From NCBI GenBank assembly GCA_026390815.1, contig JAPLFH010000010.1, positions 1-58,523 on the forward strand: 58,523 nucleotides of DNA, in the 5' to 3' direction. Shown piece by piece: positions 1 through 58,523 of this stretch. This DNA comes from Ignavibacteriales bacterium. GTDB taxonomy: Bacteria; Bacteroidota; Ignavibacteria; Ignavibacteriales; SURF-24. How positions within the stretch are numbered: position 1 is the first letter of the stretch; each line of letters begins with the position of its first letter. The position numbers were made by a program, and so were the translations under genes. A model generated the notes under the pieces. That model had not been told where the DNA came from and ran no database searches. It was given only the letters and a program-made list of their open reading frames with translations.

Positions 1-235
1 GGCAATATGTTTTTTAGCATAATTGATAATAGCTTCTTTTTCCCATTCCAGAAGCCAGTTCTCTTTAGGAATTTTACCATTGTGATTGTTTGCAGTTCCT
101 TTCCTGTTATTCCAGGAATAATATTTACTGGGGTTAATGCCAATAAAACTTAACATAGATTTGTTAGATATTTCAGTTTTAGAAATTATCATTTCAACAA
201 ACTCAATGATGGAATCTCTAATGTCCGGTTCAACC
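1..235 (-). pseudogene. IS3-like orfB N-terminal fragment (DDE transposase), partial at window edge
   Basis: On the minus strand an open frame encodes DIRDSIIEFVEMIISKTEIS, then a segment with INPSKYYSWNNRKG, and runs to the window edge as EWEKEAIINYAKKHIA. This is the N-terminal helical region that precedes the catalytic domain in IS3 OrfB. No stop is visible in this part, so orfB may be intact outside the window, but it depends on a broken orfA for expression. The catalytic DDE residues are not included. Confidence 0.65.
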
Positions 236-245
236 CAAAGTCCAT

Positions 246-567
246 TTAGATCTCCCCATCTATACTTTTTTTTATTTCTAAGTTCTCTCTTAGCAAGAAA
301 GAAATTGCTTCGTCACGTTTCTTTAGTTTGTCTTCCAGGTTCTGAATTTTCTTTTCTTTATCGCTGGTTTGTTTGGTTTCATTGTTTTTGGGTGAAAAGA
401 TTAATGAAGCTGATTCAAAGAGTCTCTTTTTCCAACTTGCCTGCTGCAAGCAGTTTATAAATATCGTTAACGTGTACTCCGTATTTTTCAGCTAACTGGC
501 TGATCGGAATACTGTTTTCAAGAAGTTCTCTTAGAATAATTACTGAGTAGTGATTTCTTTCTCTCAT
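246..567 (-). pseudogene. IS3-like orfA (transposase helix-turn-helix subunit), frameshifted
   Basis: The minus-strand reading starts with ATG at 565-567 and gives a helix-turn-helix region (motif ISQLAEKYGVHVNDIY) that stops after 50 codons at 415-417. The rest of a typical OrfA continues in another frame down to 246: KKRLFESASLIF, then a lysine/glutamate-rich leucine-zipper-like segment ending LLRENLEIKKSIDGEI. The two halves would join as IYKWKKRLFE if 19 nt at 435-453 were removed; that inferred original form fits what is known of IS3 OrfA proteins. The gene is therefore probably inactive unless ribosomes shift frame here. Confidence 0.7.
435..453 (-). repeat. 19-nt palindromic insertion inside orfA of IS copy A
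   Basis: The minus strand reads CTGCTTGCAGCAGGCAAGT between the codons for IYK and the W of the expected OrfA sequence. It is near self-complementary (CTTGCCTGC against GCAGGCAAG) and shifts the frame by one. The same site in IS copy B (5625-5643) holds a 19-nt version differing at two positions, so the insertion predates the split of the copies. Confidence 0.6.
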
Positions 568-638
568 TGTCGGAATCTCCATCTTTTGTTTTACAAATAT
601 TATAATTTGGAAATTCCTTTTCCACTTGAAGCATTACA

Positions 639-1142
639 ATAAATAAGTTTAATATTTTATAGGATTATTACGGGAAGGATAACGAATTGTTCAATAGTAT
701 ACGAAATGTTCATCTCTTTCTCCAAAAAAATTAAAGTTTCTTTCAAACTTAGTTAGTATAAAATAATACTTTTTATTGATTCATCAATATTTTTTAACAT
801 ATATGTGAATTACTTGATCCATAAGTTGAATTTATCTATTTACGTTTGGAGGAGCGACCTATATTTTGCACTAAGAACATTGGCAGAAACAAATGGTGTA
901 AAAGATTTTGAGCTAAGAAGGAATGAATAATCATGCAAACCTTGGAATATCGGTATGAAATACATCTTGTATCGAAAGACAGTCATAGATTACAACTACT
1001 TATTCAGACAATTTTATTTTGTCTGCAATAAAGGGAACTTGTGTACATCTTTAATTGGATTTCAAAATGACGTAAATAGGTCATAGAATTATATCTTTTT
1101 AATAACGAATTTAGCGAATAATAAATATTCAAAAGGCAAATT
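639..1142. other. Intergenic AT-rich stretch between IS copy A and the lipoprotein gene
   Basis: About 500 bases without a convincing intact gene. It contains a 41-codon open tail (805-930) that looks like the end of a lost gene, and a small hairpin at about 1005-1025 (CAGACAA ... TTGTCTG). No clear Bacteroidetes promoter could be fixed upstream of the lipoprotein gene. Confidence 0.5.
805..930 (+). pseudogene. Possible remnant of a gene 3' end
   Basis: A short frame from GTG at 805 to TAA at 928-930 encodes 41 residues ending FALRTLAETNGVKDFELRRN followed by E. Its composition is protein-like at the C-terminal end, but there is no convincing start or family match. It may be the surviving tail of a gene destroyed around the IS insertion, or chance. 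Confidence 0.2.
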
Positions 1143-3116
1143 ATGAAAAAAAGAATCTTTATCTTTATTTTCGCAATAGTTCTCGTTGCATTTTCTTCCT
1201 GTAAAAAAGATGATAATGGTGTTCAACCTACCGAAAATGAACCGACCTTTACAGATAACATAAAAACATTACAGGATAAGGAAGATGATCTCTTGAGCAC
1301 ACTACTTGCTGTGCAAGATACAGCATCTGCATTAGATTCTGTCCTGAAAGTTTTCCTTAAAGATACTACCGTACTTTCCGGTGAGGTTAATTCGCAAGGT
1401 ATTGCTATTAAATATAAAAATGGAATTATCGGCGGAATTTTTATTGACCCCGAAGACGGTCAACCCTTAAAATCAAACTTACTTAAAACAATCTCTTTGA
1501 TTCCTGCCGATATTAATTCGTTTTCTCCAACTTCAAAAAAAACAATATTTATTAATCCACACTATTCCGACCGATTAAATGAAGCTAATCAAATACTAAA
1601 TCTTTATAATACTATTTTTCCTAAGATTGGTTACAACCCTCCCCTAACCTTTTTAGACAATACAGCCACTATTGACGTTATGACTAATCTTGAAGGATAT
1701 GGCATTATTCATATTTATTCTCACGGTTGGGCTTACCCTAAGAAAAAAAGTATTACTAATGTATATCTTATGACTGGTGAAGAAGTAAATTCCGTAACTA
1801 ATAAAAAATATGAGAATGAACTCCTAAATGGAAATATTCCAATTATAAAGATTCGTAAAATTCTTGGTGGAGTTCATGCCGGCAAAACATTATATTTTTT
1901 AAGTCCGTCCTTTTTCTCTAAGAAGAATGATTTCTCAAAAGACTCAACTATAGTTTATGGCGGTTTCTGCTTTGGCTTTCTGGGAGGTTGGCCTAATGCT
2001 TTGATTGATGTATCTAAAGCGGGTGCCTATACGGGTTTTACATGGCGGGTTCGAACTGATTGGAATGCTGAACTTGCCCAATCCATATTTGATACTCTTT
2101 CAAATAATTCATTAAAAACATCCAGGACATTAGATTATTGGTTTACTCAAACTCCTACAATTCCTAAACAACTTTGGGATAACGAAGATAAATTATTTTG
2201 TAAAATTCAATACGCCGGACATTCCGACCTAACTCTATGGTCTTCTGCTGATATAAGTATCTCTCCAAACCCGGCAGCAGCTAAACCAAATGAAAGTATT
2301 AAGTTTACTGCTAAATCAAAAGGTAAACTACACTCCCAACCAAAATATAAATGGAATTTTGGAGATGGAAGTGCCGAGCAAATTATCGTCAATGATAGTA
2401 CCGTTACTCATTCCTTTTCAAATGAAGGTACTTTTCCCGTAACCGTTAAATTATTAGACCAATCAAATAATCAGCTTGCTGCCGCTTCCTCACAAGCTAT
2501 AATTACAGCTGAAATTGTAACACCCAATTTTACAAAACTCTATTTTGATTGCCGTGTCGGCGCTGTAAAATCATATTCGGTGGTAGGAAAATATATGTAT
2601 TATCCCACCCCCTTTTCCCATTATCTTCGAGACACATCATACTCAGGAAATGATACAACAGAATTCAATATGGCGATTAACCGAATGTACCCCATGTCTA
2701 TTTCTATGTCCGGCAATTCATTTTCTGGACAGTATTATGGACCATATCCAGATAGTACTAAACCACCTATTACTGTTAGCGGTTCTTACGACCCGATTGC
2801 AAAAACAGTTTCCGCAACATTTACCTATACATCGTCAAGCTCGGATCAATTTAGTTCAACTGAATGGAGCGAATCTTTCTCTATTAATAGTGTACCAAAT
2901 GTAGGTAATTCGTCAGGTATTTTTTGCGATATAAAAGGTGCGGTAACTTGCAATTATGTGGTGAATATTTCATTACACTTTGTTGAAACACCTATTCCAC
3001 CTTATGGAGTTACAGCAGCTGGACTAAAAACAATATATGATTATCACTCATTCTTCTCAACTGATATGAATTTTCAGGGTTATTATAATCATCATTTTAC
3101 TTTAGGGATCTGGTAA
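1143..3116 (+). CDS. Secreted lipoprotein with possible caspase-like (clan CD) domain and a PKD domain
   Basis: A 657-residue protein. Residues 1-20 form a lipoprotein signal (hydrophobic stretch then FSSC, Cys20), so it is probably anchored in an envelope membrane. Residues about 130-335 look like a caspase/C25/CHAT-type fold: a strand ending GYGIIHIYSHG (His194) and later STIVYGGFCFGFLGG (Cys276), then a glycine/alanine-rich segment (SKAGAYTGFTW), the His-then-Cys order of clan CD peptidases. Residues about 375-455 are a PKD-type beta domain (WNFGDGS 404-410; HSFSNEGTFPVTV). About 200 further C-terminal residues are not recognised. It stands alone between IS copies. The protease assignment is inference from motifs; the lipoprotein and PKD calls are firmer. 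Confidence 0.75.
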   Translation: MKKRIFIFIFAIVLVAFSSCKKDDNGVQPTENEPTFTDNIKTLQDKEDDLLSTLLAVQDTASALDSVLKVFLKDTTVLSGEVNSQGIAIKYKNGIIGGIFIDPEDGQPLKSNLLKTISLIPADINSFSPTSKKTIFINPHYSDRLNEANQILNLYNTIFPKIGYNPPLTFLDNTATIDVMTNLEGYGIIHIYSHGWAYPKKKSITNVYLMTGEEVNSVTNKKYENELLNGNIPIIKIRKILGGVHAGKTLYFLSPSFFSKKNDFSKDSTIVYGGFCFGFLGGWPNALIDVSKAGAYTGFTWRVRTDWNAELAQSIFDTLSNNSLKTSRTLDYWFTQTPTIPKQLWDNEDKLFCKIQYAGHSDLTLWSSADISISPNPAAAKPNESIKFTAKSKGKLHSQPKYKWNFGDGSAEQIIVNDSTVTHSFSNEGTFPVTVKLLDQSNNQLAAASSQAIITAEIVTPNFTKLYFDCRVGAVKSYSVVGKYMYYPTPFSHYLRDTSYSGNDTTEFNMAINRMYPMSISMSGNSFSGQYYGPYPDSTKPPITVSGSYDPIAKTVSATFTYTSSSSDQFSSTEWSESFSINSVPNVGNSSGIFCDIKGAVTCNYVVNISLHFVETPIPPYGVTAAGLKTIYDYHSFFSTDMNFQGYYNHHFTLGIW

Positions 3117-3495
3117 ACATTTTTTATAATCTAAAAAACTATGAGAATAGAAACCAAACTAAATACTGTACTTCAAAAATATGAGACGCAAATGGTGCAG
3201 AAGAAAAAAAGGAGCTAGCGCATCAAAGAGTTAAATAAAAAGAGAGTGATCCCGATAGCGGGACCACTCTATAAAAAAAGTCATAGTTACCATAGGATTC
3301 GTAATGCTGATCTTATTACTAGGGGAGGAGTCATTAAGACTATGGAGAGCATTACTGCCTATGCAATCTATAACATTTGCAAGTTAATAAGTTGGGTTTA
3401 GGATATTCTGAGCGGAAACGATTTTTTATTATCAACAAGAATAAAGCAATGACCAAATAGAGGAACAAGGGTTTTTTCGTTGTAATTATCCCATA
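3117..3495. other. Intergenic stretch between convergent lipoprotein and acyl-CoA ligase genes
   Basis: About 380 bases with no supportable gene. It holds a strong hairpin (3243-3270) and, at 3163-3197, a 35-base segment that matches 29 of 35 positions at 5352-5386, on the other side of the ligase gene. A short hydrophobic open frame near 3290-3395 lacks a credible start and is not called. Confidence 0.5.
3236..3270 (-). terminator. Hairpin terminator, minus strand
   Basis: AGAGTGATCCCG at 3243-3254 pairs with CGGGACCACTCT at 3259-3270 around the loop ATAG, with one A-C mismatch. On the minus strand the stem is followed closely by a T run (3236-3240), so it probably ends transcripts of the acyl-CoA ligase gene, whose stop codon is about 225 bases upstream on that strand. 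Confidence 0.55.
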
Positions 3496-5202
3496 TCAAT
3501 TTCCGGAGCTTGTGTAGAGGTAACGTTTAATTTTTAGTGTTGGTGTTTTTTCAAAGGGTTCTTTTTGTTCGATGACATGTGCGATTCGAGAGAATGAAGA
3601 AACTTGCTCGTTTACTTTTTTCCGAAGATTTGCCAAACGTTCTTCAATTTGTTTTTTCGCCTCGCTTTCAGTTAGCTTGAGTTCTGAAAATTCTGTTTCA
3701 AGCTTTTCGTAGTCTAAATAGATGCGTGCAACAAGCCGACCGTGTTCATTGTACACAAGTGACTCCAGAACTTCATCAGAACGATTGATTATAGATTCAA
3801 TTACTTCAGGATAAATATTTTCTCCGCTTGAACCAAGAATAATATTTTTTAATCTTCCCTGAATATACAAATACCCATCCTTGTCAAAATTTCCCAGATC
3901 GCCCGTGTGAAACCATCCATCAGACGACAACACTTCAGCAGTGCGTTCATCATCATTGTAATAACCTTTCATCACGCTCGGTCCACGAACAATAATTTCT
4001 CCAATACCGGTTTCCGGATTTGGATTCTCTATTTCCACTTCCAGACCTTCCACTCGCGGTCCGGTTGAACGATACTTTGCATCCCTTGCATCTGAGCCTG
4101 CAACAAGCGGAGATGTTTCTGTCAATCCATATCCGATAGCGTAAGGAAATTCAGCTTCTCGCAAAAATTTTTCTACTTCAGCAGAAAGTTTAGAGCCGCC
4201 AATTCCGAAAAATCGAACTTGTCCACCAAAAGTTTCCTTTAATTTTTTCCCTGCAATTTTATTGATACGTTTACGAACAGCGGGAAATTTATACGCCATC
4301 CTCAACAAACGCTTTTTGCGGATTTCCGCAATAACTTTGGTTCTATAAATTTTTTCAATGAGTAGAGGCACAGTTAATAATGCTGTCGGCTTCACTTGCA
4401 GAAGTGCAGGAAGTAAAACAGCCGGTGTTGGTGGTTTTTTAATGTAATAGATAGAAACGCCGCACATAATCGGCAATATCAATCCAAGTGTACATTCATA
4501 TACGTGTGCCATTGGTAGCACTGAAAGCATTCTATCATTAGAATTGAAATGTGGAATTTTTGATGAAGCCAGAGCATTCCAGACGAGATTTTTATGAGTC
4601 AACATTACGCCTTTCGAATGTCCCATTGTTCCCGATGTGTAAATAAGTGAAGCAAGATTCTCTTCATTTACTTGTTTTTGTTTTATACCTACAAGATTAA
4701 AAACGAGATTGCGGATTTTGTAAAGTTCTTTGCTTCTGTCAGCGATAAGTTTTCGAAGTGTGGCTTTGGATGTTTGAGGAGTAATAATTGAAAAGTCATT
4801 TAGTAAAATGATACTGGAAAATTCTGAAAATTCAAGTTCTTCAATCTTGTAATAATATCGCTCGGAAACAAAAATCACTTTACTACCGGAGTGTCTAAGG
4901 ATATGATGAATTTCTGATATATTAAACTCCGGAAGAACCGGAACAACAACTGCACCCATTGTAGTCACAGCAAAATATGCAATTGCCCATTGAGGGCTGT
5001 TTTCTCCGAGGATCGCTACTTTTTCACCATGTTCAATTCCACGATTGCGTAAAAATTCTATTAAATGATTTACCTGGCTGAATAAATCGCTGTAAGTAAT
5101 TGGTTGTTCATCCGTAAATGAAAGTGCAGTTAGATCGGAAAATCGAGCACAACTTTCTTTTAGAAGCTGTGTGAGAGTAAGATTTGTATGCTGATCGTTC
5201 AT
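3496..5202 (-). CDS. Long-chain acyl-CoA synthetase (AMP-forming), paralogue 1
   Basis: A 568-residue ANL-superfamily enzyme that activates a carboxylic acid to its acyl-AMP and then acyl-CoA. Visible motifs are the phosphate loop LIYTSGTMGHSKG (187-199), the adenine motif GYGLTETSPL, the hinge-region GWFHTGDLG and GRLKNIILGSSGENIYPE, and a C-terminal lysine in KTPTLKIKRYLY. Length and motif order fit the FadD15-like long-chain group. A close relative of the same length lies at 19922-21628. The gene is monocistronic, flanked by imperfect direct repeats and by IS copies, and a minus-strand terminator lies downstream. Substrate chain length cannot be read from sequence. Confidence 0.9.
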   Translation of the reverse strand: MNDQHTNLTLTQLLKESCARFSDLTALSFTDEQPITYSDLFSQVNHLIEFLRNRGIEHGEKVAILGENSPQWAIAYFAVTTMGAVVVPVLPEFNISEIHHILRHSGSKVIFVSERYYYKIEELEFSEFSSIILLNDFSIITPQTSKATLRKLIADRSKELYKIRNLVFNLVGIKQKQVNEENLASLIYTSGTMGHSKGVMLTHKNLVWNALASSKIPHFNSNDRMLSVLPMAHVYECTLGLILPIMCGVSIYYIKKPPTPAVLLPALLQVKPTALLTVPLLIEKIYRTKVIAEIRKKRLLRMAYKFPAVRKRINKIAGKKLKETFGGQVRFFGIGGSKLSAEVEKFLREAEFPYAIGYGLTETSPLVAGSDARDAKYRSTGPRVEGLEVEIENPNPETGIGEIIVRGPSVMKGYYNDDERTAEVLSSDGWFHTGDLGNFDKDGYLYIQGRLKNIILGSSGENIYPEVIESIINRSDEVLESLVYNEHGRLVARIYLDYEKLETEFSELKLTESEAKKQIEERLANLRKKVNEQVSSFSRIAHVIEQKEPFEKTPTLKIKRYLYTSSGN

Positions 5203-5510
5203 AGTAGTATCTCTCTAAAGCTGTTTTGTAATCTCAACTAAATTAGCCAAAATTGAGCACTAAGGAAAGAGCTTTTATGCTGACATTTCTATTGAGTTAA
5301 TGCACAGAAATGAATTGCCCCTTGCATAACATGAAAAACGTCAGATGTTAATGTATACTGCACTTTTAAAATATGAGACAAAATTGGTGATTAAAGAAAT
5401 TCAAAACAGCTATACGAGACTTACATCCCGTACAGTTAATGTAATGCTTCAAGTGGAAAAGGAATTTCCAAATTATAATATTTGTAAAACAAAAGATGGA
5501 GATTCCGACA

Positions 5511-5841
5511 ATGAGAGAAAGAAAACACTACTCAGTAATTATTCTAAGAGAACTTCTTGAAAACAGTATTCCGATCAGCCAGTTAGCTGAAAAATACGGA
5601 GTACACGTTAACGATATTTATAACCTGCTTTCAACAGGCAAGTTGGAAAAAGAGACTCTTTGAATCAGCTTCATTAATCTTTTCACCCAAACCAAATGAA
5701 ACAAAACAAACCAGTGATAAAGAAAAGAAAATTCAGAACCTTGAAGACAAACTAAAGAAACGAGATGAAGCCATCTCTTACTTACTGAGAGAGAACATAG
5801 AAATAAAAAAAAGTATAGATGGGAAGATACTCCTGGAATAA
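5511..5841 (+). pseudogene. IS3-like orfA, frameshifted by a 19-nt palindrome
   Basis: ATG at 5511 opens a helix-turn-helix frame (ISQLAEKYGVHVNDIY) that stops at 5661-5663. The remaining OrfA sequence (KKRLFESASLIF, then the leucine-zipper-like part to IEIKKSIDGKI) is in the next frame and stops at 5839-5841. Removal of 5625-5643 would restore one frame. The first frame ends in CTT TGA, the same slip codons as the prfB +1 frameshift site, though without its strong upstream Shine-Dalgarno-like element. Confidence 0.7.
5625..5643 (+). repeat. 19-nt palindromic insertion inside orfA of IS copy B
   Basis: CTGCTTTCAACAGGCAAGT lies between the codons for IYN and the W expected in OrfA. It occupies the same site as 435-453 in copy A and differs there at two positions. 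The arms CTTGCCTG and (C)AGCAGG remain partly self-complementary. Confidence 0.6.
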
Positions 5842-6198
5842 CAGGAAAGGAGCGGCAAACAATCACAACCTATTGTTCCTCATCAGTCCCGATTAAATCA
5901 GGAGCATGTTGATATTAAGTATGTAAACTTCAAAGGTGCTTTTCTTTTTCTTATTTCTGTTATCGATGGTTACAGCCATTACATTGTTCATCACGAGCTA
6001 AGAAATAGTATGCAGGAGTTTGATGTTCAGATTACTATCCAGAGAGCTTTAGAAAAATATCCCGGTTATAAGCCAAGAATTATTTCTGACCATGGTTCTC
6101 AGTTTATTTCTAAGGACTTTGCTGAATATCTGAAGTTTGCCGGTTTGCAGCATATCAGAACTTCTGTTGCTTATCCACAGAGTAATGGTAAAATAGAA

Positions 6199-6221
6199 CC
6201 TGCCTTGCCGCAGGCAGGCGC
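6199..6221 (+). repeat. Palindromic insertion after the catalytic Glu codon of orfB
   Basis: CCTGCCTTGCCGCAGGCAGG and three more bases separate the codons for NGKIE from those for YHRTVH, which normally follow after one residue in IS3 OrfB. The segment is self-complementary (CCTGCCTTGC against GCAGGCAGG, imperfect). A 23-base segment in place of one codon means a net gain of 20, close to the 19-nt insertion in orfA and the 20-nt one in the tRNA-Leu copy. Confidence 0.6.
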
Positions 6222-6293
6222 TATCATAGAACTGTTCACGAAGAATGCTTGATGAAATCTTCGCTGGTTAATTTGGATGATGCCAGAAAACAA

Positions 6294-6308
6294 TCCGCCT
6301 TAGGCGGA
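6294..6308 (+). repeat. Second palindromic insertion in orfB
   Basis: TCCGCCTTAGGCGGA is a 15-base palindrome with a 3-base loop. It adds the residues SALGGA between DDARKQ and NYIEFYN, a stretch that is normally continuous in IS3 OrfB proteins. The frame is kept. The sequence differs from the CCTGCC/GGCAGG type but has the same size and form. Confidence 0.5.
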
Positions 6309-6527
6309 GCTAACTATATTGAATTTTATAATACCAAAAGATTGCATAGTTCTTTATATTTCCTAACGCCAGAAGATTTTTTATTGAATCGTATTGATGA
6401 TAAAATTAAATTACGTGAGGATAAACTTTAGAAGGCTAAATTAAACAGAGCTGAGGTTAGAAATGCTAACTGATTTTCTACCTTATCTCACTATACTAAA
6501 ATTCCTGTTTCCGCTGAACCAGTACAA

Positions 6528-7076
6528 ATGCATCAAAAAAAGATTTTTACATATTCCATAGTTTGTTTTATCTTTTTAACATTACTATTCAATTCTATTG
6601 GATATATTTTAATTTATCAACAGCAGCTTTATACATTTAAACACCAGGCATTTTCTAAAATACAAAATTTTTTACCACTTGAGAAAATGAGCATAATTGG
6701 CTTAAGTAAAAATGATATTGTTTCAGGTAAGATTTCTTTCCGCCGTATGGAGGAAAGAGAGTTTAAATTGAATGGTAAAATGTACGATGTTGTTAAGGAA
6801 GTGAGCAAAAAAGATTCTATATATTTCTTTTGCATTAAGGATGAAAAAGAAGACGAACTCCACCAGGCATTTGTAAAATATTTTAATGAAAATTCCAACC
6901 AAACAGGTAATAAAAGTACCTCCAAAAACATTTATCATAACATCATTACTGAAGCTCTTGTTATACAAGATAAAATACAAATAAACGACTCGGGCAAAAT
7001 CAAGTATTGTGTTTTCGGTTCAGGCCGATTTCTATCGAACCATTCTGAAACTCCTTCTCCTCCTCCTAAGGTTTAA
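6528..7076 (+). CDS. Hypothetical membrane-anchored protein
   Basis: A 182-residue protein of unknown family. Residues about 6-30 form one hydrophobic segment (YSIVCFIFLTLLFNSIGYIL), followed by a soluble lysine- and glutamate-rich domain and a proline-rich end (SETPSPPPKV). It is probably an inner-membrane protein with a periplasmic domain. The ATG is 2 bases beyond the right end of IS copy B, so its native promoter, and perhaps its first codons, may have been replaced by the IS. A TonB receptor follows about 250 bases downstream on the same strand; a functional link is possible but not shown. Confidence 0.55.
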   Translation: MHQKKIFTYSIVCFIFLTLLFNSIGYILIYQQQLYTFKHQAFSKIQNFLPLEKMSIIGLSKNDIVSGKISFRRMEEREFKLNGKMYDVVKEVSKKDSIYFFCIKDEKEDELHQAFVKYFNENSNQTGNKSTSKNIYHNIITEALVIQDKIQINDSGKIKYCVFGSGRFLSNHSETPSPPPKV

Positions 7077-7321
7077 TTATCATAACAAATTTTTAAAATA
7101 GCGAACTAATGGTTTGCTCAGTTTGCAATTACATTCGATAGTAACCGTTGTGATCTTTAAAGAATACCTGTAAAATAAAATTTTTATATGGGACCGCTTT
7201 ACCTTGACCATTACGAACTACAATAACATTAACTTGTAAATTACTGGAGTACCGAATGAGAGCAATTTTTAAGTTCTTTTTCATAAATTCAAAATATATT
7301 CCTCGTTGTATTAAAGATAAA

Positions 7322-9466
7322 ATGAAAAACATTTTTATAATTACTTTGCTATTAAATAGCTGGACAGTAATTTTTCCACAGACAAAATTAGATCCAGCTG
7401 GGAAAGATTCAATTACGTATCAGCTTAATCCTATAACAATTTCTGCAACGCGCTATCCAGAGCAGATTTTAGAAATTCCGTATGCGGTTTCCATAATAAA
7501 CAAAAATCAATTAACAAAATTAAAAGGTTACGGTCTTGATGAAATTCTCAATTCTGTTCCTGGAGTTTTGGCACAATCAAGATCCGGTAATCAGGATGTT
7601 CGACTTATGATACGAGGCTTTGGCGCACGTGGTGCAGGCGATCGATCAAACTCAGGAACCTCACGAGGATTAAGAGTTATGGTTGATGGATTTCCTGAAA
7701 CTGAACCGGATGGTAGAACTTCTTTCGATAACATTGATTTAAGCCTTGCTGATAATATAGAAATCATCAGATCAAATTCCTCTGCACTTTGGGGGAATGC
7801 CTCCGGTGGTATTATAAATATTTCTTCTATTCCATATATAGAAAAAGCATTTGTAAACGCTCAAGGTTATTTAGGCAGTTTTGGTTTTAAGAAATATACT
7901 TTTCAGAGTGGAGCAAGATTAGGAAATGGAATAGTTGCTGCTTCATTTTCTTCTAACACATTTGAAGGCTGGAGAAAACATTCAGGCAGCAAAAGATCAA
8001 TTTTCAATCTTGGATTCATTTCCAATCTTGAAGAGAATAGCAAGCATGGGGTATATTTAACTGGTTCAAGCAATGTTTTTCATATCCCTGGACCGCTTAC
8101 TTTAGATCAATACAATTCTGATCCTAAGCAGGCAAATCCAACTTACGAAAAACGAGATGAGAGAAGATATAACCGGACTGGAAGAATTGGTGTTACATTC
8201 GAACACAACTTCAATTCGAATCATCTAATTTCTGTAATGGCTTTTGTGAATCCGAAATATCTTCAAAGATCTGAACGAGGAACATTCAGGGATTTTACTC
8301 GATACCATGTTGGAGGAAATGTTTTATATAATCAGAGTTATAAATTTTCCGAATCACTTAATAACAAATTAATATTAGGATTAGACGAAGCTTACCAAGA
8401 TGGTGCAATTCTTTTCTATTCTCTTTCTAATACAAATAACCGAGGGAATGAATTAACATCAAATAAAAGAGAAGGTGCAAATAATTTTGGTGCATTCCTA
8501 CAGGATGAGATAAATATCGCTGATGATGTAAGTATTCTAATAGGTGGTCGTTTAGATAATATTGCTTATTTCAGTGAGGACTTTTTAGATCCCAAACTTG
8601 GTTTGCAGGAAAAATCTTTTAAACATTTTACTCCAAAAGCTGGAATTACATACCGACTAACACCAACACATAGCATTTATGCCAACCTTGGCGGTGGAGT
8701 GGAAGTTCCTGCTGGTAATGAAACTGATCCTGCTGGTACTTATGGGCAGGATACTGTTTACTTAATAAATCCATTGCTTGAACCAATAACTTCAACAACA
8801 TTTGAAGCAGGAACAAAACAGATAATTATTTTCAATAGCGAAGAATTTATTCAATCCTTAAACTATGATTTAGCTCTTTATTATATTAATATTAAAAATG
8901 ATATTATTCCGTATCGTGGTGGAAGATTTTATTTTGCCGCTGGAAAAACCACAAGAAGTGGTGCAGAATTCGGTTTGAATCTTCAACTTAAGAATGGAAT
9001 TTCATTTCAAACTTCTTTCACTTATTCCATTAACAAGTATAATGAGTACCTGGTTGATTCAGTGCATTATGGTGTACCGGGAAAAGTTGCAGATTACAAA
9101 GACAATAAAGTAGCTGGTATTCCTGATTTATTTTACAGCGCCAGTATTTCTTACTCGCCAGACTACATGAAAGGTGTGTTCTTAAGTTTTAGTACAAATG
9201 GCATCGGTAAATATTTTGTTGATGATGCAAATAAAACTGAAGTACCAGCGTACAACATTTTTAATGCATCAATTGGAATATTGAATGATTTGAAGATTGG
9301 GAATTTATTTTCAGTTAAAGGATTTCTTTCTGTTAATAATATTACTGATAAGAAGTATGTTGGTTCTGCATTTATAAATCCAGATTTAATTGCCGGAAAG
9401 GCAGTGTATATTGAACCAGGTTTACCCCGCAATTTTACAGCATCAATTTGTATCGCAATTAAATAA
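7322..9466 (+). CDS. TonB-dependent outer-membrane receptor
   Basis: A 714-residue protein taken from the ATG at 7322, because it opens a normal signal peptide (KNIFIITLLLNSWTVIFPQ); an in-frame start at 7256 would put charged residues before it. A plug domain follows at about residues 30-165 (ITISATRYPEQILEIPYAVS, SVPGVLAQSR, VRLMIRGFGARG, SALWGNASGGIINI), then a 22-strand-type barrel rich in aromatic and asparagine residues. No SusD partner or N-terminal carboxypeptidase-like domain is present, so a metal or siderophore receptor is more likely than a glycan importer. The ligand is unknown. Confidence 0.88.
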   Translation: MKNIFIITLLLNSWTVIFPQTKLDPAGKDSITYQLNPITISATRYPEQILEIPYAVSIINKNQLTKLKGYGLDEILNSVPGVLAQSRSGNQDVRLMIRGFGARGAGDRSNSGTSRGLRVMVDGFPETEPDGRTSFDNIDLSLADNIEIIRSNSSALWGNASGGIINISSIPYIEKAFVNAQGYLGSFGFKKYTFQSGARLGNGIVAASFSSNTFEGWRKHSGSKRSIFNLGFISNLEENSKHGVYLTGSSNVFHIPGPLTLDQYNSDPKQANPTYEKRDERRYNRTGRIGVTFEHNFNSNHLISVMAFVNPKYLQRSERGTFRDFTRYHVGGNVLYNQSYKFSESLNNKLILGLDEAYQDGAILFYSLSNTNNRGNELTSNKREGANNFGAFLQDEINIADDVSILIGGRLDNIAYFSEDFLDPKLGLQEKSFKHFTPKAGITYRLTPTHSIYANLGGGVEVPAGNETDPAGTYGQDTVYLINPLLEPITSTTFEAGTKQIIIFNSEEFIQSLNYDLALYYINIKNDIIPYRGGRFYFAAGKTTRSGAEFGLNLQLKNGISFQTSFTYSINKYNEYLVDSVHYGVPGKVADYKDNKVAGIPDLFYSASISYSPDYMKGVFLSFSTNGIGKYFVDDANKTEVPAYNIFNASIGILNDLKIGNLFSVKGFLSVNNITDKKYVGSAFINPDLIAGKAVYIEPGLPRNFTASICIAIK

Positions 9467-9520
9467 AATTGATCTGTTAAATAATTCTGTTTGTAAACCC
9501 GCATGGAAGATATGATTAAA

Positions 9521-9559
9521 AAGAAACCCTCTGCTCTATTCAATTGGAACAGAGGGTTT
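9521..9559 (-). terminator. Terminator downstream of the small membrane protein gene
   Basis: AAACCCTCTG (9524-9533) pairs with CAGAGGGTTT (9550-9559). On the minus strand the stem is followed by CTTTTTAAT, so it fits the gene ending at 9566. It may also stop the TonB receptor transcript from the other side, although the plus-strand T tract is weak. Confidence 0.65.
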
Positions 9560-9565
9560 GTAAAA

Positions 9566-9838
9566 TTAAGAATCAAATGAATGTGAAGAAGATAAACCAG
9601 AAAAAATAAGCGCACCAAATACAATTACAAAAAGAACAGCTATAACAATTGCAACTAAATACCAGATTAAAGTAGCTTTTGCCCAGTTTGCTTTATTTGG
9701 GTTGGTACCCGTTCCAAAAGCCCAAACAAAAAGCATTATAAGTCCAACAAGAGGTATTGCTGATATTAGGATTGTTAAGAACCAATCACCAGTTTTTACC
9801 GGTTCCCATTGTTGTGCACCTGTAAATTGATTATCCAT
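9566..9838 (-). CDS. Small two-helix membrane protein, unknown function
   Basis: A 90-residue protein with two hydrophobic segments (about 19-42, FLTILISAIPLVGLIMLFVWAF, and 56-80, LIWYLVAIVIAVLFVIVFGAL) separated by a short polar turn with NPNKANWAKATL. The polar N terminus and serine-rich C terminus suggest an inner-membrane hairpin. Similar small proteins are common in Bacteroidetes without an assigned role. It has its own terminator and its downstream neighbour is convergent. Confidence 0.7.
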   Translation of the reverse strand: MDNQFTGAQQWEPVKTGDWFLTILISAIPLVGLIMLFVWAFGTGTNPNKANWAKATLIWYLVAIVIAVLFVIVFGALIFSGLSSSHSFDS

Positions 9839-9933
9839 TTAGCCTCCATTCTGTTTGAAAGAAATGATGAAATAATTCTCCGCTAAAATTGCACTTTTAC
9901 AACTTTAATGCAAGTATTATTTTAAGCGCAATT

Positions 9934-10566
9934 CTATTTATTCATTTCTAAAGATTCGATGATCTCAAAACCAGCTTTAGCTTCTTTTAATTTTTCAATT
10001 AAACATTCCGCAACTTTACTTGCCTTTATCGGTTTGTAATTTTTGGAGAATAAAAATCTCAACCTTTTCCCTATTTCCTCACCCAAACGAAATTCTTTTC
10101 TATCTCCCATCAACAGAGAAGGTCTGACCACAGTTATACTTTCACAATTGAGTTGCTTCAGACTTGATTCTAATTCGCCCTTAACACGATTATAAAATAT
10201 TTTCGATTTAGGGTTGGCTCCCAACGAGCTTACAACCAAAAAATGTTTTACACCGTTTTTAATTCCAATGTTTGCTATTTGAAGAGGGTAATGATAATCA
10301 ACTAATTTGAATTTCTCCTGCGAACCGGCTTTTTTTATTGTTGTTCCCAATGCACAGATAATAGAGTCAACTTTAAATGCTTCATCGTGTTTTTCTATAT
10401 CGTCAAAGTCAGTTATATATTCATTTAATCTTGGATTGTGGATTGATAAAGAACTCCTGGAAAGAATATTTATTTTTGAAATTGAATCATCTGCTAATAA
10501 TAATTTTAAACACTCGTTACCCACTAATCCTGATGCACCAACTAACAAAACACTTTTATTCTTCAT
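9934..10566 (-). CDS. NAD(P)-binding Rossmann protein, HTATIP2/YbjT-like
   Basis: A 210-residue atypical short-chain dehydrogenase-type protein. The N-terminal nucleotide loop is VLLVGASGLVGNE; later come ICALGTTIKKAGS, FLVVSSLGANPKS and a YNRVKGELE motif holding the YxxxK pair. This is the pattern of TIP30/HTATIP2-like oxidoreductases. The substrate is unknown. It lies 57 bases downstream of the VOC gene on the same strand and may be in one transcript with it and the enolase-superfamily gene. Confidence 0.8.
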   Translation of the reverse strand: MKNKSVLLVGASGLVGNECLKLLLADDSISKINILSRSSLSIHNPRLNEYITDFDDIEKHDEAFKVDSIICALGTTIKKAGSQEKFKLVDYHYPLQIANIGIKNGVKHFLVVSSLGANPKSKIFYNRVKGELESSLKQLNCESITVVRPSLLMGDRKEFRLGEEIGKRLRFLFSKNYKPIKASKVAECLIEKLKEAKAGFEIIESLEMNK

Positions 10567-10623
10567 ATATATTTTACACCATACTTGTTAAAATTCCTTT
10601 TAAATAAATTATCAATAATTTCT

Positions 10624-10938
10624 TTATTCAATTTGAAGAAATTCGATTGGGGCACCATTATCCAAAATAAATGCAACCCGAACTCCTTCAGAAGGACTAT
10701 TTGGCTCAATCAAAATGTTCTTTCCTTCCAACTCTTTTTCAAGATCATTTACTTTGAAAGCAATATGTGGAATTGTTCTTACAATCTCATTTACTGGAGA
10801 ATCATCTTCATATCGCATCCATTCTATTCCATAAGGACTTTCTTCAAATCCAGATACATACATTTTAATTTTTTCAAGATATTTTTCACCTTCCATTTTC
10901 TTTTTGGTTGGAATTCCAAGATGATGATATTCTTTCAT
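10624..10938 (-). CDS. VOC (glyoxalase-like) family protein
   Basis: A 104-residue protein beginning MKEYHHLGIPT at 10938; that start is chosen because it lies 1 base after the upstream gene and begins the first VOC strand, while an earlier start would overlap that gene. Features are YHHLGIPT at the N terminus (a metal-binding His position), PHIAFKVNDLEKEL in the middle and APIEFLQIE at the end (a Glu position). It is shorter than glyoxalase I and close to uncharacterised VOC proteins. It is likely translationally coupled to the enolase-superfamily gene. Confidence 0.78.
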   Translation of the reverse strand: MKEYHHLGIPTKKKMEGEKYLEKIKMYVSGFEESPYGIEWMRYEDDSPVNEIVRTIPHIAFKVNDLEKELEGKNILIEPNSPSEGVRVAFILDNGAPIEFLQIE

Positions 10939-10939
10939 T

Positions 10940-12049
10940 TTAATTTTTAAACACCTCTTTCCTAACTGTAACTTTCTCAAGGTTGCTCATAACTACTTCA
11001 ACGCCAATTCCTAGTTTTATAGGAACTATCATCTTACCATCTGGCATAACTTCAAATAATGGATCAACAATATCTTCTTTATAGTACCGTTTACTTGCAG
11101 AAATATCACCAGGTAAAGTAAAATTTGCAAGTGAAGCCAACGCAACATTTCCTGCTCTCCCTATTCCAGATTCAAGCATACCGCCGCACCAAACCGGAAT
11201 ATTTTTGGATTTGCAAAGATCATGAATTTTTTTTGATTCCGAAAATCCCCCAACCCGCCCGGGTTTTATATTTATAATTCTGCAGCTATCCAGCTCAAGT
11301 GCAGCATTTGCATCTGATAGCGAGTGTATGCTTTCATCCAAACAGATTGGTGTTTTCAAAACGCGTTGTAATTTTGAGTGATCATAAATATCATCATATC
11401 CAAGCGGCTGTTCAATCAATAATAAATTAAAATCATCCATTGCACGGAAAATATCAATGTCACTTAGTTCGTAAGCGGAGTTGGCATCAACCTGGAATAA
11501 AATATCTGGAAATTCCTTTCGAACTGCTTTTACAAAATTTAAATCCCTACCAGGAGCTATTTTAATTTTTATTCTTTTATATCCTTCATAAAGGTAGTTG
11601 GTTATTTTCCTTAATAATTCCTCCGGTGAAGATTGAATTCCAATACTAACACCAACATCAATACTTTTTCGGGTACCGCCCATCATTGCAGAAAGAGATA
11701 AACCACTTGCTTTTGCAAAAGCATCCCACAATGCAGCTTCCAAACCTGCTTTTGCCATTCTATGACCGCGAACATGTGAACCGATTTTTATCGCTTCATT
11801 AATGTCGGAAATATCTTTTCCTAAAATACCAGGGATCAGGAAGTCTTTTAGAATATGCCATGCTGTTTGAACGGTTTCGTAAGAATAAAATGGCGTTCCT
11901 TCCGCAACACTTTCACCCCATCCAGTAACATCATCAGCATCTATTCTTACAATAATATGTTCTTCATCTAGCTCAATTCCCATAGATGTTTCAAATGGAG
12001 CAATCAGTTCCAACTTTACATGCCTTAGTTCAACACTTTTAATCCGCAT
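10940..12049 (-). CDS. menC: o-Succinylbenzoate synthase / N-succinylamino acid racemase family (enolase superfamily)
   Basis: A 369-residue protein of the MenC type 2/NSAR group. The capping domain is at about residues 1-125. The barrel shows the catalytic KIKIAPG lysine, metal ligands in VDANSAY, EQPL and DESI, the second lysine in INIKPGRVGG, and the family-specific ESGIGRAGNVALASLANF. Members dehydrate SHCHC to o-succinylbenzoate in menaquinone synthesis, racemise N-acyl amino acids, or do both. No other men genes are in the window, so which activity applies is not settled by context. It is the first gene of a likely three-gene transcript. Confidence 0.82.
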   Translation of the reverse strand: MRIKSVELRHVKLELIAPFETSMGIELDEEHIIVRIDADDVTGWGESVAEGTPFYSYETVQTAWHILKDFLIPGILGKDISDINEAIKIGSHVRGHRMAKAGLEAALWDAFAKASGLSLSAMMGGTRKSIDVGVSIGIQSSPEELLRKITNYLYEGYKRIKIKIAPGRDLNFVKAVRKEFPDILFQVDANSAYELSDIDIFRAMDDFNLLLIEQPLGYDDIYDHSKLQRVLKTPICLDESIHSLSDANAALELDSCRIINIKPGRVGGFSESKKIHDLCKSKNIPVWCGGMLESGIGRAGNVALASLANFTLPGDISASKRYYKEDIVDPLFEVMPDGKMIVPIKLGIGVEVVMSNLEKVTVRKEVFKN

Positions 12050-12249
12050 AAAAACTCCTGAATTTTGTTGGTCAAATTAATTAAAAATTATTGTGTGAGC
12101 AAACTCTAAGTTTTATTAAATAAAAATAATCAATAAGTATTTTGAGAAACGGAATAATTATAAAACTATATTCACAATAAATGAACTTGTGGTTTTGAAA
12201 GGAATGATGATACTGGGCAGCTAGTTTAAATTCATCCTTTTATTTTTCT

Positions 12250-12666
12250 CTAATTGTCTATTTTAATTGCTACTAACTTTTGGATTATCTGTACCTCTTT
12301 TTGTGTTTTAACTTCAATAGCCAGTCCTCTTCCTTCAACATATTTCCTGGCATTTACCAATTCACTAATTAAATTTTCTGGTAAATCACTCTTTTCGATT
12401 ACAGCAACAGCTTTTTCACCAAAGACAAAAGATATTTTAAAATATTTATCATAGGGAGTAAAAAAGAATAAGTTTCTTTTCTTCTTTAACAACTTTAATG
12501 TCCATCCAATTTTTTGTCCATAAAATTTCCATTCTTCCGTCAACTCGCCATATTTATCGTTAAGTGATTGTTTTATCTCATCCCAATATTTTTTTGATTT
12601 GCCTAAAACTTCTAACAACATTTGGTCATTTGGTTGTAAGGATTTATCACTAAAGATGCTTGCCAT
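12250..12666 (-). CDS. DUF3788-like protein
   Basis: A 138-residue soluble protein with the features of DUF3788: an N-terminal KYWDEIKQSL helix, EEWKFYGQKIGWTLKLLKKKR, then FFTPYDKYFKISFVFGEKAV and a C-terminal ALVNARKYVEGRGLAIEV-like region. The family has no assigned reaction. It stands alone, with about 200 bases of empty sequence to the next gene. Confidence 0.75.
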   Translation of the reverse strand: MASIFSDKSLQPNDQMLLEVLGKSKKYWDEIKQSLNDKYGELTEEWKFYGQKIGWTLKLLKKKRNLFFFTPYDKYFKISFVFGEKAVAVIEKSDLPENLISELVNARKYVEGRGLAIEVKTQKEVQIIQKLVAIKIDN

Positions 12667-12760
12667 TTTTCCTTTCCTAAATAATTATGATTTATGATGA
12701 ATTACCATTAGTTATCTGAACGCGAAATATCCTTAAAATAGATTTTGCCTAATTAACTAT

Positions 12761-12911
12761 TCAATCTTTTTTAGGATAAACAAAACCAGTGCTTTCTTCC
12801 TTTACTTTGATCGGACGAACTTCAATTCTTGTATTAGTCCCAAACTCAAATTCAGGATTTTCCTATGCAATGGCAATAGCTTCTTCTATATCTTTTACAA
12901 AATTATCGCTG
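12761..12911 (-). pseudogene. YCII-related protein, C-terminal remnant
   Basis: On the minus strand a 49-codon stretch reads SDNFVKDIEEAIAIA, an in-frame TAG, then ENPEFEFGTNTRIEVRPIKV and a tail ending VYPKKD before TGA at 12761-12763. This is the typical C-terminal half of YCII-family proteins (NPEF, IEVRPI). The N-terminal half is missing and the fragment directly abuts the stop codon of the SecA-like gene, so the join marks a deletion or rearrangement. Confidence 0.7.
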
Positions 12912-15368
12912 TTATTTTTGCCTACTTCCTTTGTTGTGGTTACTTCCTTTTAACTTTTTGCTTTTTGCCTTCCTGCTCATCTTCCTCATCAACGGAATTA
13001 AAAATGCTATTGGAGCAAATAAACCTGCCCACACTTGCATGCCCACATTGCCAATCAATTGTACTCCCAGCATTTCTTCAAATGTATTGTCGTTTATCAA
13101 ATAAGTCCATGTAGAAGAAGGACTTTTCAATCCGTCAAAAATTAAATCGAAATTATCATTCTCAACATCAATCTGGTTAAATGATTTCTGCATATCAGCT
13201 TCAATATTATCTAACAGGTTGGCAAATATCTCAACCGATAGTTTGTGAAACTCAAATATAGGTTCCTGTCCTCCCAGCCGCCTGAAATGAATGCTGTCCC
13301 GTATATCCGCTATTTCTGCCAGGTAGTTGCACCAATGCTGATCAATATAAAACAATGAGATATGTTTACAGATACCAAGCAGTTTCGCAATTCCTGCTTT
13401 TTCTAAAACAAGTTTATATTTTTCCTGCAAGTTGGTTTTGTAAAACTCCAGCGCGATATCACTGGGAAGAATCTCGTCCCGTCGTTTTGAAATTATCTTT
13501 CTTTGCTGTTCAATAAGAAAAGAATATTTGTACAAGGTTTTTTTTATCTCCAGGTTCTGTCCTTCAATTATCCTTTGCACACGATTAACTTCATTCTTAA
13601 CAATTGGATTATCAATCGCTTCCATTGATTTATCTTCACGAAGTCCGGGAGGAATCAGATCCTTTAACCGGTACTTAATAAACAGGTCGTCTTCAAGACT
13701 TATAAAGAAGCGAGATTCACCGGGATCTCCCTGCCGCCCTGCTCTACCGCGCAGTTGATTATCAACCCGCCGACTTTCATATCTGTCCGTACCAATAACA
13801 TAAAGTCCGCCCAGTTCTAGTACTTGCTTCTTTTCATCAGCATCACCAGCACCCAAACAAATATCAGTTCCTCTTCCGGCCATATTTGTAGAAATTGTAA
13901 TTGCACCCAACTTCCCCGCTTTTGAAATTACCATTGCCTCAAATTCAGCCCGCTTTGCGTTAAGCACTTCACAGCTAATCCCTTGCACAATTAAAGCTTT
14001 TGCCAAAGTAGCTGATTCATATACGCTTCTTGTTCCAACAAGTATCGGGCGTCTCGTTCTGCTTACATTTATTATTTCCTCTATTATCGCCTGGTATTTT
14101 TCTTTTTTACTTTTGAAAATTATATCGTCCCGATCTATTCGTAAGCATGGTTTGTTTTGCGGTATCACAACAATATCCAAGTTATAAAACTCTCTGAATT
14201 CTCTTTCAGCAATCTCAGCAGTTGCAGTCATACCGCATAACTTAGGATAAAGCTGTAAAAAATGCTGTAACGAAATGGAGTTTAATATCTTCCCTTTGGA
14301 TTGTATCGCTAAATTTTCTTTTACTTCAATCGCTTCCTGAAGTCCATCAGGCCAGCGGCGCTTATCGGCAATTCGTCCGGTGAACTCATCCACTAATTCC
14401 ACTTTGCCATTTCTTATAATATAATCCACATCACGATGCAATAAGTATTCGGCGTGTAGTGCACAATTTAGACTGGTTAATAATCCAATATTATCTTCAT
14501 CAAATATATTTATGCAACTCAATTTACTTTCAACCCGCTTCATCCCGCTTTCGGTTAGATGAATGTTTCGAGAGAACTCATCAAACTCAAAGTCTCTCAG
14601 TTCTACAAGTTGTTTTGCTAACTGCGCTATCGCATAATTATTATCTGTAATTTCATCGGAAGAGCCTGCAATGATTAATGGAACCCTGGCTTCATCAATC
14701 ATAATTGAATCAGCTTCATCAACTATTGCATAGTTAAAACTTCTGTGGACGATATTCTTTTGTGAATAACAAATGCTGTCACGCAGAAAATCAAACCCTG
14801 CTTCTTTAGCTGTCAGATATGTGATATCAGCATTGTATGCTTTCTGTCGGTCAATTATGCTCATTCCTTCCTGTACAAATCCAACGCTCAAACCTAAATA
14901 ATTGTAAACCGGTTTCATCCATTCAGCATCGCGGCGTGCCAAGTAATCATTGAAAGTAAGTATATGCAAACCTTTACCAGTTAAAGCGTTTAGGTATGCA
15001 GGAAAAATGGCGGTTAAAGTTTTTCCTTCACCAGTTTGCATCTCTGCCAGTTTACCTTGATGCATCACAATTCCACCAATAATTTGTACATCAAAAGGAT
15101 TTAATTTTATTGTTCGCTTGATGGCTTCCCGCACTAACGCGAAAGCGTCAACTAACAGATCGTCAAGATTTGCATTTGCCAGTGCATCCATCCGTAATTT
15201 TTGTGATAGATTTTTAAGCTGGTCATCACTTTTCTTTTCACATTCTGATTTTAGTTTATTTATTTCTGTAAGTATACTTTGATACTGGGATATTCCAAAT
15301 TCAATTGTGCTTCCATTTAAGTGCTGATGATATCTTTTGATTTTTGTTACAACATTTTTAAACAACAT
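12912..15368 (-). CDS. Divergent SecA paralogue (SecA2-like preprotein translocase ATPase)
   Basis: An 818-residue SecA-type DEAD motor. Visible parts are Walker A QTGEGKTL (111-118), the ARRDAEWM region, Walker B VDEADSIMIDEAR (216-228), NAKRAEFEAMVISKAG, TNMAGRGTDICLG, and RYESRRVDNQLRGRAGRQGD. It lacks the C-terminal zinc/SecB-binding tail of housekeeping SecA. It instead ends with a hydrophobic segment (WAGLFAPIAFLIPLM) and a strongly basic tail (RKMSRKAKSKKLKGS). Several conserved positions are altered (VDEAD where SecA usually has VDEVD). This suggests an accessory SecA beside the main one elsewhere. Its cargo is unknown; the next gene upstream encodes a small exported-looking protein. 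Confidence 0.85.
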   Translation of the reverse strand: MLFKNVVTKIKRYHQHLNGSTIEFGISQYQSILTEINKLKSECEKKSDDQLKNLSQKLRMDALANANLDDLLVDAFALVREAIKRTIKLNPFDVQIIGGIVMHQGKLAEMQTGEGKTLTAIFPAYLNALTGKGLHILTFNDYLARRDAEWMKPVYNYLGLSVGFVQEGMSIIDRQKAYNADITYLTAKEAGFDFLRDSICYSQKNIVHRSFNYAIVDEADSIMIDEARVPLIIAGSSDEITDNNYAIAQLAKQLVELRDFEFDEFSRNIHLTESGMKRVESKLSCINIFDEDNIGLLTSLNCALHAEYLLHRDVDYIIRNGKVELVDEFTGRIADKRRWPDGLQEAIEVKENLAIQSKGKILNSISLQHFLQLYPKLCGMTATAEIAEREFREFYNLDIVVIPQNKPCLRIDRDDIIFKSKKEKYQAIIEEIINVSRTRRPILVGTRSVYESATLAKALIVQGISCEVLNAKRAEFEAMVISKAGKLGAITISTNMAGRGTDICLGAGDADEKKQVLELGGLYVIGTDRYESRRVDNQLRGRAGRQGDPGESRFFISLEDDLFIKYRLKDLIPPGLREDKSMEAIDNPIVKNEVNRVQRIIEGQNLEIKKTLYKYSFLIEQQRKIISKRRDEILPSDIALEFYKTNLQEKYKLVLEKAGIAKLLGICKHISLFYIDQHWCNYLAEIADIRDSIHFRRLGGQEPIFEFHKLSVEIFANLLDNIEADMQKSFNQIDVENDNFDLIFDGLKSPSSTWTYLINDNTFEEMLGVQLIGNVGMQVWAGLFAPIAFLIPLMRKMSRKAKSKKLKGSNHNKGSRQK

Positions 15369-15502
15369 AAGACGGCCTCTTGTTTTAAGTTTGTTTTGAT
15401 TAAATCAGAGTTCCCGCTGTCTAATTACATTTGTTGATTGTAATAGTGATTTAGCAAACATAATTACATTGTTTGCTGGCAACGGGAATTGCTTTGGATT
15501 AA

Positions 15503-15919
15503 CTAACCAAAATAGCTAAAAAGGAGCGGGTCTTCGTCGTTTGATTGATAACAGGAGTTCTTCCTTTGAAGAATGCTGAATGATCGCTTGTAAGGAATGT
15601 AATTGTTTTCTATTGATTTATAATGATCGAGTAAATAATTATCGTAATAGCAGAGAGCATATTTGTACAGAGTTGAATAATCTATTTTAGGAAAGGTAGC
15701 ATTTACAATATTATTTGGTGAAGAAAATGCGCTGTAAAAACTTTGAACCGCCGGTTGCCCTTCAGATACTAAAAGTTCAACTTGAGTTTGTACTGGATGT
15801 TCATAATAATTAATTGGAGAAAAGGAAGCGGTTTGTATCTTTGTTAAGGCAACTATTAAATGAATCAGGACAAAGATTTTTAAGAAGTAGTTTTTATTTT
15901 CAGAAATTGAGTTATTCAT
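15503..15919 (-). CDS. Small hypothetical exported or membrane-anchored protein
   Basis: A 138-residue protein not matched to any family I know. Residues about 11-28 form one hydrophobic stretch (FLKIFVLIHLIVALTKI), so it is probably a signal anchor or signal peptide. The rest is rich in Tyr, Ser and Asn (YYEHPVQTQVELL, YKYALCYYDNYLLDHY). It is 134 bases upstream of the SecA-like gene on the same strand and could be co-transcribed. A role as substrate or partner of that SecA is only a guess. Confidence 0.5.
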   Translation of the reverse strand: MNNSISENKNYFLKIFVLIHLIVALTKIQTASFSPINYYEHPVQTQVELLVSEGQPAVQSFYSAFSSPNNIVNATFPKIDYSTLYKYALCYYDNYLLDHYKSIENNYIPYKRSFSILQRKNSCYQSNDEDPLLFSYFG

Positions 15920-15923
15920 AGCT

Positions 15924-15957
15924 CAAAAATAATAAAATGAAGTTAATATAAAAACAA
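15924..15957 (-). promoter_or_regulatory. Possible Bacteroidetes-type promoter for the small exported protein
   Basis: On the minus strand TTG (15957-15955) is followed after 23 bases by TATTTTTG (15931-15924), matching TAnnTTTG. The start codon comes 5 bases later, so a transcript from here would be nearly leaderless, which makes the call weak. Confidence 0.3.
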
Positions 15958-16108
15958 TCCAGCAAATGCTTTTAAACCACTTTAAATGTAAGTATGTAAA
16001 TCTCTTTAACGAACTTTTATTCATTACATTTGACGACTAAGTAGATACATTGTTCTGGCTGTTTCATTTACGAAAAGTTTACTTTCTATAAAAATATTTT
16101 TAAAATAC

Positions 16109-16139
16109 TTGACAAGCGAGCTTTTTGAAATTATCTTTG
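16109..16139 (+). promoter_or_regulatory. Bacteroidetes-type promoter of the methionine leader
   Basis: TTGACA at 16109-16114 and TATCTTTG at 16132-16139 match the TTG and TAnnTTTG elements of the Bacteroidetes primary sigma factor, with 20 bases between TTG and TA. The expected start site is just upstream of the ATG of the Met-rich leader peptide. No second clear promoter is seen between the leader and metY, so this one probably drives the whole leader and metY-metX. Confidence 0.7.
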
Positions 16140-16149
16140 TAGAAGAAAG

Positions 16150-16233
16150 ATGAAAACAGTAAAATCAAATATTATACTCCATTGGGCTATGATGATTATG
16201 TGCAAGCATAATTCCAAAAGGGATTTATCATAA
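16150..16233 (+). CDS. Putative Met-rich leader peptide
   Basis: A 27-codon frame, ATG at 16150 to TAA at 16231-16233, directly after the promoter and preceded by an A/G-rich AGAAGAAAG. Codons 14-18 (16189-16203) read Met-Met-Ile-Met-Cys, a cluster that suits a ribosome-stalling sensor for methionine. The peptide starts MKTVKSNIILHWA. A rho-independent terminator begins 21 bases after the stop, and GGGCT (16184-16188) and AAGGG (16218-16222) in the leader could each pair with its 5' arm. Its role as an attenuator peptide for metY-metX is inferred from this arrangement. Confidence 0.5.
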   Translation: MKTVKSNIILHWAMMIMCKHNSKRDLS

Positions 16234-16254
16234 ATCAATTATGAATTTTGATAG

Positions 16255-16282
16255 AAGCCCTTCCCAAAAAGAAGGGCTTTTT
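16255..16282 (+). terminator. Intrinsic terminator after the leader peptide
   Basis: AAGCCCTTC (16255-16263) and GAAGGGCTT (16271-16279) form a perfect 9-bp stem around CCAAAAA, followed by a T tract. It would stop transcripts before the SAM riboswitch and metY, which makes it either an attenuator or the end of a short separate RNA. Confidence 0.8.
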
Positions 16283-16309
16283 CATTTATTGTTCTTTTAA
16301 ATAAATACG

Positions 16310-16420
16310 CTTATCAAGAAAGGTAGAGGGAACAGGCCCGTAGAAACCTTAGCAACCGTTCCGATTTCGGAAGTCAGGTGCTAATTCCTGCCCGAGCAAT
16401 TTAGCTTTGGGAAAGATGAG
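16310..16420 (+). promoter_or_regulatory. SAM-I (S-box) riboswitch
   Basis: The segment carries the S-box signature in order: CTTATCAAGA, AGAGGG, GGCCCGTAGAAACC, AGCAACC, then GGTGCTAATTCCTGCC and the closing GATGAG, which pairs with CTTATC to form P1. SAM-I aptamers bind S-adenosylmethionine and usually turn off methionine genes. A terminator begins 20 bases after P1, and metY and metX follow, which fits transcriptional control. Confidence 0.95.
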
Positions 16421-16440
16421 AAAGTAATATTTATATATTA

Positions 16441-16476
16441 CCTCTTCAAAATCTTTTTCTGAAGAGGTTTTTTTTT
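16441..16476 (+). terminator. Terminator (expression platform) of the SAM-I riboswitch
   Basis: CCTCTTCA (16441-16448) pairs with TGAAGAGG (16460-16467), followed by nine T residues. It is expected to form when SAM is bound and to open into an antiterminator otherwise. Confidence 0.9.
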
Positions 16477-16573
16477 GCCTCAACCTTTCTTTCATATAAG
16501 TTTAATACATACATTTCCTTAACATAAAGAAAATGGAAAAATGTTTGAAGGTTTTTAAATATTCTAAAAATAA

Positions 16574-17926
<1,353 letters not shown>

Positions 17927-17941
17927 TCTATTGAACATAAA

Positions 17942-19102
17942 ATGAAAAAAGAGAACATTCATAACACTTTACCGGTTCACACAAAATTCATTAAACTTTA
18001 TTCAGAAAAAGAAAAGTTTGAATTTGAATGTGGAAAGAAGTTAAATCATATCGATGTGGCATATCAGACTTATGGCAAATTAAATGATGATGGAACTAAT
18101 GCTATTTTAATTTGCCACGCTCTTACAGGTAATTCACACGCGGCAGGAATACAAAATTACATCGAAGATGACCCACATAATGAATTCAAATTCCTAAGAA
18201 AATACAGTGAAATGTTTTTAGGCAAAACGGGTTGGTGGGATGGAGTTATTGGCAGCGGAAAAGCTTTTAATACTGATAAATATTTTGTCGTTTGTCCAAA
18301 CTTTATTGGAAGCTGTTACGGATCATCCGGACCAGCTTCCTTAAATCCTCTCACAGGAAAAAAATATGGAATGGATTTTCCATTAGTTACTGTTAGAGAT
18401 ATGGTAAAAGTCCAACGGCAACTTCTTAAAGAATTAGGTGTAAACAAATTAAAAACTATTTCCGGAGGTTCACTTGGTGGTATGCAGGTTCTTGAATGGG
18501 CTGTGATGTTCCCGGAAATGGTCGAATCAATTATTCCAATTGCAACAGCAGTTAAACATTCCCCCTGGGCTATTGGATTGAATGAAATAGCAAGAAAAGC
18601 AATTACGAACGATCCTTCTTGGTTAGATGGAAATTATTCTGAGCAGCCATTTAAAGGATTAGAACTTGCGCGTATGATTGCAATGATTTCTTACAGAAGT
18701 GATATTTCTTTTCAAGCAAAGTTTGAAAGATTTAGAAAAACTGATACTAATTATTTTGATGTTAAAAATAAATTTGAAGTTCAGAGTTACCTGGACTATC
18801 AAGGCGAAAAATTAGTTAAGCGTTTTGATGCAAATACTTACCTTTATATTACACATGCAATGGATTTACATGATTTAAGCTACAACCGCGGAAAAATTAC
18901 TGAAGTGCTGAGGAGTATAAAAGCAAAAACTCTTAATGTTGGAATTTCTTCAGATGTTCTTTATCCCGTGCATGAGCAAAAAGAAATTGCTGATAACATT
19001 CCTAATGCAAATTATTCCGAAATCAAATCCGTTTATGGTCATGATGCCTTTCTTATAGAATTTGAACAGCTTAATAAAATTGTAAATGAATTTATGAATT
19101 AG
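17942..19102 (+). CDS. metX: Homoserine O-acetyltransferase
   Basis: A 386-residue alpha/beta-hydrolase-fold enzyme that acetylates homoserine with acetyl-CoA. The nucleophile elbow is [15 protein letters not shown] with Ser177; the oxyanion region is [28 protein letters not shown] and [10 protein letters not shown] are typical of MetX; the acid and base lie in [11 protein letters not shown] and SVYGHDAFL. It follows metY by 15 bases in one operon, so both should respond to SAM. Together they give methionine by direct sulfhydrylation without cystathionine. Confidence 0.95.
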
Positions 19103-19224
19103 AAACTTCTCTATTCATCCTGCCTTGTTGTAAGTGTTGCTGAAAATGAATATTTTCTAATAAGTTATTTAACGCGTTGTGTGAATTAAAAATATCGTTT
19201 AAGAAAACTGATAAAACAGTTCGC

Positions 19225-19268
19225 AATAAGTATTTTTTTCTTATTAGCCCATGACCTAAGTCGTGGGT
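19225..19268. repeat. Adjacent hairpins resembling an IS200/IS605 end or REP sequence
   Basis: AATAAG...CTTATT (19225-19245) is followed by AGCCCATGAC ctaa GTCGTGGGTT (19246-19268), a 10-bp stem allowing G-T pairs. The CCCACGACTTAGGTC-type hairpin resembles subterminal hairpins of IS200/IS605 elements, known from general familiarity and not checked. No transposase is nearby, so it would be a remnant. It is not a normal terminator, since no T run follows on either strand. Confidence 0.35.
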
Positions 19269-19382
19269 TACTGAAACCACATAGGAATTATCAACCGTTT
19301 CAACAGTTTGCTACCTAATTCACACAGCGAGTAAGTTATTTACTAAACCTATACCTAATTCACATTAAAAGGAGATACTTCA

Positions 19383-19871
19383 ATGATCAGTGATAAAATG
19401 ACAGGTGCATTAAATAAACAGATGAACGCAGAACTTTACTCGTGGTATTTGTATCTTGCAATGGCTGCACATTTTGAAAGTAAAAATTATCCAGGAACAG
19501 CTAAATGGTTAAAGTTGCAGGCTAATGAAGAAATGGCGCACGCTATGAAATTTTTTAATTATATCCAGCAAGTTGGTAAAAAAGCGGAATTATTTAAAAT
19601 TGATGCTCCTCCAACTAAACTTGGAAATCAACTTGAAGTTTTTCAGCAGGTTCTTGATCACGAATTGAAAATTACAAAAAGCATTAATGATTTAGCTGAC
19701 ATTGCGGTGATTGAAAAAGATCATGCAACTAATAGCTTTTTAATTTGGTTCGTTAATGAACAAGTGGAGGAAGTTTCTGTTGCCAAAATGATACTGGAAA
19801 AAACAAAAATGGTAGGCAGCAGCCAAAACGGATTGTTCTTTCTTGATAGAGAACTTGGTAAAAGAGTATAA
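19383..19871 (+). CDS. ftnA: Ferritin (non-heme, bacterial FtnA type)
   Basis: A 162-residue four-helix iron-storage protein. Ferroxidase-centre residues are visible as Glu17 in NAELYSWYLYLAM, Glu50 and His53 in NEEMAHAMKFF, with further acidic residues in NEQVEEVSVAK. No heme-binding Met typical of bacterioferritin is evident at the expected place. It should oxidise Fe(II) and store it as a mineral core in a 24-mer in the cytoplasm. An AAAGGAG Shine-Dalgarno-like site precedes the ATG, rare in this window, which may mean high expression. It is monocistronic with its own terminator. Confidence 0.95.
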   Translation: MISDKMTGALNKQMNAELYSWYLYLAMAAHFESKNYPGTAKWLKLQANEEMAHAMKFFNYIQQVGKKAELFKIDAPPTKLGNQLEVFQQVLDHELKITKSINDLADIAVIEKDHATNSFLIWFVNEQVEEVSVAKMILEKTKMVGSSQNGLFFLDRELGKRV

Positions 19872-19881
19872 TTTTATTTTG

Positions 19882-19909
19882 TTAATCCCGATCATTCGAT
19901 CGGGATTAA
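19882..19909. terminator. Terminator between convergent ferritin and acyl-CoA ligase genes
   Basis: TTAATCCCGATC pairs perfectly with GATCGGGATTAA around ATTC (12 bp). It lies between two convergent stop codons and probably serves both strands; an AT-rich tract follows on the plus side. Confidence 0.75.
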
Positions 19910-19921
19910 ATTAAAATATTT

Positions 19922-21628
19922 TTATTTTTTCACCAAATATCTTTTAATCTTTTGGGTAGTTGTTTTTTCAAATTCTGTATCGCGGATGTAAAACTTTTTT
20001 ATATGCTTATAACTTGAAAGCTGCTTATTTACTTTTTCAACTTCCTCAGCAATAACTTCATTTATCAATTCAGGAGTAATTTTAACATTCTTTGTTTCAG
20101 AAAGTTCGATAAACGCTTCCGCATCAACAACAATATGCACTGCAATAATTTCTGTTTGTTTAGCATCTTCTTCACCATAAACCAGCGACTCCAGTACGAA
20201 TGGACTTCTATTTAAAATATCTTCAATCTCTTCAGGGAAAACATTCTTTCCGCTTTTAGAAATGATTACATTTTTCTTCCTTCCGCTGATGTGCAAGAAA
20301 CCATCTTCATCAATAAATCCAACATCACCTGTTTTGAACCATCCATTTTCAAATGCATCGTTTGTAAGTTTTTCATTTTTATAATATCCCAACATAACAT
20401 TTGGACCTTTGACCCAAACTTCACCATGTCCTTCTGTGCCGGGATTCATAATTTTAAGTTCTACACTCGGCAAAGGAATTCCTGCTGCATCATCCTTAAA
20501 ATTATCTTTTTGGTTTAATGCAAGAATAGGTGAAGTTTCTGTTAGACCATATCCTTGTAAAAATCCAAATCCAAATTCTCTTAATCCTTTTGCAACTAAT
20601 GGATCAGGAGCTGCTCCACCAGCAATAAAAATTCTTATTGATCCACCAAACTTATGATGAAGTTCAGCAAATATTTTCTTCTTAGAATTTTTCCACCCAA
20701 TCAATTCTAAGATATTTGAAACTTTTATCATCGGAGGTACGATAATCGATTTAACTTTATTCTCTTTTATTCCTTTGTAAATTTTCTTGAACATTTTATC
20801 AAACAACAATGGAACACCTAATAACATCGTTGCTTTAACTTTTGTCAAATCATCAACCACAGTTTTTAGTGAACGAGCATAATGCACAGAACTTCCACAA
20901 TATAACGGGCAAAGCATCCCGCAAGTACATTCATATGTATGATGAATTGGAAGAACTGATAAGAATCTATCTTCAGGATACATAAAAAGCATGCTAACCA
21001 TATCTATCAAATTGGAAGCAAGATTTTTCTGGCTTAGCATAACTCCCTTTGCTCTACCCAACGATCCTGATGTAAATATAATTTCTGCTAAGGCATTCGG
21101 ATCAATTTTAGGAAAATCAATTATTTCTTTGATCTTAACATCATCAATTATTTTTTTCATTGAAATGAAACTATCATCCGATGAAACAGAATCCATTGAA
21201 ATAAAATGTTTAAGATTTTTTAATGATGATTTTTTTTCAGACATCAATGAAGCAAACGAATCTGAAAAAATTATGGCTTCCGAGTCTGATTCATGAATGA
21301 TATTCAGGATTTCATTTTGGTTAAGATTTTTATCAATCGGAACAACTACATGACCATAGCACATTAATGTAAGAAAGGATATTGACCATTGAACACGATT
21401 CTCACCAATCAAAGAAATATGTGTTCGCTCTTTTATACCCAGATTTTTCAAAGCTGTACCAAAGCGAAGAATATTATCCAGCAATTCTTCGTAGGTTACT
21501 TTTGGGATTGGTGTTGGATTAAGATCTTCTAAAGCAAGTTTACTTTTATATTTCCTTGAATTTTGAAGAATCATATCCTGGATTGATTCGATCTGAGGAA
21601 CTTCATTGAGTTTAAGTTGCTTTTTCAT
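19922..21628 (-). CDS. Long-chain acyl-CoA synthetase (AMP-forming), paralogue 2
   Basis: A 568-residue ANL-family acid-thiol ligase. The start at 21628 (MKKQLKLNEVPQ) is preferred to an upstream in-frame codon because it aligns with paralogue 1 and gives the same length. Motifs are IIFTSGSLGRAKG, GYGLTETSPILALNQ, GWFKTGDVGFIDEDG, GRKKNVIISKSGKNVFPEE and a C-terminal KTTTQKIKRYL with the catalytic lysine. It activates fatty acids for beta-oxidation or lipid synthesis. It follows pepD by about 65 bases on the same strand. Sequence differences from paralogue 1 suggest different substrates or regulation. Confidence 0.9.
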   Translation of the reverse strand: MKKQLKLNEVPQIESIQDMILQNSRKYKSKLALEDLNPTPIPKVTYEELLDNILRFGTALKNLGIKERTHISLIGENRVQWSISFLTLMCYGHVVVPIDKNLNQNEILNIIHESDSEAIIFSDSFASLMSEKKSSLKNLKHFISMDSVSSDDSFISMKKIIDDVKIKEIIDFPKIDPNALAEIIFTSGSLGRAKGVMLSQKNLASNLIDMVSMLFMYPEDRFLSVLPIHHTYECTCGMLCPLYCGSSVHYARSLKTVVDDLTKVKATMLLGVPLLFDKMFKKIYKGIKENKVKSIIVPPMIKVSNILELIGWKNSKKKIFAELHHKFGGSIRIFIAGGAAPDPLVAKGLREFGFGFLQGYGLTETSPILALNQKDNFKDDAAGIPLPSVELKIMNPGTEGHGEVWVKGPNVMLGYYKNEKLTNDAFENGWFKTGDVGFIDEDGFLHISGRKKNVIISKSGKNVFPEEIEDILNRSPFVLESLVYGEEDAKQTEIIAVHIVVDAEAFIELSETKNVKITPELINEVIAEEVEKVNKQLSSYKHIKKFYIRDTEFEKTTTQKIKRYLVKK

Positions 21629-21694
21629 TGGTGTGTTTTTTTTGTTTAAAAATAAATCCGCACACAACAATATGTATGCGGACTTAAATTAAAT

Positions 21695-23164
21695 TTAATT
21701 CTTTTGTTTTGCAAGTTCTTCTAATAAAACTTTAAGCAGGTTATAAAATTTTTCCACGGTAGAGATTTTTACTTTTTCATCCGGTGAATGTGCGCCTTCG
21801 ATTGTTGGACCGAAAGATATCATATCCAATCCGGGATATTTATCACCCAAAATTCCACACTCCAAGCCAGCATGAACAGCTTTTAATGCTGGTTCTTCTC
21901 CAAATAATTTCTTAAAAACGTCTTTAGATATTTTAAGAATTTCAGAATCAAGATTTGGTTTCCAACCCTGGTAGCCATCACCTGAAAGGACTTTTGCCAC
22001 AGCGAGATTAAAGACTGATTCTACACTATGCTGAATATAATATTTTGCACTTTCCACAGAACTGCGTTGACTTGTTCCGATAACAATAATTCCATCATTG
22101 ATTGTTACGGTTGCAAGATTTGTAGAAGTTTCAACAAGATCAGGTATATCCGGACTCATATTAACAACGCCATGAGGTAAACCGAGAATTACATCAATCA
22201 ATTTATTTTGCAAATCTTTCGTAAATACTTTGGAAGATGCTTTTTCCTGTTTCACCAAATTTATTTTTAAGCCAGGTTCGGTGGTGTTAAATTCAATCTG
22301 GGCTAATGATTCAAATTCCTTTACCACTGATTCGAGTTTTTCTATTTCTGAATTTTTAACAAAGATTAATGCTTCAGCTTCGCGTGGAATTGCATTTCTT
22401 TTACTGCCACCTTCAATAAGAGCCATATGAAAATCATTTTCTTCAATTTGCTTTAAAGTTCTTCCAAGAATTTTTATTGCATTTCCTTTACCAAGATGAA
22501 TTTCGCTTCCTGAGTGACCACCTTTTAATCCTGTTACTGACAGGTTATAAGCTAAATAACCCGGAGACAATTCAGTATATTGAATTTCGAAAGAACCTTG
22601 AGTATCAACACCACCGGCACAACCGATGTAAAATGCTCCGTCTTCTTCTGTATCTAAGTTCAGTAATGTTTTACCGGTTATAAATCCAGGTTGTAAATTG
22701 TTTGCTCCTGTTAATCCTGTTTCTTCATCAACTGTAAATAAACATTCAATCGGACCATGGCTAAAATTTTCATCTGTTAAAATCGCTAAACCTGCGGCAA
22801 CTCCAATTCCATTATCGCTTCCAAGCGTTGTTCCATCAGCTTTAAGCCAGTCACCTTCTCTAACAAATTTGATAGGATCATTGTCAAAATCGAATTTAGT
22901 GTTTTTGTTTTTTTCGCAAACCATATCAACATGACCTTGTAAAACAACTACTCTGGAATTTTCCAATCCCTTTGATGCTGGGAGCGAAATTACAATATTT
23001 CCAACAGCATCTTCCTTAAAAGGTAAATTCAATTCATTGGCAACATCTTTCAAATATTCAATTACCTTACCTTCTTTTTTCGATGGACGAGGTATTTGAC
23101 TTATTTCATAAAATCTTTCCCAGAGTAATTCTGGCTGTATTCCTTCAATGGCTTTATTCGACAT
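21695..23164 (-). CDS. pepD: Aminoacyl-histidine dipeptidase (M20 family)
   Basis: A 489-residue cytosolic zinc peptidase of the PepD type. Metal-binding motifs are VVLQGHVDMVCEKN (His and Asp), GSDNGIGVA, the catalytic FTVDEETGLTGA, LNLDTEEDGAFYIG, and HAGLECGILG and GAHSPDEKVKI near the C terminus. A long dimerisation insert lies between, as in PepD. It hydrolyses Xaa-His and other dipeptides for amino acid recycling. It has no signal peptide. It is placed after typA with about 55 bases between. Confidence 0.93.
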   Translation of the reverse strand: MSNKAIEGIQPELLWERFYEISQIPRPSKKEGKVIEYLKDVANELNLPFKEDAVGNIVISLPASKGLENSRVVVLQGHVDMVCEKNKNTKFDFDNDPIKFVREGDWLKADGTTLGSDNGIGVAAGLAILTDENFSHGPIECLFTVDEETGLTGANNLQPGFITGKTLLNLDTEEDGAFYIGCAGGVDTQGSFEIQYTELSPGYLAYNLSVTGLKGGHSGSEIHLGKGNAIKILGRTLKQIEENDFHMALIEGGSKRNAIPREAEALIFVKNSEIEKLESVVKEFESLAQIEFNTTEPGLKINLVKQEKASSKVFTKDLQNKLIDVILGLPHGVVNMSPDIPDLVETSTNLATVTINDGIIVIGTSQRSSVESAKYYIQHSVESVFNLAVAKVLSGDGYQGWKPNLDSEILKISKDVFKKLFGEEPALKAVHAGLECGILGDKYPGLDMISFGPTIEGAHSPDEKVKISTVEKFYNLLKVLLEELAKQKN

Positions 23165-23219
23165 TCTTCTTTCCTTAATTTTTAATTTTTAGAAATCGAT
23201 TTTTAGAATTACTAAGACA

Positions 23220-25064
23220 TCAATCTTTTTGCTCTTCATTCTTATCATCTATTTTTTTCTGAGCTATTCGTGCATTCTTCTTATCCAAATCAGTTAAAAA
23301 CTTTTTCCTTATACGAATTGCGCCTGGTGTAACTTCTACATACTCATCATCTGTAATCCATTCAATCGCTTGCTCCAAAGTTAATAATCTGGGTGGTTCC
23401 AATCTTATTGCTTCATCAGCTCCCGATGAACGCATATTAGATAATTGTTTTGTCTTTGTAACGTTTACCCGCATATCATTATTCCGTGAGTTTTCACCAA
23501 TCACCATACCTTCATAGACTTTTGTACCTGGTTCGATAAAGAAAACCGCTCTTTCCTGTATTTTCCAGATAGCATAAGCAGAAGATACTCCTTCCTCCTG
23601 AGAAATTATTGCACCGCGTTGACGTTGTGTTATATCACCTTTGTATGGTTCATATCCATGAAAAATTGAATGGATAGCACCACTGCCTTTTGTGTCAGTC
23701 ATAAATTCATTCCGGTAACCAATCAAACCGCGCATCGGTATTAAAAATTCCAATCGAGTATTATGACCAGATGGCATCATTGTTTTAAGCTCACCTTTTC
23801 TTTTACCAAGCTTTTCTATTACAACGCCAACAAATTCTTCTGGTACATCGATAATGACATGTTCTATTGGTTCTGCTGTAACATCAGCAATCTTTTTTAA
23901 TATAACCTGCGGACGACTAACCTGTAGCTCATAACTTTCCCGCCGCATGTTTTCAATTAAAATTGCAAGGTGAAGTTCACCTCTACCGCTTACTTTAAAT
24001 ATATCAGGTGAATCTGTAATTTCAACGCGCAAACTTACATTAGATCTTAATTCCCTGCTTAACCGATCAAAAATATTTCTTGTAGTTACATATTTTCCTT
24101 CCATACCACAAAACGGAGAATTGTTGACCATAAAATTCATTGTGATGGTTGGTTCATCAATATCAACAAAAGGAATGGCGACAGGATTTTCCGGATCAGC
24201 TAAAGTTTCACCAATGTTCACATCTTCAAATCCAGCTACAGCGGCAATATCTCCTGCAAAAACTTCTTCAACTTCTGTTCGTTTTAAATTATCAAAAGTA
24301 TATAGCTTAGCAATTTTCCCTTTCTCCTGATGAAGTTCTTTATTGATCAGGATAACATTATCTCCAATTTTTAGCGAACCTGCATGGACTAAACCAATTC
24401 CAATTCTTCCAAGATAATCATTATAATCTATTGCACTGATCAGCATTCTGAATGGCTCACCAGGATGTACTTTTGGTTCAGGTACTGCAGTAATTATTAA
24501 CTCAAAAAGCGGGTCAAGATTTACTCCTTCATCTTCTAAATTTAATTGTGCTTTTCCTTGTTTTGAAATTGCATAAACGAATGGAAAATCAAGTTGATCA
24601 TCCGTAGCCCCAAGATGTACAAATAATTCGAAAACTTCATCAAGTACTTCATTAGGGCGAGCATCTTTACGATCAATTTTGTTAATAACCACAATTGGTT
24701 TTAAACCAAGCTCGAGCGATTTCTTTAGAACAAACTTTGTCTGTGGCAATGGTCCTTCCGAAGCATCAACAAGCAGCAAAACACCATCAACCATTCTAAG
24801 TGTTCGTTCTACTTCACCGCCAAAATCAGCATGTCCGGGTGTATCAACAATATTAATTTTAAAATCTTTATATCGGATGCTTGTGTTTTTTGCCAGGATT
24901 GTAATTCCTCTTTCTTTTTCAAGAGGATTTGAATCCATAATTCTTTTTTCAACAACCTGATTTTCCCTAAAAACCCCGGTTTGTCTTAGCATATGATCAA
25001 CAAGCGTAGTCTTACCGTGATCAACGTGAGCTACAATAGCAATGTTTCTTATTTTATCTTTCAA
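23220..25064 (-). CDS. typA: Ribosome-associated GTPase TypA/BipA
   Basis: A 614-residue translational GTPase. G motifs are AHVDHGKTTL (G1), the switch I region KERGITILAKN, DTPGHADFGGE (G3) and NKIDR (G4), followed by the EF-Tu domain II-like part, the EF-G III/V-like domains and the BipA-specific C terminus (LIPMRGLIGYRNEF, MVIGENSRNNDM, EAIEWITDDEYVEVTP). It acts on 50S assembly and stress adaptation. It is 15 bases downstream of a ychF-like gene, so two translation-linked GTPase-type genes share a transcript. Confidence 0.96.
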   Translation of the reverse strand: MKDKIRNIAIVAHVDHGKTTLVDHMLRQTGVFRENQVVEKRIMDSNPLEKERGITILAKNTSIRYKDFKINIVDTPGHADFGGEVERTLRMVDGVLLLVDASEGPLPQTKFVLKKSLELGLKPIVVINKIDRKDARPNEVLDEVFELFVHLGATDDQLDFPFVYAISKQGKAQLNLEDEGVNLDPLFELIITAVPEPKVHPGEPFRMLISAIDYNDYLGRIGIGLVHAGSLKIGDNVILINKELHQEKGKIAKLYTFDNLKRTEVEEVFAGDIAAVAGFEDVNIGETLADPENPVAIPFVDIDEPTITMNFMVNNSPFCGMEGKYVTTRNIFDRLSRELRSNVSLRVEITDSPDIFKVSGRGELHLAILIENMRRESYELQVSRPQVILKKIADVTAEPIEHVIIDVPEEFVGVVIEKLGKRKGELKTMMPSGHNTRLEFLIPMRGLIGYRNEFMTDTKGSGAIHSIFHGYEPYKGDITQRQRGAIISQEEGVSSAYAIWKIQERAVFFIEPGTKVYEGMVIGENSRNNDMRVNVTKTKQLSNMRSSGADEAIRLEPPRLLTLEQAIEWITDDEYVEVTPGAIRIRKKFLTDLDKKNARIAQKKIDDKNEEQKD

Positions 25065-25079
25065 AGTTTTCCCTTTCTG

Positions 25080-26162
25080 TCAACTATGACGTATGTTTAA
25101 AATATCTCCATCTTTAACAATGTATTCTTTTCCTTCAAGTCGCCAGCTTCCTGCATCTTTACATTTTGCAAATGAACCATGTTTTATAAAGTCGTTATAA
25201 TGAACAACTTCTGCACGGATAAATTTATTATAAAAATCGGTGTGAATAACTCCGGCGGCATCCTGTGCGGTTGAATTTTTCTTAACTGTCCATGCTCTGC
25301 ACTCATCTTCACCAACCGTAAAGAAGGATTGCAATCCCAAAACTTCATAAGAAGATTGAAGTATTTTGCTAAGCGCTGAATCTTTAATTCCATATTCTTC
25401 CATAAAAACTTTTGCATCTTCATCACTCATCGAGGATAATTCATATTCTATCTTGGCAAAAAATGGAATAACAATAATTTTGTACTTATCAAATTTCAAA
25501 TTAATTTCTGTAAGAACACCGTCAACTTTACTGATAGAATCTTCATCGAAATTTACTCCAACAATAAGAGGTTTAGATGTTAAGAATTGATAAGAAGATA
25601 GAATTTTTTTATCAGCAGAATCAAATTCCAATAATCTTAATGGAAGTTCTTTTTCAGTTTGCTGCAAACATTTTTCTATTAATATCAATTCTTTCTTTGG
25701 CTGGTCCCCTTTTGATTTTAATATTTCCTTTTTAAGTTTTTCTACCCGATTTTCCAGCGTTGCCATATCGGAAAACAAAAATTCTGTTTCAAGAAATTGA
25801 ATATCCCTTACAATATTAATACTTCCATCAGGATGAGCAACGGCTTCATTTTCAAACTGCCGAATAACGCAGAAAAGCGCATCATTATTTCTTACATTGT
25901 TCAGAAAATCGGAAGTTATTTTCATTTTACCATCATCCGCAACGCGTAAACCAGGTGTATCATAAACTTCAATTGTCGCATTAACTTTTTTCAATGGATT
26001 GAAAATAGCAGTTAATTTTTCCAATCTTTCATCAGGAATTTTAACAGTTGCTATACTTGCTTTATCAGGATTAAGTGCACTGTCAGATTCATGTCCCTTT
26101 GCCAAAGTATGGAATAAGGTCGTTTTGCCGGAATATTGTAATCCCACTAATCCGATCTGCAT
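25080..26162 (-). CDS. ychF: YchF/OLA1-like P-loop ATPase, divergent
   Basis: A 360-residue protein with a full YchF C terminus: SFFTVGEDECRAWTVKKN, AAGVIHTDFYNKFIRAEVV and SWRLEGKEYIVKDGDIL, the TGS-like domain. The P-loop is GLQYSGKTTLFHTL (7-20) where standard YchF has a GLPNVGKSTLFN type. The region after the DTPGL motif (68-72) lacks the usual VKGA and GEGLGNQFL signature. It is thus a divergent relative; a standard YchF may exist elsewhere. YchF proteins bind ribosomes and hydrolyse ATP. It is probably the first gene of a transcript with typA. Confidence 0.82.
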   Translation of the reverse strand: MQIGLVGLQYSGKTTLFHTLAKGHESDSALNPDKASIATVKIPDERLEKLTAIFNPLKKVNATIEVYDTPGLRVADDGKMKITSDFLNNVRNNDALFCVIRQFENEAVAHPDGSINIVRDIQFLETEFLFSDMATLENRVEKLKKEILKSKGDQPKKELILIEKCLQQTEKELPLRLLEFDSADKKILSSYQFLTSKPLIVGVNFDEDSISKVDGVLTEINLKFDKYKIIVIPFFAKIEYELSSMSDEDAKVFMEEYGIKDSALSKILQSSYEVLGLQSFFTVGEDECRAWTVKKNSTAQDAAGVIHTDFYNKFIRAEVVHYNDFIKHGSFAKCKDAGSWRLEGKEYIVKDGDILNIRHS

Positions 26163-26285
26163 ATTGTTATCCTTTTGATGAAAATTGATGCTTCAAATAT
26201 ACGAATGAATGAGAGGAAAAGATAATTTCTGATTCGAAGACTGCTGAACGTTAAATGTTGTTTGACTTATGCAGAATAAAAATTA

Positions 26286-26573
26286 TTAAGAAACAATCTG
26301 AGTATTAAGTCCAATTTCTTCCAGAACTGAAGTTACTTTTAAGCACTGTTGCATCGGTCCATTGAAAATAATCGCCTTACCTTTAACATGAACTTCAAAT
26401 GCAAAATCGCGAGCCTTTTCAAACGAGCATTTAATTGCCTTTACAAGTTGAACAATCACTTCATCAAATGAATGCCAATCATCATTAAAAAGTATAACCA
26501 GGAAAGGTGAACCAATTATTGTTTCTTCTTCCTGATCAGGTTTAATTTGCCCTATTTGAGTTTGTTCTGCCAC
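26286..26573 (-). CDS. clpS: ATP-dependent Clp protease adaptor ClpS
   Basis: A 95-residue protein with the ClpS core: an acidic, disordered N terminus (residues 1-20), then FLVILFNDDWHSFDEVIVQL matching the family's ValLxNDDxxxxxxV pattern, AFEVHVKGKAIIFNGP, and the final helix. ClpS hands N-end-rule substrates to ClpAP/ClpCP. The usual HxxGxA motif is represented here by HVKGKA. It has no obvious operon partner. Confidence 0.88.
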   Translation of the reverse strand: MAEQTQIGQIKPDQEEETIIGSPFLVILFNDDWHSFDEVIVQLVKAIKCSFEKARDFAFEVHVKGKAIIFNGPMQQCLKVTSVLEEIGLNTQIVS

Positions 26574-26671
26574 ATCCGAAAATTATGAAAAGGAATGTTA
26601 AAATTAAATGATAATATTCAGAGATAAGAACCGGCTTGTACCAGAATTTATTTCTAACTTCAAACAATTTT

Positions 26672-28162
26672 TTAATTGATCATAAGTATTTTCTTTTCAC
26701 TTTCATTTCCACATTTATCTACAGCGGAAATTGCAATTTCTGATATTTTCTTTCCTTCAGGATTTAAAACTTTTATGTTGATTTTTTCCGAAAATATTTC
26801 GTAACTCCATCTTCCCTCAATTTTAAAATAAAGGACATACAGGAATGGCTTTTCATCTCCATTTGCCTTCCATGTTAATATTAATTCCGCATCTTTCTTT
26901 TCAAATTTAATTGTTGGAGAAAGTGGCTCAATATTATCGAGCCATGGAAAAGATGGTACCAGTGCTTGATATTTGAATGGTCCTTCAATCAACGCTTTGA
27001 ATGTTACACTATCCCTGTTTAGGAGTGATTTCATACTAAATAACATTGTTCCTGGTTCATTAGGAATCATTCCCCGTGCAACCATAATTTGGTTAACGAT
27101 TTCTAAAGACATTTCTTTAGAATTAACTTCTGGTCTGATAAACAATCCAGGCCAAAGATTACGCTTCTTTGTATTTTCCGAGATCCACCAGTTCAGAAGT
27201 ACAGGATAACTCATTTGTATTCTGGAAATGGACCAATAAAGTTGAGGTGCATAATAATCCATCCATCCTTTATTTAACCAAAGTTTTGCATCTGCATATA
27301 AAGTTGCATATTGGTCAAAGCTGCCGCCAATGCTTTCCGGATATCCTGGTCTATAAATGCCAAAAGGACTAATTCCTAATTTAATCAATGGTTTAACTTT
27401 CTTAATTCCATTATAAACTCTCTCAATAAATTTATTTACAGCCTCTCTCCGCCAATCACCACGGGATAAATTTCCACCGTTATCCACATATGCTTTATAT
27501 GATTCATCATCTGGAAAATCTTTTCCATCATTATATTCAGTATATGGATAAAAATAATCGTCAAAATGAATTGCATCTACAGCGTAGCGGTTTATTATAT
27601 CCATTACAACAGAATATGAATGATCCTGAACTTCTGTTAAAGCTGGATCCATCCAGTAATAACCATTATTACCAAGTTTTCTTACACAATTAGGTTTTGT
27701 TTTTATAATTGATTTTGAAGAAATCTCACTTCTCATTGCCGGATGATTTGCTCTGTATGGATTTAACCATGCATGAAGTTCTAATCCGCGTGCATGAGAT
27801 TCTTCGATCCAGAATTCAAGAGGATCATAAAATGGTTCCGGAGCTTTCCCTTGTTCGCCAGTTAAATAGTAAGACCAAGGCTCAAGTTCTGATTTATAAA
27901 TTGCATCAGCTTGTGGGCGAACTTGCAACACTATTGTATTCATATTAAGTTTTTTAACTTTATCTATGATTACAATTGCTTCTTTCTTTTGTTCATCTAC
28001 ACTTAATCCGGGTTTTGATGGCCAATCAATATTTGCAACAGTTGCCACCCATACAGCTCTCATCTCGCGTGCTACAGCTGGAATTTTATCGGATGCGTAG
28101 GTAAAAATTGATATTAGGAAAATGAAATAAACTAAGGTTCTGATTTTTGTAAGGTTCGCCAC
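26672..28162 (-). CDS. Glycoside hydrolase-like GHL10 (DUF187) family protein, exported
   Basis: A 496-residue protein with an N-terminal signal peptide (YFIFLISIFTYAS) and the GHL10/YngK-type barrel: MRAVWVATVANIDWPSKPG, VLQVRPQADAIYKS, LELHAWLNPYRANHP, DAIHFDDYFYPY with acidic residues in the active-site position, and a PQLYWSI segment. The last 90 residues look like a fibronectin-type beta domain (FEKKDAELILTWKANGDEKP). It probably cleaves a cell-wall or extracellular glycan in the periplasm or outside. The substrate is unknown. It stands alone. Confidence 0.87.
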   Translation of the reverse strand: MANLTKIRTLVYFIFLISIFTYASDKIPAVAREMRAVWVATVANIDWPSKPGLSVDEQKKEAIVIIDKVKKLNMNTIVLQVRPQADAIYKSELEPWSYYLTGEQGKAPEPFYDPLEFWIEESHARGLELHAWLNPYRANHPAMRSEISSKSIIKTKPNCVRKLGNNGYYWMDPALTEVQDHSYSVVMDIINRYAVDAIHFDDYFYPYTEYNDGKDFPDDESYKAYVDNGGNLSRGDWRREAVNKFIERVYNGIKKVKPLIKLGISPFGIYRPGYPESIGGSFDQYATLYADAKLWLNKGWMDYYAPQLYWSISRIQMSYPVLLNWWISENTKKRNLWPGLFIRPEVNSKEMSLEIVNQIMVARGMIPNEPGTMLFSMKSLLNRDSVTFKALIEGPFKYQALVPSFPWLDNIEPLSPTIKFEKKDAELILTWKANGDEKPFLYVLYFKIEGRWSYEIFSEKINIKVLNPEGKKISEIAISAVDKCGNESEKKILMIN

Positions 28163-28595
28163 TATTTATACTCCAATTTAAATTGTATCCTTAATGAAGT
28201 AAAACAAAACTACCAATTGAATTTTTATAAACAATTGAAAACTAATACACGTAAAGTTACCAAAATTCAACTAATTTAAAAGAAGAATTAAACTCGTTAA
28301 CCAAAACAATAATTTTGTTTAATTGATTGAATCATATAAAATAAATTTTAAAAAGTATCGAAATTCAAAAACTAATTTATATCAATTTTTATCTCAACAA
28401 TTATTTTATCCTTCAACTTGCAACTTATCCCAAATTCCCTCTTCCCTGGCTCATTTGATTTTCTATCAACCTATCTTTATATTTTTGATGAAAATAATTG
28501 ATATTAAACCACTTGAAAAAATCAATTTCATTTAGTTTAACAATTTTAGCCTAATCCCGCCATAAAGCGGTATTTCAATTTCTAACGGAGGATAA
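28163..28595. other. Intergenic region between divergent GHL10 and etfB genes
   Basis: About 430 AT-rich bases. A TAATTTTG match to the -7 element lies at 28310-28317 but no TTG lies at the right distance, so no promoter is called. A small stem CCCGC...GCGG is at about 28555-28571. A GGAGG Shine-Dalgarno site sits just before the etfB ATG. A 70-codon open frame inside looks non-coding. Confidence 0.5.
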
Positions 28596-29342
28596 ATGAA
28601 AATAGCAGTTTGTGTAAGTCACGTTCCGGATACTGCTTCAAAAATAATTGTTGGTTCTGATGGAAAGTCAATTGATCCAAATGGAATTACATATATTCTT
28701 AATCCTTATGATGAATTTGCAATAGAAGAGGCATTGAAAACCAGGGAAAAGTTTGGCGGTGATGTTACTGTTATAAGTCTTGGTAAAGATGTTAATAAAG
28801 AAACAATTAAAAAAGCACTTGCAATGGGTGTTGAAAACGGTGTTTTGCTTAAGGATGATAATGAAAGAGATTCTTTGGGAATCGCCCGAGCCTTGGCAGA
28901 AGAAATTAAATCACGCGGAGCAGAAATAGTTTTCTTTGGCAAACAATCTGTAGATTATGATAACTCAATTGTTGGTTTGCTTGTAGCAGAACTGTTAAAC
29001 TTTAACTGTGTTTCTGTTGTTGTAGATTTAAAGATAGAAGGGAATAAAATAATTGCTGAAAGGGAAATTGAAGGTGGACGGGAAGTTGTTGAGACTACAC
29101 TTCCTGTAGTAATAACAACGCAAAAAGGATTGAATGAACCACGTTATGCTTCGCTAAAAGGAATTATGGCAGCCAAGAAAAAAGTGATTGAAGAAAAACC
29201 GGCTCTTACCTCTGAGCAATCGATTGAAGTATTAAATATGAAAAGACCCAAAATGAAACAACCTGGCAGAATATTAGGAACAGACAAAACAGCCGTACCC
29301 GAATTAGTTCGGTTACTTAGAGAAGAAGCAAAAGTTATCTAA
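28596..29342 (+). CDS. etfB: Electron transfer flavoprotein beta subunit
   Basis: A 248-residue protein starting MKIAVCVSHVPDTASKI, with the EtfB pattern NPYDEFAIEEAL, the AMP-binding region GKQSVDYDNSIVG and the signature EREIEGGREVVETTLPVVIT, and LNEPRYASLKGIMAAKKK, which includes the recognition loop for dehydrogenase partners. With EtfA it carries electrons from acyl-CoA dehydrogenases to the quinone pool. A strong GGAGG ribosome site precedes it. etfA follows after 16 bases. Confidence 0.96.
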   Translation: MKIAVCVSHVPDTASKIIVGSDGKSIDPNGITYILNPYDEFAIEEALKTREKFGGDVTVISLGKDVNKETIKKALAMGVENGVLLKDDNERDSLGIARALAEEIKSRGAEIVFFGKQSVDYDNSIVGLLVAELLNFNCVSVVVDLKIEGNKIIAEREIEGGREVVETTLPVVITTQKGLNEPRYASLKGIMAAKKKVIEEKPALTSEQSIEVLNMKRPKMKQPGRILGTDKTAVPELVRLLREEAKVI

Positions 29343-29358
29343 AAAAGGAAATTGAAAA

Positions 29359-30327
29359 ATGGCAAATAAAATTCTTGTATTCCTAGAACAACGCAATAGT
29401 GAAATAAAAAAGTCATCTTATGAAGTTTGTAAGACTGTTTCCAAAATTGCCACCCAATTAAATTATGAGGTGGAAGCTGTTACAATTGGCGGCAGTATAA
29501 ACAATTTGGAATCAGTTGGTAATTATGGGATTACTAAAATAACGCACTTTAAAAATGATGCGTTGCTAAATTATTCATCAAGCGCATATTCTGAAATCTT
29601 AGCAAATTACTCAAATGAAATTGATGCCAATGTTATTTTCCTTTCCAACACAGCAATGGGTAAAGATTTAGCTCCAATGGTAAGTATTAAAATAAATGCG
29701 GGGCTACTGATTGACTGTATTAATCTTACAATAGATTCCAACGAAATAATTGGTACCCGACCAGTTTATGCTGGAAAAGCTCTGATCGATTCAAAGATTA
29801 AATCAAATAGAAAGATATTTACATTAAGACCAAATGTTTTTCCGATCGATGAATTGGAAAATAAACAAGCTTCTGTTGAAATAAGATTAGTGGAAAATCC
29901 GAATTTAAAATCATGTGTAGTGGAATATAAAAAATCAGAAGATAAACTGGATGTTGCTGAAGCAGACATAATTGTTTCTGGTGGTAGAGGTATGAAAAGC
30001 CCGGAAAACTTTCACCTGGTTGAAGAGTTAGCAAATACTCTTGGCGCCGCAGTCGGAGCTTCGCGCGCAGTTGTAGATGCTGGCTGGCGCCCGCATAGTG
30101 AACAAGTTGGACAAACTGGTAAAACTGTTACACCAAATCTTTATATTGCAATCGGTATTTCCGGAGCAATACAACATTTAGCAGGAATGTCTTCAGCAAA
30201 ATATATTGTTGCAATAAACAAAGATAAAGATGCGCCAATTTTTGGAATTGCTGATTATGGAATAGCAGGTGATATTTTTGATGTTGTTCCTGCATTAACT
30301 GAAGAATTGAAAAAATTAAAATCATAA
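29359..30327 (+). CDS. etfA: Electron transfer flavoprotein alpha subunit
   Basis: A 322-residue protein. The C-terminal FAD domain is clear: [33 protein letters not shown], and [13 protein letters not shown] followed by [13 protein letters not shown] and a DYGIAGD motif. The N-terminal half pairs with EtfB. Together they form a heterodimer with FAD and AMP. The two acyl-CoA ligases in the window fit a fatty-acid oxidation route that would need this carrier. The bifunctional nuclease gene follows in the same direction. Confidence 0.96.
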
Positions 30328-30344
30328 TACATCAGGAAAAATAA

Positions 30345-30956
30345 TTGAACAAAGTTCAGGTAGAAATATTAGGATTATCATCTACACCTTCATCCGGTGG
30401 AGCTTATGCAATTCTTCTAAAAGAGCTTTATGGCGTTAGAAGATTACCAATAATAATAGGTGCATTTGAAGCGCAGGCAATTGCTTTAGAAATGGAAGGA
30501 ATTAAACCTCCCCGCCCGCTTACTCACGATCTGCTTAAAAGTATTATAGATAACCTTGGAGCGACTGTTCAAGAAGTTATTATTGATGAACTTAAAGAAA
30601 ACACCTTCTATGCAAAGATCATTATTGATGTTTCATCTGTAACAAATGATATTGATTCCAGGCCAAGTGATGCAATAGCATTAGCGGTTAGAACTCAAGC
30701 ACCAATTTATGTAAATGAAGAAGTTATGAACACAGCAGCATTTATTCCAGCCACTGAGGATGAATCCCTTGAAGGAGCAGAAGAATCTGATTTAACTCCT
30801 GATATTGAAGAAAATCCTAAACCTCCAATTACACCATCCAGGGAAACTAAATTAGCATCACTTCAGAATCAATTAAGAGAAGCACTTGAAAAAGAAGACT
30901 ACGAACGTGCTGCTAAAGTAAGAGATGAAATAAAAAAGATGACTGACCAGAACTAA
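30345..30956 (+). CDS. Bifunctional nuclease family protein (DUF151) with C-terminal UVR motif
   Basis: A 203-residue protein that begins with TTG at 30345 (MNKVQVEILGLSSTP), since no ATG fits the conserved start of the family. Residues 1-130 are the DUF151 domain: YAILLKELYGVRRLPIIIG, EAQAIALEMEGIKPPRPLTHD and SRPSDAIALAVR. Residues about 165-203 form a UvrB/UvrC-type helical motif (LEKEDYERAAKVRDEIKKM). Plant and bacterial relatives show DNase/RNase activity. Its stop overlaps the 3' end of the convergent DUF2851 gene by 4 bases. Confidence 0.88.
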   Translation: MNKVQVEILGLSSTPSSGGAYAILLKELYGVRRLPIIIGAFEAQAIALEMEGIKPPRPLTHDLLKSIIDNLGATVQEVIIDELKENTFYAKIIIDVSSVTNDIDSRPSDAIALAVRTQAPIYVNEEVMNTAAFIPATEDESLEGAEESDLTPDIEENPKPPITPSRETKLASLQNQLREALEKEDYERAAKVRDEIKKMTDQN

Positions 30957-32440
30957 TTAAATGCTGTTGCTCCGATTGAACACTGAAGACATTTATTTTT
31001 TGAGCAATAAGTTCTGAATAGCTCCAGCAGCCCCTGAGATATGACACTATTTTTAGAAGCATTTTCCATCAGTAGAGAATCCGCCATAAATTTAACAATA
31101 CTGTTGTCCTCATTCTGGCTATAGATTGAATAAACATTTTCTACCTTTTTCTTCAGTTCATTTTTCCCAAATATATCTCCGTATATTGAAACGAAAGGTA
31201 AAACAACGTTAACAATAATTTCATCTGCCCTGGAACTACCTATAAAATATTTTATTTCTTGATTGGAGCGCTCGCCAAAATTAAAATGATCTTTCCAATA
31301 ACCATCTGCGTTAACTATAAATAATGTTTTTACTGCTTTAATTAAAACATCAATATCCCGAATACGTTCAAAGCGACTTATTAAATTGTCAATCAATCCT
31401 TCGAAAATAATTTTTCGTAAAAGAATTGAGCCCCCGGCAATTCTAATGGTTGGAAAGTTTTGAGGTCTTTGTCTAAAGAAGTGCCAGTCAGTAAAATTTA
31501 AAGTCCTGCCATCATATTTTTCTTTTATCGAATTCCAGAATTCTATAATGTACTCCAGGTATTTGTTATCTAAATTCTCAGATAATTTCAATTCTTCCGG
31601 TATAATTCCAGCTATATTAAATAAACATGATTGTATAGTTAAATTGATATTTTCAGAATTTTCCATTGAAGTAATAAATTCTGTATTAGCAAATTGTGCT
31701 AAGTGAATCATCGCATTTTTGTTTTTAGAATAGCCTAGAGCTTCAAAAATAAACTCATAAAATACTTGCTGCCACAATTCTTTAATCTTAAAATCATTGT
31801 AAGTAAATTCTCTTGCAAGAAATTCTGAAGTCAAATCATATTTAATAACCGGCTCTTTTAAACTTAACTCCTTAATAAAAACTAATTCCTTTAATCGCGA
31901 ATAAATTTTTTCAGTTTTTTTCTTGAATCTTTCTTTACCAAGTCTATCAAGAAAATCTAATTTTATTTTTTGATCTATAGTATGATTTGCTTCCGCACAT
32001 TTTAAATGTTGAGCTGATTTTTCATTTCCATTATTTAATTCGGTTTTGTAGGAATCGATCAAGCTATCTTCAAGAAAATCCGCAAGGCAAATTGTGTGGA
32101 TCTTTCTACCATCTTTACAAAAAACATAAGAAAGGTTATTTTTATTTAGTAATGTAGCATGCAGGATTACTTTATTGTATCTTTTATCAAGGTGATGCCC
32201 ATGAGCTTTCCAATCATTAAAATCAGGGTCGATTTCAACATCCCCGATATAAACAAGGTTTCCAATTCTCACTTTAGCATTTTTAAAATCTGGACCGGCT
32301 GAATCGGTATTTTCATTACCGGAATTGATGATTGAAACTGATTCCCCATCAATAGTCTTCAGTTCCCTGTTTAAAGTTTTAGATTTCCAAATTTCACAAA
32401 GAATTTTTTCATTTACTTTAGTGTAATTGTTCATTCTCAT
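30953..32440 (-). CDS. DUF2851 family protein
   Basis: A 495-residue cytosolic protein of the DUF2851 family, known mainly from Bacteroidetes/Chlorobi and without a function. The N-terminal part has the conserved SAGPDFKNAKVRIGNLVYIGDVEI-type core with the short motifs GDVEID, WKAHGHH and YNKVILHAT. The C-terminal part is helical, with RIAGGSILLRKI and a cysteine cluster CSKNKCLQC at the very end that could bind metal. It is convergent with, and overlaps by 4 bases, the bifunctional nuclease gene. Confidence 0.85.
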   Translation of the reverse strand: MRMNNYTKVNEKILCEIWKSKTLNRELKTIDGESVSIINSGNENTDSAGPDFKNAKVRIGNLVYIGDVEIDPDFNDWKAHGHHLDKRYNKVILHATLLNKNNLSYVFCKDGRKIHTICLADFLEDSLIDSYKTELNNGNEKSAQHLKCAEANHTIDQKIKLDFLDRLGKERFKKKTEKIYSRLKELVFIKELSLKEPVIKYDLTSEFLAREFTYNDFKIKELWQQVFYEFIFEALGYSKNKNAMIHLAQFANTEFITSMENSENINLTIQSCLFNIAGIIPEELKLSENLDNKYLEYIIEFWNSIKEKYDGRTLNFTDWHFFRQRPQNFPTIRIAGGSILLRKIIFEGLIDNLISRFERIRDIDVLIKAVKTLFIVNADGYWKDHFNFGERSNQEIKYFIGSSRADEIIVNVVLPFVSIYGDIFGKNELKKKVENVYSIYSQNEDNSIVKFMADSLLMENASKNSVISQGLLELFRTYCSKNKCLQCSIGATAFN

Positions 32441-32584
32441 CCCTAGACTAGTTTTAATAGAAATTTTTAATAAAACAAGTGAAGACGATTTATATTAAAA
32501 TACTGTTATCGGATGGTGAATGAAACTACCAAGCTACATTTAGTCGTAATGGGAAATTGCATATAAATCAATTAAACTATTTAC

Positions 32585-33397
32585 TCAACTATTCCAAATT
32601 TTATTTATAGAAGCATTAAGATTAATTATTTCTTCCTTTGCTTTCTTCCCAAATTCCATGCTTTTATCTTTATAAATAAGTGCCCGGCTAACATTGATAA
32701 GGAAATTATTAAAATTATTTTGCTTAAAAACGTTTACTACCTCATCCAGGCTGCCGCCTTGTGCACCTACTCCAGGTAAAAGTACGAACAAATTCATAAA
32801 AGAATCAACATTATTTTTTAATTCATCTAAATTAGTAGCACCAAATACAATTCCGCAATTTTTGTTTGTATTCCATTCATTAGCTTTTCCTATTACTTTC
32901 TGAAACAAAAAGCAACCATTTTTTAATTCCAACTTTTCAAAATCATTAGCCCCAAAATTTGAGGTTAAAGCAAGAATAAAATTTATTTTATCATTAAATC
33001 GTAAAAATGGCTCTAAAGAATCATACCCCATATACGGACTTAAGGTAGCCGCATCGACCATAAAACGATTATACATTGCATAGGCGTACATCTCGCTTGT
33101 GTTGCCAATGTCTCCTCTTTTTGCATCACCGATAATTAAAATATCCTGTGGTATGTATTCAATAGTTTTATGAAGTACATCAATGCCGGCTGCTCCGTCT
33201 CTTTCATAAAAGGCAAAATTTATTTTATATGCTGCGGCTTGAGCAGCAGTGTTATCTATAATAATTTTGTTGAACTTTAATATCGGATGATCTTCCTGGT
33301 GAAGGTACATTGGGATTTTTGAAATATCAGTATCCAAACCAACACAAATATGTTTCCCTTCTTTCAATCTACTAAATAATTTTTCCTGCGCTGTCAT
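32585..33397 (-). CDS. pyrF: Orotidine 5'-phosphate decarboxylase (type 2)
   Basis: A 270-residue enzyme for the last step of UMP synthesis. Key signatures are ICVGLDTD at the N terminus, the catalytic DAKRGDIGNTSEMYA with the Lys-Asp pair, PYMGYDSLEPFL, and LLPGVGAQGGS and NVSRALIY near the end. The length and the DAKRGDI form fit the type 2 (Mycobacterium/Myxococcus-like) group. It lies 6 bases after rodA, so pyrimidine synthesis is coupled to the cell-shape operon. Confidence 0.95.
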   Translation of the reverse strand: MTAQEKLFSRLKEGKHICVGLDTDISKIPMYLHQEDHPILKFNKIIIDNTAAQAAAYKINFAFYERDGAAGIDVLHKTIEYIPQDILIIGDAKRGDIGNTSEMYAYAMYNRFMVDAATLSPYMGYDSLEPFLRFNDKINFILALTSNFGANDFEKLELKNGCFLFQKVIGKANEWNTNKNCGIVFGATNLDELKNNVDSFMNLFVLLPGVGAQGGSLDEVVNVFKQNNFNNFLINVSRALIYKDKSMEFGKKAKEEIINLNASINKIWNS

Positions 33398-33403
33398 ATA
33401 TTT

Positions 33404-34657
33404 TTATGTGTATTGTTTTCTATTACGATAAATATTTGCTGCAACTCCAATTAAAAACATATTTACCAGGAGAGAGCTTCCACCAAAACTAAGGAATGGA
33501 AGAGGCAAACCTACTACCGGCATTATCCCAATTGTCATTCCAATATTGATAACAAAGTGGAAAAACAATAATGTTAGAATTCCAACAACAAGGAGGCTAT
33601 GGAATTCACTTTTTTCTTTTGCGAGCCAGGTTATTTTTAACAAACGTAAAAATACAAACAAAAATAATGAGATTGTAATAACGCTTCCTATAAAGCCAAA
33701 CTCTTCTCCAATTACACAAAAAATAAAATCGGTCCATTGTTCCGGAATAAATCTTAATTGTGTTTGATTACCGCTTAAAAATCCTTTTCCAAAAAAACCA
33801 CCTGATCCTATTGCAACTCTTGCTTGTATGGCATTATATCCAGAACCAAGAGGATCTGCAGTTGGATCAAGAAAAGTTGCTATCCTGCGCTGCTGATGCG
33901 GACTCATTATATTATAAACAGATTCAAAGAAAAATCCAGCGGATAAATTAATTACAAATAACGAAGCGCTGAGAAAAAGATTTTTCTTAAAATATATTAA
34001 TGCCAGAATTACCAACACTAAAACAGCAATAAAAATTGTTGTTCCGAACATATAAGCCAATACTACTATTGGTGGCGAAAGTACAACAAACAAACCGAAT
34101 AAACTTATTCCTTTCCAATATAAGAGAGTTAAAATTATCGCCGCAAAAACAAATGTTGTTCCTACATCTGGTTGAAGTAGTATTAATATAATTGGTAATG
34201 TTCCAATTAAAAGCGCAATTACAATATCTTTTATTGATTCTATATTAGTTTTATCTCTGCTTAAAAAATAAGACAATAAAAAAATGACACCAATTTTTGC
34301 AAATTCCGAAGGTTGAAATCCAAACGGACCAAAGTCCAGCCAGCTTTTTGAACCATAGACTCTTCGTCCAATAAAAATAACTGCTATAAGAAATAATATG
34401 CTGAATAGGTAAGAAGGCAGCGGTAAAAGATTAATTATTCTTGTAGGAATAAAATAAACAATAAAAAAAACAACAAGAGCAAGTATTGCTGAATAAAGTT
34501 GTTTGTAAAAATTACCACCGGCTGTTGGATGATGTAAAGTTGAACTGTAAATTGCTAATAATCCAATTACAATCAGCAATAATGCAGAACCAACTAAAAG
34601 AATATCAAACTTATCTTCGAACTGATAATCAATTCGGGAGCGACGCCGTAATAACAT
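33404..34657 (-). CDS. rodA: Rod-shape peptidoglycan polymerase RodA (SEDS family)
   Basis: A 417-residue integral membrane protein with about ten hydrophobic helices. SEDS signatures are visible: [29 protein letters not shown] (polymerase Asp), a [20 protein letters not shown] loop, and [20 protein letters not shown], then [20 protein letters not shown]. It polymerises lipid II with its transpeptidase partner, the product of mrdA just upstream, whose 3' end it overlaps by 29 bases. The overlap implies translational coupling. Confidence 0.96.
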
Positions 34658-36440
34658 TTTCTTCTGCTTTTTTAAGATTTTCAGGTGGATTCTTTTTTTT
34701 CAAATATTCCTGTATTACTGCTTTAGCAATTGGAGCTGCCCAAGTTGCACCAAATCCTGCATTTTCCACAAATACTGCCACAGCAATTTTAGGATCTTCA
34801 TATGGAGCAAAACCAATAAACCATGCATGATCTTTACCATGTGGATTTTGTGCTGTTCCAGTTTTTCCTGCGACATTTATACCAGGCAATCTCACTCCAG
34901 TTGCTGTACCTGCCCCATTAACTACTAAGAACATCCCCTCTTTAACAATGTCCATTGTTTTTTTACTAACTTTAGTATCAACAATTGGAAAACTAAGAGG
35001 TACAAGTTTTTTATTTGCATCAAGGTAACCTTTAACTAAATGAGGTCTATATGATTTTCCATCATTAGCAATTAAAGATACATACTGTGCAAGTTGAAGA
35101 GGAGTAACGCTTAATTCCCCTTGTCCAATCCCTAAACTAACTATAAAACCTTTTGTCCAACCATTTTTACCATAACGTTTATTATAATATTCTGTCGAAG
35201 GTAAAATACCAGGCCTTTCTTCATTTATATCAATACCAGTTCTTTGACCAAAACCAAATCGTCTTCCATATTCTGACCATTTATCTAATCCAATTTTCAG
35301 AATCAATTGATAAAAGAATGAGTTGCAGGATTTTTCAATTGCATGAACTACGTTTAATGATCCGTGATTTCCACCATGGCATTTAAAAAATCTTCCAAAA
35401 TAAAAACCACCCCCGCAATAAAAAGTATTTTCGGTAGTTATAATTCCTTCTTCCAATGCTGCTATGGCGGCTAATATTTTAAATGTGGAGCCAGGTGGAT
35501 TAGCTGAAAGAGTTGCTCTGTTAAAAAGTGGTTTGTCCGGGTCGGCATTTATTTCCTGCCAAATATCTTTGGAAGTAACTGTAGTAAAATCATTAAGGTT
35601 GAATTCCGGCGAGCTAACAAATGCTAAAACTTCTCCTGTTTTTGGTTCAATAGCAACTAAAGCACCATTCTTTCCTTCAAATCCTTTTTCAGCAATACGT
35701 TGTATATCAGCATCAATTGTTAAAACTAAATCATCTCCTTTAATTGAATTTTTATCATTGATCCCTTCCTTAAACCTGCCAATTTCTTTACGCTTCGAAT
35801 CAACCAGGATATATTTAATTCCTTTTTGCCCGCGCAAATATTTTTCATAAGTTTTTTCTATGCCGGCATTTCCAATAAAATCACCCATTTCATAATACTT
35901 GTCCGCTTCAAGCTGTTTTTTACCAACTTCCTTTGTATAGCCAAACATATGTGAACCTTTGATGCTGTCTTCATAAGCTCTTTCAAGCTCTACCATATAA
36001 CTAACACCAGGAAGCTTTTCGGCATTCTCCTCAACCCAGGATACAACTTGAAAGCTAACATCACGCTGAATTCTAATTGGGATGTATTTAGAATAAATAC
36101 TATTGTTGGTTAATATTTTTCCGATAAAGCCAGAATCGGAACCAAGAACAGTTTCTATAAGATGATCCAATTTTCTATCATAGATTGAAGGTGTAATAAT
36201 CAATGTGAAGGAAGGTTTGTTATTAACAAGAACTTTATAATTTCTATCGTAAAAAACACCGCGCAATGGAGTTTGTACAATCCCTTTTATACTATTATCA
36301 GCAGATTGTTCGTCATAAATTCCCTGTTTGATAATTTGCATATTGAATAGTTGAATGACAATAATTGCGAATGTTCCAATCACAATTAAGAATAAAATCC
36401 TTCTTCTTAAATCGATTCCGGTATTTGTTTGGGTAGTCAT
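34629..36440 (-). CDS. mrdA: Penicillin-binding protein 2 (elongasome transpeptidase)
   Basis: A 603-residue class B PBP. The start at 36440 ([14 protein letters not shown]) is chosen because its ATG overlaps the mreD stop as ATGA. One membrane helix (about residues 14-35) is followed by the PBP dimerisation domain ([26 protein letters not shown]) and a transpeptidase domain with STFK (318-321), SCN (371-373) and KTG (526-528), then HAWFIGFAP. It cross-links the glycan made by RodA during side-wall growth. A lysine-rich tail completes the C terminus. Confidence 0.96.
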
Positions 36441-36925
36441 GTATAAATCTTTTTTGAATAAAATATTATTAATGGAATTGCTATACAAGCCGAATATAAG
36501 CCCGGAAGAATTCCCTGTTCAAAAAATAACACAACAAAATTTGTTTGAAGTTCATTTGTTGAAAAGAAGGAATAGACAATTGAATCAAGCGTTCCTACAA
36601 CTAAAATTATAAAAAGCAGCATAAATGATTTTATATTTTCATCTATTTTGTTTTCATTAAAAAAATAGCCGGCTACAAATCCGCTTAATGTTTTGGAAAA
36701 CATCGCACTCCCAATTATTCCCCCAGAAAAAAGATCGAATAAAAGTCCAAACATACAACCTAAAATTATTCCGTTTAGTTGACCCATTTGAAGAGTAAAA
36801 TAAACTAAAAGGATTAATATTAAATCTGGCGCTATCTGTCTGTAAGAAAGGAATGGAATTATTGTTAGCTGCAGAATTGCCAGAATAAGAAATAAAACTA
36901 TTGCCTTAAAATATAATACACGCAT
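36437..36925 (-). CDS. mreD: Rod shape-determining protein MreD
   Basis: A 162-residue membrane protein with about five to six hydrophobic helices (LFLILAILQLTIIPFLSY, APDLILILLVYFTLQMG, GCMFGLLFDLFSGGIIGSAM, FMLLFIILVVGTLDSIVY). The pattern APDLILILLVY with GLLFDLFSG is that of MreD. It is part of the MreBCD-PBP2-RodA elongation complex. It abuts mreC (stop and start adjacent) and overlaps the mrdA start. Confidence 0.9.
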   Translation of the reverse strand: MRVLYFKAIVLFLILAILQLTIIPFLSYRQIAPDLILILLVYFTLQMGQLNGIILGCMFGLLFDLFSGGIIGSAMFSKTLSGFVAGYFFNENKIDENIKSFMLLFIILVVGTLDSIVYSFFSTNELQTNFVVLFFEQGILPGLYSACIAIPLIIFYSKKIYT

Positions 36926-37762
36926 TTATTTTGTTCTAAAAAGATTTAATTCCAAATTATTTTTTACTGTGCTTGGTATAAAACCAATTACAAAAATATT
37001 TTCAGCACGAATAAAATCCACATACGGAGTAACAATGATGTTATTAAACATTCCAGTTTTATCTCTTGTTCCTCCGGAAACTACTCCAACCGGAATTGAA
37101 GGAGGAAATTTTGTGCTGAAATCTGATGTAACAATTCGATCCCCAACTTCCATATCAAAAGATTTTGGAACATTTTTAATGATTAACTCGGCGCCATTCC
37201 ATTCAATTATTCCATCGTAGCGGCTTCGTTGATTTTTTATAGCCAGCTTTAATTCGCGATGCATCAGGGTTCTAACTGAAGCATAATCTTTTGAAGTATT
37301 AACAACAATACCAATCAATCCTTGATCATTAATAACCGGCATACCAGGTTTAATATTTTCATTTATTCCTGCATTTATTACAAAATTTCCCTGCGATGCT
37401 GAAGCAAATTTTGAAATTATTTTTGCGGCAATCAACGGAAAAGCGGAAGAATCTTTTAATCCCAGCATTCGCTTCAATTCTTCGTTTTGAATTCCATACT
37501 CACGTAACCGGTTAACTTCCAGCATTAAACGAGCATTAACTTCTTTTATTCTGCTGTTTTCAAAACTGTTTTGAAATGGTGTTATGATATTTGAAAATGC
37601 CGAAGTTAGAATTGCAAAACTACTAAACGCAACGGATTTTACTTTTTTAACAGGAGGTTTATTGCTTTGTGAAAGTAAGATAAGACTTATCAACAATAAA
37701 ACTACTAAAACTATGTATTCTTTAAAACCATTCCAGATTTTATTAAATAAGCTTAGCATCAA
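36926..37762 (-). CDS. mreC: Rod shape-determining protein MreC
   Basis: A 278-residue periplasmic scaffold. It has one N-terminal membrane helix (about residues 14-32, YIVLVVLLLISLILLSQ), a coiled coil (about 65-105, with EVNRLREYGIQNEELKRML), and two beta-barrel domains: the family motif VINDQGLIGIVV, ASVRTLMHRE and IPVGVVSGG, and KTGMFNNIIVTPYVDF. It links the cytoskeletal MreB to the PBP2-RodA synthase. The start overlaps the mreB stop by 4 bases. Confidence 0.95.
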   Translation of the reverse strand: MMLSLFNKIWNGFKEYIVLVVLLLISLILLSQSNKPPVKKVKSVAFSSFAILTSAFSNIITPFQNSFENSRIKEVNARLMLEVNRLREYGIQNEELKRMLGLKDSSAFPLIAAKIISKFASASQGNFVINAGINENIKPGMPVINDQGLIGIVVNTSKDYASVRTLMHRELKLAIKNQRSRYDGIIEWNGAELIIKNVPKSFDMEVGDRIVTSDFSTKFPPSIPVGVVSGGTRDKTGMFNNIIVTPYVDFIRAENIFVIGFIPSTVKNNLELNLFRTK

Positions 37763-38784
37763 TATCTTCTATGTCGTAGAAAAACTTTCGAGTACTTGTT
37801 AAAATTATCAATAGCTTTTCCTGCTCCTCTAACAACTGCAGTAAGAGGATCTTCCGCAATATGAACTGGTAGATTTGTTTCCATCCTGATTCTTTCATCT
37901 ATTCCTTTTAATAAAGCACCACCACCAGTTATCATAACTCCACGGTCCAAAATATCAGCCGAAAGTTCTGGAGGCGTTCTTTCTAAAGATTGTTTAACAG
38001 CTTCAACTATCTGAACAATATTTTCATTTAAAGCTTCTCTAATTTCAACTGAACTGACTTCCGCAGTTTTAGGAACTCCACCGACCAAATCTCTTCCTTT
38101 AACCTGAACTGTAATTTCTTCCTTTAACGGAACAGCAGAACCAACTTCGCATTTAATTGCTTCCGCAGTTCTTTCCCCAATTAGCAGGTTATGATTTTTT
38201 TTGAAAAATTGCATAATTGCATTATTCATTTCATCACCGGCAATTCGAATCGATTCTTCGTTTACAATTCCAGCTAACGCAATTACAGCTATTTCCGTTG
38301 TTCCACCACCAATATCTATAATCATATTTCCAACTGGTGCTTCAACGTCAATTCCAATTCCAATAGCAGCAGCCATTGGTTCCGCAATCAGATGAACTTC
38401 TTTTGCACCTGCGTGCTCTGCGCTGTCTCTAACAGCTCTTTTCTCCACTTCAGTAACTCCGCTTGGAACAGCAATTACAATTCTCCGGCTGGATAGCATT
38501 CCACCGCTAACTTTTTTAATAAATGCTTTTATCATTCCCTCTGCAATTTCAAAATCGGCAATAACTCCATCGCGCATAGGGCGTGTTACTCTTATTTCTT
38601 TATGCTCCCTCCCCTGCATTTCTTTTGCTTTGTTACCAAGTGCAATTATTCTTTTTGAACTTCGATCGTATGCTACAATTGAAGGTTCATTAAGAACAAT
38701 GCCTTTACCTTTTACATAAATTAATGTATTTGCAGTTCCTAAATCAATTGCTATATCAGTGGAGAAAAAGTCAAAAATTCCCAT
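37759..38784 (-). CDS. mreB: Rod shape-determining actin homologue MreB
   Basis: A 341-residue actin-fold ATPase. It starts MGIFDFFSTDIAIDLGTANT (phosphate 1 loop), with RPMRDGVIADFE, IAVPSGVTEVEKRAV, LIAEPMAAAIG, IDIGGGTTEIAV (phosphate 2) and GGALLKGIDE (adenosine). It forms filaments that guide side-wall synthesis, so the organism is expected to be rod-shaped. It lies 8 bases after purH, and mreC overlaps its end by 4 bases. Confidence 0.97.
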   Translation of the reverse strand: MGIFDFFSTDIAIDLGTANTLIYVKGKGIVLNEPSIVAYDRSSKRIIALGNKAKEMQGREHKEIRVTRPMRDGVIADFEIAEGMIKAFIKKVSGGMLSSRRIVIAVPSGVTEVEKRAVRDSAEHAGAKEVHLIAEPMAAAIGIGIDVEAPVGNMIIDIGGGTTEIAVIALAGIVNEESIRIAGDEMNNAIMQFFKKNHNLLIGERTAEAIKCEVGSAVPLKEEITVQVKGRDLVGGVPKTAEVSSVEIREALNENIVQIVEAVKQSLERTPPELSADILDRGVMITGGGALLKGIDERIRMETNLPVHIAEDPLTAVVRGAGKAIDNFNKYSKVFLRHRRY

Positions 38785-38792
38785 AAATCCTC

Positions 38793-40310
38793 TTAATGCT
38801 TAAAATTTCTTATTCCGGTAAATACCATCGAAAGATTTCTTTCATTTGCTGCTTGAATAACTTCACTATCTCTAACAGAACCTCCAGGCTGAATTACTGC
38901 TGTAACACCATTGTTAGCTATTTCAACCAGTCCATCTGCGAAAGGAAAAAAGGCATCTGAAGCCGCAACGGCTCCAGTTAAATCGTGTCCAAATTCCTTT
39001 GCTTTCATTGCACCAATTTTTGCAGAATCAACCCTGGACATTTGACCAGCACCTACACCTAAAACTTTTTGATCCTTAACATACACTATAGCATTTGACT
39101 TTGTGTGTTTGCATAAAATCCAGGCAAAAAGTAAATCTTCAATCTCCTTTTTAGTTGGATTATTTTTAGTAACTATTGTCAAATCATTTTCGCCAATTTT
39201 GGAATTATCTTTTCCCTGAGCAATTAAACCACCAGGAATATTCTTGAACATCATTTCATCATGTGGCAGAGATTTAAGAACTTTAACAATTCTTCTGTTC
39301 TTTTTAGTAAATAATAAATCAAGTGCTTCTTTTGTAAAATCCGGGGCGCATATAATTTCCAAAAATATTTCATTTAGCTTTGCAGCTAAAGTTTCATCTA
39401 CTACCGAATTAAACGAAACTATTCCCCCATATGCAGAAACAGGATCACCTGAAAACGCTTTGTTGAAAGCATCTAAAACATTAACACTTGTTCCAGCACC
39501 ACAAGGATTAGTGTGTTTAACAATCACACACGAATTTTCAGGAAGATCTTGAATAATTTCAACGGAGGCTACCAGGTCTATTATGTTGTTGTATGATATT
39601 TCCTTACCGTGTAAAATCTCAAAATAATTATCAAACTCACCAAAGAGAGATGCCTGTTGATGCGGGTTCTCTCCATATCTTAATGATTGGGTCAACTTAT
39701 AATTTAATCTAATTGCTTCTTTGGGTTGATCAAAAGTTTTTTCTAAAAAGTTTGCTATGAGTGTATCGTAATATGAAGTATAAGAAAATGCTTCTGAAGC
39801 TAATTTTTCTTTTGTGTGGATACTAATCTCGCCAGTTTGAAGTTCAGAAATGAAATCCGAATACTGCTCTGGCTTAGTAAGGATAGAAATGAATTTATAA
39901 TTTTTTGCAGCAGCCCGTATTAAACTTGGTCCGCCAATATCAATGTTTTCAATTTTAGTCACTAAATCAATATCCTCTCTATCAACTACTTTTGGGAATG
40001 GATAAAGATTAACACAAACAATATCTATTGGCATAATACCATTTTCTTTTGCTTCTTTCAAATCATTCTCAATATCTCTTCGCATAAGAATGCCGCCAAA
40101 TATTTTTGGTTGGAGAGTTTTTACTCGTCCAGAAAATATTTCTGGAAATGAAGTGAAGTTACTTATCTCAGTACAAGGAATATTATTTTCAATAATAACT
40201 TTTGCGGTGTTACCAGTTGCCAAAATCTCAAAGTTTAAACTAGCAAGGTTCTTTGCAAACTCAACTATCCCAGTCTTATCAGATACACTTATCAAAGCAA
40301 ACTTTTTCAA
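38793..40310 (-). CDS. purH: Bifunctional AICAR transformylase / IMP cyclohydrolase
   Basis: A 505-residue enzyme for the last two steps of IMP synthesis. The N-terminal cyclohydrolase domain (about 1-190) has SVSDKTGIVEFAK, GRVKTLQPKIFGGILMRRD and NLYPFPKVV. The C-terminal transformylase domain has RYGENPHQQA, CVIVKHTNPCGAGTS, AWILCKHTKSNAIVYV and GAVAASDAFFPFADG. It is 16 bases downstream of purN, which supplies the preceding purine step, and just upstream of mreB. Confidence 0.97.
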   Translation of the reverse strand: MKKFALISVSDKTGIVEFAKNLASLNFEILATGNTAKVIIENNIPCTEISNFTSFPEIFSGRVKTLQPKIFGGILMRRDIENDLKEAKENGIMPIDIVCVNLYPFPKVVDREDIDLVTKIENIDIGGPSLIRAAAKNYKFISILTKPEQYSDFISELQTGEISIHTKEKLASEAFSYTSYYDTLIANFLEKTFDQPKEAIRLNYKLTQSLRYGENPHQQASLFGEFDNYFEILHGKEISYNNIIDLVASVEIIQDLPENSCVIVKHTNPCGAGTSVNVLDAFNKAFSGDPVSAYGGIVSFNSVVDETLAAKLNEIFLEIICAPDFTKEALDLLFTKKNRRIVKVLKSLPHDEMMFKNIPGGLIAQGKDNSKIGENDLTIVTKNNPTKKEIEDLLFAWILCKHTKSNAIVYVKDQKVLGVGAGQMSRVDSAKIGAMKAKEFGHDLTGAVAASDAFFPFADGLVEIANNGVTAVIQPGGSVRDSEVIQAANERNLSMVFTGIRNFKH

Positions 40311-40326
40311 TAAATCCTCAGAACCT

Positions 40327-40944
40327 TTAGTTTATAATAAAAACTCTATTTTCAGTTATTAAAATTTTATCTTCCGATATTTTTTTAATTACAAATGGAA
40401 GAAGTTCATGTTCAACTTTCAAAACTCTTTCAGCAATATCTTCGGGGGTCTGCACATCAGAAATGTCCACTGCCTTTTGTGCAATTATTTTTCCATGATC
40501 ATAAATTTTATCAACAAAATGAACTGAAGCGCCGGATATTTTAGCTGAAGAATTAAATACAGCTCGATGAACATTTAATCCATACATCCCTTCACCACCA
40601 AATGAAGGAAGTAGCGCTGGATGAATATTTATAATCCGGTTCTGATATTTTTCAACTATTTCATCAGGGATTTTTTTTAAGAATCCTGCAAGCACAACTA
40701 AATCAATTTCAAGTTCATCAAGTAATTTAGACAGACTCTCAAACTTAATATAACCAGCTTTTTCATATTTACTAACGAAATAAAAAGGAATTGAATTAGC
40801 TTTGGCTAATTCAACTGCAAGACATTCGTCCTTATCCGAAAAAAGAGCTTTTATTTCGATGTTTAGATAGTTGCTGGATTTGGCATTTAGAATTGCCCTT
40901 AGATTTGAACCTCGTCCAGAAACAAATACTGCTAATCTTAACAT
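40327..40944 (-). CDS. purN: Phosphoribosylglycinamide formyltransferase
   Basis: A 205-residue folate enzyme that formylates GAR. Signatures are VSGRGSNLRAIL at the N terminus (phosphoribosyl binding), VLAGFLKKIP, INIHPALLPSFGG with the catalytic His, GASVHFVDKIYDHGKIIAQ and VEHELLPFVIKKI. It opens the purN-purH-mreBCD-mrdA-rodA-pyrF run; a gap of about 115 bases upstream is where a promoter should be, although no clear consensus was seen there. Confidence 0.96.
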   Translation of the reverse strand: MLRLAVFVSGRGSNLRAILNAKSSNYLNIEIKALFSDKDECLAVELAKANSIPFYFVSKYEKAGYIKFESLSKLLDELEIDLVVLAGFLKKIPDEIVEKYQNRIINIHPALLPSFGGEGMYGLNVHRAVFNSSAKISGASVHFVDKIYDHGKIIAQKAVDISDVQTPEDIAERVLKVEHELLPFVIKKISEDKILITENRVFIIN

Positions 40945-41060
40945 ATTTAACTATTCAACGTGGTAAAAATTAGTTAAATCGCCTTTAATAATCAATGTAA
41001 ACAATAGCATCTCAAAAACAATTAAATATAAAATGAAAGAAAAATAATCTTAGTAAAACA

Positions 41061-42553
41061 TTAAATCGAGAGTTTTATCTTTAAACCATTTATAAAAGCC
41101 GTTAGTTTTGTTTGATAATCATAATCAGTTGAACTTTCTGCTTTTTCCAGGTAGTGGGTTGCTTCACTTTTATTATTTAATTTTACAAAAGCTCTGGCAA
41201 TATAATATTCGGCAAATGGTTTAATCCAGGTTTCTCCGGATACATTATAACTGCAAGCTTTAATTCCATATTCAACAGATTCCTGAGTTCTTCCAAGTTC
41301 AAAACAAACATCGCTCAAATAAAGATTCACTTCTGCTTTAAGTTTTTCAGAATTTAATTTTGGCAATAAAGTCGTAAGGGAATCAAATGCTTCTTTAAAT
41401 TTTCCTGATTCAATCAAGTTGGAAGCTTTAAGCGAACTAATTTCATTATCTGATAAAGTTCTATCAAAATAGATTTCGCTTTTGCGTTTTGCATAAAGAT
41501 CATCCTGAATATCAAGATTTCCATTCCTTGCAAGTATATAATATTTTTTACCTTCGTCTCTTCTATCAGTAAGTTCATAACAGATCGCTATTCGGTAGTA
41601 AGCAATACCAGAATAATCAGTTTCTGTAGATGAAGAAAGAAATTTATTATAGTAATTAATTGCAGAATCAAAATTGTTTTTCCTAAATATAATTTCCCCA
41701 ACTAAAAAATTTGAAAAAGCAGTTACTTGCTTAAAATTAGGATTATTTATTTTTATTATCTGTCTAAGGATTTTTTCAGCTTCAGTTGGTTTTTTACTTT
41801 TGATTAATACAACTGCATAGGAATACTGGAAAAGAACATTTGCAGGGAATTCCTTTACTAATTGTTTAAGATATCCGAGTGAGGTGTTGTAATCAATGAG
41901 TGTCTCAGAATAAATTTGGGACAAGTAATATGCAGCTTCTGTTTTAGAAAAATTTCCGTTTCTGTATGCCCATTTCAAATAATTTATTCCTTCTTCCCTG
42001 TTTCCGGAAAGTCCCGCGATTTTTAGTGCCCATTTAAAAACGCCTGGTACAAGGCTTAATGCGTAATTAAATAAACCTAAACCTAGGTAAGCATCATACA
42101 TTTTAGGATTTTTTTCTAAAACTTCTTTTAAATATTTGTTCGAATTTTTTACCGCCCAAACAGAACTTAACTGGCTGTTGGATTTCATCAACGCCATTGC
42201 TCTAAATCCATAATTTGCGCCAAGTACATAAAGTGCGGTTTCATCTTCGGCATTTTCTTCAATAATTTTTTGTGCTTTTTCAATTGCAATGTCAGAAAAC
42301 TTAAAAAACTTATCATAGTCATCTTTGTCTTTATTGCTCATATAAGTCCAAAGGTATATGCTTGATTTATAATGGTATCCTCTGGGATCATTTGGATTTT
42401 TAGAAATAATTCTATCAAAAGCAGCCTCTGCTTTTTCAAGCTGGAAATTATATGAATAATCTAATCCTTGTTTTATCAGATTATTTATTTCTGATTGCCC
42501 GAAAAGTTTAAGTGATAAACTACAGATTAAAAAAGTGAGAACAATTTTTTTCA

Positions 42554-42554
<1 letters not shown>
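41061..42554 (-). CDS. Exported tetratricopeptide-repeat protein
   Basis: A 497-residue protein with a signal peptide (KKIVLTFLICSLSLKLFGQ), so it acts in the periplasm or outer envelope. It is made of TPR-like helical repeats (YNFQLEKAEAAFDRIISKNP, YDAYLGLGLFNYALSLVPG, SYAVVLIKSKKPTEAEKIL, LYLSDVCFELGRTQESVEYG). The ATG at 42554 overlaps the pyrG stop as TGATG, which supports translational coupling; a TTG one codon earlier is less likely. No enzymatic motif is seen. A role in envelope protein assembly is possible but unproven. Confidence 0.85.
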
Positions 42555-44215
<1,661 letters not shown>

Positions 44216-44332
44216 TTATTTTGCATTCAAACATATCTAAAAAAAATAAAACCTGCTATATGAAGAATAGAAAGTAAGATGAAATTTTAAAGTTTTATTT
44301 TACGAAGTTTACTTTTGGCAGGAATTCGAACA

Positions 44333-45622
44333 TTAAATTTCATTTGCTATTAATTCTGCTGCAATTCTCCCACTTTTTACCGCTCCTTCTATTGTGGAAG
44401 GAAGCCCGGTATTCGTCCAATCACCTGCCAGAAAAAGATTTTTAATTTTAGTATTAGCGTTTGGTCTTGAATTTAAAATAGCAGGTGAAGGAACGAATGT
44501 AGCTCGTTTTTCTTTAATTATTTTATAATTTGAAATTAGACTATTGTTGAAAAAAGCGAAATAGTTATGAATTTCTTCTACTACAACTTTATATATTTTT
44601 TCTGAGTTAAATTCTATCATTGCGCCAGCATCGCTTATTACAATTGTAATATGTTTTCCATGATTAAATATCCAGTGAACCTTTGAATCAATTAATCCAT
44701 AAAACTTTTCTTTAAATGGATTTTCATTTAGCCAAATATGAACTGTAAGAATTGGTGAATAATCAAATTTCAAATCGCTTAACAAATAATCAGAATCTAA
44801 AAACATTTTTTGGAAAGAGTGAAATGGAACGGCAGAAACTACAAAATCAAATCCATCAACAGGTTTATTATTTACAATAACAGATTTTACCTTTTCATTC
44901 CGTATTTCTATGTAAGAAACTCTGCTCGATAAATTTATTCCACCATTATGGTTGTTTAAAAAAGCACTTGCATTGTTGCAGTACATCTCACTTAAACCAG
45001 TTTTGGGTAATAGGATTGAAGCAGATTTGTTTCCCTTTAAAAACATTTTTTTAAGGATATCAATAAATATTTTTGCTGATGCTTTTTCCAGATTAGTATT
45101 AAGTGTACCAACAACTAAAATATCCCAGAATGCTTTTATTGTTCTGTCATTCTGATGATTATCATCCAGCAATTCTTTTACAGTTAGATTATTTAATGAT
45201 TCACTTGGAGTCCCCAGTAATTTCAAAAAAAATTTGATAATGTTTACTCTGTCAGTAAACTTAATTGCTTTATAAGATAATAAACCAGCAAGAAGGTTGA
45301 AGGGGTAGAACTTTGATTTTGATATTAGTGGAACAACACCAGAATACTTATCAACAAAATTTATTTCCAGCTTATCCTGATAATAAATATTATTTAATGC
45401 TCCAATCAATTTTAGAAAATGAATTGTTTCTTTATAACAGCCCATCAGGATGTGCTGCCCATTATCTATTACATCCCCAGTTATATCATCAAAGAAAGAA
45501 TATGCTCTACCGCCAAGTTTGGGTGATGCTTCAAAAAGTTCTACATTAATACCAACATTTGCCAAATGAACTGCCGCTGATAAGCCAGCAAATCCACCTC
45601 CGACAATAACAACTTTTTTCAT
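44333..45622 (-). CDS. hpnE: Hydroxysqualene dehydroxylase HpnE (FAD-dependent amine-oxidase-like)
   Basis: A 429-residue flavoprotein with an N-terminal dinucleotide fold KKVVIVGGGFAGLSAAVHLA, ELFEASPKLGGRAYSF, DNGQHILMGCY, and the C-terminal LFLAGDWTNTGLPSTIEGAV. This is the squalene-associated FAD-dependent desaturase type. It reduces hydroxysqualene to squalene in the third step after HpnD and HpnC. Its start overlaps the hpnD stop by 4 bases. A carotenoid desaturase would be similar, but the neighbours favour HpnE. Confidence 0.9.
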   Translation of the reverse strand: MKKVVIVGGGFAGLSAAVHLANVGINVELFEASPKLGGRAYSFFDDITGDVIDNGQHILMGCYKETIHFLKLIGALNNIYYQDKLEINFVDKYSGVVPLISKSKFYPFNLLAGLLSYKAIKFTDRVNIIKFFLKLLGTPSESLNNLTVKELLDDNHQNDRTIKAFWDILVVGTLNTNLEKASAKIFIDILKKMFLKGNKSASILLPKTGLSEMYCNNASAFLNNHNGGINLSSRVSYIEIRNEKVKSVIVNNKPVDGFDFVVSAVPFHSFQKMFLDSDYLLSDLKFDYSPILTVHIWLNENPFKEKFYGLIDSKVHWIFNHGKHITIVISDAGAMIEFNSEKIYKVVVEEIHNYFAFFNNSLISNYKIIKEKRATFVPSPAILNSRPNANTKIKNLFLAGDWTNTGLPSTIEGAVKSGRIAAELIANEI

Positions 45623-46464
45623 GAATAAACTAAACTATACTTTGCCCAAACTCCAAGGGATATTCCAACCTTTTCGAATTTTGATACTTTAATTTTCTTA
45701 TCGAATACGTTGAAATTTTTATCTTCAATTTTCTGAAGCAATTTAGAATAGATATGCTGCATAGCTCTTGCAGCAAACATAGCGGGTTTATCTTCAATTG
45801 TAAGGTAATGGTTTGCACGATCAAAAAAATCTTTAGCACGCAATGCTTCATAATTCATCAGAGCAACAAAATTGGCATTATAAACGCTCTTAAATAATTC
45901 GCTTTCCGTGTAGCTAAACTTATTCATATCTTCCTGCGGCAGATAAATTCTTCCATTCTGAGCATCAGATTTTACGTCTCGTAAAATATTTGTAAGCTGA
46001 AGAGCGTACCCAAGATTAACTGCAAAATCTTTCGTGGATTTATTTTTATATCCAAAAATTTCTATACACATTAAACCTACAGTTGAAGCCACGCGATAAC
46101 AATAGAGAAGAAGATCATCAAATTTAATATAACGTTTATTTTGGAGGTCCATCTCCATACCTTTGATAAGCTCAAAGAAAGGCTCTATTGGAATATTGAA
46201 TTGTTGGACAATTTTAATCAGTTTATTAAAAAGGAAAAATTCAGAATTACCGGATAATGATTTCTCCAGTTCAACTCTCCACCTTCGTAAACGTTCGTAC
46301 TTAATTTCTTCGGTTACATCTTCATCATCAACAATATCATCGGTCTGCCGGCAGAATGAGTAAACAGTATTCATTGCATCTCGTTTTGGAGCAGGTAATA
46401 AGCTGAAAGCATAATAAAAACTGCTTTTACTTTCTTTTGCAATATTTTTTGTGGAGTCTATCAA
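45619..46464 (-). CDS. hpnD: Presqualene diphosphate synthase HpnD
   Basis: A 281-residue trans-isoprenyl diphosphate synthase of the squalene/phytoene synthase family. The first aspartate motif is FCRQTDDIVDDED; SFYYAFSLLPAPKRDAM precedes it; the second is in NLGYALQLTNILRDVKSDAQ with GRIYLPQEDM. It condenses two farnesyl diphosphates to presqualene diphosphate. hpnC lies 1 base upstream and hpnE overlaps downstream, which is the conserved HpnCDE order. Confidence 0.92.
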   Translation of the reverse strand: MIDSTKNIAKESKSSFYYAFSLLPAPKRDAMNTVYSFCRQTDDIVDDEDVTEEIKYERLRRWRVELEKSLSGNSEFFLFNKLIKIVQQFNIPIEPFFELIKGMEMDLQNKRYIKFDDLLLYCYRVASTVGLMCIEIFGYKNKSTKDFAVNLGYALQLTNILRDVKSDAQNGRIYLPQEDMNKFSYTESELFKSVYNANFVALMNYEALRAKDFFDRANHYLTIEDKPAMFAARAMQHIYSKLLQKIEDKNFNVFDKKIKVSKFEKVGISLGVWAKYSLVYS

Positions 46465-46465
46465 T

Positions 46466-47320
46466 CTAAAATCTTTTTAATGAACTAATAAATATTTTCA
46501 TATAATCAAATTTAGTTAAAACTGGTCTAATGTTAAGTACATTGTAATCAAATTCTACAATTTTTTCCAGTATTTTTTCGCCCCCTAAAATTGTACATCC
46601 TATTTCATATTTCAATCTTTTAGGTAGGTAATGAATTAAAGAATACCCATCCGTAAAAAGATTGAGAATACGTTGAACTTGAAATTTAATTAACGCTATA
46701 AATTTCGAGTTACCTTCTCTTAAAACAAATTCCTTTTCAGTAATATAATAAGCTGCCAGTTCATCTTCCGGAATATATATCCTGCCCTTCTGATAATCTA
46801 TGCTTAAATCCTGTAAAAAATTTGTTAATTGCAGGGCAGTACATATTGAATCTGAATATCCGAATAATTTGTCGTTTCGAATATTAAAAAGTTCTAAAAT
46901 CAATCTTCCAACAGGATTTGCGGAATACTTACAATAATCGAGTACTTCCTGAAAATCTTTATAACGTTTTTTAGTTAAATCCTGTTTAAATGCCTTAATC
47001 AAATTTGTAAAATGAACCGGACTTAGCTTCATATCATTAATTGTTGCAGTTAAAGCTTTCCAAAATGGTAATGAAAATTTTCCTTTGAGAGCAAAATTAA
47101 ATTCCGATTCATATAAATTAAGTTTCGCCAGCCTATCATCTTCAGAAAAATTTCCTTCATCAGCAATGTCGTCTGCCTGGCGGGCAAATTTATAAATAAC
47201 TGCAATGTGTTTTCTTAAATTTTTGGGAACAAGAAATGAAATAACCGGGAAATTTTCATAATGAGTTGTGGCAAACCGAATGGCATTTTTATATTCCTCA
47301 TTGAGGATCTCATCATTCAT
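46466..47320 (-). CDS. hpnC: Hydroxysqualene synthase HpnC
   Basis: A 284-residue squalene/phytoene synthase family member. Motifs are HYENFPVISFLVPKNLRKHI, typical of HpnC, KFARQADDIADEGNF (first Asp motif) and ALQLTNFLQDLSIDYQKGRI (second). It converts presqualene diphosphate to hydroxysqualene. It is the first gene of hpnC-hpnD-hpnE. No squalene-hopene cyclase gene lies in the window, so the final product (hopanoid, squalene or other) is open. Confidence 0.9.
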   Translation of the reverse strand: MNDEILNEEYKNAIRFATTHYENFPVISFLVPKNLRKHIAVIYKFARQADDIADEGNFSEDDRLAKLNLYESEFNFALKGKFSLPFWKALTATINDMKLSPVHFTNLIKAFKQDLTKKRYKDFQEVLDYCKYSANPVGRLILELFNIRNDKLFGYSDSICTALQLTNFLQDLSIDYQKGRIYIPEDELAAYYITEKEFVLREGNSKFIALIKFQVQRILNLFTDGYSLIHYLPKRLKYEIGCTILGGEKILEKIVEFDYNVLNIRPVLTKFDYMKIFISSLKRF

Positions 47321-47413
47321 TTACATCTGCAGTAATTTTAAGAAGTATTCTATTTTAAGCTTACTCGTACAAAATTTAGAATTCAAAATCCAGCGTTATA
47401 AGTATTTTATTTG

Positions 47414-47497
47414 TGCCCGAAGGGGGACTCGAACCCCCACCCACGTACGTGGACTAGACCCTGAACCTAGCGCGTCTACCAATTCCGCTATTCGGGC
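47414..47497 (-). tRNA. tRNA-Leu (anticodon CAG)
   Basis: An 84-nt type II tRNA. The 5' GCCCGAA pairs with TTCGGGC; the D-arm has GCGGAATTGGTAGACGCGC, the anticodon stem CTAGG/TCTAG holds the loop TTCAGGG with anticodon CAG, a long variable arm (CCACGTACGTGG) follows, and the T-arm reads GGGGGTTCGAGTCCCCC. CCA is not encoded. Its 5' flank carries the stop codon of a GIY-YIG gene, and a second, broken copy of its 5' half lies 0.3 kb away. Confidence 0.96.
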
Positions 47498-47502
47498 AAT
47501 CA

Positions 47503-47739
47503 TTATTTAATGTTTTTTAAGAACTCTTTTCCAATTCCAGATTTGAAGTAAATTTCTCTTTTTCTTGCTTCAATTCTGGTTGAACATTTTTCTTTATAAA
47601 TTATAACAAATGGTCTGTATGGTTTTGTTGTTCTTTCATAACCATTATTATGTCTGTTAAGCCGTTCATCAAGATTGCTGGTTAAACCTACATAAATGTA
47701 ATTCCTAACTAAACTTTTTATTGCATATACTGTATACAT
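47503..47739 (-). CDS. GIY-YIG nuclease domain protein (tRNA-associated cassette)
   Basis: A 78-residue single-domain protein. It has YTVYAIKSLVRNYIYVGLT (GIY-YIG motif), the catalytic Arg in LDERLNRHNNG, TTKPYRPFVIIYKE, and a Glu in TRIEARKREIYFKSG. It resembles the small UPF0213-type GIY-YIG proteins frequent in Bacteroidetes. On the minus strand it starts directly after a 5' half of a tRNA-Leu copy and its stop codon lies 5 bases before the intact tRNA-Leu, within a repeat that is present at both ends. The layout suggests a mobile cassette at a tRNA gene. Nuclease activity and mobility are inferred. Confidence 0.85.
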   Translation of the reverse strand: MYTVYAIKSLVRNYIYVGLTSNLDERLNRHNNGYERTTKPYRPFVIIYKEKCSTRIEARKREIYFKSGIGKEFLKNIK

Positions 47740-47740
47740 A

Positions 47741-47794
47741 AACTTAGCGCGCCTGCCTGGCGGTAGACAAGTCTACCAATTCCGCCATTCGGGC
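47741..47794 (-). pseudogene. Partial tRNA-Leu copy (5' half) with 20-nt palindromic insertion
   Basis: Read on the minus strand from 47794, GCCCGAATGGCGGAATTGGTAGAC matches the tRNA-Leu at 47497 with one difference. A 20-nt insertion follows, then GCGCTA matches again before the sequence runs into the GIY-YIG start codon. The shared sequence also extends 12 bases into the 5' flank (CAATCATTATTT on the plus strand at both sites). There is no anticodon or T-arm, so it cannot make a tRNA. Confidence 0.85.
47752..47771 (-). repeat. 20-nt palindromic insertion in the tRNA-Leu fragment
   Basis: The plus strand reads CCTGCCTGGCGGTAGACAAG (one base of end ambiguity). It interrupts the D-loop sequence found intact in the neighbouring tRNA. 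Its CCTGCC start and CAAG end match the insertions in the IS3-like elements (CCTGCC...GGCAAG/GGCAGG), so it probably belongs to the same family of short palindromes. Confidence 0.55.
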
Positions 47795-47875
47795 AATCAT
47801 TATTTCAAATCTCGATTCAAATATAATTATTAGAATCCAGTGGTGCAATTTACTTTTATAATTGAAGAATAATTA

Positions 47876-48003
47876 CTACGTAACGTTACGCAAAAAATTA
47901 TAATTGTTATATTGATCGGAGCGAAATATCTCAAATCAGTTTAAAATCGAGGTGTTGAGATTCTTCACTCTGTTCAGAATGACAATTTTGCGTAATGTGA
48001 CTT
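47876..48003. repeat. MITE-like nested inverted repeat
   Basis: Outer imperfect inverted repeats are TACGTAACGTTACGCAAAAA (47876-47895) and, on the other side, AATTTTGCGTAATGTGACTT (47984-48003). Inside, GAGCGAAATATCTCAA pairs imperfectly with TTGAGATTCTTCACTC. The segment GAGATTCTTCACTCTGTTCA followed by GAATGACA resembles dispersed repeats seen in many Bacteroidetes genomes (from general familiarity). It is about 128 bp, non-coding, and abuts the mrcA stop codon. Confidence 0.55.
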
Positions 48004-48004
48004 A

Positions 48005-50209
48005 CTAATGTATATCGCATGGTGGTGGTAAATTATTTCTATTAATTATGTCAGATACTTTTTCCGGACAAGATTCTTTAGCTAATCTTGGTGAACCACG
48101 TTGAATGCTTTCTAAACAAAATTGCTCTGTTACTACATCATCGGTTAATTCAAAATACTTTAATGGCATTTTTACTTCATCATAAACTCCCTGCATAAAC
48201 TTTGCCCAAATTGGTGCAGCAGCTTTCGCTCCTTGCCCATACCATCCAGTAAAGCTAACTCTCCTGTCATCAAATCCTACCCAAACTCCGGCAACTAATT
48301 GTGGTGTAAATCCAATAAACCAGGCATCACCAAAATCCTGAGTTGTACCAGTCTTTCCAGCTGCTGGACGATGGAAAAATTGACGAACTCCTGCACCGGT
48401 TCCGTAATCTACAACAGTCTGCATCATATCTGTAACGATTGCAGCAGTAGTTGGAGAAATTGCTTCGTATATTTTATTCGGGTAGAATTTATCAATTAGA
48501 ATTCCGTCTCGGTCTTCAATTTTTAATATTGAAATGGGAGAAATGTAAATACCTTTGTTGGCAAGCGTAGCATAAGCTGACGTTAATTCAAGAGGAGAGA
48601 CCTCAGAAGTTCCAAGTGCTATTGAAGGAACAAGATTAAGACGACTGTTTATCCCCATCTTCTTTGCAATTTCACCAATCTTGCTAAGTGGTGCATAATC
48701 CTGGATGATTAATCTCGCTGTAATAATATTAAGGGAATTTTTCAAAGCATCTCTAAGCATAGTGTAACCACCGGTGCTGCCATCACTATTGGATGGAGAC
48801 CATCCGTTAAAATCAAATGGTTGATTTAAAACAGAAAATGCCGGGTAGAGTCCATTATCAATCGCTGTACTATAAATTATTGGTTTGAAAGATGAACCAG
48901 GCTGCCTTCGTATTCCTGTAACGTGATTAAGTCCATATTGAAAATTTTGATTCTGACCGCCAATCATTGCTTTAATATATCCGTTAGTCGGATCTATTGC
49001 TACAAAACCAACTTCAATTGTTTGCTCAGCAATCTTTACTGAATCAATAAACTTTGGATTGTATCGTAATCTCCTGTAAACTTCAGATTTATCCTCTTGG
49101 TTTTTTGCTGATAAATATCTTTGATCATTCCTTACAGCTTTTTCAACAATTGCATTAAGTATATCTCTGCGATTGTTCCAATTCCATGCTTTGTTAAATA
49201 ATATTTGATATTCCTTTAAATGATTTGCAGCTACTTTGTTAGCAACCTGCTGCATTCGAGAATCGATAGTAGTGTAGATATTCAAACCATCTCTGTATAA
49301 ATCGTATCCATATTTATCAGACATTTTTTCCATTTGTTGACGGACATATTCCATAAAGTGAGGAGCAATTGTTGCATAACCACCAATGCGTTCGCTGCCT
49401 AATTCAATCGGTTTACTCCTTAAACGTTCATACAAGTTCTCTTCCATGTAACCAGCAACAACCATATTGTGCATTACAAGATTTCTCCGCTCTAAAGCAT
49501 TCTCATATTTATTTACAGGATCGTAGTTAACTGATGATTTTAGTAAAGCCACCAACAAGGCGGATTCTGGTATTGTAAGATCTTTAGCGTTTTTATGAAA
49601 GAAAATATGAGAAGCTGTTTCTACACCAAAGGCACTTCTACCAAAGTAAGATACATTAAGATACATTTCTAAAATTTCTTTCTTTGTATATGTTTTTTCT
49701 ATTTGAATAGCAGTAACCCATTCACGCAATTTTCTAACAAATGTATCAAATGAGTTTTCATTTTTTATTTTAAGATTGTAAAGATTTTTTGCAAGCTGCT
49801 GTGTTATTGTGCTAGCGCCTTCGTGCAAAGATAAACTGAAAACATTTTTAACCATTGCTTTAAAAAACCTTGCAACATCAACACCCCAATGATCATAAAA
49901 ATTTCTATCCTCAGTGGCAATCAAAGCGTTTATTAAATGATTAGGTATGCTATCCACACGAGCTTCTATACGATTTTCAATGAAGAATTGTCCAATCAGT
50001 TCTCCATCAACTGAATAAACTTTGCTTGCAAGAACCGGTTTTGGATTTTCGAGCTGCTCTAAAGATGGTAACCCCTGAAAAATGTAGGCACCAAAGAAAA
50101 TAAGAATTATAACTATTGAAATAGCAACCGTTAAAATTATTTTTCTTTTTTTATCATCGCGATTGATTGACTTTTTCCAATTATCCGATGGAGAAAACAT
50201 TTTACTCAT
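48005..50209 (-). CDS. mrcA: Penicillin-binding protein 1A (bifunctional glycosyltransferase/transpeptidase)
   Basis: A 734-residue class A PBP. The start at 50209 (MSKMFSPSDNWKK) is preferred because it falls 1 base after the upstream stop and before a basic stretch and membrane helix (KRKIILTVAISIVIILIFFG). The glycosyltransferase domain shows ATEDRNFYDHWGVD and EGASTITQQLAKNLY; the transpeptidase domain shows PGSSFKP, SLN in KNSLNIITARL, and GKTGTTQDFGDAWFIGF. It polymerises and cross-links peptidoglycan in the periplasm. It lies downstream of lpxH and the M1 peptidase. Confidence 0.95.
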   Translation of the reverse strand: MSKMFSPSDNWKKSINRDDKKRKIILTVAISIVIILIFFGAYIFQGLPSLEQLENPKPVLASKVYSVDGELIGQFFIENRIEARVDSIPNHLINALIATEDRNFYDHWGVDVARFFKAMVKNVFSLSLHEGASTITQQLAKNLYNLKIKNENSFDTFVRKLREWVTAIQIEKTYTKKEILEMYLNVSYFGRSAFGVETASHIFFHKNAKDLTIPESALLVALLKSSVNYDPVNKYENALERRNLVMHNMVVAGYMEENLYERLRSKPIELGSERIGGYATIAPHFMEYVRQQMEKMSDKYGYDLYRDGLNIYTTIDSRMQQVANKVAANHLKEYQILFNKAWNWNNRRDILNAIVEKAVRNDQRYLSAKNQEDKSEVYRRLRYNPKFIDSVKIAEQTIEVGFVAIDPTNGYIKAMIGGQNQNFQYGLNHVTGIRRQPGSSFKPIIYSTAIDNGLYPAFSVLNQPFDFNGWSPSNSDGSTGGYTMLRDALKNSLNIITARLIIQDYAPLSKIGEIAKKMGINSRLNLVPSIALGTSEVSPLELTSAYATLANKGIYISPISILKIEDRDGILIDKFYPNKIYEAISPTTAAIVTDMMQTVVDYGTGAGVRQFFHRPAAGKTGTTQDFGDAWFIGFTPQLVAGVWVGFDDRRVSFTGWYGQGAKAAAPIWAKFMQGVYDEVKMPLKYFELTDDVVTEQFCLESIQRGSPRLAKESCPEKVSDIINRNNLPPPCDIH

Positions 50210-50210
50210 T

Positions 50211-50936
50211 TTAATTCCAATCTCTAATTTCAAATTTATTGTCGGAAAAAATTCCATAACAAGGTTGAGACAACCAGGAACCTAGATTTATATAAGTCCC
50301 CTGCTTATATTTTTTGTTTGCCCGATAGTGCGAGTGGCCCATTAACACATAATCAAAACCATCATCAATTTTTAGTTTGGCTGCTTCAAATAATCCATCA
50401 ATTTCCCCATAATGTTTTTGTGTAGTATAACCTCTACTTGTTTGACTTGTTTTACTTGCAAGGGCAATGCCCCAATCCGGGTGAACTACGGAATAGATTT
50501 TCTGAACAACTTTATTGCGCAAAATCTTCTTCAATATTTTATAACCAAGATCATTATTTACCATCCCATCACCATGAGCTAAAAAGAATTTTTTTTTGTT
50601 CAAAATTATTTCAAATGGATTTTCATACAAAATGCATCCAATTTCTTTAGTAAAAAAATCGCGATGAAGAAAATCGTGGTTGCCAATCAGGTAATGTATT
50701 TTAACATTATTTTCCGAAATGTTCTGGAGTGCGGTTAACGTTCTGAAAAACCCTTTCTGGTAAACTCTTTTATATTCAAACCAGTAGTCAAACAAGTCGC
50801 CAAGAATAAAAAGTTCTTTTGCTTCTGTTAACGCAAATTCCAAAAACTTAACAAGAAGCCTTTCCTTTTTATCTTCAAGTTCTTTCGATTGAAGTCCAAG
50901 ATGTATATCGGAAATAAATAAATAACTATCGTTCAC
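50211..50936 (-). CDS. lpxH: UDP-2,3-diacylglucosamine diphosphatase (LpxH-like)
   Basis: A 241-residue calcineurin-type metallophosphoesterase. Metal motifs are FISDIHLG, ILGDLFDYWFE, YLIGNHDFLHRDFF, FLAHGDGM and VLMGHSHYR. The GDLFDYW and GNHDF forms are typical of LpxH, which cleaves UDP-diacylglucosamine to lipid X in lipid A synthesis at the inner membrane. This supports an outer membrane with lipopolysaccharide. It is 15 bases after the M1 peptidase gene and 1 base before mrcA. Confidence 0.88.
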   Translation of the reverse strand: MNDSYLFISDIHLGLQSKELEDKKERLLVKFLEFALTEAKELFILGDLFDYWFEYKRVYQKGFFRTLTALQNISENNVKIHYLIGNHDFLHRDFFTKEIGCILYENPFEIILNKKKFFLAHGDGMVNNDLGYKILKKILRNKVVQKIYSVVHPDWGIALASKTSQTSRGYTTQKHYGEIDGLFEAAKLKIDDGFDYVLMGHSHYRANKKYKQGTYINLGSWLSQPCYGIFSDNKFEIRDWN

Positions 50937-50951
50937 TTATTTGCCATAAAA

Positions 50952-52652
50952 TTATTTTAAATAATCTTCCTTTTGAATCTTTGCCAATAACCAGTTGTTC
51001 GGATCAATCAATATGTCTTTTATCTTCATAGAAGTTGATAATTTAAATGTTTGTTCTTTTTTATCCACATAAAAAACTTTTTGAAAACTTTCTTCATCAT
51101 TTTCTGTTTTTACCATAACCTCAAGCGGGAATTTATAAACTGAATAATCTTTCTGTACTTGTTTAACAGTAAGAGTCATTTCATTTTCAGTGGAATCGAT
51201 TGATTTTATACTAAAGTTGTACTTTAATTTTATAATTCCTTCACCTTCAAAAACCCATTGCTTAAAGAAGAAATCCAAATCTTTTCCACTAATGCGTTCA
51301 CACAGTTTTATAAAATCATAAGTTGATGCATTTCCATATTTAAAATCTTTGTAATACTCTTTTAAGATTGTAAAAAATGTTGAATCACCAACCTCAAACC
51401 TAAGCATATGAAGTGTCCAGGCACCTTTACCATAAACGGTTGAGCCAAACATATTTATTGGATTATAAAGTGTTCCAGCAAAGTTATCCTGAAATTTTGA
51501 AAGCATTGTGGATTTGTAAGCATCAAATCCAGCTTTATGTTCAGCATACAAAGCTTCTGAATAAGTAGCAAATCCTTCGTTCAGCCAAATATCTTTCCAG
51601 GATTTAAGTCCAACTGCGTCTCCCCACCATTGATGAGCTAATTCGTGAATATAAAACTCGCTAAACATTTTATTTCCATTAAGAAAGTTGGAACCAATCC
51701 CAGTTATTGTTTGATGTTCCATAGCACCCAATTGCCACAAAAATTCTGCAACTCCATATTTTTCTTTTGGGAACGAGTACACACCAAACTTTTCCTCAAA
51801 GAATTTCATAATCTCCGGATGTTCATCAAAATCTTTTTTTGCCATTTCTAAATGCTCCGGGAAAGCGTAGTAATCGAAATTAAATTTATCGTTACTTATG
51901 CTTGTATATTCCTGCTTGAAATATTTATAATCTGCTGAATAAATACAAACCAGGTATGTTGAGATTGGATAAAATGTTTTCCAGTGATAAGTTCTTCTTT
52001 CTTTATTTGTAATTACTTCAATCAATTTTCCATTTGATATAGAAATCTTAGAAGAATCATTTGTAATTTGAATATCAACTAAGGCTTTATCATCCGGAGT
52101 ATCATTACATGGATACCATGTGGAAGCATAAATCGGTTCACTTAAAGTATAGGATACAGATCGGTTATTAAATTTATCAAACACAAATGAAGCAAACCCC
52201 TTTTTCTTAGGTGTACCTTCATAAATTATTCGAACATTAAATGTATCAAATTCAGTAGCAGCCACTGGAATTGAAAGAGTTGTACCAGTAAAAAAGAAAT
52301 TGCTAATTGTTTTTTCATTTAAAGTAATTCTTTTGATGTCAAAGTTATCATAAAAATTCAAATCGATCTGATTCACATTTTTATCCTTAAATAATCCAGT
52401 TATTGTAACATCACCTTTAAGGAGTTTTTCTTCAGGATGTAGATCGAATATTAAATTATAATGAAGGATGTCCAACGATTTTTGTTTATTTGTTATATAA
52501 GTGTCCGGAACATCATTACCGAATAATTCTTCTCCCCATTTACTTTCTGCAAAGCCGGAATAATAAACCACAAACTTTAAAGGATTATAAATTACTTTCC
52601 ATGCAGCGAAAAGAGAAATATTGAGTGCAATAACAAAAACAATTCTAAGCAA
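50952..52652 (-). CDS. M1 family metallopeptidase (aminopeptidase N-like)
   Basis: A 566-residue zinc peptidase. GAMEH (309-313) is the substrate-binding loop, HELAH (336-340) plus Glu359 in WLNEGFATYSE bind zinc, and STWYPCNDTPDDKALVDI belongs to the N-terminal domain. A hydrophobic N terminus (MLRIVFVIALNISLFAAW) suggests export or a membrane anchor. It lacks the large C-terminal helical domain of PepN and resembles the short Bacteroidetes M1 group. It leads the transcript with lpxH and mrcA. Confidence 0.9.
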   Translation of the reverse strand: MLRIVFVIALNISLFAAWKVIYNPLKFVVYYSGFAESKWGEELFGNDVPDTYITNKQKSLDILHYNLIFDLHPEEKLLKGDVTITGLFKDKNVNQIDLNFYDNFDIKRITLNEKTISNFFFTGTTLSIPVAATEFDTFNVRIIYEGTPKKKGFASFVFDKFNNRSVSYTLSEPIYASTWYPCNDTPDDKALVDIQITNDSSKISISNGKLIEVITNKERRTYHWKTFYPISTYLVCIYSADYKYFKQEYTSISNDKFNFDYYAFPEHLEMAKKDFDEHPEIMKFFEEKFGVYSFPKEKYGVAEFLWQLGAMEHQTITGIGSNFLNGNKMFSEFYIHELAHQWWGDAVGLKSWKDIWLNEGFATYSEALYAEHKAGFDAYKSTMLSKFQDNFAGTLYNPINMFGSTVYGKGAWTLHMLRFEVGDSTFFTILKEYYKDFKYGNASTYDFIKLCERISGKDLDFFFKQWVFEGEGIIKLKYNFSIKSIDSTENEMTLTVKQVQKDYSVYKFPLEVMVKTENDEESFQKVFYVDKKEQTFKLSTSMKIKDILIDPNNWLLAKIQKEDYLK

Positions 52653-52919
52653 TTTACTTGTCAGGTTAAATTTCCTTAATTCAGATAAAATTCAGTTGTA
52701 AATTTATGAAATTAGTTTGACAAGTAATATTTGGTATTCCAACTAAAATATTTTTCCCAGATTGGCAACATTACCGATCCGAATATACCTGAATAAATTG
52801 ACTCCGATAAATCAAATAAATACTTGTATTTTAAAATATCTGCTTTTTCAAATATTAAAAGTGCGATTGCCAATAAAGTATTTTTTGAATATATTACTCA
52901 AAAAATTTGTAGGTAGTTT

Positions 52920-54161
52920 ATGTTATTTGCAGGTTCAGCATTATTAAGGGATACTGTTACAATGATTCTTGCAGGTGGACAGGGTGAAAGACTTGCCCCC
53001 TTAACAAATGTAAGAACTAAACCATCTGTGCCATTTGGAGGGAAATATCGTATCATCGATTTCACTCTTTCCAATTGTCTTAACTCTGGCTTAAGAAAAA
53101 TTTATGTACTCACTCAGTACAAATCAGATTCTCTCAATCAACACTTATACGAAGCGTGGAATATTTTCAACCCGGAACTTGGTGAATTTATTTATTCTAT
53201 CCCACCGCAGCATAAAGTCGGCGGCGATTGGTATATGGGAACTGCTAACGCAATTGAGCAGAATGCAAATTTAATTACTGGAAATAGAAGCAAATGGCTC
53301 CTTGTACTTTCTGGCGACCACATTTACAAGATGGATTATTTAAAGATGCTTCATTACCACGAAGATAGAAACGCTGATGTTACATTGGCAGCAATTGAAT
53401 TTCCGAAAGATGAAGCTGGAAGATTTGGAGTAATGAGCCTTGAGCCTGATTATAAAGTTACAGGATTCCATGAAAAAGTAAAGGATCCACCTACTATACC
53501 GGATAAGCCTGGTTACTCTTTTGTAAATATGGCAATATATGTTTTCGATTCCGACAAATTGATTCAAGTATTTAAGGAGATGGAAGAAAAAAAAATCCCC
53601 CGAATCGATTTTGGTAAACATGTTCTTCCTTATATGGTAAAATCTGGTTATAATGTTTTTGCATACAAATTTGAAGACGAAAATAAAAAGAGTGAATTAT
53701 ACTGGAGAGACATTGGAACATTGGATAGTTATTATGCTGCCAGTATGGACTTAATTTCTGTTAGTCCTGCTTTTAACCTCTATAATCATGAATGGCCATT
53801 AAGATCAGCAACAGTTCAATCGCCACCCGCAAAAACACTTTCCCACGAAGGAGAAAGAGTTGGCAGAAGTCTTAATTCCTTAATTTGTGATGGAACTATT
53901 ATTTCCGGAGGATTAGTTGAAAGATCTATTGTTGGATCAAACGTAAGAGTTAATTCTTATTCTTATGTAACGGATTCAATCATCTTTGATAACTGTAATG
54001 TAGGAAGGCATGCCCGCATCAGAAGAGCAATAATTGATAAAAATGTAATAATCCCGGAAGGATATGAAATTGGATTTGATCCTGATGAAGATAGAAAGAA
54101 ATTTACAGTTTCCGAAACAGGTATTGTTGTAATACCTAAAAATTCTGTGCTAACAAAATAA
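52920..54161 (+). CDS. glgC: Glucose-1-phosphate adenylyltransferase
   Basis: A 413-residue nucleotidyltransferase that makes ADP-glucose for glycogen. It shows MILAGGQGERLAPLTNVRTK, VPFGGKYRIIDFTLSNCLNS, LSGDHIYKMDY, FHEKVKDPP in the Glc1P-binding region and YWRDIGTLDSYY, followed by a left-handed helix C-terminal domain (GLVERSIVGSNVRV, GRHARIRRAIIDKN). The first ten residues before the core are short for the family but acceptable. A terminator follows. No other glycogen gene is in the window. Confidence 0.95.
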   Translation: MLFAGSALLRDTVTMILAGGQGERLAPLTNVRTKPSVPFGGKYRIIDFTLSNCLNSGLRKIYVLTQYKSDSLNQHLYEAWNIFNPELGEFIYSIPPQHKVGGDWYMGTANAIEQNANLITGNRSKWLLVLSGDHIYKMDYLKMLHYHEDRNADVTLAAIEFPKDEAGRFGVMSLEPDYKVTGFHEKVKDPPTIPDKPGYSFVNMAIYVFDSDKLIQVFKEMEEKKIPRIDFGKHVLPYMVKSGYNVFAYKFEDENKKSELYWRDIGTLDSYYAASMDLISVSPAFNLYNHEWPLRSATVQSPPAKTLSHEGERVGRSLNSLICDGTIISGGLVERSIVGSNVRVNSYSYVTDSIIFDNCNVGRHARIRRAIIDKNVIIPEGYEIGFDPDEDRKKFTVSETGIVVIPKNSVLTK

Positions 54162-54184
54162 AGGGAACAATAAAAGAAACTACT

Positions 54185-54221
54185 AAATGCCATCCTTTAT
54201 AGTGGGATGGCATTTCTATTT
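54185..54221 (+). terminator. Terminator after glgC
   Basis: AAATGCCATCC and GGATGGCATTT form an 11-bp stem around TTTATAGTG, followed by CTATTTTTAG. It lies between the glgC stop and the uvrC ATG at 54228, so uvrC either has read-through or its own promoter inside the hairpin region. It also argues against an upstream uvrC start at 54207. Confidence 0.8.
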
Positions 54222-54227
54222 TTAGTT

Positions 54228-56066
54228 ATGAAAGAAGATTTTAAATCAAAATTAGAAACGCTACCTAATAAACCAGGTATTTACCAGTTCCTAAATGATA
54301 AAGGAAAGGTAATTTATGTTGGCAAGGCTAAAAGTTTGAAAAGCAGGGTAAAATCATATTTCCAAAATTCAGTTCTCTCTCCAAAAACAAAAGCTCTTGT
54401 TGATAAGATTTATGATCTTCAAATGATTATTACAGATACTGAAATAGAAGCGCTTGTACTAGAAAATAACCTGATCAAACAATTCACACCTCGTTATAAC
54501 ATTAACTTAAAGGATGATAAATCTTTCCCATATATTGTAGTAACTAACGAACCTTATCCGAGAATTTTTCCTACAAGAAACATAGTTAAGGATGGTTCAA
54601 AATATTTCGGTCCTTATACAGAAGTTAAAGCAATGAAATATTCTTTAAGGATGATAAACGATATTTTCAAAATAAGAAACTGCAATTATTATATTGATCA
54701 GGAAGTAATTGATAAAAAGAAAATTAAAGTATGTCTTGAGTATCATATAAAAAAATGCGATGGACCTTGCGAAGGATTGATTTCTCAAATATCATATAAC
54801 GAAATGGTGAATGAAGTTACTAAAGTGTTAAGCGGAAAGTTTAATGACTTACTTAAAGATCTGAATGAGAAAATGCAAAAAGCTTCTTCAGAATTTAATT
54901 TTGAAGAAGCAGCGCAAATTCGGGATAAAATTGAGCAGCTTAAAATATATTCATCAAAGCAAAAAATGGTTACAACCGACTTTGTTGAACGTGACATTAT
55001 CACAGTTGCATATGAAGGAAAAGAGGCTACTTGCTCTATTCTAAATATTCGAGATGGTAAAATAGTTGGTAAAAAACAATTGAAATTAGGTCTTGAAGGA
55101 CAAGAAGAAATAACTGAGGTATATTCTGCTGCAATTAAATTTTATTATAATGAATTGGTTGAAGTACCAAAAGAAATTGTTGTTGAAGTAGAACCGGATG
55201 AAATGGAAACTCTTACAGAATGGTTAAATACAATATCAACGAGAAGTATAAAATTTACAATCCCTAAAAATAGTGGAGAATTGAAATCGCTTGTAAATAT
55301 GTGCAAGCAAAATGCAATTCTTCAGTTAAAGGAAATTCAATTACAAAGAATGAAACGGGATGGAAATTTGCCATTTGTTTTGGAGGCACTTAAAAGAGAT
55401 TTACATCTTCCTGCCCTTCCAAGAAAAATTGAATGCTTTGATATTTCTAACTTACAAGGAACAGATACCGTTGCCAGTATGGTGGTTTTTGAAAATGGAA
55501 AACCGAAAAAGAGCCAGTACCGAAAATATATTATTAAAAATGCGGAAGGTCCTGATGATTTTGAAAGTATGCGAGAAGTAATTACAAGAAGATACTCAAA
55601 ATTAAAAGAAACAAATGAACCTCTGCCTGATTTAATTATGGTTGATGGTGGTAAAGGACAACTTTCCAGTGCAGTTGGAATTCTGAACAGTTTTGGTTAT
55701 TCAAATTATAATATTATTGGTTTAGCAAAACGTCTGGAAGAAGTGTTTCACCCTGGTATATCAGAAGCTCAATCAATTCCCAAGACTTCATCAAGTTTAA
55801 AATTACTCCAACAAGTACGAGATGAAGCTCACAGATTTGCAATCACATTCCATCGATCAAGAAGAGATAAACGAACTTTAACTACTGAACTGCTTGAAAT
55901 AAAAGGGATCGGGAATAACACTGCGGAAAAATTGCTTAAAATATTTGGCAGTTTAAGTATTATTAAAAAAATATCATTTGAAGAATTGCAGAAAGCTGTG
56001 GGTAATTCTAAAGCTAACTTGCTGATTAATTATTTTCAAAAGGTTGATGAGGCTACCAATAACTAA
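54228..56066 (+). CDS. uvrC: Excinuclease ABC subunit C
   Basis: A 612-residue nucleotide-excision-repair nuclease. The N-terminal GIY-YIG domain is KPGIYQFLNDKGKVIYVGKA; CLEYHIKKCDGPCEG holds the cysteine cluster; the UVR motif (FEEAAQIRDKIEQLK) binds UvrB; the RNase H-like endonuclease has CFDISNLQGTDTVASMVVF and IMVDGGKGQLSSA; the C-terminal helix-hairpin-helix is LEIKGIGNNTAEKLLKIFG. The start at 54228 is used because the longer frame begins inside the glgC terminator. Confidence 0.96.
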   Translation: MKEDFKSKLETLPNKPGIYQFLNDKGKVIYVGKAKSLKSRVKSYFQNSVLSPKTKALVDKIYDLQMIITDTEIEALVLENNLIKQFTPRYNINLKDDKSFPYIVVTNEPYPRIFPTRNIVKDGSKYFGPYTEVKAMKYSLRMINDIFKIRNCNYYIDQEVIDKKKIKVCLEYHIKKCDGPCEGLISQISYNEMVNEVTKVLSGKFNDLLKDLNEKMQKASSEFNFEEAAQIRDKIEQLKIYSSKQKMVTTDFVERDIITVAYEGKEATCSILNIRDGKIVGKKQLKLGLEGQEEITEVYSAAIKFYYNELVEVPKEIVVEVEPDEMETLTEWLNTISTRSIKFTIPKNSGELKSLVNMCKQNAILQLKEIQLQRMKRDGNLPFVLEALKRDLHLPALPRKIECFDISNLQGTDTVASMVVFENGKPKKSQYRKYIIKNAEGPDDFESMREVITRRYSKLKETNEPLPDLIMVDGGKGQLSSAVGILNSFGYSNYNIIGLAKRLEEVFHPGISEAQSIPKTSSSLKLLQQVRDEAHRFAITFHRSRRDKRTLTTELLEIKGIGNNTAEKLLKIFGSLSIIKKISFEELQKAVGNSKANLLINYFQKVDEATNN

Positions 56067-56122
56067 GATTCTTTGTTGCCCTGCTTATAATTTTCCTTCA
56101 ATTCAATTCTCATAATATAAAA

Positions 56123-56217
56123 TGCCAGGATAACTAACTACACAAGCATTGTACTTGCCGCTGCTTCCTTCCGGATCTGACGGGGTTAGGCACTAACTTG
56201 TCAATTAGGTCCTGGCA
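56123..56217 (-). ncRNA. ffs: Signal recognition particle RNA (4.5S, small bacterial type)
   Basis: On the minus strand TGCCAGGA at the 5' end pairs with TCCTGGCA at the 3' end, 95 nt in all. The apical region carries the conserved GTCAGATCCGGAAGGAAGCA (Ffh-binding tetraloop GGAA and asymmetric loop). It forms the SRP with Ffh for co-translational targeting. It lies 3' of uvrC, on the opposite strand. Confidence 0.95.
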
Positions 56218-56288
56218 ATTTAGAATGAAAACTTTTAACTAAACAATGACAATTTAAAACGTTATAAAATTAATCAATTTTCATTTAG

Positions 56289-56361
56289 TGGAGCTAAGCG
56301 GGATCGAACCGCTGACCTGTTCGTTGCGAACGAACCGCTCTCCCAACTGAGCTATAGCCCC
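56289..56361 (-). tRNA. tRNA-Ala (anticodon CGC)
   Basis: A 73-nt tRNA: GGGGCTATAGCTCAGTTGGG at the 5' end, anticodon stem GTTCG/CGAAC with loop TTCGCAA (CGC), T-arm GCGGTTCGATCCCGC and acceptor TAGCTCCA. CCA is not encoded. The anticodon reads the GCG codon. Phage-like genes start on its 5' side; integrases usually target the 3' half, so this tRNA is not clearly their attachment site. Confidence 0.95.
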
Positions 56362-56696
56362 AGTTTTGGTTTTAAGCTAAAAACACAGTTTTGCTTTACT
56401 TCTTATTGTGACATAAATCAGACTGTGTACTAAGTGTTTAATGCCTTAATACACTCCTTAATACTCACTATTTCACTACATAAAGAACATAAAAAAGAAA
56501 TAGCCCAAAAGGAAAAATGAAGGAGTCAAAGCCTTATAAAACCTTTCGAGCTATTTCATTAACAAACTCATTTTTTTGACTTTCCATTTTATTTTCATTG
56601 GGAACTTAAGGATTATTTCAAGTAAGATCAATGTTCTTTTTATATAAAAATTGTTTTATTTTTATGTTATCTTTATTTCAAAATGTTGGAAACCTG
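56362..56696. other. Gap between tRNA-Ala and phage-like genes
   Basis: About 330 AT-rich bases. No integrase, repeat or attachment site is recognisable. A sequence around 56490-56560 contains AAATAGC ... GAGCTATTTC, a weak inverted repeat. The left border of the phage-like region probably lies in this gap. Confidence 0.4.
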
Positions 56697-56984
56697 ATGC
56701 TAAATTTAACCTGGTTAAACGATATTGACTTAATACCTACACTTCAAGGAGATCCTAAAGCAATCGCTGAAACTTGCGGATCCGAAACGTTAATAAAACT
56801 TATCGAGAATGACTTCACTAAAATGAAATTTTACATTCCAGCAAATGCCCTTGATGATGCTAAAAAAATGTATGTGAGAAAATTCTACGATGGAAAGAAC
56901 TTGAAAACTCTTTGCCGTATGTTAAAAGTTTCTGATTCACAAATATATAAATGGATCAGCGAACCAATGAATCCTACAAAATAG
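56697..56984 (+). CDS. Mor/C-like phage transcription activator
   Basis: The start at 56697 gives 95 residues beginning MLNLTWLNDIDLIPTLQGDP; an upstream in-frame ATG at 56631 would add a hydrophobic stretch that does not fit. The C-terminal half, AKKMYVRKFYDGKNLKTLCR followed by MLKVSDSQIYKWI, is the helix-turn-helix pattern of the Mor/C family that turns on middle or late genes of Mu-like phages. The central part (AIAETCGSETLIKLIENDF) matches the family's N-terminal domain. It suggests the edge of a Mu-like prophage. Confidence 0.7.
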   Translation: MLNLTWLNDIDLIPTLQGDPKAIAETCGSETLIKLIENDFTKMKFYIPANALDDAKKMYVRKFYDGKNLKTLCRMLKVSDSQIYKWISEPMNPTK

Positions 56985-56993
56985 GGACTGATT

Positions 56994-57248
56994 ATGTTAA
57001 CACCAAATGAACAAAAACAGCTTGACGAAGCAAAGGCAGAATTACAAGCTATCAGATCAGACCCGAACATTGACCAGGTAACCAAAAAATCTTTTGTCGA
57101 ATTATATGAAGGTTCAGTTCGATATTGGGAAGCCATCGACAAATTAACACCTGAACAGAAAAGCCAGCAACTTAAAGCCGATAAACGATTATTAAAAAGA
57201 ATGGATGCCGAAAGTTTAGGCTCAATAGTGATCCATAACGAAGACTGA
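56994..57248 (+). CDS. Small phage-like protein, unknown function
   Basis: An 84-residue soluble, charged protein, mostly helical by composition (EQKQLDEAKAELQAIRSD, KLTPEQKSQQLKADKRLLKR). No family is recognised. It starts 9 bases after the Mor-like gene on the same strand and is probably co-transcribed. Confidence 0.55.
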   Translation: MLTPNEQKQLDEAKAELQAIRSDPNIDQVTKKSFVELYEGSVRYWEAIDKLTPEQKSQQLKADKRLLKRMDAESLGSIVIHNED

Positions 57249-57287
57249 TTTTTAATCTGGATCAGTGTATGCAACTCCAATTTGTTA

Positions 57288-58523
57288 TTAAAAAGGCATT
57301 GATTCAGTTTCATAATAATTATTAACCCGTCCAATATCGATTTTATTTTTTGTGTAAAAAGGTTTGTAAACGGATTCAATTTGTTTTATATCGTAGCCTG
57401 TAGCAATCTCTTTGAATTGCCCACTCTCTGTCATCTCTAAAATAAATTCTTTTCTACTATTTTTAGAATGCCTGGTAACTTCCAACTTGCATGCAAAATG
57501 ATTTTCGTTAAAAGTAGTTCCGTTAATTTGCTTTATACCAGCTTCAAATAAATTATAAATCAAAAATAAGAAATCACAATCACGCGCAAGCGCTATGCTG
57601 TCAGCAAGGTTAATTACAGTAGGATTCCCTATGCCTGTCCGATTGAGTTGGGCAGCTGTAAACACAACTAAATTTAATTCCTTCGCCAACTGTTTAAGAA
57701 AGTTTGAATAATAAGCGGCTTGTTGCTCTTTCTTTTCAAATCTCTTTTTACTGCTCATGTTACCTATATCATCAATAAAAACAGCTTGAACTCCATTCCT
57801 TTCTTTCCAGTATTTAGCCTTATTATAAATTTCCGTCTCTGTTAATTTCATATCGGAAATATATAAAGGGTATTCATCTTTTTTAGCAATAGCTTTTATC
57901 ATTCTTTCTTTGTGCTCAGCCGTTAATCTTGTTGGTTCTCTCAAATTACCATAACCGACATTAAAAAATACACTAGCATTTTTTTGTTTAAATTCGGATT
58001 CTGACAACTCAAGCGTAAAATATCCACAAGGAATATCCTGCTTTAATAAATCAATCAAAATATTTATTGCAAGTGTAGTTTTACCATTCTTAAATGCACC
58101 AGCAAGCCCAATTAAATTTTGAGGTTTAAACCCTCCGCTTGAAAAATTGATTGAAGGAATGCTTTTAATCGATAATGATTTTCTGTTATCCGTTAATTCG
58201 GTTTCCATTTCCTCAATAACACTACTTAAGGAAAATTGTTTCTCTACTGTAAACTTTTGAACCTCTGAAATTTTATTTTCTAATTCAGATTTTAGATCGG
58301 TCATTAAATCAAAACCTAGATAATCAGACTTTGCTCTGTCTGAGTAATCTTTCAAAATCTTTTCAACTTCTATCGAAGCGTTAATATCAAAAAAGTTCTC
58401 TTGGATTTTATTTGATTCAAGATAAGATTCTGTAACATACAAATTTTGAATTTCCAGTAAATCCGGTCTGTCAAACTCCGGAACTTTCATTAACATCAAT
58501 AAGAGATTTTCCGTTGTTGGATT
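57288..58523 (-). CDS. DnaB-like replicative helicase / RecA-fold ATPase, 5' end outside the window
   Basis: The frame is open to the window edge (NPTTENLLLMLMKVPEF), so the N terminus is missing; at least 411 residues are present. The first 90 residues look like a DnaB N-terminal and linker region, followed by a RecA core: Walker A GAFKNGKTTL, LELSESEFKQKNASVF, Walker B VQAVFIDDIGNM, and FTAAQLNRTG with CDFLFLIY. The usual DnaB motif GKTSL is GKTTL here. It belongs to the phage-like segment and is convergent with the Mor-like pair. Confidence 0.75.
   Translation of the reverse strand, partial: NPTTENLLLMLMKVPEFDRPDLLEIQNLYVTESYLESNKIQENFFDINASIEVEKILKDYSDRAKSDYLGFDLMTDLKSELENKISEVQKFTVEKQFSLSSVIEEMETELTDNRKSLSIKSIPSINFSSGGFKPQNLIGLAGAFKNGKTTLAINILIDLLKQDIPCGYFTLELSESEFKQKNASVFFNVGYGNLREPTRLTAEHKERMIKAIAKKDEYPLYISDMKLTETEIYNKAKYWKERNGVQAVFIDDIGNMSSKKRFEKKEQQAAYYSNFLKQLAKELNLVVFTAAQLNRTGIGNPTVINLADSIALARDCDFLFLIYNLFEAGIKQINGTTFNENHFACKLEVTRHSKNSRKEFILEMTESGQFKEIATGYDIKQIESVYKPFYTKNKIDIGRVNNYYETESMPF

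Follow-up and report, generated by a model that had tools for sequence, protein, structure and literature searches.

The window analysed here, a 58,523-nucleotide stretch of an Ignavibacteriales genome, contains on its minus strand a compact cassette in which a small GIY-YIG nuclease gene lies between a broken and an intact copy of tRNA-Leu (47413-47806(-)). Read along that strand, an 11-nt flank (AAATAATGATT, 47795-47805), which is native upstream sequence and the outer copy of a direct repeat, is followed by nt 1-23 of a tRNA-Leu (GCCCGAATGGCGGAATTGGTAGA, 47772-47794) that match the intact tRNA at 22 of 23 positions and are probably the displaced native half. A 20-nt palindrome of the CCTG-hairpin family (CTTGTCTACCGCCAGGCAGG, 47752-47771) then interrupts the D-loop as a clean insertion in the tRNA alignment, and in the same alignment the broken tRNA continues for 11 nt (CGCGCTAAGTT, 47741-47751) up to the start of the nuclease gene. 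This gene (47503-47739; ATG at 47739, TAA at 47505-47503) encodes a single-domain protein of 78 aa matching PF01541, and it is free-standing, outside any host gene. Its stop codon falls within the inner copy of the flank (AAATAATGATT, 47498-47508), identical to the outer copy, after which comes an intact tRNA-Leu(CAG) (47413-47497; ARAGORN; Rfam tRNA, 53 bits) whose 5′ part would be element-borne. A previous sequence-only reading of the window had placed the half tRNA-Leu, the GIY-YIG gene, the flanks and the intact tRNA-Leu correctly to the base. It had given the repeated flank as 12 nt, of which 11 are identical (12 with one mismatch), and it had recognised the 5′ half as broken but overlooked the palindrome in the D-loop; such hairpins proved to be general.

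Around the insert, the two window copies of flank plus tRNA are identical at 43 of 45 aligned bases, and their alignment scores 34.6 whereas the best of 500 shuffles scored 11.5, which rules out a chance origin of the repeat. The unit is 297-298 bp long and has one ORF. An Rfam scan of 47300-48020 returned the tRNA alone, plus one sub-threshold chance match. A group I intron was rejected, as no intron family was found in this region and the tRNA is duplicated, not interrupted.

The window ORF matched the GIY-YIG profile PF01541 with E=3e-16. An AlphaFold2 model of the nuclease predicted one compact domain (mean pLDDT 95) with a confident GIY-YIG fold, the nearest folds being UPF0213, SLX1, I-TevI and the UvrC N domain; among PDB structures the nearest were UPF0213 (1zg2, 1ywl; E about 1e-13) and SLX1, with the I-TevI catalytic domain a weaker match. 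The GIY-YIG residues Y5, Y16, G18, R26, H30 and E62 are conserved. The PF01541 domain, the fold and the catalytic residues (GIY Tyr, YIG Tyr, Arg and Glu) place the window protein in the GIY-YIG nuclease superfamily. UPF0213/YhbQ-type GIY-YIG proteins, its closest solved relatives, have the same single-domain size, and we know of no association with tRNA genes and no tRNA half in that family. As regards a relation to the phage endonuclease SegB, the only profile similarity was a weak match to the PHROG 314 homing endonuclease (E=2e-4). No relatives of the protein were found in the viral, phage and plasmid collections searched, and no carriers of the element among the phage, plasmid or viral contig records searched. 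Tandem nuclease copies vary chiefly at synonymous sites (pN/pS 0.13 over 26 pairs), and this purifying selection, together with the conserved GIY-YIG residues, indicates that the nuclease is being used.

Distribution, layout and isotype preference of the family

The source genome has four small GIY-YIG genes, and 4/4 abut a tRNA or tmRNA gene together with a broken copy of it: the window gene lies beside tRNA-Leu, and the other three beside the tmRNA 3′ end (L002), tRNA-Pro (L003) and tRNA-Gly (L004). tmRNA is also targeted, L002 (1121-1806) consisting of an intact tmRNA, the GIY-YIG gene and a tmRNA 3′ end with a T-loop hairpin. Linkage to tRNA as a general trait of GIY-YIG genes was rejected because none of the other three GIY-YIG genes of this genome has a tRNA within 1.5 kb. 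One of these three, the second GIY-YIG domain in the window (54273-54500(+)), belongs to a UvrC-like open frame of 630 aa and served as a control.

With a search profile built from the four source-genome genes, the family was found in 52 of 59 relatives, in up to 18 copies each, and across the host phylum in 175 of 296 sampled genomes (about 59%) and 97 of 140 genera at E≤1e-12. The named scan also reached Flavobacteriia, Cytophagia, Saprospiria, Balneola, Ignavibacteriae and Chlorobiota, and further Patescibacteria, Saganbacteria and Thermodesulfovibrionales. A tRNA was present at 70 of the 80 named loci, always on the same strand and mostly tRNA-Leu like the query, and at 19 of 20 loci from other orders or classes. 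The sequence-only reading had asked if such genes occur at many sites without tRNA fragments, and these counts speak clearly against that. Tandem arrays were common among the relatives, with periods of about 300-450 bp, many of the genomes being draft assemblies in which arrays may be collapsed or broken. Arrays of 3-5 units hold the nuclease and half tRNAs, not intact tRNAs.

The layout was counted over 148 loci lying within 450 bp of a tRNA, related loci included. Two mirror forms were observed: in type A an intact tRNA is followed by the GIY-YIG gene and a broken 3′ part, and in type B, the form of the window, a broken 5′ part is followed by the gene and an intact tRNA. A broken outer half was found on the far side of the gene in 131 of the 148 loci (A, 82/91; B, 49/57). 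The 5′-half layout described earlier from the window thus holds for the B loci but is only one of two, insertion on the 3′ side being seen in the A loci. Broken copies start at tRNA nt 1 in 47 of 49 B cases and extend to the tRNA 3′ end in 67 of 82 A cases; their inner end points vary and share no common core. A partial tRNA copy was detected in 82 of 87 loci at a cut-off of 13 (maximum of the shuffled-tRNA controls, 11.5), and the nearest tRNA, where close, was on the same strand as the nuclease gene in every locus. The repeat often extends into the outside flank: of 12 nt of outer flank, 8.4 match in A loci and 7.0 in B loci, compared with 4.0 and 4.4 for shuffled pairings, some of the loci being arrays. 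In some loci, such as L227, the flanks differ, which suggests that the incoming half may have come from elsewhere.

Hairpin-broken tRNA parts without a nuclease gene were seen at L242 (between tRNA-Leu and tRNA-Val), L230, L081 (upstream) and L085 (downstream) and are relics of lost or decayed elements. The converse worry of the sequence-only reading, that most relatives might have the tRNA half without the gene, did not materialise, as only occasional relics such as L230 were found.

The tRNA isotype follows the nuclease phylogeny. In a tree of 140 proteins, based on only 76 columns and including neighbouring genomes that are not independent, we counted 26 isotype changes compared with at least 77 in 1000 shuffles; after removal of the query-biased Leu set there were 15, with at least 45 when shuffled. 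Uniform clades were found for Cys (8/8), Met (4/4), Asn (6/6 and 3/3) and Lys (3/3); Asp, Pro, Ser, Arg and Leu formed further groups. When the nearest relatives of the window protein were picked from many genera regardless of tRNA, nearly all lay at tRNA-Leu genes, with several anticodons. The lone Lys entry in the Leu clade (L167, from Patescibacteria) is flanked on the opposite side by a tRNA-Leu, beyond which lies a hairpin-broken tRNA-Leu, so that it fits the clade. The best explanation for these patterns in the sequences is that nuclease clades are adapted to a single tRNA isotype each, which for the window clade would be tRNA-Leu.

Hairpins in the broken tRNA copies

An insert 9 nt or longer, in most cases a GC-rich hairpin, was present in 45/49 B and 56/82 A broken copies. 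Of the first 75 distinct inserts to be classified, the T-loop held 28 (many of them placed precisely at the junction of GGTTC with GA), the D-loop 22 and the anticodon loop 8. Tested as an exact boundary of element insertion, the hairpins were seen to occupy several points of the same tRNA. The CCTG hairpin (CCTGYCTRCCGRCAGGYAG) was found in 39 of 54 Leu/Arg-clade elements and in 1 of 47 others, and at tRNA-Ser genes in all three Leu/Arg-clade elements and in none of 19 from other clades. Hairpin family tracks the nuclease clade, not the tRNA or the genome. Variants of the 20-mer keep the stem by paired changes, with 8 cells changed on both sides (0/500 shuffles).

The hairpins, as distinct from the nuclease unit, might be REP-like palindromes in their own right, which insert into DNA of tRNA shape and persist just in broken copies. 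Such an origin agrees with the dispersal of the CCTG palindrome in 31 of 59 genomes, also away from tRNAs and with 0 control hits, and with the REP-type Y1 transposase genes of the source genome. It is harder to reconcile with the dependence of hairpin family on nuclease clade, with the lack of any CCTG hairpin near the four best Y1 transposase genes, and with the larger number of dispersed copies in genomes that have a Leu-clade nuclease (p=9e-5, kinship ignored), and we regard it as doubtful. The likeness to REP palindromes and their RAYT transposases is that of short palindromes whose family tracks the nuclease clade; REP/RAYT systems use a Y1 HUH transposase, whereas here the enzyme is a GIY-YIG nuclease and the palindromes lie inside tRNA halves beside its gene. 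A REPtron (REP/RAYT) was rejected for the cassette itself, as the unit holds the GIY-YIG ORF alone and the Y1 genes are elsewhere, without the CCTG palindrome.

Only tentatively, nuclease and cognate hairpin may form a pair and represent a new class of bacterial selfish element. The nuclease would open the tRNA gene of its isotype, the carried half would repair it, and the nuclease-specific hairpin would be placed in the displaced half, and elsewhere in the genome, as the element's own mark or immunity sequence.

Solo Y1 (REP-type) transposase genes occur in the source genome at L301-L304, two of them flanked by palindromes of other families. The window contains two GC-rich palindromes near each other, at 6199-6218 (CCTGCCTTGCCGCAGGCAGG) and 6294-6308 (TCCGCCTTAGGCGGA), the first of which belongs to the tRNA-hairpin family. 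In genome G024 the CCTG palindrome forms regular arrays (G024:C1:3445500-3446348, mostly with 170-bp spacing, and 660835-661095, with 121-bp spacing).

Empty sites and a proposed homing mechanism

Evidence from empty sites comes from homologous elements at a locus other than the window's own tRNA-Leu site, with the gene order tRNA-Met - tRNA-Leu(TAA) - tRNA-Val - thrS. In the filled site of genome G041, the native flank (...tttgcaccgcgttttt) is followed by a broken Leu 5′ half with CCTGCCTACCGGCAGGCAGG, the GIY-YIG gene and an intact tRNA-Leu. In genomes G075, G032 and G025 (89-91% identical), the flank is fused directly to an intact tRNA-Leu. Genome G055 lacks the nuclease gene but retains the broken half with its hairpin, and this is a relic. 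At the tRNA-Met of G032, which has an A-type element, the native downstream terminator is located after the broken 3′ half and a different terminator follows the intact tRNA-Met, so the 3′ half and terminator beside the gene came with the element. This pattern of terminators and flanks identifies the broken copy as the displaced native half, and it is the carried half that repairs the gene. The earlier proposal of a carried 5′ half was therefore right about the layout but not about the broken copy, which is the half that was displaced. Close relatives at 89-91% identity thus differ in the presence of the element at the same site, for both tRNA-Leu and tRNA-Met, and the empty sites that the sequence-only reading had suggested looking for do exist. 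The filled and empty sites would fit gain of the element as well as its clean loss by recombination between the repeats. At the window locus, synteny was followed through the neighbouring squalene/phytoene synthase gene, and no tRNA-Leu was present there in four family genomes.

We infer from these observations, with a probability of about 0.68, that the cassette is a selfish element of roughly 300 bp consisting of a minimal free-standing GIY-YIG homing nuclease and a tRNA half, with one isotype per nuclease clade. The nuclease would cut the tRNA gene of its own isotype in element-free DNA, and repair off an element-bearing copy would paste in the nuclease gene and a fresh tRNA half. The fresh half and the resident other half would then make up a working tRNA, and the displaced resident half would be left outside as a broken copy. 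The clade-typical hairpin in that copy would disrupt either the target of the nuclease or the folding of the tRNA, and so prevent renewed cutting or processing; in our view, the displaced half is thereby no longer recognised, whether as a target or as a tRNA. Placed on the same strand, the nuclease gene could be read from the tRNA promoter. Unequal recombination between the repeats would produce the tandem arrays and could also excise the element cleanly. Layout and empty sites support membership among homing-endonuclease elements, as judged from sequence comparison; for cutting of the element-free allele, the match of clade and isotype is indirect evidence. The sequence-only reading had put forward an element that enters a tRNA gene and restores it by means of a half that it carries, and this is supported by the empty sites, by the layout in 131/148 loci and by the match of clade and isotype. 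The cut, which that reading had tentatively placed at the D-arm, might lie there or elsewhere in the tRNA gene.

Several observations count against homing. The nuclease has no DNA-binding domain beyond its 78-aa core, unlike I-TevI or SegB, the latter being a larger protein; the variable inner ends of the broken copies leave no single cut site evident; and the regenerated tRNA still holds the presumed nuclease target, so that cutting of the host genome itself would be expected. The lack of carriers among the phage, plasmid and viral contig records searched points to no route of spread.

It is improbable, in our view, that the GIY-YIG protein instead acts on RNA, as a tRNA-directed nuclease or toxin with the hairpin half-tRNA as decoy, antitoxin or guide, the locus being an addiction module that resembles toxin-antitoxin systems and copies parts of tRNAs. 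The match of nuclease clade to tRNA isotype, the coupling of hairpin family to clade, the hairpin pairing kept through paired changes and the common strand of gene and tRNA would all suit such a module. By contrast, the GIY-YIG relatives whose function is known act on DNA as nucleases; the tandem arrays, and the empty sites with their displaced native halves, are in keeping with DNA breaks; and the hairpin is missing from some broken copies (26/82 of the 3′ type are without an insert of at least 9 nt).

The units might also be kept by the host, for instance as amplifiers of tRNA dosage or to make good the loss of tRNAs to defence systems that cut them, which is the use that phage T6 makes of SegB (PMC13096335). 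Tandem amplification, strong purifying selection and the SegB precedent would be expected in that case, but the arrays multiply nuclease and broken halves, not intact tRNAs, and presence among close relatives is patchy, which makes this very unlikely. We give as little credence to the nuclease gene being a passenger placed by another recombinase (a tyrosine integrase or a transposase) in the manner of islands that use tRNA att sites. Tyrosine-integrase genomic islands integrate at tRNA or tmRNA genes, restore them and leave a partial copy; the tRNA restored by element sequence, the displaced half and the tmRNA of L002, a classic island site, resemble them. The elements described here differ from such islands in size (about 300 bp), in entering on both the 5′ and 3′ sides and in repeat inner ends that vary without a common core, and isotype tracks the nuclease clade. 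An island proper was rejected because the 297-298 bp unit has one ORF and no integrase gene, and its variable inner ends leave no fixed-size att core.

With the homing element as the preferred reading, the closest known systems are a phage endonuclease and fungal mitochondrial mobile ORFs. SegB, found in T-even phages such as T6, is a free-standing GIY-YIG homing endonuclease near tRNA genes (PMC13096335, citing Brok-Volchanskaya 2008). It cuts inside tRNA genes with the preferred motif RAWTSGAAC, complement GTTCSAWTY, and amplifies tRNA-segB units in tandem (PMC13096335); to the eye, the complement reads like a tRNA T-loop. A GIY-YIG nuclease beside tRNA genes and tandem amplification are common to both systems, whereas the arrays here contain half tRNAs and the elements are chromosomal. 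For SegB, neither a carried tRNA half that rebuilds the target nor hairpin-broken copies have been described, and no isotype preference is reported; the elements here have both features, as well as isotype-specific clades. In the fungal mobile ORFs (Allomyces atp6; Glomus atp6, atp9, cox2 and nad3), the endonuclease carries a gene end that replaces the host's own, and the native end is displaced downstream; the Glomus atp9 endonuclease is of the GIY-YIG type (PMC3630166). Those are single cases in mitochondrial protein genes, whereas here either end of bacterial chromosomal tRNA genes is used, with isotype-specific clades, hairpins and tandem arrays in addition and a presence in about 59% of sampled phylum genomes. 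In bacterial chromosomes, the elements unite SegB and mobile-ORF behaviours; their nuclease is smaller, its clades are isotype-specific and the hairpins are specific to the nuclease. We found no prior description of such elements in the open-access literature, the scope of our search; a report in subscription papers or preprints is possible.

If the homing reading is true, the elements would rank among the smallest self-contained mobile elements known, and their nucleases, small and already sorted by tRNA isotype, would form a ready-made set. Many small genes annotated as 'GIY-YIG nuclease family protein' are explained by them, as are broken tRNA copies and tandem repeats and perhaps, beside tRNA genes, breaks in assemblies. 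Questions that they open to experiment are the recognition of one tRNA gene by a nuclease of just 78 aa, the harmless entry of a selfish element into an essential gene and the role of a hairpin in a tRNA loop.

Directly downstream of the window's tRNA-Leu (44333-47320(-)) lie a pair of squalene/phytoene-synthase-like genes and, after them, an FAD-dependent desaturase-like gene, which together resemble a hopanoid/squalene gene set.
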